In this document: piece by piece, positions 1 through 64,000 of the stretch
Layout: each line of letters starts with the position of its first letter
How positions within the stretch are numbered: position 1 is the first letter of the stretch
Source of the DNA: Branchiostoma floridae
Lineage: Eukaryota > Chordata > Leptocardii > Amphioxiformes > Branchiostomatidae
Assembly (NCBI RefSeq): GCF_000003815.2
Contig: NC_049992.1
Span: 1,706,959 to 1,770,958 of the forward strand
Length of the DNA stretch: 64,000 nucleotides
Direction of reading: 5' to 3'
The notes under the pieces: model-generated
What the model was told of the DNA's origin: nothing
Database searches by the model: none
The model's input: only the letters and a program-made list of their open reading frames with translations
Made by a program: the position numbers and the translations under genes

Positions 1-419
1 GGCTGCGGGTGTCATCAGAGAATGAAGCCCCACCTACATCACTAAATGGTAAGGGCATTACAGAGGGAATAAGAAAAGTGTCTAATGGATACAATCAGTA
101 ATCCTAAACATATAAATTCTTGATCAACAGTTTAATCTATCATTCTTGCTCAACAAGTAAATCTATCACTTGTCACTTATTCAACATGAATCACATACCA
201 TACACACAAGACTACTTGCTACAAAGTTTATCCGCTTGGTTTTCGGAGTGGGGATATAGATGTGAATCAAGTAGAGAAGCATGCAACCTGCATGAGTAAA
301 ATATTGAAACAACAATACATACATATGAATCAGAGTTTAGAACATTCAGTTCAGTTCAGATATATGACACTCATAATCACATAGCACTTTCATTGAACTT
401 CGGATTTGCTTTATTTCAG

Positions 420-1489
420 ATGAAGAAATGATCGCTGACCCTCCTCCTGAAAGTGTAGAGACTCTGAGAGACCCCCTTCCTGAAAGTGTAGAGACTCTGA
501 GAGAACAGCTCACAAAAGTACAAGAGGAGAAATGTAAGTTGGAACAGTTTTGCGAGTCCCTTCAAAGTGAAGCTGACAACCTTAGGGAAGAACGTGATCA
601 CCTTCAAGAACAAATCAAGAAATCATCAACATCAGCCTCCAATCTCACAGATGCAAAATGCAAGCTCTTCACTGGAATACCTACTGTTGCACTGTTTATG
701 TTTGTGTTTAGACTTGTTAGTGATTTCATTGCTCCTCTAAAGTCCATGTGTCAGCAGGATCAAATACTCATGACTCTCATGAAGTTGAGACTAGGCCTAA
801 AAAATGCTGATCTAGCTTTGAGATTTAGTGTTTCTGCCTCCACAGTTTCAAAAGTCATAAACAGTTGTATTCCAATCTTAGCTGTCCGACTAAAGTTCCT
901 GATTCATTGGCCGTCCAAGGAAACCGTAAAGCGCAATCTTCCCAAAAAATTTCGGAAAAAAAAATACTCAAACTGTAGAGTCATCATTGATTGCTCAGAG
1001 ATTTTCACTGAGAGGCCATACAATTTAAAGACCCGAGCAAAGACCTGGAGTAACTACAAACACCATCATACGTTCAAATTTCTGGTAGGTATTACACCTT
1101 ATGGAGCAGTGTCATTTCTGTCCAGTTCCTGGGGTGGAAGAATTTCTGATAAAGACATTACGCTAAAAAGTCGTTTCTATAACAAAGTGGAATATGGTGA
1201 TATGATTATGGCAGATCGGGGATTCACCATTTCTGAGGAACTTGCCCTGAAAGGAGCAACACTAGTTATGCCACCATTTACCACAGGAAGGACACAACTC
1301 CCGGGGCGTATCGTCCAAGATGCCAGACAGATATCAACTCTAAGAATTCATGTAGAACGTGCAATTGAAAGAATCAAGAACTTCCAAATTCTCAGCCAAA
1401 TCTGTCCATTAACATTTGCCCCTCTACTCAGTGACAGTGTTGTTATCTGTGCGGCTCTTACAAACTTACTTCCAAAGCTAATCAAGTAA
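420..1489 (+). CDS. DDE transposase of an ISL2EU/PIF-Harbinger-like transposon, last exon
   Basis: This exon follows an acceptor (TTTATTTCAG, ending at 419) and runs to a stop at 1489. An upstream exon end lies at 1-48: it is open in the matching frame and has an AATG|GTAAGG donor, and the two join in phase, so the protein starts left of the window. Counting from the ATG at 428 (353 residues), residues 15-65 are a charged coiled-coil-like stretch with a short internal duplication (PESVETLR twice). Residues 112-147 look like the helix-turn-helix that precedes DDE_Tnp_4 domains. The catalytic D-D-E appears intact: D188 (VIIDCSE), D263 (MADRGF) and E310 (RIHVERAIERIK). WSNYK and GGRISDKDIT are further family signatures. 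ISL2EU elements pair such a transposase with a YqaJ nuclease, as seen here on the opposite strand. An N-terminal THAP-type domain off the left edge is possible but unseen. Confidence 0.85.
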
Positions 1490-1614
1490 TTTTTAATGGC
1501 AATGTTGTCTGCACGAGCTGGCCTTTTCTGTATATCAGAATACTGAGATTGAAGGTAAAATGTTAAAGGGACACAAAACAATTTTTGGGAGCCCACTAAA
1601 CATATATAAGTATA

Positions 1615-2047
1615 NNNNNNNNNNNNNNNNNNNNNNNNNNNNNNNNNNNNNNNNNNNNNNNNNNNNNNNNNNNNNNNNNNNNNNNNNNNNNNNNNNNNNN
1701 NNNNNNNNNNNNNNNNNNNNNNNNNNNNNNNNNNNNNNNNNNNNNNNNNNNNNNNNNNNNNNNNNNNNNNNNNNNNNNNNNNNNNNNNNNNNNNNNNNNN
1801 NNNNNNNNNNNNNNNNNNNNNNNNNNNNNNNNNNNNNNNNNNNNNNNNNNNNNNNNNNNNNNNNNNNNNNNNNNNNNNNNNNNNNNNNNNNNNNNNNNNN
1901 NNNNNNNNNNNNNNNNNNNNNNNNNNNNNNNNNNNNNNNNNNNNNNNNNNNNNNNNNNNNNNNNNNNNNNNNNNNNNNNNNNNNNNNNNNNNNNNNNNNN
2001 NNNNNNNNNNNNNNNNNNNNNNNNNNNNNNNNNNNNNNNNNNNNNNN
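1615..2047. other. assembly gap (433 N)
   Basis: A run of N. The roughly 553 bp to its left (1062-1614) and the bases to its right (2050-2606) are nearly identical, so the true gap may be zero or negative in length. Confidence 0.99.
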
Positions 2048-2606
2048 TCACACCATCATACGTTCAATTTCTGGTAGGTATTACACCTTATGGAGCAGTG
2101 TCATTTCTGTCCAGTTCCTGGGGTGGAAGAATTTCTGATAAAGACATTACGCTAAAAAGTCGTTTCTATAACAAAGTGGAATATGGTGATATGATTATGG
2201 CAGATCGGGGATTCACCATTTCTGAGGAACTTGCCCTGAAAGGAGCAACACTAGTTATGCCACCATTTACCACAGGAAGGACACAACTCCCGGGGCGTAT
2301 CGTCCAAGATGCCAGACAGATATCAACTCTAAGAATTCATGTAGAACGTGCAATTGAAAGAATCAAGAACTTCCAAATTCTCAGCCAAATCTGTCCATTA
2401 ACATTTGCCCCTCTACTCAGTGACAGTGTTGTTATCTGTGCGGCTCTTACAAACTTACTTCCAAAGCTAATCAAGTAATTTTTAATGGCAATGTTGTCTG
2501 CACGAGCTGGCCTTTTCTGTATATCAAAATACTGAGATTGAAGGTAAAATGTTAAAGGGACACAAAACAAATTTTTGGGAAGCCCACTACAATATAATAA
2601 GTATAC
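2048..2606 (+). pseudogene. second copy of the transposase 3' end, probably an assembly duplicate
   Basis: This segment repeats 1062-1614 and encodes the last 126 residues of the transposase, from SFLSSSWGG to the same stop (2478). Differences are few and sit at the contig edges. One A is missing near the start (CGTTCAATTT against CGTTCAAATTT), and single-base indels fall in homopolymers near the end of the left copy. That pattern fits read-end errors in two overlapping contigs placed side by side, rather than an old tandem duplication. A real duplication or two haplotypes remain possible. Confidence 0.85.
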
Positions 2607-2722
2607 CACAAAGTACAATTCTTACTTGTTTTACATTAGTTTTTTAAAACATGACATAAAACTGTAAAATGCCTTCTATTGTTATACTAGTATTTTTAGT
2701 ATTTCAAACTGTCCAGTAGGAT

Positions 2723-5700
2723 TTAGCATTGACAACTGGGACAGAACCAATGGCCCCTTGGTTTTCTCTTGATGCCAGCACATTTGTAATGGAACCATTC
2801 TGACTCACATTCATTGTTATCACACTTTACCATCCTACCATATGCTGGTTTCTGACAAGAACAGTAACGTTTGTTTGGGTCATCATCTTCCTGGAAAGTC
2901 ACATCTACTCCAGAGTCTCCACACTGTAACTTGTGGGTCAGTATCTCAGGGATAAGACTGGACTTTACAAACTGGACACATGTAGACAACATTACATTTA
3001 ACAGTGACTGGTCCCTTGGAACATTTACTACAACCATGCCTGCATTAGTCCACACTACAAAATCACATGTTGAGACACCGGTAACCAGCATATGTGTCTG
3101 GACTTGGGTGTAATATCTGTGCCCTGTCTTTAGCTTACAATCCTTATCTAAACAGTAGTTGGCATCTGATAGACACAGATCTGCAGCAGGATAGATGTCC
3201 CTGTACTTGTATGGGCACTTGATCTCAATCACAGTTCTTCCATGGCATGAACACTGTCTCATCCCATCAGGAGATGCACCTATATATACAACAGTAATGT
3301 TCAAATTAGTGGCAAAGTTTCTGATATTTCAAACATGAACATAATGTACTTACTTTTGATACTTGCCAAATGCTGCAAATGGCACATATTCACTTGGTAC
3401 GAATACAGTGCAATTGTTAAAACAAGTACATGTATTTCATTGTTACATCAACAAAATCATAAGTCAATTAGACATTGTGTAGTTGGTACTCAATTACATG
3501 TACTATACTTCATAAGTTTGAAGTAAGAGCCAAAATTAGCTATACCTATGAAGGGAAAATCCTTGTAGAGAATGAGCCCCACTTCCTCCAATTTCACATC
3601 CTTGCAGATGCACAAGGTAGCTTCCAGGTACTGTTGCCTTGCCTTCTCCTCCTGTTTCATCCCCCATTGTATAGCTGGAACCTGAAAGTGAAATTCCCTA
3701 TTTAGAATTTCTGACATAGAAAGCACAAATGAATTACATCTCTAATATGACACTATCTCGCATTGACTGAACATTTAGACTGTCACACTTTGCAGAAATA
3801 TTTAGACTCCTGGTATTGTTTAAATCCAAATAAAGATCAGAGCTACACTTGCTCTGGGATTATTATGGTACATGTTCCAATATACAGGGTAATGTTGTCT
3901 CTTTGTGTGCCTTAATTACCTACGAAAAATGGCTTCCTGCAAGTGTACACTGTACTAGTTTTCAGTTAACTCACTTGGCTCAAATCCTTGCAGTCATATT
4001 GCATGACCTTCCGTACTGCAGTGGTGGGGTTTGATGCATGAAGGACATCATGCATGGATGTAGAAGTCACACGACCCTTGCGTTGCTGACGCCATAAAGC
4101 AGACTTGGACTGCCCCACTGTAGCTTTGTTGAGGTTTGTGATTTGCTCGGGGTTGCACCGAACATCCTCAAGGATGCTGTCTACACTAACACTAGTAACA
4201 GGGACTTTGGCTGGATGACAAGACCTGTATACCACAGGGGGAAGCGTCTCTGTGTTGACATCTGACTCATCTTCTGATGCTGTGTCTGTGTCCTCCTCCT
4301 CTTTAATGACAGCACTGGCAGTGGGACACAGCTTCCTCAGTTGTGAGAAAGCAGAAGCGGCCTCTTCTTCACTGAGTGGTGGCACATCACACTGCGGCTT
4401 CCGGCGCGCCTTCTTGATCTGGACTCCATGTTTAGGGTGCGAAAAGTCCATGTCCTCAGCCCTTTGTGGATCAACCTGAAAGAAATAATCCACAAAATGA
4501 ATTATCAATAATATATGTGAGAAAAAGCATTATACAGTGGCCATGTCAGATATTACACTTTACAAAGAGGAACATCTTAGCCTGCAGTCCAACCTTGTTG
4601 TGCTTTAGTTCGCTCCCAAAGGTCGCTACCCCATGGCATTGACGGGGTAGCCACCGTTGGGAGTGGACTAAAGCACAACAAGGCTGGACTCCAGGCTAGG
4701 AACATCTACTATATTGCTGTAAATCTATAGTGTAGGGCTATATATTGTGAATTGGATACATGTAAATGCCACATGATTTTGTAGAAGCAAAGAAATCCAT
4801 TCATTAATGTAAGTTATAACAGTCTACTTAGGCAAAAAAATTGTAGACATTGAAAAAAATTCTACTCAATTATAATGCCCAAATATGAACAGACCTTATC
4901 TTTGTAATATTTGTTCCACACGGCCTTTCTGCTGGTGCATGACGTCCGTTTTTCCTGAAGAGACCTGGAGGCCTCCACTGCGAACAGCAGTGCAGCCACA
5001 TGGCTGCAGACCTCTCCCAATCTACATTGAAATATAACAAAAAATGAGTATACATTATAGGTACTATAGTCAGGAGCAATTTTAGAGTTAATGGTAAAAG
5101 GAACGGATAAGTTGGCCAGCTTCACAGTACAATGAAAGATTTGCCTTATCTTCTCATTATGGAAGTCTCTGTGATATTTGAATATTTCTACTATATACAC
5201 ATTTCTTTTAGCATTATCTACATCTACATGATGATATGTGTTAGTATACTCACTCTCAGGAACTGTTGATAACTCCAAATTACCTAGAAAACGAAACACA
5301 TCAACAAGTAAAACCTGCAACAAGAACATCAACAAGAAGAAATGCATTTGCAACAGGTACAAATACAACTGGAAACCATCAAGCACAAGAACATGAACCA
5401 AGGAAAAAAATTAAGACAGTTATCTTGCCACATACAAACTGCATGGTCGCTCCTCCCTGGAAATATACGGAGGAACATTTACAGGTGAGTACTAGTTTGA
5501 CTTTCATTCTCTTCGCCAATGGCGATAGAGTATGTTTTTGTCGACTTGGGTCTGTATGTAGGTCAACAGCATATAACTCGAGAAATTGTGGATGGAACTT
5601 TGTGATTTTTGGTAGGTGTGTAGCGGTTGTCGAAAGGAATGCCAAGTTCGAAAACGGTTTACCTGGCGTTTTCCTACGGTACTGCAGCGAGCTTGGTATG

Positions 5701-7525
5701 TTTTTTGCAGTTTGTTTTGGGCAGCATAAGTCAAAATCTAGCTGGGCGATTTTCAAGAAACTTGGTAGGTGTGTAGCGGTTTTGGAGAGGAAGGTCAAGT
5801 GCGAAAATGGTTTACCTGGCTCTCACCTACGGCGCTGTAGCGGGATTTGTATGTAAGTGCGTTTGTCTGTAAGCAAGATAACTCGAGAACCCTTGAATGG
5901 ATCCTGATGATATTTGGTAGGTGGGTGGGGGTCAAGAAAACGAAGGTCAAGTTCGATAATGGGCCCCCTATTGACTGCCTAAGGTACTGCAGCAAAACTT
6001 TTATTTTTGACACTTCGTGTTTTGGATATGCTATGGTCATGATTTTTGAGTGGTAGATAGCCCTTGGGGCAGAGAGTAAGTGCTGTGAGTTTGGACCCCC
6101 TAGCGGCTTTTTGGGAACTGCAGGCACCGATTTCCTTTCAAACTTTGAACGAGAATAACTCGAGAACGTGTTGACGGATCATCAGGATTTTTTGGTATGT
6201 AGATAGAATGAGTACTTAAAATAATAATCTACATGGAAAGATGCATTTAATTGTAATCAGTGGCCAATTAACAGAAATAAACTGTTTTGTATATACATGT
6301 ATCTCACTTGACCTATATCTATGGACACATCTGTTTGACAGATGTTTTTGCTGGAGGAAACACTGACAAGCCGTGAGCTGGACACTGAAAAGCTTGAAAT
6401 TCTGATTGACCAGGGGTGCTATCAGGTCATCTTGTACAATCAGGTCTTGTTTTGGTAGCATTTGTGGGGTTTGGGGGTAGGTACTATTTAGTAATACATG
6501 AATAAGACCTTAAAGTCTTAAATAAAGGCATGATTTAGTAATACATGAATAAGACCTTAAAGTCTTGAATAAAGGCATGATTATTTGGCGAAGAGATGGG
6601 TTCGTTGAACTCTAGTTATTTCTAAAACTGTTTCTTGCCATGGACCTCATCTGACGAGAACACTGTTAGATAAAAATGTGACTTTTTGGATATGATGGTC
6701 AATGCAGTTATATTACCTACCCTGCCATACAAGTGCAGTGAGCTGCCATGACATAACCCTCTTTTTTGGTCAAACACACCCATGGGTTGTGAGGAGTCTC
6801 TGTTACTCTCTGTCCTGAAACACAAATGTAACAGAAAAAAAAGATAATACAGTAAATATAAAAACGTATCTGACAGTTAAATACTAATCACGCATCTCAT
6901 TCTTCATCTTCAAGAGTTCTCACTACAGGTACATGTAAGTAGAAATATTGTTCCAATGCACTCCAACACCCACCTGGCACAACCTTGGCCTTAAGGAAGC
7001 AGACCTTCACATTTTTTCCAATAGGGTGGTACCTGCACTCCCTCACATGGCCACTTATAAAGAGATTGTACGCCTCCAGGGATTTATAGGCTTTCATGGC
7101 TTCTCCGTTAAACGGACCTGGAGCCTCGATTAGGTAGGTGTAGATGCACCCATAGTCCGTATCTGGCCAGAGGCTCAAATCATCCTTCCAACCTGTATAA
7201 CATACAAATGATAATAAACATAACGTTACGTAGCCAGAATTTCTAGAGATTAGCAACAAACACATTTACACGTACTCATGTTTTTGTAACCTTTATCTGA
7301 CACAAAAATCTACCTTATCAAAATCTAGAAACACGTGTACACATGATCCTCACCTGTCAGACTGTATGGGTCAGGTAGGCGTACACCGTCACCAGTCACC
7401 GCCGAACCAGTCACTTCCGGGTTTGAACTATCGCCGGCGTCTTCGACACTTACCATTAATTTCTCAAAATACCTGGTTCGGTCATTAGGCTCCAAAGAGC
7501 TAATGTAGCTGTTTGAAGAACTCAT
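2723..7525 (-). CDS. SWIM zinc finger / YqaJ-type nuclease / PHD finger protein of the ISL2EU element (7 exons)
   Basis: Exons (-): 7525-7354, 7192-6974, 6814-6721, 5021-4895, 4475-3975, 3681-3546, 3279-2723. All junctions are GT-AG and phases agree. The sum is 1806 nt, 601 residues plus TAA. The SWIM finger (about residues 145-175) is split by an intron: CTCMAG in exon 3 and CSHVAALLF in exon 4. A YqaJ/lambda-exonuclease-like fold follows (about 339-500). It has R in RVTSTSMH, a GxxxE helix in WGMKQEE, D421 (ASPDG), E435 and K437 (EIKCP) and Q475/Q477 (YYTQVQ), all the expected catalytic positions. The C-terminus (about 556-600) is a complete Cys4-His-Cys3 PHD finger. YqaJ enzymes are 5'-3' DNA exonucleases; in these transposons a role in handling DNA ends is presumed, not proven. 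The acidic, serine-rich stretch encoded in exon 5 may be a linker. Confidence 0.9.
4578..4698. mobile_element. 121-bp palindromic MITE, MuDR-like by its 9-bp target duplication
   Basis: The ends are TAGCCTGCAGTCCAACC and, on the complement, TAGCCTGGAGTCCAGCC. The pairing continues inward through TTGTTGTGCTTTAGT, so most of the element can fold into one hairpin. It is flanked by exact 9-bp direct repeats GGAACATCT (4569-4577 and 4699-4707). A 9-bp duplication is typical of MuDR/Mutator-type elements. It lies in the intron between exons 5 and 4 of the nuclease gene. A related single end (TAGCCAGGAGTCCAGCC) begins at 39849. Confidence 0.85.
5510..6200. repeat. degenerate tandem repeat of about 130-160 bp units in an intron of the YqaJ gene
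   Basis: At least three diverged units share the order ATAACTCGAGAA, TTTGGTAGGTG, a GGTCAAGTTCGA-like block, and TACGG/AGGTACTGCAGC, near 5575, 5760 and 5880. A fourth trace (ATAACTCGAGAACGTGT) lies near 6150. The + strand keeps long open frames through the first units, but the encoded peptides are just translated repeat. Immediately upstream (about 5263-5490) is an A-rich stretch open in the same frame and ending in a donor-like CAG|GTGAGT. Whether this is an inserted element or a captured exon is unclear. Confidence 0.6.
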
Positions 7526-8203
7526 ATTGATTAAACGTATTAATTAAACCACATTAGGAACAGAAATATAACAGCCCGGAACGGATGACAGAAAGCCCGT
7601 ACGGCGGGAAAATCAAAACAACCGGAAACACATGACGGAAGTCAAGAGGGCAAGGGTCATTTTCTCCCAAAATATTACACAAGAAAAAAAAAAAAAGACT
7701 AAGAAGTAGTGAAAAAAATACAAAATCTGAAAAAATCCCATGGATGCGATAAAAACGTGGCTGAAAATGCGCAAATTCGCGTAAACAGTACGATCTGCTT
7801 CCGCGCCGGTATGCTAATTAGTAATCTGATCTCCTAACGCTTTTTGCCTACCAGTCAGCGCTCGTGCGCCGAATACCCCGGATGTAAACAATAACAGCGA
7901 TTGCTCGTATTTAGAACCGCACTGACATCAACAGAACATGAGAATGAACTCAGATGTCCAGACTTGTCAGACGTACCCTGAAGGCCTATATGTGTGCGGA
8001 GGAGGAACCCGCCTGAAGGTTCCTTGCTGATGGAGGGATTGCGAACACTCAACCTTCGATTAGCTGGGCAAGCTAGGATAGACTAGACGGCTGTAGACTT
8101 CTGGAATTAATAAGTTAAAGTGATACTATATGAAAGTTTGTAGACATGTAGCATAAGGCCAAGGGTCTCAACAATGTAAACATACATGTGTTCCATGGGT
8201 TGT
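7526..8203. other. no gene recognised; upstream region of the YqaJ gene
   Basis: This stretch holds a 13-A homopolymer near 7685 and otherwise unremarkable sequence. The promoter and right terminus of the ISL2EU element should lie here, but I see no convincing inverted repeat. It ends at the second assembly gap. Confidence 0.5.
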
Positions 8204-8491
8204 NNNNNNNNNNNNNNNNNNNNNNNNNNNNNNNNNNNNNNNNNNNNNNNNNNNNNNNNNNNNNNNNNNNNNNNNNNNNNNNNNNNNNNNNNNNNNNNNN
8301 NNNNNNNNNNNNNNNNNNNNNNNNNNNNNNNNNNNNNNNNNNNNNNNNNNNNNNNNNNNNNNNNNNNNNNNNNNNNNNNNNNNNNNNNNNNNNNNNNNNN
8401 NNNNNNNNNNNNNNNNNNNNNNNNNNNNNNNNNNNNNNNNNNNNNNNNNNNNNNNNNNNNNNNNNNNNNNNNNNNNNNNNNNNNNNNNNNN
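8204..8491. other. assembly gap (288 N)
   Basis: A run of N. To its right the sequence contains GGCTACGCTTTACGC (8516-8530), which resembles the repeat unit of the element starting at 9004. Confidence 0.99.
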
Positions 8492-8663
8492 ATACGTTTT
8501 CTACAGAGTCACCCCGGCTACGCTTTACGCATACTTAGTATTTCTGCGACATTTTGTGTCTTTTTTAATAGCAGTTCACTGTAAAACCTTCACCCGTAGC
8601 AATGTGGGGAAGGCTGCAAAATACCAACAATATATTAAACACCGACCAATATCACTCTTGATT

Positions 8664-8705
8664 AATTAGATAACTTTATTGCAAGACCATTCACGAAGGC
8701 TCATC
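8664..8705 (-). mobile_element. LINE 3'-end fragment
   Basis: Read on the - strand this is GATGAGCCTTCGTGAATGG followed by TCTTGCAATAAAGTTA. It resembles the conserved 3' ends seen on the + strand at 29280 and 43770 (ATTTGCAATAAACTTA), suggesting a very short 5'-truncated LINE copy. Confidence 0.4.
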
Positions 8706-9003
8706 GCAAACTAAACCAATATAACGTTAGGCGTTACAGTGGCATCGTCGCAGAGCGATGGACATCTAGCAACAACGTTACAGAGACTCAGAGTAGAGAA
8801 GGAAATGATAAACAAAGAGGTAAGTTTGCTGTCTACTTAACGAGGAAGAAAAATGTAATAAGTCATATAGATAAGCTAAAAATGAATGAAATAAAAGAGA
8901 ATGACATATATGATACAATGTCAATTTTTACTTAAACTATATTGAAGGGTTTGACTTCTTTTCTAGATCGTTTCTGTGCGTTCCCTTGCAGTTAGCTATA
9001 GAC

Positions 9004-10095
9004 GAGGGTCTGCATGGGGGGTCCTGACAACGCTTTACGCTAAATTCAGGACGGTCGACAACGTTTTACGTTAAATTCCGAAGGCCGGCAACGTTTTACG
9101 CTAAATTCAGAAAGGCCGGCAACGTTTTACGCTAAATTCAGAAAGGCCGGCAACGTTTTACGCTAAATTCAGAAAGGCCGGCTAAATTCTGGAAGGCTAG
9201 TAACACTCGACAGGGGCGGGGGCATGCTCCGCTGGGAAGATTTTGAAATTTTGACTCTCTGAAACACTATTTCCTGCATTTTGAGAGGAAATTTTCGCTG
9301 GTAGACAAAGCTAAATTAAATGGCATATCTAATTAAAGATTCCCAGGGGTTCAGTGTAAGCCACCCAACAGATTTTGACCATGTCGAGCGCCGAAGGGGT
9401 GAGGCTTCACAAGAGAAGTCTGGGAAAATGACCCACTGAAACGCGATTTCCTGCGTTTTTCTGGCTATTATATAAATCAAAGTTAAATGAAATTTCTATC
9501 AGCAAAAAAGGGTGTTTGACGTTGATACGTCGCATCTCCCAACATCATTTTCAGCATTTCGAGCACCGAAGGCGCGAGGCGGCGCAAGGGAGGACCATGA
9601 AAATTTTGAAATCTTGACCCTCTAAAATGATATTTCCTGCATTTTGATGGGCAAATTTTGTTGGCAGCCTAAGCTAACTTCAAAGACATTCTATTAGCAA
9701 AAAGGTTTTCGAGGGCGAGGCCACCAAAACAATTTTACCATGTCAATGACCGAAGGTGAAAAGAGGCGCAAGGAAGGTCCGGCAAAATTTTGAAATCTTG
9801 ATCCTTTGAAACGCAATTTCCTTTGTTTTGAGGGGCTAAAATTTACTGGCAGACTACGGTTCGACTTACGAAATTTGGGAGGCCAGACTACGATTTACGG
9901 GTAATTTTTAGGCTAGATAACGTTTTACGTAAAATTTTTGGACTAGATTACGCTTTACGTGAAATGCACTGGCTACGCTTTACGGTAAATTTTACATCCT
10001 CACTACGAATTACGTGAAATAAAAAAGCTTCCCTACGAATTACGGGAAATTAAAAGGCCTGCCTACGCCTTACGGAAAAGAGCATGCAGACCCTC
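9004..10095. mobile_element. non-autonomous DNA transposon with GAGGGTCTGCATG termini, copy 1
   Basis: The ends are exact 13-bp inverted repeats, GAGGGTCTGCATG (9004-9016) and CATGCAGACCCTC (10083-10095). Flanking direct repeats are ATAGAC (8998-9003 and 10096-10101). Both arms hold tandem copies of a short unit built on ACGTTTTACG / ACGCTTTACGTGAAAT, in the same orientation. The core holds about four 180-bp repeats. No protein-coding capacity is visible. A second copy at 36817-38598 is colinear, including both arms. The 6-7 bp duplication does not settle the superfamily; 6-7 bp is reported for Dada-type elements. Confidence 0.85.
9237..9850 (+). repeat. about four ~180-bp tandem repeats in the core of the transposon
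   Basis: Units begin near 9237, 9425, 9598 and 9782. They share AAAATTTTGAAATCTTGACC, then CTCTGAAACGC and ATTTCCTGCATTTTGA, then GCTGGCAGACTAAGCTAA, then CATGTCGATGACCGAAGGTG. Divergence between units is high, so the tandem structure is older than the copy. Confidence 0.75.
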
Positions 10096-10289
10096 ATAGA
10101 CGTCAGTCTGCAAAATGAATAAAGATACAAATGTATTTCAAACTGGAATAAAAATGCAAAGGCGGTTTTTAATGGTACATGAAGCTCCTCTAGCCCGTTT
10201 ATTCAAGAGTTAGCGTATCTTAGGAGCAATTACTATCTTACAACAACTGGATAAAAATATCGGAGATTTACGGACGTTTCGAGTTACAC

Positions 10290-10323
10290 CAAGGAGGTTA
10301 AAAAGTCCTTTTTAACCTCCTTG
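10290..10323. mobile_element. 34-bp near-perfect palindrome flanked by 7-bp direct repeats
   Basis: The two arms are CAAGGAGGTTAAAAAG and CTTTTTAACCTCCTTG around a 2-base centre (TC), giving a 16-bp stem. GTTACAC lies on both sides (10283-10289 and 10324-10330). This looks like a minimal inverted-repeat element with its target duplication. Its CAAGG end is hAT-like, although hAT duplications are normally 8 bp. Similar AACCTCCTTG motifs occur near 43549 and 48678. Confidence 0.65.
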
Positions 10324-10330
10324 GTTACAC

Positions 10331-11257
10331 CCAACACTCTTCAGTGTTTCTTGTAACGCTGACGCATTGGAGGATCTCGGGCCAGTTTGTTCATACACCC
10401 TCAACATATCAATCACAGGGTTTCTCCATTCTGTCCAGAGCTAATTGGCGAATATCACCTTTTTTATCGTATGCCCAAAATATTCTGTTATACGTAATTC
10501 GCTGCTATCATCTTACCTACCGGGGATTACATCAATGGACTATAAATACATTATGACATGTGTCCTGCATGGCATACATAGGAAAATCATTAAAGAATGT
10601 CTAGACGGTAGAAATCCCTTCAATGATTGTAAAACACCTTTTTTATCCCATACTATGCACCATTGTATTGTAGAACTGCAGTTGTGTATCAGTAGAGTCC
10701 ATGCTTTATACCTTGCACAACTGTTGCGCAGTTACGTTACATATTTTTAACATACATGTGTATGGCGTTCTCAAAATCTGCAGTATATTTGTACATACAG
10801 GAGCCAAGGCCTCATGGGATGTCGTTTAACTCGTCTAACAGAAAAGTTTTGACATAATTTTTCGAAAGAAGGGGTCTCTGCATCACACATCAGCAAATCT
10901 CTACTATTTTGTCCATTCCAAGACCAGTGTAGTCTCCACTAGGCCTTCCTGTGGATGGGAGTTATGGCTACTAGCGAAGTGAGTCTGGTAGAGTAGCCTC
11001 CGTCACGGCCTTTTGCGAAATTTTTGTGGATGGGAAATATGCACGATTTTCACCATATGCACGATTTTCACCATATCGCGGCCAGGTTTTACACCGGGAA
11101 GATTCTTATGTCGGGAAGGAAAATGTCAAGGAGGTCTCGTGTCGGCGGACAAAGGGCCGCGAAGGAGGCTACTGGTAGACTGATTGTGAGACCCGCATTT
11201 CTTGTGTTGGCAGATAAAAAGCGGCGCGAAGGAGGCTACAGCTCGAGACTTATGTCG
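10331..11257. other. intergenic, no gene recognised
   Basis: Downstream of the Cys-rich gene at 11258. I see a short duplicated phrase (TGCACGATTTTCACCATA, near 11040 and 11058) and open frames without family features. Confidence 0.5.
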
Positions 11258-14200
11258 TCAGTCCAGGCAGCAGCCGGGCTCGGCGCAGCAGACGGGCGGG
11301 CACTTGCTGCAGTGGTGCGGGTGGCGGCACTCGGTGTCGTTAACGTACGGGCAGCAGTCGAACGGGCAGCTGCTGCCGTCCTCGCCACGGCCACGGTCAC
11401 AGCGGCCGTCGCCACAGTAGGGCTCGTCGTCAGAGCTGCAGAGAGCAGGAAAAATCATGATAATCAGCTAGACAACCTTCCTCTCTTTTAAAATGTGTTT
11501 CTGGAAATATTGACAGTGGCCGTCGCCATAGTAACGCCCACCGTCGGAGCTGCCGAAAATGCTAGTTTGTGTTTCAAAACGTGTTGAAAAGGGAGTGGAA
11601 AGGTCTCTTTATTTAAAACAATATTGAAACAACTACATGATTCTTTCACTGTTGGAAACAACTACATGTAGTTGCAGCATCTGTATATTGACATTATTAT
11701 TGCATGAGGCAAATTTCAGTCTTCGGACTACTGCCTTGTACTTTGTGTGTGTTATTATAAAGCAGCCCTCGTCGACTCGACGGACGAACAACGTCATATA
11801 CCTAAACCTGTTCTAACTATCATCAAAGTTGTTGATTTGGGTTATCAGCATTATGTGATTCTAGATTTCCCAAAGTTCCTGAAACATAGCAGGAGTTTTC
11901 CCTCACCCGTCCCCTTGTGCGGCTGCCAGGGCGGCTCTCTCACAGCGCAGCTCCAGGCACTTACTGTGCAGCCAGCAGAACGCCGCGCCGGCGTAGATGT
12001 ACCGCTTGTCGCACCTGGGGGGGGGGGGGGTGCCGATTAGAGCTGTCCGTTCATTCACTCACTCACTCATTCATTCATTCACTCACTCAGCGCCGGCGTA
12101 GATGGCGGATAGGGGCAGGTTAGAGCAGTCCGTTCATTCACTCGTTCATTCACTCACTCACTCACTCACTCACTCACTCACTCACTCACTCACTCACTCA
12201 CTCACTCATTCACTCATTCACTCACTCACTCACTCACTCACTTATTCCGGTATAGATGTACCGCTTGTCACACCTGTGGTGGATAGGGGCAGGTTAGAGC
12301 TGTCCGTTCATTCACTCATTCATTCATTTATCCACTCATTCATTCATTCACTCATTCATTCACTCATTCAGTACCGACATAGATGTACCGCTTGTCACAC
12401 CTGTGGGATGGGGTGGGGGTGATGGGGACAGGTTAGAGCCATCCATCTTTACATACATTCATTCATTCATTCACTCATTCATTTGTCACACCTGTATGTG
12501 GGTTGCGGGAGTTAGATCACTGTTCTTGTCACTTGGGCCATTAATTCATTCTTCATTCAATCATTCATTCATCTATTCGTCGATGAAGTTGACACCTAGT
12601 TAGGTACTAACATACACAAAGTAGCAGTTACTCAAGCAAATAGATAAAATTTGGAAACGGGCAGACGTTTCTCCGGGACAGCGTCTGCTGTTTTTCGTCA
12701 GTGACTGTACGACTGAGAGTCTTAGACTAAAATTGGATTTGCGTGATCTGCATAATCTCACGCTTGTAATATGTGTAAGAGTATGAGTTAATGGCAACAA
12801 AGCACAACTTGAAATATTTTCCTTATGTATGAAATCTGTTGAACGATTTGTCAAATGTTCTGTCGCTCATCAATCGCAGCCTGTAGTGGAAAGGGGAGTA
12901 AACTAAAACATACCATTGACAAAGAGTAACGGCGTAATATAAAGGGATTTGAGTCATTTACTAGTCGGACGTTGAATATGGTACCTGCGCGTCCTTTTGT
13001 TTCCGGTAAACAATTCTCGTGTTTCGTGAATATATCATGACGCACAGAAGTTCCGTTTACCACCAGTGCACAAACATTTATGCCATGTTGTATATCCGGA
13101 ACGCCTCTTACAACAACATATTCGAATAGAATACTCACAACAGTGGAGAAGTATTTTACTATTTTACTCAAGAAGACATCTTTCCTCGAACCTTAGATAA
13201 GCGGCCAAATCTGAAAAATGAAACGCTATTTTGGCATGCGTTGCCTTAGGTAAAATAAAGGTTGAAAACCGATATAATATTTCAGTTGTTTTAAATTTAC
13301 CATGTCTTTTCCTGTAATGTTTTCTTGTCTATAGTGAGCCGCATATGTTTACTAATATTGATATTTGGTAAGTTTGAAGGAGGGGGCTTAGCATTTATCA
13401 TCGTAGCCGACGTAGGCTTCTTCTATCTTCCCACACATTGTTTATTTCTTTTGTACACTTCTCCGTATATGAAGGCTTCTTTTGTGCAAATAGACCAATA
13501 AACAGAAACACCCTCACCTCTCCCTGACCGCGGCCTGGCCCTCACAGCCCCCGCAGCGGAACGTGCTGACCGGCTCCCCGGCCCCCAGGTCCTGCCCGCA
13601 CGGCCCGCAGTAAGCGCCTTTAGCGGACGCGAGGTACGTGGTCTGGGGGGAGGAGAAAAGAAAAGTATGGGTATGTTATATAGTAGCCGATGATGACATG
13701 TTTCCAGGTAAGTGGTCTGGTGAGAGGGGAGAAGCACAACGTCATGTATTCGCAAGTTAAGCCATGTTCCTCTTTACTTACTCACCTCCCTGGCTCTGTA
13801 GAGTAGCAGAAAATTGGCCAAAATGCGATGGATAATTACCTTCGACAAGAAGGTTATGTTTTCGGTGTGTGTTTATATGTGTGAGTGTATTTGTCGGTGT
13901 ATGTGCGTGTGTGTGTCTGTGTGTGTGTGTCTGTGTGCCAGTGTCTCTCTCTGTGTGTCTGTGTGTGCCAGTGTACTTGTGTGTGTGTGTGTGTGTGCGT
14001 GTGTGAGAGAGAGAGGGTGTGTGTGTGTGTGTTTGTGTGAGAGAGTGTGTGCGTATGTTTGTGTGTGTATCGGTGATTAAGTGTGCATGTCTGTGTATCT
14101 GTGCGTGTGTGTGTGAACGGCATAAAAATGGCATATCAGGTACACGATATGACACGTGCGGTTTTCATGATATGTGAGGATGAGGATTGATATCACTTGT

Positions 14201-14504
14201 AATTATGAGATGTTGTGCGCTATATGTTATGTTGTCCATGTCAAGAATCAGTCAACATCATGAGTATTACGTGCAAATCCTCTAAAACCCCACCAACCTT
14301 GCCGCAGACGGGCTGCCCGTTGTTCTCGTCGCAGTCGTTGCAGCAGACGTAGTGCTGCATGTGCAGCAGCCCGCCATCTTTGAAGTAAGCGCACTGCCCC
14401 TCGGGAGCCTGCTGCAAGTCCTCGGGAACCTCCCCGTCGGCTCCCCGACACCGGCCGGGCAGCGCGGCGGCCGCACAGAGAACCAGGAGCGCGAGGTGAG
14501 ACAT
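11258..14504 (-). CDS. secreted cysteine-rich protein, paralogue A (4 exons, 205 residues)
   Basis: Exons (-): 14504-14298, 13642-13518, 12014-11907, 11435-11258. Junctions are GT-AG with phases 0, 2, 2, and the sum is 618 nt ending in TGA. Residues 1-21 are a clear signal peptide (MSHLALLVLCAAAALPG, then small residues). The mature chain has 25 cysteines. Exon 1 carries HYVCCNDCDENNG and PVCG; exon 2 has YCGPC and FRCGGC. Exon 3 has RCDKRY, FCWLHSKC and LRC. Exon 4 opens with a CGDGxC...GED..SCPxDC motif, known from many secreted proteins, and ends in CPPVCC and GCCLD. No transmembrane segment is seen, so it is presumably extracellular and disulfide-rich. It is the downstream member of a tandem pair with 16372-18256. 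I do not recognise the family; a structural, matrix or defence role is only speculation. Exon 3's acceptor has a run of 14 C as its pyrimidine tract. Confidence 0.85.
12040..12560. repeat. (ACTC/ATTC)n microsatellite inside intron 2 of paralogue A
   Basis: Long runs of CACT and CATT tetranucleotides are interrupted by three or four copies of a longer phrase containing TAGATGTACCGCTTGTCACA and GGGCAGGTTAGAGC. That phrase copies the 5' part of exon 3 (12000-12014) with adjacent intron, so the exon edge has been carried into the array. Confidence 0.85.
13866..14122. repeat. (GT)n-rich microsatellite in intron 1 of paralogue A
   Basis: A TG/TGTG-dominated run with GAGAGA interruptions on the + strand. 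It produces long spurious open frames on both strands. Confidence 0.9.
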
Positions 14505-14513
14505 CGCGGAGAC

Positions 14514-14640
14514 GGCAAAAGAGTCAGGGAGCTATAGTACGACTGGATACGGAGAGGGCAGAAGAGACTCGGGGCTATCGTACGACTGGATACGGAGAGG
14601 GCAGAAGACTCGGGAGCTATCGTACGACTGGATACCGGGC
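14514..14640. repeat. about 50-bp unit repeated 2.5-3 times upstream of paralogue A
   Basis: Units share CTATCGTACGACTGGATACG and GAGAGGGCAGAAGA. They lie between the conserved promoter block (14681-14753) and the start codon at 14504, so they would be transcribed as 5' leader. Paralogue B lacks them. Confidence 0.8.
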
Positions 14641-14680
14641 TACGCGTCAATGCGAGACGCCACGCAGGATTCTGTCGACT

Positions 14681-14753
14681 TTGTAAAACTGGAAACGTGG
14701 CACGATAACTTACCAGGATGTGCCGCTATCAAATCACTCCGCGTGCTTACCTG
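14681..14753 (-). promoter_or_regulatory. promoter block of paralogue A, shared with paralogue B
   Basis: On the + strand it reads TTTGTAAAACTGGAAACGTG, GCAC, then AGGATGTG, AAATCACTCCGC and TTACCTG, in the same order and similar spacing as 18291-18370 upstream of paralogue B. Most other flanking sequence of the pair is not alignable by eye, so this is either retained from a recent duplication or selected. The TATA position is degenerate here (TTTTACAAAG on the gene strand). Confidence 0.65.
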
Positions 14754-14755
14754 AA

Positions 14756-16371
14756 AACATGTCATCATCGGCTACTAACGTTAGACAGTTACACCCACAC
14801 TGTATACACCTGCGTTTCTATTTTTCGGATAGTTCCATAGCCTTTTTAACGCCGTAGGTGCAGTGGGTTGTAATCCATTGTGTCTAGGGCACGGTATTGG
14901 ATGCCGCAGTCCATCCCTCCATTTCACCTCATTTTAATCTCCAACTGAAGTCAGGTACCCATTTCTACACCTGGGTGGGGTGAGGAAGGTCGTGTCAAGT
15001 GCCTTTCCCATGGCCAAGAGCAAAAGGTCAGTAGCACGACAGGATTTGAACAGAACTGTCTTCTGGGCCAAACACCCTGTAGTTATGCAACACGACCCCA
15101 CTTTTGCATACGTATTTTAATTAATGAAATGATCACCATTATCAATAGGAGTGAAGTGAGTACATGTACGTAACTAGGAGGTTTGGATGCCTATGGCCAA
15201 TGTGCGACGACGGGAGAACTCTGTGTTCTCAATGAAACAAGGATATGCTGTTGTGAAAATCGCGTAGACACCTGTTTATGTATAACTATATAAACCGGTA
15301 TCACTCAGGTGCCATTGTGAACCACAACAATGCCGGCCAATATTACTTTCAATTGTTTTCTTTTAGATTGGCCACATACAACTACTTTTTTGGTACAAAA
15401 TACCTTTTGAAATTATCCTTAAGCTTGTTGGACTGTCACAAATACGTAGAAGTCATGTCTGCCGTATTTTCACATGAGATGTGACATGGAAAGCGTTCTA
15501 TAATCAGAGCCTACCACTTTGTAGTTTTTTAAATCAAAGACGGCCCGGTTATGACATGGCACTCGGCTACCTTTTAGATATCATGATGGTACACAGGACA
15601 CACCGAGAAACCTACACCAGAGGCTGCGACCAAAGATTTGGCAGATAACTTACGAACTTCAAAGATAAGGAAAGGTTTTTAAACGTTTTGTTATACTTAA
15701 TATATTGCATCATAATGTAATTATGGAACAATCAAGGATGAAACTGAAAAAAAAAAACGAATTATACTTGCTGCGTCTCTTAAGTAGTAGTAAGTAGCCT
15801 CTTAAAAGATGATGATAGATGATGATGATGAAGGATAAAACAAATCCAATTTCTGTCTCTGTACAACCGTTCATCGATCGCCATCTACTTAAAAGATCCT
15901 TAAATATTCACATGATAGGAGACATTGTTTCGACTGGCACTGAAAAATGGTACTTTGAGGGTCCAATTATTCAGGCTAGTTAGGAAGTGTTGGGATGGGT
16001 AAGCCTCACCTTCTGTGGGGACTGGATAAGGTGACATAATGTTAAAGCGAATGAACGTAGTATAGAGACAAAAGGTGTTCCTTCTGCTACATGCTGGAGT
16101 TTCGTCCCCATTTGCTCAGTAGCTGTTATTTTTGTGTGTTTCCGCATACTTTGGCCACAGCGACAGCAAATGAGCACAAATCTATGAACATAAATTGCTT
16201 AATATGATAATTTACCAAGTACCGAAAATAGCACAGAGAAAACATAACTTTCTTGGCGAAGGTAATTTTATTCCCCTTCCATATGTTCGGCTAAGTAAAT
16301 TTCTGTATTAGGATGGCAGGTTAACGTTAACATTTCTGGCTTGTCAATGCCATGCTTATACTGACATTTCC
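14756..16371. other. intergenic between the two Cys-rich genes
   Basis: About 14860-15110 resembles an interspersed repeat. It has phrases such as ACACCTGGGTGGGGTGAGGA, AAGTGCCTTTCCCATGGCCA and AGGATTTGAACAGAACTGTC, the last reminiscent of a tRNA-related SINE region; this is unproven. A GATGAT microsatellite lies near 15810. A probable polyadenylation signal for paralogue B lies at 16267-16272. Confidence 0.45.
16267..16272 (-). terminator. candidate polyadenylation signal (AATAAA) of paralogue B
   Basis: AATAAA on the - strand (TTTATT on +), about 100 nt beyond the stop codon at 16372-16374. Confidence 0.5.
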
Positions 16372-18256
16372 TTAGCCCATGCAACAGCCAGGTTGCGAAC
16401 AGCATAACGGTGGACACTGGTAATTGCAACCGCGCCTACACGTCTCCGGGTTGTACCTGGGGCAGCAGTCGAAAGGACAGTTGTAGTGGTCTTCGCCGGG
16501 ATCACACTCGTCGTTCCCACAAAATGCATCATACATGTAACTGCGAACATATATGAAAAAAATATTTAACATAGATTGTGCGTTTTGCCTCGTGCACCTG
16601 AAGAAAGCTTGTTCTGTGATTTTGAACTGATTCTTTTTTGCAGTATAGACTTTTCGAGGTACGATAAAAAGTCTTTTTCTTTACATATATTTAAAAAAAG
16701 TTCACAACGAAACAATGCATAAGGAGCCATGCTGTATCGTGATGACAGATGTTTGTTTACCTTAGACTTGAAAAAGTTTTAGATTGCATTCTACAGGGAA
16801 GCTTGTTAACATGTTGTACTTTCTATTTAAGAAAAGGGGAGAAAAAATTTATGTCACATGTATTTGTCCCACCTGCCACTTTGCAGCAAGGCCTGTTTAT
16901 CTTCTCCATCTTGGGGGAAAAGCCTCTTACAGCGCAGTGCAAAGCAATCAGCCCAGACCCAGCAAAATCCCTTGAAAACCCACCAGTACCTCCTATCGCA
17001 CCTGTTGGTATGTGTTGCGAAAGCGTCATTGATAATCCAGAAAGTTAATACAATATATTTTCGGCATGACCACACAGTTGTGCAGATACAGTAGGTTGGT
17101 GAGACTAGAAGTCCTTATAATTTCCTTCTAGCCATAGTTGCAGGATGTGACCGACAGAGCCTCTACTTATTACGCTTACATGTACATGTATTATTCTCGC
17201 GGATGTCATCAATATAAACAAATCAACATGGTCTTATCATAGAGCACATACAGATTTGGTTTAACTGAATTACAGTAATAGAACAGGTAGGATTATATAC
17301 TGTACTACAATCCACCAACGACAATTTGTAATAGAGACATAGGTTCGAACAAAAAAGCATGTAGCTCTTGTAGCGGGTGTCAGAACCCATCTGTAACGTA
17401 CTAGTGTAGCCAATAATGAATCACACGGACGGAAGTATCTATGTCTAAAATGTTTACCTGTATCTGCCCTAGATGATAAGTTGCGGCTAATAAGTAACAG
17501 TTCCACAATTTCTAAAAATTTCAAGAATATACTTGAATACATTCTACTTCTATTTAGGTTTTCATCACTCACACGGCCTTCACTGTAGTTTGGCCTGCGC
17601 AGCCCCCACAGTCAAAGGGCTCGTTCTTGCTCCGGGCAATGCCATCGTCTTCCCCGCATTTACCGCAGTAGTCCCCATCACTGGCTTTATCGTAGACAGT
17701 CTGTAAGACGAAATGTATTGATCAATATGAACATGTATATTGATCGATACATTTCTTCCGACGCAAAGACATATCAAGTTGCCTAAAGTCGCTATCAATA
17801 CATAGATACTAGCACAGTGCACAACACGGGTCCAAACGAGTTTTGCGTCGAAAGGTTTACATCAAGTTTCATACCAGCCCCTTACTGTCTGTAGCGTCTT
17901 GTGCAAATGTGTAGCCCAGGCGCTATAGAAATAGAAATGGGTACCGCTTCTATATATTTGTTAAAGACGCACGGTCAACTTTCACTTTTTTGCTTTGCTT
18001 CCCGAAAACCGTTAGGTCTGGCGAACGAGGTGATACGCACAGCGGATTACATGTACAATGTTTTTCTACTCACCCCGCCGCATACGGGGTCTCCGTCATT
18101 CTCGTCACAGTTGTTGCAACAGACATAGAAGTGCAGTTTCTTCGGGCCGCCCCAATTGTAATAGCAGCATTGCCCCTCAGGGGGATTAGCAGCGCCCAGG
18201 CACTGGCCTGGGAACGCGGCGACCACACAGAGTACGAACAGCGCTACAAGTGCCAT
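16372..18256 (-). CDS. secreted cysteine-rich protein, paralogue B (4 exons, 202 residues)
   Basis: Exons (-): 18256-18074, 17700-17573, 17001-16873, 16540-16372. All junctions are GT-AG, phases 0, 2, 2 as in paralogue A, and the sum is 609 nt ending in TAA. Residues 1-21 are a signal peptide (MALVALFVLCVVAAFPGQ). The mature chain has 26 cysteines; all 25 of paralogue A have a counterpart. Landmarks: FYVCCNNCDENDG and PVCGG (exon 1), YCGKC and FDCGGC (exon 2), VCDRRY, FCWVWADC and LRC (exon 3), CGNDECDPGEDHYNCPFDC, CPPLCC and GCCMG (exon 4). The tail of exon 3, between LRC and its donor, diverges most between the paralogues in length and sequence. It is expressed presumably from a TATA promoter close to the start codon (18288-18295). 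The family is unrecognised. Confidence 0.87.
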
Positions 18257-18287
18257 CGTCCAGAAAGTGTGACGTGGCGATATGTGA

Positions 18288-18370
18288 TATTTATAAAACT
18301 CAAAAGTGGAAACGTGGCACTGACATGTTACAAGGATGTGAAGTTTTGAAATTACTCCGCCTGTATACCT
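18288..18370 (-). promoter_or_regulatory. TATA box and conserved upstream block of paralogue B
   Basis: TATAAATA on the - strand at 18295-18288, about 31 nt before the ATG, implies a very short 5' leader. Directly upstream (18301-18370, + strand reading) come AGTGGAAACGTGGCAC, AAGGATGTG, AATTACTCCGC and TATACCTG, matching the block before paralogue A. Confidence 0.65.
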
Positions 18371-21300
18371 GTTCCTGTATATACTATTGCGTTTTCTTTC
18401 TTTAATATAACACTGGTACCGGTTAGTAGGGCATTCCTCTTTTCATTCCAAGACATTGGTTTGGTACGGATTCAAGGTGGTCACATTTATCTATTGAAGT
18501 AAAAAGCGCCTTTCGAAGTTAGCCATTGTGGACAGTTGCCAATACCCAAAAAAGTCGTGTCGGACGTATCTGTATGTGAGGTGTGATGTGTCTGAGGTCA
18601 AGACCGCATACCTCCACAATGCAAGATGAAAAAATCGGTTTGTCGCTATTGAACGATAAATTAACCCCGTAATTATAAAGACTATGTATTTTACAGAAAA
18701 TTGGAAGAAGGAAAAGAAATTAAAAAGAGCGCACGTCGAAATCTTTCATTCAGGCTCTAGTTAACATTAGTAAGAAATGTGCAACTGGAAAACATGATGC
18801 AAGTTACTGAAATTCCTATTCATCATATGGCACATGGAATGCTTCTTATAGTAATAAGTTAGTAGTACACGACATGTAACGAAATACAAGCTGTAAACTC
18901 TCGTACATGGTCTCCGCCATTTTATGTATAATTAGCACGCTCCGCCCAAACCGCAATGTTTCCTAGCGTAGTTAATAATGGGTTAGTGAAGCTTTTTGAC
19001 TCGGATTCAAATCCAATTAAGTTTATGCCATTTCTTTTTTCTTGCGTTGTATTCGTAGTTGAAATGTTCCTTTACATACGTTTTTGTAAGCCCTGAAAAG
19101 TTATGAAACGAACAACATTGCATAAACCGCTCAATGATATGACAACGCCGGAGGCTACAACCTGTTGCCAAAACAGTCTTTTGGACATGCACGTAGTGAG
19201 GGAATGTTTACTTTTACTTTTCATAGCGATCCAACAGGATTTCGCTCAGCTCTTATGTAACTTGAAGCGCAAACATGAGTCATTATCATCCGGCAGATGA
19301 AAAGAGCTAGCATTGACTTTGTCAGTGCTTTATACTTTTACTTTCCCTTGAATAGCGCATCAAAAAAGTGTCTCTTGCCAAATGAAGTCCTGCAATTATC
19401 GAGTGACTGAATGTTGAGCTATATGGGGAGAATTGATTTGATTTATTTGGGGTCATGTAAAAGTCAATTAAAGCCAGACAATTTGCTGCAACGAAGCTAT
19501 TAGTGTAATAATAGAATAACAGGAGTTATCTTGTCTATGTTCAGGCATAGAAAGGGTTGAAATATTTATTACATTTGAGTTGTGAACATCTGCTCCCATG
19601 TACATCAGTTATTGGACTGGAAAATGAGGTCCTTGAATCCCATTTTAAGTGGCAATGATTTCTCACCCAGTGAATTCACCAGAAATTGGATAAGAGTTCT
19701 TGGAGCAGTACATGCCAGTTCTATGCTGTTCTCAGTGGAAGTACCATGCGAATCTCTGATAAATACAGTCTTCATTTACAGCAGTGAAGGAAACAGACAC
19801 AACACAATTACCTTGCAAAAAATATGTTAAATTCATCAAGTATTTTTGCAATGAAGACCATCAAAATATATTGTGGAAGATCGGTAACATTAGCTAAAAC
19901 ATACACAGAAACTGCACTTCATTTGCATTCGATAGTTGCATTGCATTTGCTCTATTCTATCTATAGCTCACCTATAAAACTACACTATCTCTAATTGAAC
20001 ACGAAGTTGATTAAAAAGAAAAAAAAAGATAGGCAATTCATCCTCAAACAATTCTATAATGATAACATGTCTAAAACTGCTCATAGTTACACACTATCAG
20101 AACTTACGTATGCTGCAAGTCATCAACATTAGTATAACCTTATATCTGGCAGGACACGCCTGTCCAACACCCCAAGCCATCTGTGTACCTTAATAAAGGT
20201 AGAGCCATTGGTGGCTGATGGACACTGTTTTTCATACTGTCTTGCTACTGGTAAATCTCAAATCTGCTTGGAGGTTACAAAACCTACCTAATATTTCAAC
20301 CAACAAACAGGTAACTAACTAAGATAAGGCACCCAATACGTATCTAAGAATGCCGCATTGTTTGTTTGATGACAAGAATGTTGATCTTAGGTTTGCAAGA
20401 GCAAATGCATGGGGAACAGTACTAAGCTCAGTATCATGCACAAATGCAGAATACATGTAAGACATTATATAGACATAATTATACATAATTATTAAATTTC
20501 CACATAACAGAGATTTTTTGCTTCAAAACCTCTCATTTTTTTCCAGAAAGAACAACTGCATTAAGATCAGGTCTCGACTTTCAGAACCAAAATCTGAACC
20601 ATCCTAAGCTACATAATTAATGAACAGGTAACTACATGTAAGGATCTACATCTTAGGTAAGACATCCAGGTAAAATATGCCAAATAAGATCTAGCTTAAA
20701 CTCAAGGCCTGCTTTTACATTAAACTAATTTGTAAATGATATGCTGGCTTGGTTTGAATATATTGTATTACGTGTTCTGTCATATCTATAGCTATCATCC
20801 TCTTATCAAATTACATATTAGCATAAGACATCACATTGCATTGTAATAATCTTCCATATAACCGATCATCGCAGTAAAAACTGACATGGTTGCATTGTAT
20901 TGTCAATATTATCTACAGTAAAGAAAACACCTGGAAACCATGGCAACTGCCCTTTTAAGCAACATCAATTTTCATGGCCATCATTACAACTATCACTAAC
21001 CTATGAGTATCAACAACGTTATTACCTACGTAAGGCACTTCACCGTAAGGCACAGTACTGTACAGTCTATCCATGAACTACATAGCAGCCACACCTGTTG
21101 CAATCTTAAACATTTCAGATGTACGAGATTTGCACAATTCGTCCTTCATATTCCTGATCAGCCTACATGTTGGGTTGGACTTTCCTGTAAGACATCTTCC
21201 TTCAGCAGGACAGCTGCCCGATGCACAAACATGTGGGGGGATGAATAAGAAATAAGGTGCATGACTCAAATTATGGGGCATGGCTTTAAAGTCTAAAGCT

Positions 21301-21651
21301 TTTATAAATGTCTACCAAAATTCAACTCATTGTGCTGATTACTTTTGCACCTAGTAACGTTAGGTGAGAGAGACAAGGAAAAAATGGGCATGATGGAGCT
21401 GTGACCTGAGGTGTGCGGGTCAACTTGCTCTGCTGAAAGTCAGATAATCACTTCTATATAGTTGAAATACGAGGAGAATCTTCATCAAACATTTTCAAGA
21501 TGTCTTCTAAGATTTCATGGCAAACTCCACCCACACAGGTCACAGTTGTTTTTCTCGCCACTCATCTTCTGATTTTCAAAAGCACGCTGACTTTAAAGAA
21601 ATGACTGCAACCATTTGAATATGGTGGGTATTGATGAAACTATTGTATATA
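18371..21651. other. 3.3 kb without a recognised gene
   Basis: AT-rich single-copy-looking sequence. Open frames are short and show no family features. It separates the Cys-rich pair from the next - strand gene. Confidence 0.5.
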
Positions 21652-21653
21652 TA

Positions 21654-21818
21654 CAGTAGAAGCCGTTTAATCGCACGGCCTATTTGCCAGTGAATTTGGT
21701 GTAATTATCCAGCTGGTGCAATCATGCGAAGTTATCTAGCTGACCGCACCGGTTTGGGATTCCGTGCAGTTAACAGAAGTGTGCATTAATCCGATGTGCA
21801 ATTAACTGGCCTCCACTG
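21654..21818. mobile_element. 165-bp Tc1/mariner-pogo-like MITE
   Basis: The inverted ends are CAGTAGAAGCCGTTTAATCG and, on the complement, CAGTGGAGGCCAGTTAATTG, followed by CAC on both. They are flanked by TA on each side (21652-21653 and 21819-21820). TA duplication and a CAGT start fit pogo/Tigger-type elements. There is no coding capacity. Confidence 0.75.
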
Positions 21819-22974
21819 TATCATGTTCCACAATCTGAGTTGTGCACCTTATTTTTCTGGGTGAGGTCATGAACTTATTGATCACCCCTCGCACATGTAC
21901 AGTGCCACATACGCTGTATGCTGCTTGTTTCTCTGGATATGCATAAAATAGAGCTTTCTAAACACCCTACAAAAGGTCTACCTTAAAACATATTTCACTA
22001 CAATCTCTATATGATTTGATCTTGTGTAAAAACATTTTGCACTTTGCAACAATATCAATTCTTGGTCATAGCTGCCTCCTCACATATTGTGCAAACTGAA
22101 GAGAATCTTTGTTGAACACATACACAGACCTGTACCTACCCTTATGGGTATGGTTACACATATTTATAAAATATCTACACTTACCATAGCAGTAGATACC
22201 TGATATAGAATAAAGCAGTCAAACACTCATGTATGGCTTGAAGCATTTAGAATTACAGTATGAGATAAAAATTTAATGCAACAATTTTTGTTGGTTTCTG
22301 CCAACTCTTCAGTCTTATTCCCTGCATCAAAGAGCTGCAGATGTTTGCATTCCTTTTTGCTAATTACTGTTACTTACTTAATTACTGTTACTTACTTAAT
22401 TACTGCATCCAGTATTTTGTTGATGCCTTACATCAGGCTGATTTTGATATCAATTTGTTGTTTCTAAAATACTTGCATCTATATTTGCATTGCATGTGCA
22501 TAGTGGTAAAATAAAAATTGAGAAAAATACACTTTTTGTAAAAGCTATCAAAGATTGCTTTACCCAATCTTGTACAATACAATACAAATGTACTGACAGA
22601 GTTTGCTACAAGACACTTGTCACTTATTCTGCAGAATGCGTCACACTGTTTTTCATCTGACCAAAGATTTCAGATGAACTTGAGATTTTCAGGCAACAAA
22701 AGCCTTCGCTGCAAACTTGTGGTCAACAATTTGAGAAAATATGGCAAAATTTTCCTGACTGTTGTAGGAAGACAATTAATGTCATGTAGCATCAATTTTG
22801 GATGGAGAGTTTTTGTCCAACCTTATCACTTAATTTCTTTATGTGCTGTTCATGAAACTGGCACCAATCTGGGAACAGCATTCTGGCTTTTCCACTAGTT
22901 CACACTTTCTGCTTCTTACCTCCTCCTGAAGCCATGCTACCATGACCTCCTGACCCTGAATATGACCCCTGACC
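21819..22974. other. downstream flank of the 8-exon gene, no gene recognised
   Basis: Contains a short tandem TTACTTACTTAATTACTG near 22370-22400. The 3' UTR of the gene ending at 22975 probably lies here, but I could not pick a clear polyadenylation signal. Confidence 0.45.
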
Positions 22975-25900
22975 CTACTTTAACTCCTCCTGAAGCCAGG
23001 CCACCATGGCCTCCTGACCTTGGGAAAGGTCACCTCTCGTGCACAGGAGAACCTTGCTGAAGTCGTCTTGAGTCGTGTTCTGCACTAGAAGCTCCAACAA
23101 CTCGTTACACTGCAGAAATAAACAAGATAAAAACACAATTCAGAATATCTCAAAATTATGTGAAATAATACTTTATCACATTGGGGATTGCCAATGAAGA
23201 GAAATCCAAGGAAGGAATATGTAAAACTCTGAGTGTACAATTTATTCATTCAGTCAGCCAAGGTTGCTGTGGCTATTACACGTATGTGACACTGTAAGTT
23301 CCTATCCACTATGTTGGTACGATGTTGATACTAATTACACCACATACCTTATGTGTGAGGAGTACCAGAGGGAGTCAGCCTTGCACAGCTGTGTGTGACC
23401 AGTGATAGGGGATATATAACAGTACCTTATGTGTCACCAGGACCAGAGAGTTGGGAGTCAGCCCTTCCGTAGGAGGAACCTTGCACAGGTGTCTCAGCCG
23501 AGGCCCGTCCACAAGTAGCGTTCGGCCGCTGAAACTCTTCACATCCGACAGGGAAGCACTGCTGTGGCTGAAGGTACACTGGGAGAGCAGAAGCACAAGT
23601 AGATACATGGGAGGCATCAGTACAAACACAAGAAACAGAAGCACAAGTAGATACATGGGAGGCATCAGTACAAACACAAGAAACAGAAGCACAAGTAGAT
23701 ACATGGGAGGCATCAGTACAAACACAAGAAACATCAGAACAGCTGCTGTGGCTGAACGTGCACTGGGAAACACACAGGAAACATCAGTACAGTTGCTGTG
23801 GCTGAACGTACACTGGGAGACCAGAAGCACAAGTAGATACATGGGAGGCATCAGTACAAACACAAGAAACATCAGAATATGCAGCTTGTACTCTCCGGTA
23901 CAAACCCTGTGTGTTTGCAGTGAGCTTACTGGGTTACTGCAGCAGATGTGCTACTAGTATTCAGTACAACCCTGGTACTATTGAGTACAACCCTGGTACT
24001 ATTCAGTACAAACCTGGTACTATACAGTACAAACCTGGTACGATGCAGTACAACCCTGGTACTATACAGGTCTAGGTGGCGACAGACTATGGTCACGGGA
24101 CAAGACGACCACAAAAACTGGTATCCATGACAACTGTACTAATCATGAGGATGGTAACCATGACAACGTACCTGGTCGGAGACCTGTATGGGGTGTGTGT
24201 GAGTTTTGGACAGCTCGACCCCTGACCCCGGGCTGGGCAGCCGCACCTCCAGTAGGATGTGGTACTGTAGGGGGGGGGGGGGGGCAATTAGGGAGGAATT
24301 ACAACAAGTACAGTAACATTTGCAAGTAAATAATGTTAATCTGCACATGGTCTAGTCTAACCAACTGTAGGGGGGGGGGGCATAGAAGGAATAAAGAATA
24401 AAATCTTAACATAAGCAAGCAAATGTTTACCTTCACAAGGAGGGGTTAACTGACTTGTTCCCAAATGTTTAATGCTCTATAAGGTATTACTGAGAAATGC
24501 ATCACCAGGACAGGGTTATTCCAGGTCAAGCATCACAGTGCCTACTCAGAAGGGCCACCTATCAGCTGATCACAAAACTGCAGCACCGTGTTCATCTTTT
24601 ACTTGCTTTGGATGGAAGGCATTGTTTCCCTAGGATGTACCTGTTTGGGAAGTAAGATGTTTCCCCATCTAAGGCTCACCTATTTGGGCAGAAAGACGTT
24701 GTTTAAGACGTACCTGCTTGGGAGTTGAGACGTTGTTTAAGACGTACCTGTTTGGGAGTTAAGACGTTGTTTAAGACGTACCTGTTTGGGAGTTGAGACG
24801 TTGTTTAAGACGTACCTGTTTGGGAGTTGAGACGTTGTTTAAGACGTACCTGTTTGGGAGTTGAGACGTTGTTTAAGACGTACCTGTTTGGGAGTTAAGA
24901 CGTTGTTTAAGACGTACCTGTTTGGGAGTTAAGACGTTGTTTAAGACGTACCTGTTTGGGAGTTGAGACGTTGTTTAAGACGTACCTGTTTGGGAGTTGA
25001 GACGTTGTTTAAGACGTACCTGTTTGGGAGTTGAGACGTTGTTTAAGACGTACCTGTTTGGGAGTTAAGACGTTGTTTAAGACGTACCTGTTTGGGAGTT
25101 GAGACGTTGTTTAAGACGTACCTGTTTGGGAGTTGAGACGTTGTTTAAGACGTACCTGTTTGGGAGTTAAGACGTTGTTTAAGACGTACCTGTTTGGGAG
25201 TTAAGACGTTGTTTAAGACGTACCTGTTTGGGAGTTAAGACGTTGTTTAAGACGTACCTGTTTGGGAGTTAAGACGTTGTTTAAGACGTACCTGTTTGGG
25301 AGTTAAGACGTTGTTTAAGACGTACCTGTTTGGGAGTTAAGACGTTTCCCCATCTAAGACAGACGTTTCCCCTCCAGCTGGAGTACATCTGCAGTTCTGC
25401 CGGCCCCAGCCAGGTGGCGCCGTTGTTGTTGGAGCACGAGTTTCCGCCGGAGTTGGTCCGACTCCTTTTTACACACGGCCCCTCCGCCCGCGGCACCAGG
25501 GAAAGGTCCGCCTCTCGCGGGGAACCCTGCGATATAACATGGACATGTTTCTTTTACCTTATAGAAAAGAGTCAGATGAAACATCCACAGTCTCTACTAG
25601 GGCTGGGTACCGGTACAGAAAATTCAGGTCCAGGTCCGGTTCAGGTCCAGAGGATCAGGTCCAGGTTCGGACCTGAACCTGGACCTGATTCAGTATGACT
25701 CATGCCAATGGTCCATTTCACTACATAGAAATTTGTTTGGTGGAGTATTAGACTTACACTGGCGTCTTAAAATCCTACAACGCTAACTGCACCTGTACGA
25801 TTGACTGTAAAACTTGGTAGAAATGACTATAAACTCTACTCTACTCCACTCTTGTTATTTTCTTCCACCTGCAAGCGCCAAAACGTGTGAATGCCTGATG

Positions 25901-28702
25901 AAATAATATGTTAATTTTCTAACCGGTCCAACATCCGGTCCACCTAATTTTTTCAGGTCCGGTTTTTCTGGACCGGTCCAATAAGAAAAACCGGTTTTGT
26001 ACCGGTACGCTGTACCGATACCCAGCCCTAGTCTCTACTATTAAATGTACTTTTCCGTAACCTCAACAACGGGCTGTAAGTGCCAAAAAACCTCCCACAT
26101 CTATATTCAAAGTTGGACTCAGTGCTTGAATGTATACTGAGATCTTCAAACTTGGGTAAGTCCCAATTTCTTCAGGGTTCAGGCCATGTCAAGTTCAGTC
26201 CTCTTCCATATAACATTATTGACCAACAGACGAACTTGACCTACGTTAGCATCGAGTTCCCCCGTGGTTCCGTCGGCGTGCACGGTGAGGTCAGAGTGCA
26301 CGGTGAGGTCAGAGTACACGTTGAGGTAGCACATGCTCAGTACTTACGTTAGCATCTGGTTCCCCCGCGGTGTCAGAGTGCACGGAGAGGTCAGAGTGCA
26401 CGGTGAGGTCAGAGTGCACAGTGAGGTAGCACATCACGTCCGTCAGTTGGAATTGGCTGCTGTTCTTCAGACAAACCTCCAGCCGAACTGCCTCCTCCTC
26501 TGCCACCAGCCGCACTGCCTCCTCCTCTGCCACCAGCCGCACTGCCTCCTCCTCTGGCACCAGTCTGCAGTCTGGGGAGTTATTCACACTAGTTAGTATC
26601 ATTCCTGCATCTATCCACCCATCTGATCTGGAACTGGTCACTAATACTGTACAGACAAACCTCCAGCCGGACTGCCTCCTCCTCTGGCACCAGTCGGCAG
26701 TCTGGGGGAGTTATTCACACTAGTTAGTATCATTCCTGCATCTATCCACCCATCTGATCTGGAACTGACTAGTACTGTACAGACAAACCTCCAGCCGCAC
26801 CGCCTCTTCTTCTGGCACCAGTCGGCAGTCTGGGGGGATTATTCACACCAGTTAGTATCATTCCTGCATGTATCCACTCATCTGTTCTGGAACTGACTAC
26901 TACAATGTAGTACTGTACAGACAAACCTCCAGCCGAACTGCCTCCTCCTCTGGCACCAGTCGGCAGTCTGGGGGATTATTTCACACTAATTTAACATCAT
27001 TCCATCATTTATCCATCCGTTACTGAAGCACATGATTTTCTGTTAGCTGGCACCCCTTATATTCCTTCCCATAAATACCCAAGCTGTGTGGTATGACGAC
27101 CCCCTGGATTGCTGTCTATAGACTCTGGTTCCATGAATGTTCATACAGCTCTGACCAGGTCGCCTGTATTACCTTTTACTAACCCAGCCCTTACTAATGT
27201 ACCTGGCTCTACCCACAGACTTCTGATCTCTGCAGTTTCTCATCACAATGGGTATTCTAAGCCTCATCAGCCTTACACATGGGTTAGGACCGTGGGGTCG
27301 GAAACTTAATGTTAGAATTTGAATCCTGGCATGTAACTTTGCATGCTGCTGAAAGGGCTGCAGTCCCCGGGACGGGCCCCTAAGGACCACAGTGTGATGT
27401 TTATTCATTTCTGATGGCCACAAGTGCAAGGGAAGTAATACGGTCCAACAACCATGATAAATTGCACATTAAAATCATACGGGGGCCTATGACAATGTAA
27501 CCACATTACAAGTAGGATTGAGACATGAATTCCCATGTCATCCCGACTCACCGATCTCCAGACTCTTCAGCACAAACTGCTCGATGATGGAGTTCACCGT
27601 CTGCACCAGCTCTGCGTTCGTCTGGAAGTTTCCCAGGAGGTTCTGTAAGACATTAAACATTGTCTTCCTTAGTTACAGAAGTTCCCTAGAAGGTTCTGTA
27701 AGACATTAAACATTGTCTTCCTTAGTTACAGAAGTTCTCTAGGACAGTAGAAGGTTCTGTAAGACATCAGACATTGTCTTCCTTAGTTACAGAAGTTTTC
27801 TGTTGGTCTGGAAGTTTCCAAGGAGGTTCTGTAAGACATTAAATATTGTCTTACTTAGTTTTGTGTCAGCCTAGAAGTTTCCTAATTCTGCAGAAAAACA
27901 TCAATTTGCTTGTAGGAAGTCTTTTGTGAAAAAGCTGTTTGAGAATATGAAGATCCCAAATGGATTGTAATGCATTAACTTAAAACCATACCTCCCAAAA
28001 CACAGATCTAAACAAGCCATTAACTGTGTTGTAATATATCATCATGTAATCAGGTACTAGGTAGGTAATACATCTACATTGTACATGCATATCATAATTT
28101 GCAGTAGTGCATACTTTAGCATCAGCATATTTCTTTTTGATGTGTTTTTATTTGCTAATTTGCAGGAAGCCATTGAGTAATAAAGTTTGAACGGTGGGGA
28201 AATTCCGGTGTATACCTAATTGTAATCAAGAGCAGATTTCCCGCCACGCGGCAAACATGTAACGCAATCTGATTGGTCCAAACATTATTACCCGACAGAC
28301 AACGGAAAACAAGCTTGTCATTCTCCTAGGCACGGTCAGACCATTTGGTTATATTGTTTTGGCCTCCGTGACCAGCTTCTAAATCTAATCATGCTCCGCT
28401 AAGTAGATAAACTCTTCATTACGATGAGATGGGAGAGACGCTACCGACGTGCACTCGGATAATTGCACAGCTGATTCTCGTTAAGATTTACAGAAAACTT
28501 TCCCCCGTGAAACACGACTTACAGTTGCCGCTGTTCCCAGCATTGACCTCCCCCCTCCCCCGTGAAACACGACTTACAGTTGCCGCTGTTCCCAGCATTG
28601 ACCTCCCCCCTCCCCCGTGAAACACGACTTACAGTTGCCGCTGTTCCAAGCATCGACCTCACCCCCTCCACCGTCTTCTGCATGGAGCTCATCATGTTGA
28701 TC
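22975..28702 (-). CDS. unidentified protein, exons 2-8 of a spliced gene
   Basis: Exons (-): 28702-28633, 27642-27552, 26571-26348, 25526-25326, 24264-24172, 23578-23426, 23109-22975 (TAG). All junctions are GT-AG and phases are consistent. With exon 1 (ATG at 41431) the sum is 1026 nt, 341 residues. Features: a helical N-terminal part (MSSMQKTVEGVRSML, NLLGNFQTNAELVQTVNS), an acidic triplicated segment (EEEAVRL), then a beta-rich part (LEVCLKNSSQFQL, YHILLEVRLPSPG). The end is helical (CNELLELLVQNTTQDDF, VAWLQEELK). No signal peptide or membrane segment is seen, so it is presumably cytoplasmic or nuclear. The order coiled segment, beta-sandwich-like segment, helical tail recalls adaptor subunits of larger complexes, but I cannot assign a family. 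Exon 5 is the least certain: its donor sits at the edge of a minisatellite. Confidence 0.7.
23560..23870. repeat. minisatellite duplicating the acceptor of exon 7
   Basis: A 48-51 bp unit (AGAAGCACAAGTAGATACAT then GGGAGGCATCAGTACAAACA) recurs four times. The exon-7 edge (TGTGGCTGAACGTACACTGG on +) occurs three times, near 23561, 23744 and 23798. Each copy keeps an AG acceptor context. Confidence 0.85.
23945..24070. repeat. ~20-bp minisatellite in intron 6
   Basis: About six copies of a unit close to AGTACAACCCTGGTACTATT. The unit contains GTAC self-complementary motifs. Confidence 0.8.
24693..25343. repeat. 34-bp minisatellite, about 19 copies, carrying the donor of exon 5
   Basis: On + the unit is GACGTACCTGTTTGGGAGTT then G/A, then AGACGTTGTTTAA. 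On the gene strand each unit contains CAG|GTACGT, the sequence used as the exon-5 donor at 25326/25325. A single position (TTGAGAC or TTAAGAC) varies between units. In window order it reads G A G G G A A G G G A G G A A A A A A. Confidence 0.95.
25598..26030. mobile_element. 433-bp hAT-like MITE, copy 1
   Basis: The left end is TAGGGCTGGGTACCGGTAC and the right end reads, on the complement, TAGGGCTGGGTATCGGTAC. Exact 8-bp direct repeats GTCTCTAC flank it (25590-25597 and 26031-26038). An 8-bp duplication and a TAGGG end fit hAT. The interior has CAGGTCCAGG-rich palindromic stretches. It lies in intron 4 of the gene, between exons 5 and 4. Confidence 0.88.
26230..26400. repeat. duplication of the 3' part of exon 4 with its donor
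   Basis: A phrase containing CACGGTGAGGTCAGAGTGCA and a GTTAGCATC edge occurs in exon 4 (26340-26440) and again at about 26240-26335 inside the next intron. The 18-21 bp subunit (encoding TVHSDL) is itself tandem within the exon. The copied donor reads AAC|GTAGGT rather than AAC|GTAAGT. Confidence 0.8.
26466..26565 (-). repeat. coding tandem repeat in exon 4
   Basis: A 27-bp unit (CTCTGCCACCAGCCGCACTG plus CCTCCTC) is present three times in frame, giving VAEEEAVRL-type repeats in the protein. Frame is kept, so the expansion lengthens an acidic segment. Confidence 0.85.
26640..26990. repeat. three ~150-bp tandem copies of the exon 4 acceptor region
   Basis: Each copy holds ACAGACAAACCTCCAGCCG, the exon edge GGCACCAGTCGGCAGTCTGG, and intron sequence TTAGTATCATTCCTGCAT. 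The copies lie in the intron upstream of exon 4 on the gene strand, so each offers a decoy acceptor and partial exon. Confidence 0.85.
27640..27860. repeat. ~60-70 bp tandem copies of the exon 3 acceptor
   Basis: Units share AGGTTCTGTAAGACATTAAA then ATTGTCTTCCTTAGTTACAG. Four copies, diverging outward, repeat the exon-3 edge and its upstream intron. Confidence 0.85.
28500..28665. repeat. ~57-bp tandem copies of the exon 2 donor
   Basis: Three copies of CCCCGTGAAACACGACTTAC then AGTTGCCGCTGTTCC. On the gene strand each carries the ACT|GTAAGT donor of exon 2. Confidence 0.88.
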
Positions 28703-28855
28703 CTGAATGTGGAAATAAAAAGATTTTCAGTCAAACATAAAATCTGAGACTCTTTACCACTGCACCCTCTGTTGTTGACCTCTGCCTTTTTGACTTTGTG
28801 CACAGAGGCTTTGTTTTGGCTTGTTGTGAATAAATTGAGAACAATGAAATAAAAA

Positions 28856-29330
28856 TTGAAATACAGATCTATTAAAAAGCTACCTGTTCAAGAAAGAATT
28901 TGTAAGCAGTGCACAACGAATGCAGTGGAAAATGAAACACATTTTATTTGTGAATGCCCCCAATTCGAAGCCGAAAGAAAAAGGCTATTTGATAGAGTGA
29001 CCGAAATCACACCAACATTTTCATTGTTAAAAACGCCACAAAAGATTCTCTTCCTACTAACATCAAGGGATCAATCTATTATAGAACACATGGGGCATTT
29101 CATTTTCAAATGTCTTCAAGAAAGAAGTCAAACCCTGTAATAGTTACGTAGACTTAGTACCCCATTATGTATCGTATGTATATTCATCCACTTGATATTT
29201 GTATGTTAGAATTTAGTTTATCTACATGTATTCAGACCACATTTATTCATCTCATGTAATTAGTCATTCTTTTCTTGCAATTAGCCCAATGGGCATGAAT
29301 TTGCAATAAACTTATTATTATTATTAAAAC
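28856..29330 (+). mobile_element. 5'-truncated LINE: reverse-transcriptase C-terminus and 3' UTR
   Basis: An open frame of 94 residues contains ERICKQCTTNAVENETHFIC and ECPQFEAERKRLF. This is the Cys/His motif found at the C-terminus of many non-LTR retrotransposon polyproteins. It is followed by a 3' UTR ending in GAATTTGCAATAAACTTATT and a TTATTA tail. The same 3' end occurs at 43765-43812. The clade is not resolved. The fragment lies in the putative long intron 1 of the 341-residue gene. Confidence 0.75.
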
Positions 29331-30310
29331 AACAAAAGTACATGGACATCTACATTTCTACTTTTCATAAGGTAATAAGATATGCAAGGAAACAGAAATG
29401 GAGAGATTCTTACAATGTTTATTGACTGAAAAAACAGTCAAGAAAAGCTTCTGTCCAGGTTCAGGCCTGGAGTTGTAAGAGAAAACAATCCGTTATCATG
29501 TCCATGGAGTGAGGGAGCCCAGGAGAGAAGTACCACAAAGATAGATCCCCGTCCGTCTTTAGAAGCCGCATTCTCCACCGTCTCCCTTCCTCAGGGACTC
29601 TCATCTGTAGCTCACAAACTTACAGTCTGTAAAACTCTACATCTATCAAGTGGAACACCCTATCCAGGGAAAATCAACAGACTGGGTGTAGATGGATTAT
29701 AATCTGCACAACACTTCTTCTTTTTCTTTTTCCCTATTCTAAAACCCTTTCAGAGGGAGAGAGAGAGGCGCCGTGAAGACGGCAGCCAGCCCACGCGAGG
29801 ACAATAAGCCGTCTGGTAGACTCTAACATACATCACGAGGAGGGAAGAGGAACTAGACAATCTTTAGAACAGATCTGCACATCTGCCAGGGATTTCCCTA
29901 AAGCCCTCCGTACATCTCACTTTGGCTGAGCCATGCATATTGAGAGAGCAGGGAATCTCTCAACTCCATCCAGGCTGCTGCTGGATTTGTTCCCAATAAG
30001 CCGTGGGCCAAACTCTGCTCAAGCAGCTCAGGGTGGGATAAGGCCCATCGATCCTCCGTCTGTTACCCAGAAACGGGGTTAAAGAAGAGAGCTTCAAGTT
30101 CAGGAGGATAACAGGTTTGACTTTGAGCTGGCAACTTCTTTGACAGATGTACTTGGATTTGACAAATGTATTTGACAAATGTACTTGTATTTAATAGATG
30201 AACTTGGCTTTGATAGATGTACTTGGCTTTGATAGAAGTACTTGGATTTGACAGATGTACTTGGCACAGTGTTAAGATATAGTATTTCCATCAGTGAGGA
30301 TTACGAGTTA
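29331..30310. other. intronic/intergenic, no gene recognised
   Basis: Mostly unremarkable. Near 30130-30260 a short degenerate repeat of GTACTTGGATTTGACAGATG (about 6 units) precedes the large 20-bp minisatellite. Confidence 0.5.
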
Positions 30311-30335
30311 TTCTGGAGGCATTCATTACAAGCAT

Positions 30336-31210
30336 CTGCACCAAGGACAGGTGTTCAGCACCAAGGACAGGTGTTCAGCACCAAGGACAGGTGTTCAGCA
30401 CCAAGGACAGGTGTTCTGCACCAAGGACAGGTGTTCAGCACCAAGGACAGGTGTTCAGCACCAAGGGCAGGTGTTCAGCACCAAGGGCAGGTGTTCAGCA
30501 CCTAGGGCAGGTGTTCCGCACCAAGGGCAGGTGTTCAGCACCAAGGGCAGGTGTTCAGCACCTAGGGCAGGTGTTCCACACCAAGGGCAGGTGTTCAGCA
30601 CTAAGGACAGGTGTTCAGCACCAAGGGCAGGTGTTCAGCACCAAGGACAGGTGTTCAGCACCTAGGACAGGCGTTCAGCACCTAGGGCAGGTGTTCCGCA
30701 CCAAGGGCAGGTGTTCAGCACCAAGGGCAGGTGTTCAGCACCTAGGGCAGGTGTTCCACACCAAGGGCAGGTGTTCAGCACCAAGGGCAGGTGTTCAGCA
30801 CCTAGGGCAGGTGTTCCGCACCAAGGGCAGGTGTTCAGCACCAAGGGCAGGTGTTCAGCACCTAGGGCAGGTGTTCCACACCAAGGGCAGGTGTTCAGCA
30901 CTAAGGACAGGTGTTTAGCACCAAGGGCAGGTGTTCAGCACCAAGGACAGGTGTTCAGCACCAAGGGCAGGTGTTCAGCACCGAGGACAGGTGTTCAGCA
31001 CCGAGGACAGGTGTTCAGCACCAAGGGCAGGTGTTCAGCACCAAGGGCAGGTGTTCAGCACCAAGGGCAGGTGTTCAGCACCGAGGACAGGTGTTCAGCA
31101 CCGAGGACAGGTGTTCAGCACCAAGGGCAGGTGTTCAGCACCAAGGGCAGGTGTTCAGCACCAAGGGCAGGTGTTCCGCACCAAGGACAGGTGTTCAGCA
31201 CCAAGGGCAG
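30336..31210. repeat. 20-bp minisatellite, about 43 copies, with higher-order structure
   Basis: The unit is ACCAAGGGCAGGTGTTCAGC with variants at a few positions (GGGCAG/GGACAG, CCAAG/CCTAG/CCGAG, TTCAGCA/TTCCGCA/TTCCACA). The period is an exact 20 bp throughout. In 30481-30900 the CCGCA and CCACA variants alternate every 60 bp, making a 120-bp higher-order unit. Confidence 0.97.
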
Positions 31211-31282
31211 CTGGTACAAAATAATCACCTCCAAGGAGCTGGTACAAAATAATCACCTCCAAGGAGCTGGTACAAAATAATC
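31200..31282. repeat. 28-bp unit repeated about three times
   Basis: GGTACAAAATAATCACCTCC plus AAGGAGCT, directly abutting the 20-bp minisatellite. Confidence 0.85.
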
Positions 31283-31469
31283 ATCTCAGTGATCCATCAC
31301 TTCACCACTTCAATTCACAACCTCACCATGAATTACCGAGTTTTAAATCTCAAAGGAATAGAAATGGGAATTTCAAAACTATATCTGCATACAGTTGCAC
31401 CTCACTGAAATGCTAATCATTACCGCATGTCAGCAGCACAGTCATGCAGGATTGTACACCAGCTGACAA

Positions 31470-31943
31470 TAGGGCTAAGTACCGGTATGATGTACCGGTA
31501 AAAAAAAATGTTTTTTTTCTCATTGGACCGGTCCAGAAAAATCGGTGGACAGGATGTTGAATCTATTGAAAAATCAACAGATTATATATATATATATGAT
31601 CAGGCATTCACAGGTTTTGGGGCTTACGTTACATACTGGTCGAAGAAAATAAGAAGAGCAAAGTAGCGTAGAGTCTATACTCTCTATAGTCCTTTCTACC
31701 AAGTTTTCCAGTTAATCTTACAGAGGCACTTAGTCTAGGAATTTAAAATGCCAGTGGGAGTCGAATACTCCACCAAACATATTTCTTTGTTGGGAAATGG
31801 ACAATTGTTTTGACTATCATCACTAAAGTCCATTCACAAGTTTTCACATACAATCAGGTCCAGGTTCATGTCCGGACCTGGACCGAACCCTCTGGACCTG
31901 AACCAAACCTGAGTTTTCTGTACCGGTACCCATGTGACCCCTA
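31470..31943. mobile_element. hAT-like MITE, copy 2, opposite orientation
   Basis: The left end is TAGGGCTAAGTACCGGTA and the right end reads, on the complement, TAGGGGTCACATGGGTACCG. It shares the CAGGTCCAGGTTC and GGACCGGTCCAG blocks with 25598-26030, in inverse order. Flanking 8-mers are GCTGACAA (31462-31469) and GCTGACAG (31944-31951), seven of eight matching. Confidence 0.8.
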
Positions 31944-31951
31944 GCTGACAG

Positions 31952-33509
31952 AGATAAAAACACAGCCTGACCTGATACGACACAGCAAATATTCTTCCTA
32001 ATTTGTCAAATTCTGGGAGTCAGTAGGAATTTTTCTACCAAATAATAACATAGAGATGGCAGCATTCGTGCTACATGTATTTAAGAACTCTACTACTAGA
32101 CTACTGTAACTTAGTGTAAGTTAAGATATCCTGTTGCTAGTAATACACATGTACTATATACAAATGTAGCAGTGAGTAAAACTTACATGTTCCTGTACCT
32201 GGGATGTCTATAGAATGATTCCTTAGAGATCCTGTAAGTATTTCACCTGCAGGAGTTGTCCTGACATGACATGACGTTACGACTGTTGTTCTAACAACAG
32301 TAAATAATCGGCTGTTGTTCTAACAACAGTAAATAATCGCCTGTTGTTGACACCAAACATCCCTGACCTGGGGTGACCTTGAGAGGGTGAGGCAGGGAGT
32401 GTTCATTTCAGGCCTGGGGGGGTGGTAGGTGGGGGGTCCCTCCAATCACATGGAGCACCATGTGTCAGACCCACCCAAATGTCGGGCCTTTCTACTGCAG
32501 TTACCTGTTAACATAACAGCAGTTACATCTTTCACATGAAACCTTACCTGCTTAAGTTCAACACTTGGTTCACATGTGTTCTTCTGGTCAATGTGTAATT
32601 GATGACTATTAGAACATGGTTCACATAAGTTTTGAAAGTGTATACAGTAACATGTCAGTAAGAGGGCACCGTGGAATGTTGACAGTTCAAATTTGATAAT
32701 AAACGACATTTGCACCTGAACTGAAGGTAGGCCTACGCACGGAGAAGTACAGGGCGAGACGTGAGGAGTGGTAAACACAGTTTTGGCCTGACATACTCAA
32801 CTCAACGCCCTTCAAGCACCGGAGGAATGTCTGAAGGTCGAACGTGACTAGCGGCATGTTGTGATGACATCATCACATTGTTTACACCACTCAGGAACTG
32901 CTGTCATGCTGACATCACTATAAGTATAAAAACAACAGCTTTCACAGTAAAAACTACTGTACATGTTTATAAACAATAAGTCCTGAAGCCAAGGAGGACA
33001 AGCCATGTAGGAAAACTGGTTATCTAAACAAACACATTGACTTTGACTTTATTTGGATTGCGACAATACTATACAATATTCTGCACCAGGCATGTAGACA
33101 CATGTAGTTACTAGCAGGTTATACCAACTTGAAGTCAAGTTGTAGTGGAATGTCCATTCCTCAACAAAAAAAATTATTAGTCGAAAATTTGGTTGAGTCC
33201 GCAATTACAGGTCAGCTTTGATCCGAAAGATAACAAAATCCTTCACCAGGCTTCATCACCAGCATGATGGTATCTACTACATGCCATAAATGTGCCCCTG
33301 TCAGTACACAGACTCTCATGCTTAATTTGATTTGACACTTTTACAACTGCAGACAACAATAGTTACCGTTGGGTGTTTTGAAAACATTTGTCTGGTTGGC
33401 TAGTAACTACAGGTTCATACATTATCCCTTACTAAGTTACTGAAGTACTAGTCTGGAAGCTACACTGTTCTGGGGCTTACAATCTGCTCATTGGCTCTAA
33501 TTTTGTAGA
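31952..33509. other. no gene recognised; small tandem repeat near 32277-32350
   Basis: TGTTGTTCTAACAACAGTAA then ATAATCG occurs 2.5 times (30-bp period). Otherwise plain sequence; the open frame at 32446-32778 (-) has no family features. Confidence 0.5.
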
Positions 33510-33990
33510 ACCAACATGCTCCATGGTAACCTGGTCTGTGTAGCCATGGAAACAGTCTGGCTTCCAGGCTTCTTCAGGGCCAACATTCACCATGGTAACC
33601 TGATCTGTGTAGCCATGGAAACAGTCTGGCTTCCAGGCTTCTTCAGGGCCAACATTCACCATGGTAACCTGATCTGTGTAGCCATGGAAACAGTCTGGCT
33701 TCCAGGCTTCTTCGGGGCCAACATTCACCATGGTAACCTGATCTGTGTAGCCATGGAAACAGCCTGGCTTCCAGGCTTCTTCGGGGCCAACATTCACCAT
33801 GGTAACCTGATCTGTGTAGCCATGGAAACAGTCTGGCTTCCAGGCTTCTTCAGGGCCAACATTCACCATGGTAACCTGATCTGTGTAGCCATGGAAACAG
33901 TCTGCTTCCAGGCTTCTTCAGGGCCAACATGCACCATGGTAACCTGGTCTGTGTAGCCATGGAAACAGTCTGGCTTTAGAGCCAACATGC
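33510..33990. repeat. 69-bp minisatellite, about 7 copies
   Basis: The unit contains CCATGGAAACAGTCTGGCTT, CCAGGCTTCTTCAGGGCCAA and CATGGTAACCTGATCTGTGT. Because 69 is divisible by 3 both strands stay open, which makes false repeat 'proteins'. Confidence 0.95.
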
Positions 33991-34025
33991 ACCATGGAAA
34001 CTTGGCCTCACAGTGCAATTGACCC

Positions 34026-34590
34026 TTCCAGCCGAACATCATAAGCCCCGCCCCCTGTTCGATCTCGGGTTCTATTTCAAAACCTCGGTCAAAAACGGCG
34101 CGAGTTGCAAAAACATGGCCGCCGCCGCATTTAAGCTGAGAATACCGACTGACTTCGGTTTAGCTTTTTGGGCCCTTGGCAGATGTAAAGCTGGGTACAT
34201 ATATATGCGGCAGGCTTTCTACAGTGTTTGTTGCATGCATGACAATTGCATACATGCTAAGGAGAAAAACCAAATTAAGAAGAAAGCAGCTTGGTCACGG
34301 AGAGGGAGCTTGTACCACATGCCAAATATAAGACCCTAATACAAAGTCCGCTAGTGCAGAGTGCCGTCTCTTCTGCGTATACTGCTTTACATGTACATAC
34401 TGCCCAGGAACAAATTAATGATATGTAGCGCCAATCCTTCGCAAAACAACTATACTCAGCCGGTTAAGTCTTCAATAAAAAAGGCATAGCATTTTTCTTT
34501 GGCCATTCCTACCCCACTAGGACTGCTTTTGACCGAGTATTCGGAATAGAATAGGGGGTTCTATTTGTTCGATATGGCGTTCGGCTGGAA
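34026..34590. mobile_element. 565-bp inverted-repeat element inserted beside the 69-bp minisatellite
   Basis: The ends are TTCCAGCCGAAC and, on the complement, TTCCAGCCGAAC (12 bp exact). No clear target duplication is visible. The interior has a Kozak-like AACATGGCCGCC start (near 34124) opening a short frame of about 70 codons that I do not recognise. Confidence 0.6.
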
Positions 34591-35607
34591 CCTGTGAACA
34601 GTCTGGCTTCTAGTCTATTGCACAGCTGTTGCCATTGCAACTGCCACAAGGCCGAGGTTGGACAAAAACAACATGACCAGCCCCTGACTACACAGCCTCA
34701 GCCATTTACTGTGCAAAAATGGACCTAGAAAAATATGAATGAGAGCATTTCCTGAAATACATTATCGGGAGTAGCACTAGCAGTTAATATGTAGAAACAT
34801 GCATCTAAATTGTTTTTGTGCATTATCAATGGTTTTTCTGCTTTATCAACTTGTATTTGAAACACTTAAAGTCTTCGTTCCTTCATCAGCAAGGAGCCTT
34901 CTTTTCTGAAAAACATCCAAGCAGAGGTCTATATAAGCACTTTTTATTGAGTAGAGTTTGTTATAATTTTGTCAGGTTTCTTTTTTGTCTGCCTGCCATT
35001 TAACAGAACAGTCTCTTCTCTGATGAGTGATACAACATAACTCTGATGAGTGATACAACATAACTCTATATGTCCGCAAAAAAATTTTCATGCTCACTGT
35101 ACACAAAAAATAACCTGGTTATCCTTAGTTATAACAAAATTAACTATTACCAGTAAACATCTGGACAGAACATGTCACCGACCTGGGCCTTTAGCCTGTG
35201 TTTACACAATCTCTCACTGGCTGGGCTAATATAATAATGACAATTGTAGAGCCGGCCTCTAGGACTCAGGAGCGTGGTTTTAGTCAGGCTACCTGGGCCA
35301 GCAGACAGTCCTGACTCCTGACATGCACCTTGTTACTCTGTTCAGCTATGTGAACTCTGACCTGATACTGATACTGAGGCACTCAGGGCACAACAAATTA
35401 AACAAAATAAAACAACAATAAACCAACTGATCAAACAGCACTGCAGGAACATCAACATTCCAAAAAAAAAAAAACCAGTTAAGTAGAGGGCATGTTGTTT
35501 GTATGCACAATTTCAGGGTCTTAATTAGTAGTATATATCTAATGCAAGTTTTGAGAGTTTTACCCTTGGCATCAAACTTGTGGTAACCTCTTGCTCAATT
35601 TGCCATT
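34591..35607. other. no gene recognised
   Basis: Contains a 24-bp direct duplication near 35020-35065 (CTCTGATGAGTGATACAACA) and a 13-A run near 35462. Nothing else is supported. Confidence 0.5.
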
Positions 35608-35840
35608 AACAGATCCGAGAACCACAGAAATGACTTGTGGAGGCCCACACATCCCCATATTGCTGACACAGAAGCATCAGAACCACAGAAATGACTTGTT
35701 GTGGCTCACACATCCCCATATTGCTGACACAGAAGCATCAGAACCACAGAAATGACTTGTGGAGGCCCACACATCCCCATATTGCTGACACAGAAGCATC
35801 AGAACCACAGAAATGACTTGTTGTAGCCTGATTCATATCG
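35608..35840. repeat. ~61-bp tandem repeat, about 4 copies
   Basis: Units share AGAACCACAGAAATGACTTG, CACACATCCCCATATTGCTG and ACACAGAAGCATC. Confidence 0.9.
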
Positions 35841-36300
35841 CTGACACAGATGTCCCATCAGGAGTGTTATCACTAATCTCACCATCCATCAACCAATCAC
35901 AACAGGGCAGGGGAGTGAGTGACATGATATTATAGCCCACCTCATCATATCAAGATATTAGAGATACATGTTTGTAATACGGTACTAATAGTCTATATTG
36001 TAGTATGGACTTATCAATGAAGGTTACACTATCCGACTGCTGCCTACCCGTTACAGGGATGCCAGCAGCAGACGTTGCCTCACCAGTGAGGACTTGCCAG
36101 ACTAGCTGCCTGGAAGCGCGGTGTGAAGACTGACTACCCGACTGCTGCCCGTGTCAGGATCCCAGCTGCAGTATAAGCTATAACTACTATAATCACATAC
36201 TGCATACTGCAATAAAGCTTCTCTATATTCTAGATGTTCATAAGAGTGGTCATAAGAGTACGACCACTATACCATATAATCACATTACTGCAGAATCTAA

Positions 36301-36660
36301 GGCCCAATCTATACACAGTTTTTACCGATATCTGTGGATGTGTCGGGAGGGATCTGGAACGTTGGCCGCGGGACACCCGTGGCGCTTGTAGTCATAAACA
36401 ACTATATGTAGCCTTATATAGCCTTTTGAGCCCGCGTTGTATGCTAATGAGCCTTCCCGAAGTCGGGACACATCTGTACGCGCACGGAAGCTGTCAGGGA
36501 CCCCTGCTAAGCTATCGTACGAATGGTCCGGACCTTTCGGGAGAAATTTTCCCGATATCGTAATGGCGATATAGTAGTTTCATCTAGACGATGAAAAAAA
36601 GCTGTCGGCGAGAGGTTGTAGGCTCGCCGATATCGGGAAAAACTGTGTGTAGATCGTGCC
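36301..36660. mobile_element. 360-bp Harbinger-like MITE
   Basis: The ends are GGCCCAATCTATACACAG and, on the complement, GGCACGATCTACACACAG, both followed by TTTTT and CCGATATC. TAA direct repeats flank it (36298-36300 and 36661-36663). A 3-bp TWA-type duplication with GG-starting termini fits PIF/Harbinger. Inner CGATATCG-like palindromes are present near 36550-36640. Confidence 0.82.
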
Positions 36661-36816
36661 TAACAGTGATTCCCCCACAAAAAAAAATGCAGAACTTACC
36701 CAGATTTTCGACTGTACACCAGATAGGACTGACAGCACCAGACTTGAACTATCTGCCACTTCTATGAAGTCTGTTTTTCCTGACTTGAAAACAACAGTTC
36801 AAACCATGCTTCACAA

Positions 36817-38598
36817 GAGGGTCTGCATGGGGGGTCCTGACAACGCTTTACGCTAAATTCGGGACGGTCGACAACGCTTTACGTTAAATTCACGAAGGCA
36901 GGCAACGTTTTACGCTAAATTCAGACAGGCTGACAACGGTTTACGCTAAATTCTGGAAGGCTGGCAACACTCGACAGAGGCGGGGTCGTGCTCCGCAAGA
37001 AAGATTGAAATTTTGACTCTCTGAAACACTATTCCCTGCATTTTGAAGGGAAATTTTCGCTGGCAAACAAAGCTAAGTTAAATGGCATTTCTAATTAAAG
37101 AGTCCCAGGGGTTCAGCGTAAGCTTACGAGGGTGACGCCAGCCAACTTATTTTTGCCACGTCGAGCGCCGAAGGAAAGTCCGGGAAAATTTTGAAATCCT
37201 GCCCCCCTGAAACGCCAGTTTTTTTGGCTATTATAGAAAACTAAGTGAAATTACATTTCTATCAGTAAAAAATGTGTTTGAGGTTGACACGTCACATCCC
37301 CCAGCCATGATACATATTTTTTACGAAGTCGATGACCGAAGGTGAATAGAGTGGCAAAGGAGATCCGGCTAAATTTTGAAATCTTGACCCTCTATAAAAC
37401 GATATTTTGTGCATTTTGATGGGAAAATTTCTATTAGCAAAACAGATCTTTGAGGTTGACACACATCCCCAACATATTTTCAGAATTTCGAGTTCCAAAG
37501 GCGCGAGGCGGCACAAGGAGGACCATGGAAATTTTGAAATCTTGACCCTCTAAAATGATTTTTCCTGCATTCTGATAGGCAAATTTTGCTGGCAGACTAA
37601 GGCCCCGTTCATGATGCAAAAATTAATGCGGATGCATCCGCATTTTTGGCCGATGCGGATAAATTTCTCATCATGAATGTTCCGAAACGGATTTGATGCG
37701 GATTTTTCGGGACCACCTCGGGAGGTGGATTTGAAACGGATTAATTAAATCCGCATTTGCGAACTGTCATCATGAACGCAAATGCGGCGTGAATCCGCAT
37801 TACATCCGGGTAACGTGGGGTCAAAGTTCGCGCCGTGACGCGGGAAACTGTGAAATTTTAGCGGTCACTATGGCCGCATCTCACTGCAGCCAGGCCAAGG
37901 CACAAAACCTTTCGTCGCTGCCGCCTCGTACGTTCCCTTCCGCGGGCACACGGCATTTTCAGGAAAAACACTAACAACAACAGCTGGGGATCCGCCATCT
38001 TTTTCGCAATGTTCTGTTGTTGCGTAATGTTCTAATTCCCTGACGCGGATCTGAAACGGATTGCCCGTTGGCATCGTGGACACAAAATGTAAACCGTTTG
38101 CATGCGGATCATGATCGGATGGACGCACATGCGGATGCATCCGCATTAATTTTTGCATCATGAACGGGGCCTAAGCTAACTTCAATGACATTTCTATTTG
38201 CAAAAAAAAGAAGATTTTTGAGGGTATATACCATATTTTTACCATGTCGATGACCGAAGGTGAAAGGAGTCGCAAGTGAGGTCCGGCGAAATTTTGAAAT
38301 CTTGATCCTCTGAAACGCAATTTCCTGTGTTTTGAAGGACTAAATTTACTGGTAGACTACGTTTCGACTTACGAAATTTGGGAGGCCAGCTACGATTTAC
38401 GGGTAATTTTTAGGCTTAATTACGCTTTACGTGAAATTTTTAGGCTAGATTACGCCTTACGTGAAATACACTGGCTACGCTTTACGGTAAATTTTCCATC
38501 CTCACTACGAATTACGTGAAATAAAATAGCTTACCCTACGAATTACGGGAATTAAAAAGGCCTGCCTACGCCTTACGGAAAAGAGCATGCAGACCCTC
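36817..38598. mobile_element. GAGGGTCTGCATG element, copy 2, interrupted by a nested MITE
   Basis: It has the same 13-bp ends, arm repeats and ~180-bp core repeats as 9004-10095. Flanking repeats TTCACAA (36810-36816 and 38599-38605) give an exact 7-bp duplication. A MITE (37601-38171) sits inside a core repeat; without it the copy is about 1.2 kb. Confidence 0.9.
37601..38171. mobile_element. 571-bp Harbinger-like MITE nested in the copy-2 element
   Basis: The terminal inverted repeats are 43 bp and exact by eye, starting GGCCCCGTTCATGATGCAAA and including the self-complementary ATGCGGATGCATCCGCAT. TAA flanks both ends (37598-37600 and 38172-38174). The sister element keeps the empty site (GGCAGCCTAAGCTAAC near 9666), where TAA occurs once, proving insertion and a 3-bp duplication. 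It carries no recognisable protein. Confidence 0.93.
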
Positions 38599-38605
38599 TT
38601 CACAA

Positions 38606-40104
38606 CCCAGAACTGTTGACTGGGCTGTAAAATGTCAACATGGTATGGATACTAGGTGCAGAAACAGTTAACTATAGTAAGCTACATGTAACACTGCCTA
38701 TTGTGTACATGTCAACTTTGTACCACCCCCTTCCCCACTATAATGTTGTGTTCCCCAGACCGTGACCTGGCCAGGTGATTTAGCAGGTTTGGCAGACAGA
38801 CAGCATTGTTGCCCTTTGGCATTAAAAAGGGTCTAAACTCTGGTTCCTGACATAGCACCATCTGGGTAGGGAAGCACGTATCTTATTAGGGCAATTTGTA
38901 ACACGGCTATCACCATTTCAGTTTTGGGTACTATCTAATTTACTTTGAATATAAAAATGTGAGAATCCTACCAACCAGTGAATAGGTGTGTGTGTGAAGA
39001 CTTTGTTTGTCCCTGAATATTTTAAACTAGGATGATACTCAGGATATGAAAATGTAAGAATTAATTGGATTTTTTAATGAAATGACGGTACATAATGATG
39101 ATTCAGATAATGTTATTACCTCAGATTTTAGAAAGTTTTATCCATGTATATCATTGTTACATGATAGCTATTGTAATAAACAATTATTTAGGTGCCGGGT
39201 GTTAAAACAGCACACTGGAAAACAATAGGCCATTGTTAAGATCAACACCTGATAAAAGATAACAATCACACAATGCACAGTCTCTGTTCGGCTGCATTCT
39301 TCACGTCTTTCCAACAAAAACTGCATATCATTGTAAATTCTAATTGGAGATCGAAATAAACAAACAGACAAACCTGTCACCTGCCTACCTTTGCTCTCAG
39401 CATAACAATGGCACGCAGAAGTCACACGTGACCTTTGCAACAGCAGGGCACATGTGACTATTTTCTTAGACGTACGACAATAAAGACATGAAGTGGAAAT
39501 GGGCCAAATGAATCTGATTTTTTGTTATTCCAATCCACTAGTCACCTCCCCACTTGGCAATTTCTTCAGCTACTTAAGAATGAGTCTTATGACCACATAG
39601 GTTAGTCAGACACCAAGAATACCAACTTCACAAGCTTTCGTCATCTTTTTCACGCCTTTATAATCTTGTTAAGTACGCTGCACAGAAGATAATCAGTTGT
39701 TGGATCAGGGCACAATCCTGTTTACATACACAAACATCAGGACACTGTGCTGGGATTTACACTGTTCTGGGATTTACACTGTGCTGGGATTTGCTAATTT
39801 GCTGCAACAGATTACACCACAAATCCCACAGTCCAAGCAGATGTAGGGTAGCCAGGAGTCCAGCCTTGTTCTGCTATTAGGTACACTTCCGGAATGATTG
39901 TTGTCCAAGAAGATGTAAGGTGGACAGTTGTATTGTTAACTGGCTAGCCAGAACGCTTAACCACCCTAACATCTGCACTCCTATCTGCAATACAAAGCCT
40001 CACAAAAACTCTGCTTTTCCCAAAAATACATGATAGAATTGTCGAAGAAAATTGATATGAATGAACACTCTGTTAGGTAGACCTAGATTATATTTTTATA
40101 CTAG
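38606..40104. other. no gene recognised
   Basis: A partial end of the MuDR-like MITE family lies at 39849-39877 (TAGCCAGGAGTCCAGCCTTG). A phrase GGGATTTACACTGTGCTG / TGTTCTG is repeated near 39750-39790. Nothing else stands out. Confidence 0.5.
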
Positions 40105-40159
40105 GAAGTGTTAACGGTAAATTCAGATATATATAGTCTGAATGTATCGTTAACACTTC
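40105..40159. repeat. 55-bp inverted repeat (hairpin)
   Basis: The arms are GAAGTGTTAACGGTA...ATTCAGA and TCTGAATGTATCGTTAACAC plus TTC, around TATATATAG. It lies 25 bp left of the next element and may be a small MITE or part of it. Confidence 0.6.
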
Positions 40160-40184
40160 TCAGTACGGATGACTACCTATGTAC

Positions 40185-40788
40185 GGGAACGGGTTTTCTG
40201 CGCGTTAAAAATCTGCGCGCGCGTTAGATATCTGCGCGTTAAAAAATTAAGTTGTGCAATGAGAAATTCTTTGGCAGAAAAATGTGACCCCATTATATGA
40301 TTTTACATCTGTTACCTGAATTTTTGGTTTGAAAAGCCCCTAATTTTTAGGTCCCTTGGGAATAGGCTAATTTGCATATCCAGAAGATTTCAAAATCACT
40401 TGAATTAGACACAAATACATGGAAAAATTACAAGTGTGAGGCTTTATATCATAAGATATAAATGCTTGAGGCATTTTTCCATTCTACAAGCTTCATTTCA
40501 TCTTTTGTCAAGCAGATTGTTTCACATGCAAATATCAACCTTTGTTGCGCGTTAAAACTTAATGTTTAAAAATCACTTTAAAACTCCTGGAAAGGGATAT
40601 TTGTACTCTAGAATGCAACAATATGATACTTAATTTCATTTTGTGTTGTCTTCTTCAAGCTTTTAAGTTTAAAACTGCAAAAAATTTTCAAATCCCCAGG
40701 GAATCAGCTAATTTGCATATTTTAACGCGCAGGTTGTTAACGCGCAAGTTTTAACGCGCAAATTTTAACGCGCACAAAACCCCAACCC
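40185..40788. mobile_element. 604-bp non-autonomous element with GCGCGTTAAAA subterminal repeats
   Basis: Exact 9-bp direct repeats CCTATGTAC flank it (40176-40184 and 40789-40797). The ends are GGGAACGGGTTTTCTGCGCG and, on the complement, GGGTTGGGGTTTTGTGCGCG. Inside each end lie 3-4 copies of TGCGCGTTAAAA in opposite orientation. Clustered subterminal repeats are typical transposase-binding arrays. The 9-bp duplication points to a Mutator-like mobiliser, tentatively. Confidence 0.8.
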
Positions 40789-41372
40789 CCTATGTACTGT
40801 GTTTCTGTAAATATTGATATCAATGTTCTCAATCTCAAACAATTACTGAACAAAACCCTATGTGAGGGTATCCGTTCAGATTTCCAGCCTAATTAATGAG
40901 TCCAGAATTCTAAATTTTAAATGTCATGTTATGCAAGCAGGGTTTTAACAATTCTACTTTAACGACACAACCTTTTAAGTAATTCTGCAGTAAAATGTGG
41001 TACGTACTGGTATGTAAATACCATCATAATTCAGACTGCGAAGTGGTAAGGTATATTGAATAAAGAGATCAAAGATTGGAGATACGGCTGCAAGAGAAGC
41101 CCGGACGTCACTATGTCCCACCCCACATCTGCTTGGATTGCCCTATTACACCCCTGACCTCCTCCGAACAAAAACAAAGTCAAAGGTCCCATGGAACGGC
41201 GATATATCTTCTTCTTGTTTATCTATAAAGCAACTAAATCTACTGTGCATTAGAATGGGTGTGTACCGAATATCCGTAGACCTAGGAAACTGGATGGGGC
41301 ATATCTGAAACGTTACTCATGTCCGGACCGCCTCGCCCTACAAGCTCCCAGCGTGGGCGCAGCGTTACTTAC

Positions 41373-41473
41373 ACAATCCCGCCTGAAAGTCTGTCGTCTG
41401 GCTCGCTGTCCCAGGGTTTCTGCAGGTCCATCTTAGCTAGACTGCAGTCGACGCGTCCTGACAGCTCACACAT
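41373..41473 (-). CDS. candidate first exon of the 341-residue gene
   Basis: ATG at 41473 (MCELSG...) or, in the same frame, ATG at 41431 (MDLQKPWDSEPDDRLSGG). The frame ends at a strong donor ATTGT|GTAAGT at 41373. It leaves two nucleotides of a codon, exactly the phase required by the acceptor at 28702, where the protein continues INMMSSMQ. The link across a 12.7 kb intron is inferred from phase and strand only. The flanking sequence (41300-41600) is locally GC-richer. It has a GCCGCCATG motif (YY1-like on the - strand) about 90 bp upstream, as in many animal promoters. Alternatively it is the first exon of another gene. Confidence 0.55.
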
Positions 41474-41909
41474 GCGATAGGACCTTCTTCTGTAAAGGAA
41501 AATCTGACGAAACTTTCAGAAGTTCTTCCACTAACTTTCAACAACACACCCCGCTGCCGCCATGCCAAAGTCTTCTTTGGTTTTCATCGCATCAACACGC
41601 TAAAAATCGTCGCTTTAAAGTCATCCTAATTTCATAATCCGGCTGCTAGAAACTCAAATTGAATAATTTTCATTCTAATAAAGCTGTATTATTCACAGAA
41701 AAATACAGTATTTTGTTGTCAATAAGGATGAATGGAAATAAAATTTAATGCTTAAAATTTGCGTTTTGCTGCGTTTTGGAGCCGCTTGCCGAAGAGGTCA
41801 CCTGCACGTTAGGTCATTAACCCCGAAATTTGATCTCGTCACAACAACAACAACAGCCGGTGTTGTCTCTATCATAGATACTTCTCCGCGTCCCCAAAAG
41901 TTCAGTTAA

Positions 41910-42917
41910 CGCTGCCGTAAGGGGAGAATTGGGCATGTTCCCGCTATACATAGATACACAGACTCAACTGGTTAAATATTGGATAAGATTGAACAGCCTT
42001 TCGAATGACAGAATAGTGAAAAAGGCATATAATGAAGCTGTAAGACTAGAACAAGACTGGGTTATACATGTACGAGATACACTCTGCAGACATGGGTTCC
42101 AAAATATTTGGCTGAACCCTACCATAAGCGCCAACTATTTTGGAAACATGTTCAATGAGCGCCTTAAAGACGAGTTTCTATCCAGCTGGCGACAAAAAAT
42201 CAAAAGTTTCAGTAAACTCGATACGTATTCAAAAATAAAATCTGACTTCCAGATTGCGAAATACTTGATTTCGGTCCAAAACAAATCCTTCGTAGCCAAT
42301 ACAACAAAACTCAGAATTGCTTCACACCGGTTAGAAATTGAAAAAGGCCGTCACAATAATGTCCCAGCAAGCCAGAGACTATGTCCAACATGCATGTATA
42401 CATTACTATGACAATGTTTACAAAATTAAGTTGATATCATGAGGTTTCTTTTCTGCATGGATGTATATATGTATTGACCTACGTAAACAGAAACAGTGTC
42501 GGGACATGACATAAGTACATGAAATAGCGCTCTGTTAGTCTTTGGTAATGATTTGTACTTTTGTAAACATTGTCATAGTAATGTATACACTAGATAATAA
42601 GATCCTCGCTGTGTCTCCTTTCCATCATATTGTTTGTATAAAATGGAGCCCGAATGCAGTATGTATAAAATCGAGCCTGAATGTAGTATGTATTAGATTC
42701 ATGTTATTAGCAAATAGTCTGTAGCAACATTCTGGATTTGTTTCACATCGATGCATCATACACTTTGTTCCTTCGAACATTGCATAACCTTCACCTATTG
42801 TTACTTCCACTACTAGTATATTACTAATTGCCTTATACATTATAACGTTACCTAAGTTTGCCATACATTGTACCCGTTTTACAATTGTTGTGCAATAAAC
42901 TTTGACTTGACTTGACT
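41910..42917 (+). mobile_element. 5'-truncated LINE remnant with a (TTGAC)n tail
   Basis: An open frame at 41929-42411 resembles the C-terminal part of a non-LTR retrotransposon polyprotein. It has FPLYIDTQTQLVKYW, then RIASHRLEIEKGRHN and a truncated zinc motif RLCPTC before a stop. The downstream 3' UTR ends in GCAATAAACTTTGACTTGAC, a repeat tail common for LINEs. The Cys motif is cut off compared with the copy at 28856, so this copy is defective. The insertion lies about 450 bp from exon 1 of the unidentified gene. Confidence 0.72.
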
Positions 42918-43408
42918 AGTCTATCACTCTATGTTTAATAAAAGTAATTCATCTGGTGTATCATTTGCAGCCAGTAAGTACCAGTATAAATGTGCTCGAG
43001 GTAACGTTACCTCCTCGAACACGGGACCCCCGTTATACATTTCATTTCATTACGTCCCTTCAGAGTTCCGAAACTCGGGCGAAATTATTCTTGGTCCTAG
43101 CATCCAGTCAGATCGAGAAGGAACAAACGTCATGCACAAACAAAAGAGCATACTTTAACTATCACATTCATATAACGTTACATGTGTATTTAATTTGTAC
43201 ATTTGTTTGTGCATGTGCATGTTTGTTCCTTCTCGATCAATAAAGATTTCTAAAAGTGGATGCTGTGGCCCGACCAAGAATCTGGGAGCAATCTTCTTGT
43301 TCTTATAATAAAGTGGTTATACTTAGACTTAGATCCTCCCGTGTTCTAATGGTTATATCTATTTTTGTTGAAGACTTGTACGTGGCCAGAGGAAAATAAA
43401 TAAGCCCC

Positions 43409-43485
43409 AAGGTGTAATTTTTGTAGCATCATTAGTGATTACCGGACGGCGGCAGTTGTCGCCGTCTACACACGAATTACACCTT
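43409..43485. repeat. 77-bp imperfect inverted repeat
   Basis: The ends are AAGGTGTAAT and ATTACACCTT, with an inner hairpin GACGGCG/CGCCGTC (about 43445-43466). It is possibly a tiny MITE; no target duplication is seen. Confidence 0.5.
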
Positions 43486-43764
43486 TTCGATATTGTGTAC
43501 AGAGGCACCTGCAAAGGGAAGCAACAATAGGTTATTGCGAGGAGGCTCAACCTCCTTGGTTATTGTCAACAAGACTATCACACCCTCATTGTTTCTGATG
43601 CAGAAACACCATGGATATTTAGGTTGTCGTCACAATGCACGAAATGAGCCAAACAAAAGGGTTATAGGCAGACATGAGGGAGGTTACAGGATGCGCACAC
43701 AAGGCTCGGCTCTAGAGTAGTCACTCACTATACCGTTCACCATTATTTGTCTGTCATTTTTTGT

Positions 43765-43812
43765 TACTTGCAATTAGCGCTCGGGCAAGAATTTGCAATA
43801 AACTTACTTTAA
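43765..43812 (+). mobile_element. LINE 3'-end fragment
   Basis: TACTTGCAATTAGCGCTCGG then GCAAGAATTTGCAATAAACT. It matches the end of the LINE at 28856-29330 (CTTGCAATTAGCCCAATGGG, AATTTGCAATAAACTTA). The 5' limit is unknown. Two further polyadenylation-like ends lie at about 43240 and 43307. Confidence 0.65.
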
Positions 43813-44815
43813 TATTGAAATTTATTGGTTCATCGGTATTATTTACAGCATCATTTCTTGCCCTTGCAATGATACCATATTCAACATGATCCTCCATCCA
43901 TGGGCCGAACACCAGAGCTCGCCTTTGTCACAAGACATGATGGGGTTATCTATCACTACAAAGACAAACAAAAATTGCCGAAAGTCCCCTGCCGTTTGTG
44001 TTTGTATGAAACAGAAACAGTAACACCGTGTCTGGCCAGGGCTTTCCCTCGGGATCCACTGAAACACGGGCGTTTTTATATAATATATGACGAGTCACAA
44101 GTATGATCAAACGAGGCAAATTAGGTATCTTTGCCACAAGGAAACTTACGTAAGCTTTCTAATGATGTCAGCATGATGATACAGGGAAATCTCTGCGCTT
44201 TTTGTGACCCGTTAAACGTAACCCACGGAAGTAGTCCGAGTGCTGATTTTATAATGTACGATTGGCAAATGGTGCATCATTGTAAAGGGCAGTATGTAAG
44301 CTTTCTAGTGCTATACGATAAAACGTATTTGATAAAGGAACGACGGAGATATTATTGATCGAAGTGACTTCAAGATTCTGAACTTGTTATGCTGAGTGTA
44401 AGCAAGGTTACATCTGGATCGTCACGAGGTCTGTCAAATGGGCTTGCACAAGCGCCTCCTAGCGGCAACACACGTCTATAGCATGTTCCCTTGTTGTTAC
44501 GAAAAAAAAAGAGTAAAAAAAGACGACAGACAGGGAAACGTATCCCGATAATTTTGAAGGAGAAAAACAGAAGACACAGCAACATAAAATACTTAAATAG
44601 GATTAAAAAAGGTCAGGAATTACACAGCCATTCAGGTTCCTTTAGCAAGGAACAGACATTGTTTACGTAGATATGTTCAAACCAAGGCAGACAGTAAAAC
44701 AGAATTCTATTTCATCTCAAGGGATACGACAGCCAGATGTAGAATAGCAAAAGTGACGAAGTCAGCCCAAAACGTCAAGTTCTATCCTCCCTACATCTGC
44801 TTGAAGATGTATTCG
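43813..44815. other. no gene recognised
   Basis: Several 60-75 codon frames occur on both strands, none with family features. Confidence 0.45.
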
Positions 44816-45580
44816 CTATCCCATAGTCCCCCGCGCGCAGTCCGCCATGTTGAGTTCAGCTGACAAGGTTCGGGTCGTCTGCAGCCGCACAAATTCAGGT
44901 AAAACTCGCTTTTCTGTCTCAGTTTTCCCGTGCTGACTGTACGTTACGTCAGGTTTGGTAGTAGGCACGGTTTCTGTGAAGCCGGAACACGATAGTGTGT
45001 GTGCGGGGTGGGCTAGAGAATGTTGTGCGGGCTGTAGCGAGGGAGGGCCCCCGGGACTGAAACCCGCCTCTCCGCCACGGCCACAGAAACGGAAGTTCCT
45101 CATCTTTCCGCGGACCTGATGACCACAATTCCTTCCGTTTGGGAGACTCCCGAACCTCCGAATCCTCCCTACTACCCGATGTGCCATGTCCCTGTAGTTT
45201 TGGGGTATATAAGAGCCCTGTCCCGTTATCTCGTGCAGATCCAGGCATGTGGAGCACAAGGGTTCCGGTTTACAGTCTTCCACACATAACACAGTACAGT
45301 ACCATGCTGTCTGCGTCTGTCCGCACTGGACAAACTCAGGATTTCCTTCTAGACGCGATGTTTCCCCATCTACACTACACGATACAAGGCTGCCATGTTT
45401 GATACCTTCTGACATAAACGTGATGTTTTCCGCCTTTAGCACAGGCGAGAATTTATTCATAGCTGGTGGATTGAGCTTGAGATAAGAGGTGGGAAGACTG
45501 GATTTATATTGAAAAGACCAGATAAGTGTCTGCCAGTGTTTACAGATGCATATGGGTCCCACACTCGGGTTACTTGTCAA
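44816..45580 (-). CDS. unidentified 254-residue open frame
   Basis: An uninterrupted - strand frame, the longest outside repeats and transposons. A cysteine-rich part (FVQCGQTQTAWYCTVLCVED, then PLCSTCLDLHE) precedes an arginine/glycine-rich part (HRVVGRIRRFGSLPNGRN, FRFCGRGGEAGF). There is no signal peptide or recognised domain. Close to the end, on the same strand, is a Kozak-like AACATGGCGGAC (44851-44840). It opens a different reading only if splicing occurs, so this could also be a promoter with a first exon. The frame might be a single-exon gene, a large exon or a transposon relic. Its length makes pure chance unlikely but not excluded, since 44.8-45.3 kb is GC-rich. Confidence 0.3.
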   Translation of the reverse strand: MTSNPSVGPICICKHWQTLIWSFQYKSSLPTSYLKLNPPAMNKFSPVLKAENITFMSEGIKHGSLVSCSVDGETSRLEGNPEFVQCGQTQTAWYCTVLCVEDCKPEPLCSTCLDLHEITGQGSYIPQNYRDMAHRVVGRIRRFGSLPNGRNCGHQVRGKMRNFRFCGRGGEAGFSPGGPPSLQPAQHSLAHPAHTLSCSGFTETVPTTKPDVTYSQHGKTETEKRVLPEFVRLQTTRTLSAELNMADCARGTMG

Positions 45581-48500
45581 GTGGTTTGGGGCCCATTTGC
45601 AGAGGAAGCCAGACTAACCAGACAAGATCAGAGTTCCAGAGATCGGATTTAGATTCATTTCGAGTCGAAATATAGACCGAAATGCCTCCAAGCTAGGTTA
45701 GAACCTGGTGTCTTATGCCGAAGGGCAGTTGGTTCTGAAGGCTATACAGATACAGAAACTGGGGTGTTATGCCGAAGGGCAGTTATACAGCTGTATATAG
45801 ACACATATTTTCACATAGAAATTAGAAGGGTGGCTACACATGTGCAGATACGACGTATACAGAAGCTTGTTGTTTTCCCTAAGGGTGGCTTTACCTGCTA
45901 TACATGTACATTGATACAGATATTGTACTATCCACATTTTTATGTAGTTTCAATATAGGGAGTATTAACTCTGTAGCAGAATGTATTGCATTGGTTCTTA
46001 GAATAGAGAGATAGAGGACCATCTGGACTGGCAGCCAGGCACCCATAAGTCAGGTAACCTTGATGTAACAGTAATCGCCCCAGGTGCAGCCATTCCAGGT
46101 CTGTAGATGTTTTATTATGATCATTAAAAACCTATAAGTATAAGTCATGTGCGCAAACCCCTATCTCCTACAGAATCCTCAGGGAATTGTTTCTTTTTTG
46201 GTCATTTCTCTGAAATGTTGACATGGGAGTAGTTAGCAATGGAGCAGGCCTGTGGAAACAGCAGAAGGTTGTCCGAGGAAATGTTCCCTTTGCTTTTATT
46301 TTCCCCTGCATCATCTTACTTAGTTTTATCATCATCCTGCTTAGTTTTATCATCATCCTGCTTAGTTCTATCATTGTTATGCTGACAGTGACAGGAGTCT
46401 CTACAGTACAAATGTAAGTCCAAGCAAAACACAGCTGATATTCTATTATTGTCTAGGGGTGAACATCAGAAATGCAGAGAAGCCCGTCTGTGGATGAATA
46501 TGGTCTGAGAAAATGTGGTTTCAAAATCCAGTTCAAACAAATGTGTGGTCTCTGTGTAAAAAAGGTCCTGAGAGATTTGTAGCCCTCCTCTTTGATATGA
46601 TTGATATGTCAACAACTGTAACTTGATATGTCAACAACTGTAACTTGATGATGGTTTGATATGCGGAAGCTTCAACACAAAAATAATATTTGAATTGTTC
46701 TTTTTTGAGTGTGTATATTTCATAGCAGACACTGATTGACAGAGACAATGGTGAAAGACATGTCACATAGAGATGGTATCTCTGGACTGACTGCTTTGAT
46801 GCTAAATCATTGCTACTAGTAGGTATTTGCTCCTAGCTGATATATTCCATTTGATAGGAAAAGACATGTTGAACGTATGACCCTATTGTCATATAAAGCT
46901 GTAATCTGCCATCACCAAGTCCGTTCTCAGAATCATGAGAATGAGTGAAACAGTATAAGGAGGGCTGCCCATACTTGCCATAGCTAACATGGCTTCACAT
47001 AACATATTTGTACCTACAGCCTAGTACAGGGCCCGCCTTGCCTTTTCAGAGAGAAATTCCTTCCATATGCCAAGAATGGAGGCATTTTGTACTAGGTATT
47101 TTGCTGTGGGATAAAGATTGATAAATCCGGATTAGACTGTAACCACAAAGTAATTAAGCTGTTTATGTAAGACTTTAATGATGCAATAATGAAGATGGAC
47201 GGACAAACACTGCAGTTCATTAACTTGATTAATTATGGCTGGAGCCTGTCTTCAAGCTGCATCACTGGGAACAGGCACAACAGATTAGTGACAGGCATTG
47301 TGCTGTGCTATCCTGCAGGAATCATAGTCTTGCTAAGCGATGTGATGATAGAATATAGATAAGACTATTAACAGATTTGAGTCAGTTAATTTACTTCAGC
47401 CATTTGTGTCTGGCCCTGTGTCAGACCCCCGTGGGACCACACAGGTTGGTGTGTGAGATGTCTGGTCCATATTCTGCATTGTGAGGTGCCTGCCAGCCGG
47501 GCAGGTTCCCATGACGATGGTGGCTCTGGTCCATAGAACTGCAGGCCGCCCCGTGGGGAGGGTGAACCCGCTTTGTGATGGTGTATAGGGGCGACCTCTG
47601 ACCCTCCGCTCAACCCACATTATAACTCAAGTGGATCAAATTAAACCTAATTCTTTGACAGTTCCAAGATTCGCTCCACCCCACATGACACAGTGTAAAT
47701 ACACTGGGAGTTATTCTGTAATAATAGTTCTCTGAAACAGTTGCTTTGTTGATAATGTGGCAATGATGGTTTTCTAAACTTATGTTTTCTTAGTATGTTC
47801 TAAAATATGTTGTCTTGTAAGTATGTATGTATGATCCAATATCAACATCTGTTATGTCACGTCACTCTTTTGCTTATGCTGTAACACTAGCAGTGTATAT
47901 ATGAACTATATCTGTATATATAATTTTTATCTATATATAGACAATAATTGCTGGGATTGGAATTGGAGTTGCAATTGGAAAAAACAGTCAAAATTGAGCC
48001 GAATGAAATGCATGACGATGTTTGTAATGTGGCAAATCACCGGCACTTTAAGGGTAATTGGGTGGAACATGATGTCAATGACTTGGAAATCAGTAGTATA
48101 ACCGTAAGCCACAGAAAGTTATCACCTCGATTGTTCAACATTCAAAATTGATTTTTTTTTAGTACTTTAAGAGGACATCATGGAAACAGAGAATTGAGAG
48201 GCTTTGAATGTGCCTCATTCACAAACAGTCACTATTTGATAGCATTACCTGGTGATTGGTGCAGACTTTCCACTCTGTTTCAGGTCTCATGCCCATCTTC
48301 CATTCAAACTGACAAATAAGATTTGCCCTGATGCAAAGTGTTATTTCCAATGGTGCATGAAGGAATGTTTCAACTCCCATCCACAACTAATAATAGTAAT
48401 GTTATACAGCAGGTTATACCCGTGATTCCATGCATTTTCCTGTGTGTGTGGTACCATAGGAATTCAGCCAGGATTCCAGCCAGTTTGTCATGGCCAGTAC

Positions 48501-49066
48501 CTGCCTGGGGGATTCCCAGATCGGCATGACTTCCCCTGGAATGCAGAAGAATGTTGGGCACCTCCAGGCTGCACATTCTTGTTTCCAGTCTGAGGAGGGA
48601 ACAGTCAAAGCTATTCATTTTCTTGAGAAAAAAATCTACTCATCTTTCTCTGATCATTGAGGTTAAATCAAGGTTATTAACCTCCTTGCTCCGATGACTG
48701 GGGTAATGCCACAACCCAGCCAGCTGCAGCTACGAGATATTTGAGTGTGTAACTGTTTTATAGAGTAGATAACCTGCCCAAGAACACCACTCACTAAGCC
48801 CACAAACCCTGGTTTACATGGACAGGTCGTCACTATAGACTTGGGTCAATTGGAAAATTATATAAAGGAAGACCAAAATTAGTGACAATGGCCAGGTGTT
48901 CATTATGTACATGTTTCGTCTCTATTTAGATTTACCACTTTTGTGGAAGGATTGATGTAACGGTGGTCACAATCCTTTGGCCGAAATACCACCAGGTACA
49001 AGTTTCATCTCTAGGGCTTATTTCCTATATATGACAGGACCCTGTGTTGATGGGCGGTGCCTGGGG
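45581..49066. other. 3.5 kb without a confident gene
   Basis: It holds a 21-bp tandem (AGTTTTATCATCATCCTGCT, 46313-46375) and a duplicated GTTATGCCGAAGGGCAGTT (near 45714 and 45767). A GC-richer island lies at 47390-47620 with open - strand frames. A short proline/aromatic-rich + strand frame lies at about 48455-48590 (GFQPVCHGQYLPGG) after a TAG acceptor-like site. The last two might be exons, but I cannot support gene models. Confidence 0.4.
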
Positions 49067-49140
49067 TGGATACAAACTGACAGGTTCGAGTGGATACAAA
49101 GTAACAGGTTTGAGTGGATACAAAGTGACATTTTTGAGTA
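49067..49140. repeat. ~24-bp tandem repeat, 3 copies
   Basis: Units of GAGTGGATACAAAGTGACAG with small changes. Confidence 0.8.
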
Positions 49141-49947
49141 GGTGTAGCAATGTTTGCTTGTGGGAGAGACACACAGTAGCAGAAGCACTTCCCTCACGGT
49201 TCCCCAGAGGGTATATGTAGGAGAATGGTAATACAGTACTAATAGTGCTGACAGACTGTGTGGCATGTGGTGGTGTTTGTACAGATTTCCATTTGTTAGT
49301 AGTAGTAGAGATCAATTTCTTCCAAAATACAAACCACAATTCCAATCATCTCAGCCTCCATTTATCAAATTGTATGAATGGTAATAAGATTAATGATAAC
49401 GATGATGAAGCAGTCTGACATCCAGGCAGAATTGTTTGCTTTTGTTCCTGCCTCTCCACAAACAGTTTCCTCAGAAAACAAACCAAACTGGGAAACAGAA
49501 ACTTGATACACTCCTAGCTTCTGTACTGTAGATCAAACTACCATCATTCATGTCCAGCTCGGGGACATTTGGGGCTGTGTAGTGGGACTCAAGAAGAAGA
49601 AGAAGAAGAAGATGGAAAACCTATGTTGATAGGATTGCTGCCCCTACGGCCGGTGAGGCTATGGGACCAGTGAGATGAGGTTGTGGGACTCAGACCACCT
49701 CTAAGAGTCCCTAGGGATCCTGTAAAGTGTAGAAATGTTGCTGATGTGATTATGAGGGGCTGTAATGGTGTTCTCACCACTTCATTTGCTGATGAGACTT
49801 GTACTGGAGTCCACTCTGGTAGGGAGTTCCCTGGGCACCGAATGGGAGGGTCTGTGTAGGGGGATCCTGGTACTGATGAGATTTGTGGTCTGTCAAGGTC
49901 CATTTGCTTACAAATTTATAAGGATTTCCCTGGGCACCTAATATATT

Positions 49948-50764
49948 AGGGTCTGCATGGGGGATCCTGGTAATGCTTAAATTCAGGAAGGCTGCTAATG
50001 TACACAAGCTTAGTATTCTTGTGGAGGTTTTCAAATGAGTTCTTTGTATTGTTCCACAATTGCTTTCCTGTGGCATCTGGCTTTTGGCACAACCAGACAC
50101 TTACTTTTGGCACAACCGCACACTCCACTGTGACCTTTGACACAACTGTACACTTGCTGTGACTTTTACTAGTTTTAGCACAACCATACACTTACTTTGA
50201 CTTTTGGCACAACCGGACACTTACTTTGACTTTTGGCACAACCGGACACTTACTTTGACTTTTGGCACAACCGGACACTCTGTTTTGACTTTTGGCACAA
50301 CCGGACACTTACTGTGACTTTTGGCACAACCGGACACTTGCTGTGACTTTTGGCACAACCGGACACTTACTGTGACTTTTGGCACAACCGCATACTCCAT
50401 TTTGACTTCTGGCACAACCGGACACTCTGTTTTGAGTTTTGGCACAACCGGACACTCTGTTTTGAGTTTTGGAACTACCGGACACTCCACTGTGAATTTG
50501 GCACAACTGGACACTCCATTTTGACTTTTGGCACAATCGGACACTCTGGCCTACAACTACGCAGTATACTTTGTCAGTTACCCTTAACGATGAATTCAGG
50601 AAAACCAAAGAACTTGCTGCATCGCATTTAAGTGACCGATTAGGCTTCACCGACAATTTTCAGAGAATCCCTAACGCTAAATTAGAGTGGGCCGGTGGCG
50701 GCTACGATTAATGCTGAATTAAAAGTGTTGCCTGCTGGTCCCAGAAAAAAGGCATGCAGACCCT
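49948..50764. mobile_element. diverged third member of the GGGTCTGCATG family
   Basis: The ends are AGGGTCTGCATGG and GCATGCAGACCCT, matching the family termini. The interior is different: a left arm (GTAATGCTTAAATTCAGGAAGG), a 29-bp minisatellite (50060-50545) and a right arm (GCTACGATTAATGCTGAATT). A second, imperfect left-end-like phrase (GAGGGTCTGTGTAGGGGGAT) lies at about 49847. No exact target duplication is seen. Confidence 0.65.
50060..50545. repeat. 29-bp minisatellite inside the third GGGTCTGCATG element
   Basis: About 15-16 copies of TTTTGGCACAACCGGACACT plus TACTGTGAC, with variants. Confidence 0.93.
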
Positions 50765-51529
50765 GAAAGTACCTCCCTTCCTTCCACATGTATGTTCTTA
50801 CTAAAACTCAGCCGGAATACAAATGGGCATCCGATCAGACTGTCCTGAGATACATGTAGATTACTGCCTCCACTCTGCCTGATAGTGGAGTTATTCATAG
50901 TTATGGTACTTTCTGCCTTGTGATGTCAAATTGTAGGACAATAAAATCTTATAGTGTCCTCGTCAAACTGCACATTATCGAGTTTTTATATCTCATGATC
51001 AGAGAAACATTACTGTAACCCGTAATCCTGCACTTTCATGGTTACCCTGGTAAAAGAACACAGAAATAAATAAATATGTACCCTGTTCATAATGCAATAT
51101 CCTACCCATCAATTGTTGTACGGCAACCCTATGTTTTGTTATTTTTATAATTCTCTCGGAACAACGAATACCCTTCAAAATTATGGTACAATTCTGAAAT
51201 GCTTACAAATGTATTTGATTTTAAGTTTGTAAGATAACAAAGGGATTTTATCATGGCTGGTTTTAATGTTTATATATGTAAATGTCGGCGCAATTCAGCC
51301 ACTGCTACTATGCCGTGCATCTGTAATAAAACTTGTCATCATGCACTTACATATACCCTGTCCATCATGCACTCCTCTCTCCCATCATGCATCTGCACTT
51401 ACACACACAGAATGAGAAGAAAGGAAGGAGAAGAAAAGTTGAGGAAGCTGAGAGAGGAGAGAGATGAAGACAGACAAGTTCTACAATGACAGATGACCCA
51501 TCCCCAGATTCCTTGGGAAAACCCCCTCC
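50765..51529. other. no gene recognised
   Basis: AT-rich single-copy-looking sequence with short open frames only. Confidence 0.5.
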
Positions 51530-52020
51530 TCAGAGCTGGGCCTTCCCATCCTCAGGTGGCCTTCCCATCCTCAGGTGGCCTTCCCATCCTCAGAGCTGGG
51601 CCTTCCCATCCTCAGGTGGCCCTTCCAGAGCTGGGCCTTCCCATCCTCAGGTGGCCTTCCCATCCTCAGGTGGCCTTCCCATCCTCATGTGGCCATTCCA
51701 GAGCTGGGCCTTCCCATCCTCAGGTGGCCTTCCCATCCTCAGGTGGCCCTTCCAGAGCTGGGCCTTCCCATCCTCAGGTGGCCTTCCCATCCTCAGGTGG
51801 CCATTCCAGAGCTGGGCCTTCCCATCCTCAGGTGGCCATTCCAGAGCTGGGCCTTCCCATCCTCAGGTGGCCTTCCCATCCTCAGGTGGCCTTCCCATCC
51901 TCAGGTGGCCTTCCCATCCTCAGGTGGCCATTCCAGAGTTGGGCCTTCCCATCCTCAGGTGGCCATTCCAGAGCTGGCCCTTCCATCCTCAGGTGGCCAT
52001 TCCAGAGTTGGACCTTCTCC
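51530..52020. repeat. 20/24-bp compound minisatellite
   Basis: Units GGCCTTCCCATCCTCAGGT (about 19-20 bp) are interspersed with a longer CATTCCAGAGCTGG variant. Three + strand frames of 150-226 codons run through it and are repeat artefacts. Confidence 0.95.
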
Positions 52021-53555
52021 TCCATCTTGCTGAGGAAAAGCATAAATGTAAGGCTCGAAATCTGTCAGACTCTGGCATCAGACTTGGAGTTTACTGAAAA
52101 TAGCCATTTTAAGGTTCAATTTTCTTGGCTTCGTGGTCCCAGTTTGGATCCAATGCCACATTTACCCGTTTAGAATCCCCCTAAAAGGACTATAAAGCGA
52201 CATCCATGGACGGATATTTCATGTGGAACTATTCTATACCTATTAAAGACCATTTCTATGCCTATTATGGACCATGATATAGTCCAGATACATGGTACTA
52301 GTCCCCTGTGACTGCAACCACACAACTTTGGAAGTACCATAGACTGTAGAATTGTATATCCCTACAGACATAAAAGTTGTGATCATGATATAGAGAAGTA
52401 ATGTTTCATGAATTCGCATGTACATGTACATGGGAGTCTTTACTGTACTTTCAGATAACTGTTTACGGTGAAGGTTACATGATCATTCCTCTAGCAGCCA
52501 GCAAAAAGTGTTACGATGTCTCAATTGTTACACATCCAGTATGGCAGATTTTATTATTCAAGACAATACAAGACTTGTGGGTCGCAGGCAGCAGATAACG
52601 ATCCCTTACAAACTCATAGATAAACTAGAAAGGCAACATTTTCGAAGAAAATGCAGGATGTTAAAGAAGGGAAAAGAAAGGAAAAATCGCAAGAAAAGAA
52701 ACAACTATAAATGCAACATTTCTGTGAAAATGCAGCACATGTGATGTCCCACATCTGCAACAAGTTTGTGCTTTTCCATCCTCAGGACCTTCCCTGGGGT
52801 GATGACATTTCAGCTGTCCAACCCTCCCAGTACATGTACATTATTACTTGTACGTGTGTGAAGTTATTTATGATCTAAAGCCATGGAAGGCCCAGTGTAG
52901 CCTGTATATCAAACTACTGAGCTGAAAGTCAACTAGACTCAGAAACCCCTACACAGTCCAAATAAGTGCTACAGGTAGAACTATTCACTAGTAGGTATGG
53001 GTTCAGATTTCCTGGTATGTTTTATTTTTGCCACAACCTCTCGCTACAAACTAATCGCCACGCCATCATCTGGATTCAAGTATTGTGGCACATACTGTAC
53101 TATCACACTCACTTGCTTACAATCACACATTTCCTGAACAATTTGTGCTAATATCAAGACTTGCCCATCAGTCATTAATTTTGAATGTGTGGCTTGTCAG
53201 AGGGGGGGGGGGGGGGGGGGAGGCTTCATACCACCAGAAGTTACCCCAAGCCTTTTTTTTTGCTTTCCAAATGTTTTAAAACATCCGACTTCACAGTAGA
53301 CTAGCAAGCAAAGATTTCCCTTTGACCTTGCACTTTTTTTGTTGGTTACACTTCATCGACCGTCTCCCCTCTTCTCTATTCCCCCAGTCCCTTCCCCAAA
53401 ATTACCTTCTGTGGGTCAATTACGAGGCATTAAGCAAACTCCTGGCTAATGCTGTTTCCTGAAGCTTTTAATCCCCTCCCAAGGACTGGGTAATTCTGAT
53501 CTGCTACAGCTGGCATCTACTAGTAACCTTTTCCTTCAGTACTCACAAACCCCAA
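52021..53555. other. no gene recognised; contains an 18-G run
   Basis: Poly-G at about 53203-53220, followed by a T run near 53254. Nothing else is supported. Confidence 0.5.
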
Positions 53556-53990
53556 GGCTTTGGGAGACAGTGGGTAATATATTAGGCAATGTTGGGGGTT
53601 AAGGAAGACAGTGGGTTAGCATAGGCAATGTTGTGGGTTAGGGAGGACAGTGGGTTAGCTAGGCAATGTTGTGGGTTAGGGAGTACAGGGGGTTAGCATA
53701 GGCAATGTTGTGGGTTAGGGAGGACAGTGGGTTAGCATAGGCAATGTTGTGGGTTAGGGAAGACAGTGGGTACTATGTTAGGCAATGTTGTGGGTTAGGG
53801 AGTACAGGGGGTTAGCATAGGCAATGTTGTGGGTTAGGGAAGACAGTGGGTTAGCATAGACAATGTTGTGGGTTAGGGAGGACAGTAGTAGTCCACTGTA
53901 TTCTGCTGATGCAGTGGTCTGAACACTCTGCACTCTGGGGGTTAGGGAATACGGTGGGTAATATATTAGGCAATGTTGTGGGTTAGGCGA
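53556..53990. repeat. ~40-bp minisatellite, about 9-10 copies
   Basis: Units share GGCAATGTTGTGGGTTAGGG and GACAGTGGGTTAGCATA. Confidence 0.93.
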
Positions 53991-54339
53991 GGAAAGGCAT
54001 AAGCAACCAGACGCTGCACCTACTATGGTCCTATCTCCCATCCTGCTGTGTGTCCCTGACTGATCCATGGATGCAGCTGGACATGACAGATGTTTGCTGT
54101 ATTTCCCTGGAACTAGATTTGTATGTTATATATCAGGGTATCCCTACGGACCTCATCTGTCTCGCTATAATGGCAGAGAGTGCTGCGTCTTTCCTTTTCA
54201 ATTTGTATGGCCCTGAGCAATGGACACATGAGAAATGCTGGGTTATATGCCATTATCTGAGCAGTGTACACGAGAAATGTCTGGTTATTATTACTTATAT
54301 GCCATTATCGTTTGCCCGGTTGCGCCTATTAGTGCTAAA

Positions 54340-54890
54340 CACACATTACAAAGGTTACACCTAGCAGTGGTAAACATACATCACCAAGGCTGTGCCTAGC
54401 AGTGCTAGATATACATCACCTTAGTTATGCCTAGCAGTGCTAGATATACATTAATGTGGTTATGCTTAGCAGTGCTAGATATACATTACTGTGGTTGTGC
54501 CTAGCAGTGCTAGATATACATTACTGTGGTTATGCCTAGCAGTGCTAAATATACATTACTGCGGTTATGCCCTAGCACTGCTTCACCAAGGTTATGTCTA
54601 GCAGTGCTAGATATACATTACTGCGGTTATGCCCTAGCACTGCTTCACCAAGGTTATGTCTAGCAGTGCTAGATATACATTACTGTGGTTATGCCTAGCA
54701 GTGCTAGATATACATTACTGTGGTTATGCCTAGCAGTGCTTCACCAAGGTTATGCCTAGCAGTGCTAGATATACATTACTGTGGTTATGCCCTAGCACTG
54801 CTTCACCAAGGTTATGTCCAGCAGTGCTAGATATACATTACTGTGGTTATGCCTATCAGTGCTAGATATCACTGTGGTTATGTCTAGAAT
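54340..54890. repeat. ~36-bp minisatellite, about 15 copies, with a longer composite variant
   Basis: The basic unit is GGTTATGCCTAGCAGTGCTA then GATATACATTACTGT. A variant CCCTAGCACTGCTTCACCAA appears at intervals of several units, giving a secondary periodicity. Confidence 0.93.
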
Positions 54891-54954
54891 TACCAAACGT
54901 GAGTGGTTGCTAGGCCGGTTACTAGGCCACATCTGTCACCTTTCCTGGGGATGA

Positions 54955-55165
54955 CCTGCGGAGTCAGCAGGACTCATCCTTGTCTGGTTACCAGGCTCCT
55001 GAGGCCAGGCCTGTACGGTTACCAGGCTCCTGAGGCCTGGCCTGTACGTTTACCAGGCTCCTGGGCCTGACCTGTATGGTTACCAGGCTCCTGGGCCTGG
55101 CCTGTACGGTTACCAGGCTCCTGAGGCCTGGCCTGTACGGTTACCAGGCTCCCTCTGGCCTGCCC
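54955..55165. repeat. ~31-34 bp minisatellite, about 6 copies
   Basis: Units share GGTTACCAGGCTCCTGAGGC and CTGGCCTGTAC. A single GTCAGCAGGACTCATCC phrase brackets the array on both sides. Confidence 0.9.
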
Positions 55166-56325
55166 AGTCAGCAGGACTCATCCCTGTCTGGTCCTCATTT
55201 TGTGCAACATTCCTGCTGATACTGCTGAAGGCACAGGTCATGGCAACAGCACTGAGTGGAGTCTTGGGTTGGATAGGAGTGGAGTCTTGGGTTGGACAGG
55301 AGTTGTCAGGATAACCACAGCTGTAAGCCTTTTTACATCTGGTTATTACCTTCGACAGGTTATGTTTTTCTATCATTCATGTATACCAGAGTTTGTGTTG
55401 CATATGGTTAAGTCTTTACCTGTAGAAAAAAAATGAGATTTTGGACCCCCCAGTGACCTTCCCTGGTACTGCACCAGGCTGACTATTTGTGTTTTTTTGT
55501 ACCTGTACCGAACCTCACCACTGTAACTGCCAGCATGTGTGAATGCCTCCCCAATAGCACCAGGCACATGTATGATGTCACCATGGTACAAGGATAAACC
55601 TGACATAAACCTTTCCCTACAGTTCCTCTGTGCACAATTGTACATGCAGCTACTTTTCCTGGAGACACATTTCCAAGTTTGGTTTCACAAAAAACGTTCA
55701 GCTATAGCAGCTATCGATAACCTGTCTTTAAATTTAAATTTTCCATCATAATTTTGTTCAGAAACATTCCTTATGACTGAATATGCCTGTAGCTTAGGTC
55801 TTTGGGTCAGACTTTGCCAAGCTGGAATGTATTATTGCTTCTGTCCCATTTTGGTCCATTAGAAATTCCCAGCTTAAATATGACAACATGGATGCTGTAG
55901 TTATGAAAACATGAGGAGTTGTTCAACTTGTTGGCATGCTTGATAATGGGGGAGGTGAGTGTTGGCTAAACTGTTTGGGTAGTGGCTATTACCCTGAGTT
56001 CAGGAGGTGACCTGAGTTCCTCCCACTTCTGTGTTGTGACAACTGTGAAACACAGACCAGATGTGGAACATGCTCAGCTCTTGTGTTGTGTACTGTGCTC
56101 TTATGTGTGTACTCAAGGCTGCCTACATGCACTGTTGGGTTGGGTGGATGGAAACAATCTGCTTCAAATCAAAGTAGTGTTACAATTGATGTGCAAATTT
56201 GGTATATTCTTATGGAGTCATTTATTTTTCATCATCATCATCATTCATCTGGTTACACCGGTCAGGCACAGCTTTGCTTTGGTTCAAAATATTAGTTATT
56301 CTTTTCAAATTTAAATATTTCTATA
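55166..56325. other. no gene recognised
   Basis: Short frames only; a CATCATCATCATCATT run near 56230. Confidence 0.5.
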
Positions 56326-56590
56326 GCTTATAGTATGCTACAAAACAAACATGCTACAATACCCTATGCTAGAAAACAAACATGGTACAATACCCTATGC
56401 TAGAAAACAAACATGCTACAATACCCTATGCTAGAATACAAACCTGCTACAATACCCTATGCTAGAAAACAAACATGGTACAATACCCTATGCTAGAAAA
56501 CAAACATGCTACAATACCCTATGCTAGAATACAAACCTGCTACAATGCCCTATGCTAGAAAACAAACATGCTACAATGCCCTATGGTTGG
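56326..56590. repeat. ~31-bp minisatellite, about 8 copies
   Basis: Units of ACAATACCCTATGCTAGAAA plus ACAAACATGCT. Two variants (AACATGGT and ATACAAACCTGCT) recur in the same order, suggesting a roughly 93-bp higher-order block. Confidence 0.93.
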
Positions 56591-56744
56591 TATATGGGTA
56601 TTCAGAACCATGTCAAGGGTCGATAAAGATGGCGATAAAAGTGACGGGGGCAAAATTGCCCTGGATGTGGAAATTGAATTTGATGACAAAGTGATGATAT
56701 TTCATCATTTTGTGGGCAGCGGAAACTGCCAGCGGTCAGAGTAG

Positions 56745-58415
56745 CGAGGCTGGAACATGGCCCAAGCCACGATGATTCGGTCAGGACAGAACGGGAGGCT
56801 GGAACATGGCCCGAGCCACGGATAATTGGTCAGGGCAGAACGGGAGGCTGGAACATGGTCCGAGCCACGGATAATTGGTCAGGGCAGAACGGGAGGCTGG
56901 AACATGGCCCGAGCCACGGATAATTGGTCAGGACAGAACGGGAGGCTGGAACATGGTCCGAGCCACGATGATTCAGTCAGGACAGAACGGGAGGCTGGAA
57001 CATGGCCCGAGCCACGATGAGTCAGTCAGGACAGAACGGGAGGCTGGAACATGGTCCGAGCCACGATGATTCAGTCAGGACAGAACGGGAGGCTGGAACA
57101 TGGCCCGAGCCACGATGAGTCAGTCAGGACAGAACGGGAGGCTGGAACATGGTCCGAGCCACGATGAGTCAGTCAGGGCAGAACGGGAGGCTGGAACATG
57201 GTCCGAGCCACGATGAGTCGGTCAGGACAGAACGGGAGGCTGGAACATGGCCCGAGCCACGATGAGTCAGTCAGGGCAGAACGGGAGGCTGGAACATGGT
57301 CCGAGCCACGATGAGTCGGTCAGGACAGAACGGGAGGCTGGAACATGGCCCGAGCCACGATGAGTCAGTCAGGACAGAACGGGAGGCTGGAACATGGCCC
57401 GAGCCACGATGAGTCAGTCAGGACAGAACGGGAGGCTGGAACATGGTCCGAGCCACGGATAATTGGTCAGGACAGAACGGGAGGCTGGAACATGGTCCGA
57501 GCCACGATGATTCAGTCAGGACAGAACGGGAGGCTGGAACATGGCCCGAGCCACGATGAGTCAGTCAGGACAGAACGGGAGGCTGGAACATGGCCCGAGC
57601 CACGGATAATTGGTCAGGACAGAACGGGAGGCTGGAACATGGTCCGAGCCACGATGATTCAGTCAGGACAGAACGGGAGGCTGGAACATGGCCCGAGCCA
57701 CGATGAGTCAGTCAGGACAGAACGGGAGGCTGGAACATGGTCCGAGCCACGATGATTCAGTCAGGACAGAACGGGAGGCTGGAACATGGCCCGAGCCACG
57801 ATGAGTCAGTCAGGACAGAACGGGAGGCTGGAACATGGTCCGAGCCACGATGAGTCAGTCAGGGCAGAACGGGAGGCTGGAACATGGTCCGAGCCACGAT
57901 GAGTCAGTCAGGGCAGAACGGGAGGCTGGAACATGGCCCGAGCCACGATGATTCAGTCAGGACAGAACGGGAGGCTGGAACATGGCCCGAGCCACGATGA
58001 GTCAGTCAGGACAGAACGGGAGGCTGGAACATGGTCCGAGCCACGATGAGTCGGTCAGGACAGAACGGGAGGCTGGAACATGGCCCGAGCCACGATGAGT
58101 CAGTCAGGGCAGAACGGGAGGCTGGAACATGGTCCGAGCCACGATGAGTCAGTCAGGGCAGAACGGGAGGCTGGAACATGGTCCGAGCCACGATGAGTCA
58201 GTCAGGGCAGAACGGGAGGCTGGAACATGGTCCGAGCCACGATGAGTCGGTCAGGACAGAACGGGAGGCTGGAACATGGTCCGAGCCACGATGAGTCGGT
58301 CAGGACAGAACGGGAGGCTGGAACATGGCCCGAGTCACGATGATTCAGTCAGGACAGAACGGGAGGCTGGAACATGGCCTGAGCCACGATGATTCGGTCA
58401 GGACAGAACGGCAGA
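56745..58415. repeat. 49-bp minisatellite, about 34 copies
   Basis: The unit is GAGGCTGGAACATGGTCCGA then GCCACGATGAGTCAGTCAGG and ACAGAACGG. Variants are TGGTCCG/TGGCCCG, GATGAGTCAG/GATGATTCAG/GGATAATTGG and GGACAG/GGGCAG. The total of 1.67 kb equals 34 x 49. It is very homogeneous, hence probably recent. Confidence 0.98.
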
Positions 58416-59100
58416 CGAGTGCCCTTGTTGTCGCCCATTTCCGCCTCTTTCATTCCAAATTTTCAAATATTTATCATTGGCATTGCCAAGTGTTTGTACA
58501 ATGTACATAAATTCATAATAGCAAGATAGTTCAGCTTGCTCAACTGCAAATCGAACTATCAAAATGTTTTCCACAAGTTGCAAGTTGCAGGTGTGGGCTG
58601 TTTCCCTGGTTAGCAGTGATGTATTAAGTAATCTACTTCTGTGAAAATAAGACATCACTAACACCAGTGCAGCTGTGCCGTCATGTGTTCCACCATTAGT
58701 AGGAATGTTGGAAATCAGATTGATGCCATTCCTTCCCACTTACGAAGGTTCAGATTCTAAACTAAGTGTTTGGAATTCCTGAGAATTGCCAGTAATGCCT
58801 GCTGAAGCTGCCTTTATGTGCTGCTGAATATTTCATGTCATCACGTCCCTATCTCCCACATCACTGCTGTATAAAGGGCCCGTATTTATGTCGCATGCCG
58901 CCCGTCAGAGCCAACGCTGGATCAAAGAGTTCTCAGAATCGGATATAGAGAAATCTCGGTCGGGCTTTCTGTGTAAGATGATAGGGATAATTTTTACCCA
59001 TTCATATCCATATCATGCCGGTTTGTAAGTATCTTCTTATCCAGGCCCATTCGTCAAGCAGGGCTGCCGGTCGATGGCTAGAGTGGGGAACGATTCATGC
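58416..59100. other. no gene recognised
   Basis: Plain sequence between two tandem arrays. Confidence 0.5.
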
Positions 59101-59510
59101 AGCATATTGTTATCGATCAGTTTGTGGTTTCTCTCTTACTCTTGAGTCTTAGCGACTCCGGGGATGTCTGGCGGTAAACACGGGAAGGTTTTAGCACCTT
59201 GATGATGAGAAGGGAGTTCGTTAATTTCTTTATTTGTTACATCGATAAACAACTATTAGCAGCATATTGTTATTGATCAGTTTGTGGTTTCTCTCTTACT
59301 CTTGAGTCTTAGCGACTCCGGGGATGTCTGGCGGTAAACATTGGAAGGTTTTAGCACCCTGATGATGAGAAGGGAGTTCGTTAATTTCTTTATTTGTTAC
59401 ATCGATAAACAACTATCAGCAGCATATTGTTATTGACCAGTTTTGTGGCTTCTCTCTCAGCGCGGATTCCCGGGATGTCTGGCAGTAAACATGGGCAGGT
59501 TATATCACCC
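59101..59510. repeat. 160-bp tandem repeat, about 2.6 copies
   Basis: Copies start at 59101, 59261 and about 59421 with AGCATATTGTTAT. They share TCTCTCTTACTCTTGAGTCT, GGGATGTCTGGCGGTAAACA and AACAACTATTAGC. The first two are nearly identical and the third is diverged and truncated. Confidence 0.93.
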
Positions 59511-61344
59511 TGCTGCTGATGGGATGGAAATCTGTTAATCTGTTAACTTGTTGACTGCACATCTTAATATGGCGGAAGAAATCAGTGGATAACGTTGTCT
59601 TTTCATGTAGGGGCCAAGAAAGGGTTTACAAAATATCCCAGAATTTAGAATAGAAAGTTGTAGAAATGACAAGATACATCTGGTTGCACAGTTTTACACT
59701 AATATCTACATTTTGCAGAAGAAACTGGTCTCCAAAAAGCTCTGTTTACTTCTGTGAGCAGAGATAATGGCTGCCATGCAGACACAGACTGGAGAAACTA
59801 GCTATGGCTGATTAATAATGGGACCCTAGCAGCTGCCCATGGCACTGCAGTAGGACGTACTGTAGATGTACTTAAACTGTCAGTCTGTGATCAGATGAAA
59901 ACCCTCCTGCCGACGGAGACAGGAGAAACTAGTGCAGTTTTATGTGGACATTCTGCACTGATTTGTTGACTGGGAGAATCACGCCTGCCATGGCGAGGAA
60001 AGTATTGTTGAAATGTTGAAATGGAAGGGTAGATGATGGGCAGTTTGGACGTTAGGAAGGGAATATTGCACTTAATGCTTCATACATGGTCATTTCTTCT
60101 GACAGGAGCATTGCTCACAACGTTTTCATTTCAAACCAGTGAATGTGTGGGGATTTAAATGTACTATTTCAATCTAGCTCAGAGAACAGTAAAGTACAAG
60201 GACTGTTTCTGTCTGCACTAGCTGAGTACCAGGTTATCCTGTCTGCAGCAATGACAGGGAAATATTTATGTGAGCCTGTTGGGTCTGTCCTTAGTGCTGA
60301 TCCCACATCAATCCCCCCTGCTGGAAATGCCTGCCCATCTGCACAACTGTAACTGGTCAGAATTTTTACCTGCATTTGGGAGAAAGTTTCTGCAAATATC
60401 CAGGCCATTGTACCGGCAGAGCTCTGTGTGCTGCTAACGAGCTTAATTGTTGTTCATAATTACATAGCCTGAAATTCCTCCCCCATAGTTTTCTCTGCAT
60501 TCTCACATTACTCTGGAGAATGACAGATTGTGGCTGAGCAGGGAGCTGCATACTGATGAGCCATAAATCAATTAGCAGCTCACATCATGTGGGCAGAGTG
60601 ATTAGTCACACTAACGAGGAGAGTGATTAGTCACACTAACGAACAGCACTTGTGACCAATTAAGCAGGACTGTCCAACAGACAAACATCACTCAGCTCAC
60701 TATGGTAGGGTCTGCTTTCTGTCCCCAAACGCCCCTACTCTGATCTAACATTTGATCCAAGATATGCACTCTGTCATATTCATCAGGCTGAAGGGTCCTC
60801 TCCTGGCTCCATCTATTCCTGTGTGCTATCTCTCCTGGCTACATGTAGGTCTATTCCTGTAAGTTTTGTCTCCAAATCAATTTTCCCATGAAGATGCGGC
60901 CTGGCCCCTTCCCTTTTCCTGACTGCTTTTCCTTTCTTTGCTGAATTGATTTGGATTTGGAGTAAAACTCAGTTTGTCTGGAGGGAGCTGGTCACTGGTT
61001 TTCAGATCATTAACCCATCTTAATAACTGAATAAGTTACTAAGATTCCATTAATTATCATTCAACCAGTTTAGTCTAATACCTAATATTGCTACCTATGC
61101 ATAACTATATACTAATAGATGCATAACACAAACATGACAAACACACTTCTTTGTGGCAGAAATAGGGGGCAAGGTACCAGGTCTTCAGTGCTACCCATTT
61201 CCATCTCTCTTTCACCATGCTCAAATTGTGAGATGGGGGGTTTTGTGCTCACTTGCAGCACAAACTTTGCCCACAAGGTAGCAAGTCCCTTGGTACCTTC
61301 CCCCCATCACATAATTACATTGTAGTTGTACCTGACATGGTAGC
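59511..61344. other. no gene recognised
   Basis: Contains a direct duplication GAGTGATTAGTCACACTAAC near 60595-60640. The 3' terminus of the DIRS-type element should lie in or near 61000-61350, but I cannot place it. Confidence 0.45.
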
Positions 61345-61451
61345 TGCCACCTGTTTTACTTGTCCTGTTGCCAGTGAGATATACAACTTGTAACACTCAG
61401 ATGTCCACCTTCCTAAAATTTGAAATGGCACCGTGGGAAGTCCCTTCTCAT

Positions 61452-62327
61452 TCAAGAGAACATCCCGATATTAGGTATGCGGCCCCTATCCTGGGACTCT
61501 TCTGTGATTCTCAACATAGCCAGGGCCTCCCTCATGATTTTTGTGAGTTTTACCCTTGTCAGGAAGGCCCCACTCTTGAATCTAAACAGTGGACCATCTT
61601 TGTACCGCCTAGATAGATATAGCTCCCTCATGGCTTTTACAGGGCACCAAGCTGTGTAGGTTTGTCCCAAAACAATAGGTACCCCTTTTCTCCCTGGGTC
61701 AGTCTTTGACCCCTTAATAAGGATTCGGATATAGTTCGGCTGGTATAAATTTGGTACAAAAGCTACATCCTGCCATTGTAGATGGAGGACTGGATTGAAT
61801 TTTTTCCATGAGTCACAAGTGAATTCCCCCACTCTCAAGAAACCAAAGAATGCCACCAAGAAGGCTGCTTGCATCACTAATTTGTCATACGATTCCCGTT
61901 GGAAGATGAGTTCCATTTTACTGCAAAGCCCTTGTAAAATGGTGAGTGTTACTGGCAAGCGTATTCTCACTGGCTTCTGACCTTTAGAATTCCTTATACC
62001 TTGTAACATGCGACTAATAAGGAAGGATTCTTTTGTCGGGTCCTCCCAGCCCTGTTCCAAGTGCATATTGCGTATTGCGCTTAAGTATACATTGATGGTA
62101 CCATATGAAACTGTCTGGGTCAAGGAAAGGATGAAGTACACTATTGTATGTTCAGAGGCAGGTAAAATGTTACCCCGTTCATCCCAGAGTTGGTGTTTTA
62201 AGCAAAATTGAAGGAATTGTGATACTCCTGTCGAGTACGTTTTCCTTGTCTTGGGTTTTAGAGCTGCTAGAAAGTACTCCTGAGCTCGCCTTCTTAGGTC
62301 AGCATCAGTGATGCGGGGATGGAGCAA
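61452..62327 (-). CDS. tyrosine recombinase of the DIRS-type element (C-terminus frame-shifted)
   Basis: A frame of 291 residues. It begins with an N-terminal core-binding-like helical part (RRRAQEYFLAALKPKTRKTY), then the catalytic domain with the first active-site arginine R165 (FFGFLRVGEFT) and the SKTDPGRKG turn. The usual HxxR part is not visible and the frame stops at 61452. The expected C-terminal signature (LGRWTSECYKLYI, containing the nucleophile tyrosine) lies downstream in another frame at about 61380-61420. The start overlaps the RNase H frame in a different register, as is common in these elements. As it stands it cannot encode a complete recombinase in one frame. Confidence 0.82.
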   Translation of the reverse strand: MLHPRITDADLRRRAQEYFLAALKPKTRKTYSTGVSQFLQFCLKHQLWDERGNILPASEHTIVYFILSLTQTVSYGTINVYLSAIRNMHLEQGWEDPTKESFLISRMLQGIRNSKGQKPVRIRLPVTLTILQGLCSKMELIFQRESYDKLVMQAAFLVAFFGFLRVGEFTCDSWKKFNPVLHLQWQDVAFVPNLYQPNYIRILIKGSKTDPGRKGVPIVLGQTYTAWCPVKAMRELYLSRRYKDGPLFRFKSGAFLTRVKLTKIMREALAMLRITEESQDRGRIPNIGMFS

Positions 62328-62690
62328 GAAACTGGGGCAGCTTTGGGGGCCAGCTGTCTGAATTTGTCCATCTGAAATCGAGATAGAGCATCAGCTATGC
62401 TGTTCTCTTCACTTGACAGATGTACGGCTTTTAACACAAAGTTCTGTTCCAAAGATTGAGCTACAATTGGTCTGATTAAATCCATGATCTCAGGTACTTT
62501 AGATTTCATTGTATTGATTATGGCTACCACTGACTCATTGTCACACCACACTGTTACCCTCTTGCTCTGGAAATGGGTCCCCCATATGACGCATGCTACT
62601 CTAATGGGATACAGTTCCTGCCATTCAATGCTTAGTCCTGCCTTGCCACTTGTCAGTTTGTATTGTTCTGGCCATTGCCCATTAAACCAC
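62294..62690 (-). pseudogene. RNase H region of the DIRS-type element, N-terminal part missing
   Basis: The open frame ends at 62294 and reads up to about 62690. It shows ELYPIRVACVIWG, VTVWCDNESVVAIIN, VPEIMDLIRPIVAQ and SSEENSIADALSR, the second half of a DIRS-type RNase H. The first half, with the usual first catalytic aspartate, is absent. The sequence joins directly to the end of the reverse transcriptase in another frame, consistent with an internal deletion. Confidence 0.75.
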
Positions 62691-63660
62691 TGTCCTTTCC
62701 AAAAGCCCCCAAAGCCTTCTGCAGTTCCTTAAGGGTACATCTAGTTCGGGACCCCCATTCTGCAAAGCTACTCTTCAGGCGTTGAAGTTTGTCTGATGGC
62801 AGTCTTGCTTCTTGTGCTACTGAGTCTAATTCAATCCCCATGAATACCATAACTTTTGCCGGTCCCTCTGTTTTTTCCTCTGCTATGGGGACCCCCAAGT
62901 TATGAAATACTTGCAGGAGCGTTTGTAGATTTTGCCTACATTGTTGATCATTTGGCCCTACTGTTGCTAGCAGAAAGTCGTCCAATATGTGGATAATCTC
63001 ACCTATGTGATAGTTGTTCTTTAGGATCCATTCTAACAAGTCCGAAAAGGTGCTAAATATGAATGGGGCGGACCGCAGACCAAAACATAGGCATTTATCA
63101 TAAAAATATTCATTTTTCCAACAGATACCAAAGAGCTCATGTTCACTTTTATGTAGAGGGATCACCCTGTATGCAGACTTTATGTCCGTCTTGGCCATGA
63201 AGGCTCCCTTGCCCAGACGTTTCAACATGGCAATTGCATCATCTATAGTAACATATTTCACTGAGAAATCAGTTTTTGAAATTGAGTCATTGATGCTGTC
63301 CCCCTCTGGATGAGATAGATGGTAAATAGTCCTCCAATTACTGCTATGTTTTTTAGGGACCACTCCAATTGGGTGGTATTGAAAGTTCGGAAACGGTGGC
63401 TGTGCAAAAGGTCCTACCAATCTTCCTTGTTGCAGCTCTTTTCGAATGTTTTCCTCTATGCTTTCCGGATTTTTCTTACATGACACGAGGTTGTTTGACG
63501 TTCTGGGGGCTCTCGGCCCCTTGTATCCTGTTGTGAACCCTTCTTTAAAGCCTTTTGTAACATAAGAGACTAACTGTCTATTGGGATGCATCAATAACTC
63601 TTTTTCTAGTACATGGATTCTAATGGGTGTCACTAGCCCAGGGTCATAATTATACAGCAC
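62653..63660 (-). CDS. reverse transcriptase of the DIRS-type element
   Basis: A frame of 335 residues. Motifs in order: PIGVVPKKHSSNWRTIYHLS (about 98-116), TDIKSAYR with D159, FGLRSAPFIFSTF (193-205), the active site HILDDFLLA with D227/D228, then VFMGIELDS (272-280). These are typical of DIRS/Ngaro reverse transcriptases. The frame continues past LKELQKALGAF into about 15 unrelated residues before a stop. There the reading shifts relative to the RNase H, marking the break. Start codon choice is uncertain: the natural start probably lies in an upstream fusion with Gag. Confidence 0.85.
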   Translation of the reverse strand: MLYNYDPGLVTPIRIHVLEKELLMHPNRQLVSYVTKGFKEGFTTGYKGPRAPRTSNNLVSCKKNPESIEENIRKELQQGRLVGPFAQPPFPNFQYHPIGVVPKKHSSNWRTIYHLSHPEGDSINDSISKTDFSVKYVTIDDAIAMLKRLGKGAFMAKTDIKSAYRVIPLHKSEHELFGICWKNEYFYDKCLCFGLRSAPFIFSTFSDLLEWILKNNYHIGEIIHILDDFLLATVGPNDQQCRQNLQTLLQVFHNLGVPIAEEKTEGPAKVMVFMGIELDSVAQEARLPSDKLQRLKSSFAEWGSRTRCTLKELQKALGAFGKDSGLMGNGQNNTN

Positions 63661-63710
63661 GGATTTCGTTGAACAGGTTTTGACGGAGAGACCTGCAAGT
63701 GTAACAGGAA

Positions 63711-63983
63711 TTAGTTGTATTGAGTGCCAGTTTTGCTGGTGACCCTGGGGTTGACCCCTGGACAGTTGTGCTTGCCATGGGTGTTATTCTCACATCGACT
63801 ACATACATGTTTAAATCCACATGGAACCCTATTGCACCCCCATGGAGAATTGAATCCGTAACAGAAGCCGGGGTTTGCCTGGCCTGGTTTTGGCCTGACT
63901 GAGCTGGACCCTGGTTTAGAGGTCACAGCCTTTGCAGGGCATTCTTTTGCCCAATGGCTGGGTGAATGACAAATAGTGCACAT
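63711..63983 (-). CDS. Gag-like zinc-finger region of the DIRS-type element (partial)
   Basis: It contains a CCHC knuckle (CTICHSPSHWAKEC), then CYGFNSPWGCNRVPCGFKHV followed by CSRCENNTHGKHNC. Such Cys/His arrays occur at the end of DIRS/Ngaro Gag proteins and bind nucleic acid. The frame is open upstream to the window edge, so the protein starts outside. It ends 50 bp before the reverse transcriptase frame. Confidence 0.75.
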   Translation of the reverse strand: MCTICHSPSHWAKECPAKAVTSKPGSSSVRPKPGQANPGFCYGFNSPWGCNRVPCGFKHVCSRCENNTHGKHNCPGVNPRVTSKTGTQYN

Positions 63984-64000
63984 GGCTCTGGGTGCCAGTG

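Follow-up and report, generated by a model that had tools for sequence, protein, structure and literature searches.

Gene models of A and B

Two neighboring genes, A (11258-14504) and B (16370-18256), lie on the minus strand of the window, the 64-kb stretch of Branchiostoma floridae DNA analyzed here. Each comprises four exons, all six introns are bounded by GT and AG, and the intron phases are 0, 2 and 2 in both genes. These exons were derived by script and yield products of 205 (A) and 202 (B) residues, in agreement with an earlier note on this DNA that had proposed two spliced genes with signal peptides and the same phases. The features at the locus, from the 5' end of B to the 3' end of A, are:

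18302..18371, minus strand: gene B upstream block, 78.6% identical to the gene A block
18074..18256, minus strand: gene B exon 1 (script re-derivation)
17573..17700, minus strand: gene B exon 2 (script re-derivation)
16873..17001, minus strand: gene B exon 3 (script re-derivation)
16370..16540, minus strand: gene B exon 4, including the stop codon, after which AATAAA follows at a distance of 97 bases
14685..14753, minus strand: gene A upstream block, 78.6% identical to the gene B block
14507..14635, no strand assigned: minisatellite of three 43-bp units, between the gene A upstream block and its start codon
14298..14504, minus strand: gene A exon 1, with start codon, putative signal peptide and the first 5 frame cysteines; donor GTTGGT, phase 0
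13518..13642, minus strand: gene A exon 2, with CGPC and CGGC pairs; phase 0 in, 2 out
11907..12014, minus strand: gene A exon 3, with CDxRY..FCW....C..LRC; phase 2 in, 2 out
11258..11435, minus strand: gene A exon 4, with 12 cysteines, ending ...PGCCLD immediately before the stop codon

The first donor of gene A (GTTGGT) is weak, and the closest AATAAA or ATTAAA lies 1054 bases beyond its stop codon, versus 97 in gene B. Minisatellites and truncated exon copies are present in the introns and 5' flank of gene A. When the window was searched by tblastn, two short echoes of exon 3 were seen inside a gene A intron; apart from these and from A and B themselves, no further family copy was found in the window below E 0.2.

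A common cysteine frame

The hydrophobic N-termini of A and B read as signal peptides. With the first 22 residues assigned to the signal peptide by eye and hydropathy, an assignment on which the mature counts rest, 25 of the 27 cysteines of A and 26 of the 28 of B belong to the mature proteins. The two proteins are 48% identical in a MAFFT alignment, and blastp (one-sequence database) gives 44% identity at E 1e-56. Their alignment score of 498 compares with a mean of 68 and a maximum of 141 in 1000 shuffles in which the cysteines of B were fixed in place; since the score exceeds those of all such shuffles, the likeness goes beyond the cysteine frame, and a chance match between two cysteine-rich readings is ruled out.

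The earlier claim that all 25 mature cysteines of A are matched in B holds for 24, which fall in cysteine columns of the alignment; the remaining one, C189, faces a gap, and C185 of B becomes its counterpart only with a two-residue shift and a different spacing. B also has an extra cysteine, C31. Alignment of A and B with the product of a third gene, C, described below, leaves a frame of 24 invariant cysteine columns, 13 in exons 1-3 and 11 in exon 4. Exon 2 of both A and B has the spacing CxxC-x14/15-CxxC, and the tail of exon 3 is not of constant length. Because the number of mature cysteines in A is odd, one would be free or bound to another chain. The net charge of the mature protein is -13 for A, -9 for B and -1 for C without its C-terminal tail. 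Structure prediction for exon 4 alone, from two sequences, gave a mean pLDDT of 46.6, too low for fold comparison.

Two further genes, one with an anchor-like tail

Whole-protein queries were searched against the animal's own genome. Of the 47 matches with E no higher than 10, 46 (15/16, 17/17 and 14/14 in the individual searches) belong to just four genes: A, B, C and D. A and B are paralogues, as the description "tandem pair" implies, but that description is incomplete, for the genome searches brought to light four members of the family, of which A and B are two. Gene C lies on the same strand as A and B, ~38 kb away, and its introns have the same phases 0, 2 and 2; gene D is on a different contig and has GT-AG sites at places matching those of the other members. 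A putative signal peptide and the 24-cysteine frame, which together define membership of the four-gene family, are found in A, B and C. In D, compared by eye outside the A-B-C alignment, the same cysteines are seen in exons 1, 3 and 4, and the reading frame of exon 2, as assembled, does not remain open, so a family member can lose its frame. A weak match on contig C6 (E 0.65 in the whole genome, E 3e-05 against four loci only) was dropped, as it keeps two of the seven cysteines present in the stretch of B to which it aligns.

The product of gene C, as read from sequence and hydropathy, ends in a hydrophobic tail that resembles a GPI-anchor signal, in which such a tail stands behind small residues. 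The best 15-residue hydropathy in this tail is 1.81, a value reached by 11 of 10000 random tails of C's own composition; the tail contains an arginine near its end. The corresponding tail of D is far less hydrophobic. A and B have no tail, and their chains stop directly after the last cysteines, for which reason they look like free secreted forms. C, by its sequence, seems to be tethered at the cell surface and A and B to be free.

An upstream block common to A and B

The upstream blocks of A and B are 78.6% identical over 70 bp (E 5e-12), with an alignment score reached by none of 300 random 500-base stretches taken from positions 20000-63500 of the window, whereas the best match between A and B introns (E 0.22) is no better than chance. 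That a block is common to the two genes while their introns cannot be aligned suggests shared regulation, and A and B would then probably be co-expressed. The motif TATAAATA is seen by eye just downstream of the gene B block, at 18288-18295. A search of 600 bases of upstream sequence at C and at D revealed no such block. The block core GTGCCACGTTTCCA gives no genome-wide signal, with 5 exact sites versus 5 for its reversed control; two of these five are the sites of A and B. At up to two mismatches, 6 of 100 shuffles also reached a count of two sites in the window.

Selection

Diversifying pressure had been proposed for A and B, and the substitution rates do not support it. For this pair the NG86 method gives dN 0.46 and dS 1.79, and LWL85 gives 0.43 and 1.53. 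When the pair is divided into five parts, dN is below dS in four and is not computable in the fifth. Among the six pairs of A, B, C and D, dS could be computed for five, and dN is below dS in all of these, including A against each of B, C and D. Since dS is near saturation, brief diversifying episodes may still have occurred.

Searches for known relatives

Pfam searches with whole A, B and C, which took in Ly6/uPAR, granulin, defensin, EGF, LNR and VWC families among the rest, returned no family at E up to 10, and those with eight sub-stretches of A and B returned just two noise matches (E 2.7 and 9.3), negatives to be read in light of the fact that HMMER filters discard most weak matches. Nothing above noise was found for A and B in NCBIfam, and no match in PHROGs at E up to 1. 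Among PDB sequences, neither B nor any of three profiles (A-B, exon 4, A-B-C) had a match with E of 10 or less, and exons 1-3 of A gave a single noise match (E 1.1). No relative was confirmed among virus contigs and prokaryote genomes. Among the papers listed (12 of 59 for one query), no title or opening part of an abstract describes the 24-cysteine family of A-D, and six sequence words from A and B do not occur in the literature text searched.

Within Pfam, NCBIfam, PHROGs and PDB sequences, the family is therefore unrecognized, as the earlier note had it. The same note had held that the motif CGDGxC..GE..CPxDC at the start of exon 4 is common in secreted proteins, which was not confirmed: exon 4 matched no Pfam model and no PDB sequence, and the whole-protein searches revealed the motif in no fifth gene of the genome. 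Within the family exon 4 begins with CGDGxC in A and C; B has CGNDEC and D CGDDNC. As exon 4 matched no curated model or PDB sequence, and no prokaryote or virus contig was confirmed, no known family can be named for it. The A-D family thus appears new to the libraries searched, the collections outside its own genome being those of prokaryotes and viruses together with curated models and solved structures.

Discussion

The reading we prefer, to which we assign about an even chance, is that A and B are working genes of a disulfide-rich family with four members found here, that their products are secreted, co-expressed and active in extracellular binding, and that C is anchored at the surface. 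Each A or B protein would be made with a signal peptide, and up to 12 disulfides within its 24-cysteine frame would hold it together as one compact extracellular unit, whose two parts correspond to exons 1-3 and to exon 4. C would carry the same unit on the outside of the cell by its anchor-like tail, and A and B, ending at the last cysteine pair, would be released from the cell. A disulfide-locked binding or matrix role is what we infer for A and B, which would most likely be products of a secretory epithelium that bind or cross-link extracellular matrix, mucus or a ligand. Several observations weigh against this reading: the weak first donor and distant poly(A) signal of gene A, the interrupted exon 2 of D, the arginine in the tail of C and the less hydrophobic tail of D, the odd cysteine count of A, and the behavior of the block core in the genome-wide and shuffle comparisons.

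The same mechanism would apply if A-D belong to a broader family of animal proteins, already annotated in other species but lacking a Pfam or NCBIfam model, a substantial possibility that we nonetheless somewhat doubt. The animal sequence searched was the lancelet's own genome alone, which leaves room for this explanation; the lack of Pfam matches at E up to 10 for A, B and C, and the finding of just four genes in that genome, argue against it. If it is correct, the family is new to the searched libraries and not to biology. A bolder proposal, which we advance only tentatively, is that A-D form an undescribed, lancelet-restricted family whose 24-cysteine architecture is new. The GPI-anchored form would be the older one, and the two free forms, regulated together, would have arisen next to it when the anchor was lost; the system would then consist of a surface form plus soluble competitors of one module.

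That A and B are immune effectors, with an antimicrobial or recognition function and with loops diversifying under selection around a preserved cysteine frame, seems unlikely. They are tandem duplicates, 48% identical, that would be secreted and cysteine-rich, and their exon 3 tails are of unequal length, all of which fits such a role; however, dN is below dS, few gene copies were found, and A and B are acidic and C near neutral. Typical antimicrobial peptides are cationic, and a net positive mature protein is found in none of A, B and tail-less C. Considerably less probable is a metal-binding secreted protein, not mainly disulfide-bonded, in which the CxxC pairs encoded by the first two exons (CNNC/CNDC, CGxC and CGGC) bind zinc or another metal: the exon 2 spacing in A and B resembles that of zinc ribbons, but a signal peptide and an even-numbered frame favor disulfides, and no credible Pfam metal-binding model was matched, the archaeal TRASH-domain match (E 2.7) being noise. 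Least probable of all is that gene A is a decaying, non-working copy, as its weak first donor, distant poly(A) signal, minisatellites and truncated exon copies might indicate, because it retains an open frame of 205 codons, 24/24 frame cysteines, dN below dS against all three relatives and a conserved upstream block.

Small cysteine-rich secreted families are often surface, mucus or defense proteins peculiar to one lineage, and annotation tends to miss them. In this case a single genome offers a small set open to experiment, in which one member is probably anchored, two with a common upstream block are free, and the fourth has lost its open frame. Should the 24 cysteines turn out to define a new fold, chordate biology gains an additional domain family; if relatives exist elsewhere, the four-gene set will help to date and name the family.

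Among known systems, granulins and big defensins are secreted proteins with a signal peptide and many cysteines, some of them adjacent, and A and B are like them in these respects; they differ in that A and B have no Pfam match and are acidic when mature, and to our knowledge the cysteine spacing of A-C is unlike that of either group. The Ly6/uPAR (three-finger) proteins are small and cysteine-rich, are encoded by tandem genes, and include both GPI-anchored and free secreted members. The likeness of A, B and C to them is an analogy of layout only, for these three are set apart by the 24-cysteine frame, by three introns of phases 0, 2 and 2, and by the absence of a Pfam match.

Structure and products of genes A and B

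An earlier note had described two tandem genes for cysteine-rich secreted proteins, and this description was borne out when their exons were re-derived by script: the introns are GT-AG throughout with phases 0, 2, 2 in each gene, and the products have 205 (A) and 202 (B) residues, with hydrophobic N-termini that are read as putative signal peptides.

Script-derived exons of genes A and B
14298-14504, 13518-13642, 11907-12014, 11258-11435; minus strand; gene A exons 1-4
18074-18256, 17573-17700, 16873-17001, 16370-16540; minus strand; gene B exons 1-4

The mature proteins contain 25 (A) and 26 (B) cysteines. The further claim that all 25 cysteines of A are matched in B holds for 24 of the 25 mature residues in a strict alignment, the last requiring a two-residue shift. 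Protein identity over the whole MAFFT alignment is 48%. The alignment scores 498, and of 1000 shuffles with B's cysteines held fixed none scored above 141; thus the likeness of A and B goes well beyond the cysteines alone.

Intron 2 of gene A carries shortened copies of the 3' splice site and first bases of exon 3 among TCAC/TCAT repeats (12247-12311, 12374-12421 and 12090-12137; two clear, one fragmentary), and intron 3 a decayed copy of the exon 4 start and splice site (11513-11556; 79.5% over 44 bp).

Family members in the genome

Protein searches of the 513,431,437-base assembly (G000, in which the window is C14:1706959-1770958) at E up to 10 returned 16 matches for B as query, 17 for C and 14 for A; in this type of search, counts for large families are to be read as at least the number given. 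All but one of the 47 matches fall within four genes, A, B and the two below; the exception is weak and lies on contig C6.

Family members outside the window
C14:1677875-1680086; same strand as A, ~38 kb past A's 3' end; gene C
C13:5984158-5986384; found by genome protein search; gene D

Gene C is likewise split into four exons (phases 0, 2, 2), and its product is 240 residues long. Exons 1, 3 and 4 of gene D are open reading frames; its exon 2 (5163-5294 of L038, the D-containing stretch of G000:C13) is interrupted, with no single open frame in this assembly, and is also split into two pieces by the whole-genome protein search.

Selection

Diversifying pressure on A and B had been proposed, and of this the dN/dS comparisons show no sign. 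Between A and B, dN is 0.46 and dS 1.79 by NG86 (0.43 and 1.53 by LWL85). Taken part by part, the signal peptide, mature exon 1, exon 2 and exon 3 each have a lower dN than dS (dS of exon 4 not computable). Among pairs of the four genes dN ranges from 0.34 to 0.53, with dN below dS in all five of the six pairs for which dS was computable (B-C was not; exon 2 was excluded from pairs involving D). Judged from these comparisons, the gene pairs among A-D are under long-term constraint, with silent sites near saturation.

Cysteine frame and C-terminal tails

A, B and C have 24 invariant cysteines in common, of which exons 1-3 supply 13 and exon 4 the other 11; A has one extra and B two. Because the core number is even, the frame would fit 12 disulfides. 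After its last cysteine pair the product of gene C continues with VTSGSPNMEGGRAAVLAAISLLAYAFRWLFG, a GPI-anchor-like extension by sequence, whose best 15-residue hydropathy (1.81) was equalled or exceeded by 11 of 10000 random tails drawn from C's composition. Gene D has a related tail with the same GSPN and far lower hydrophobicity than that of C. Since the products of A and B end two residues past the last cysteine pair and those of C and D are tailed, A and B look like the family's free branch, alongside its tailed members.

The upstream block

The 5' flanks of A and B have a block in common (E = 5e-12), and none of 300 random 500-base stretches (window 20000-63500) scored as high as B's block when aligned against A.

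Upstream blocks
14685-14753; upstream block of A, 70 bp, 78.6% identical to B's
18302-18371; upstream block of B, 70 bp, 78.6% identical to A's

The best match between A and B introns has E 0.22, and the block was not found in the 600 bases 5' of C or D (E up to 0.05, in a search run without an A-B control). Its 14-base core is by itself unremarkable: it has 2 sites in the window, a number that 6 of 100 shuffles attain at up to two mismatches, and genome-wide there are 5 exact sites versus 5 for the reversed control. In B the block is followed, by eye, by TATAAATA (18288-18295), whose nearness to the start codon would leave B a very short 5' leader. Block and start codon of A are separated by a minisatellite with a 43-bp unit. 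The simplest reading of the paired blocks is conserved regulation, with gene conversion as an alternative.

Other features of the window

A transposase open frame (377-1486) matches DDE_Tnp_4 and HTH_Tnp_4. An open frame at 2726-3328, lying between genes C and A in the genome, matches a YqaJ-like recombinase and, at a score under the cut-off, a PHD finger. Minisatellites with units of 18, 27, 100 and 128 bp (26242-27015) overlap an open frame, perhaps belonging to a further gene (weak Pfam match, E 0.007, under the curated cut-off). Among the many other minisatellites is a 49-bp unit repeated 34 times (56746-58411; 94%), and retroelement frames at 61455-63783 include a reverse transcriptase (RVT_1) and a phage-integrase SAM-like match under its cut-off.

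Comparison with known families and proposed mechanism

Pfam gave no family for A, B or C at E up to 10, and noise alone with sub-stretches. For A and B, NCBIfam likewise gave noise alone, and PHROGs gave no match. Among PDB sequences neither B nor the family profiles had a match, and A exons 1-3 had a single one, which is noise. The virus and prokaryote collections yielded no confirmed relatives, and the predicted structure of exon 4 was too poor for use.

Most likely, to judge from the sequences, the family is a disulfide-locked extracellular module with a predicted extracellular partner; C would display this module and A and B would release it, and the module would bind or cross-link that partner. 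For A and B to be classical cationic antimicrobial peptides is contrary to the acidity of their mature forms (pI 4.75 and 4.62), an acidity that is not a family-wide trait, since for C, with the tail excluded, the pI of 6.45 is close to neutral.
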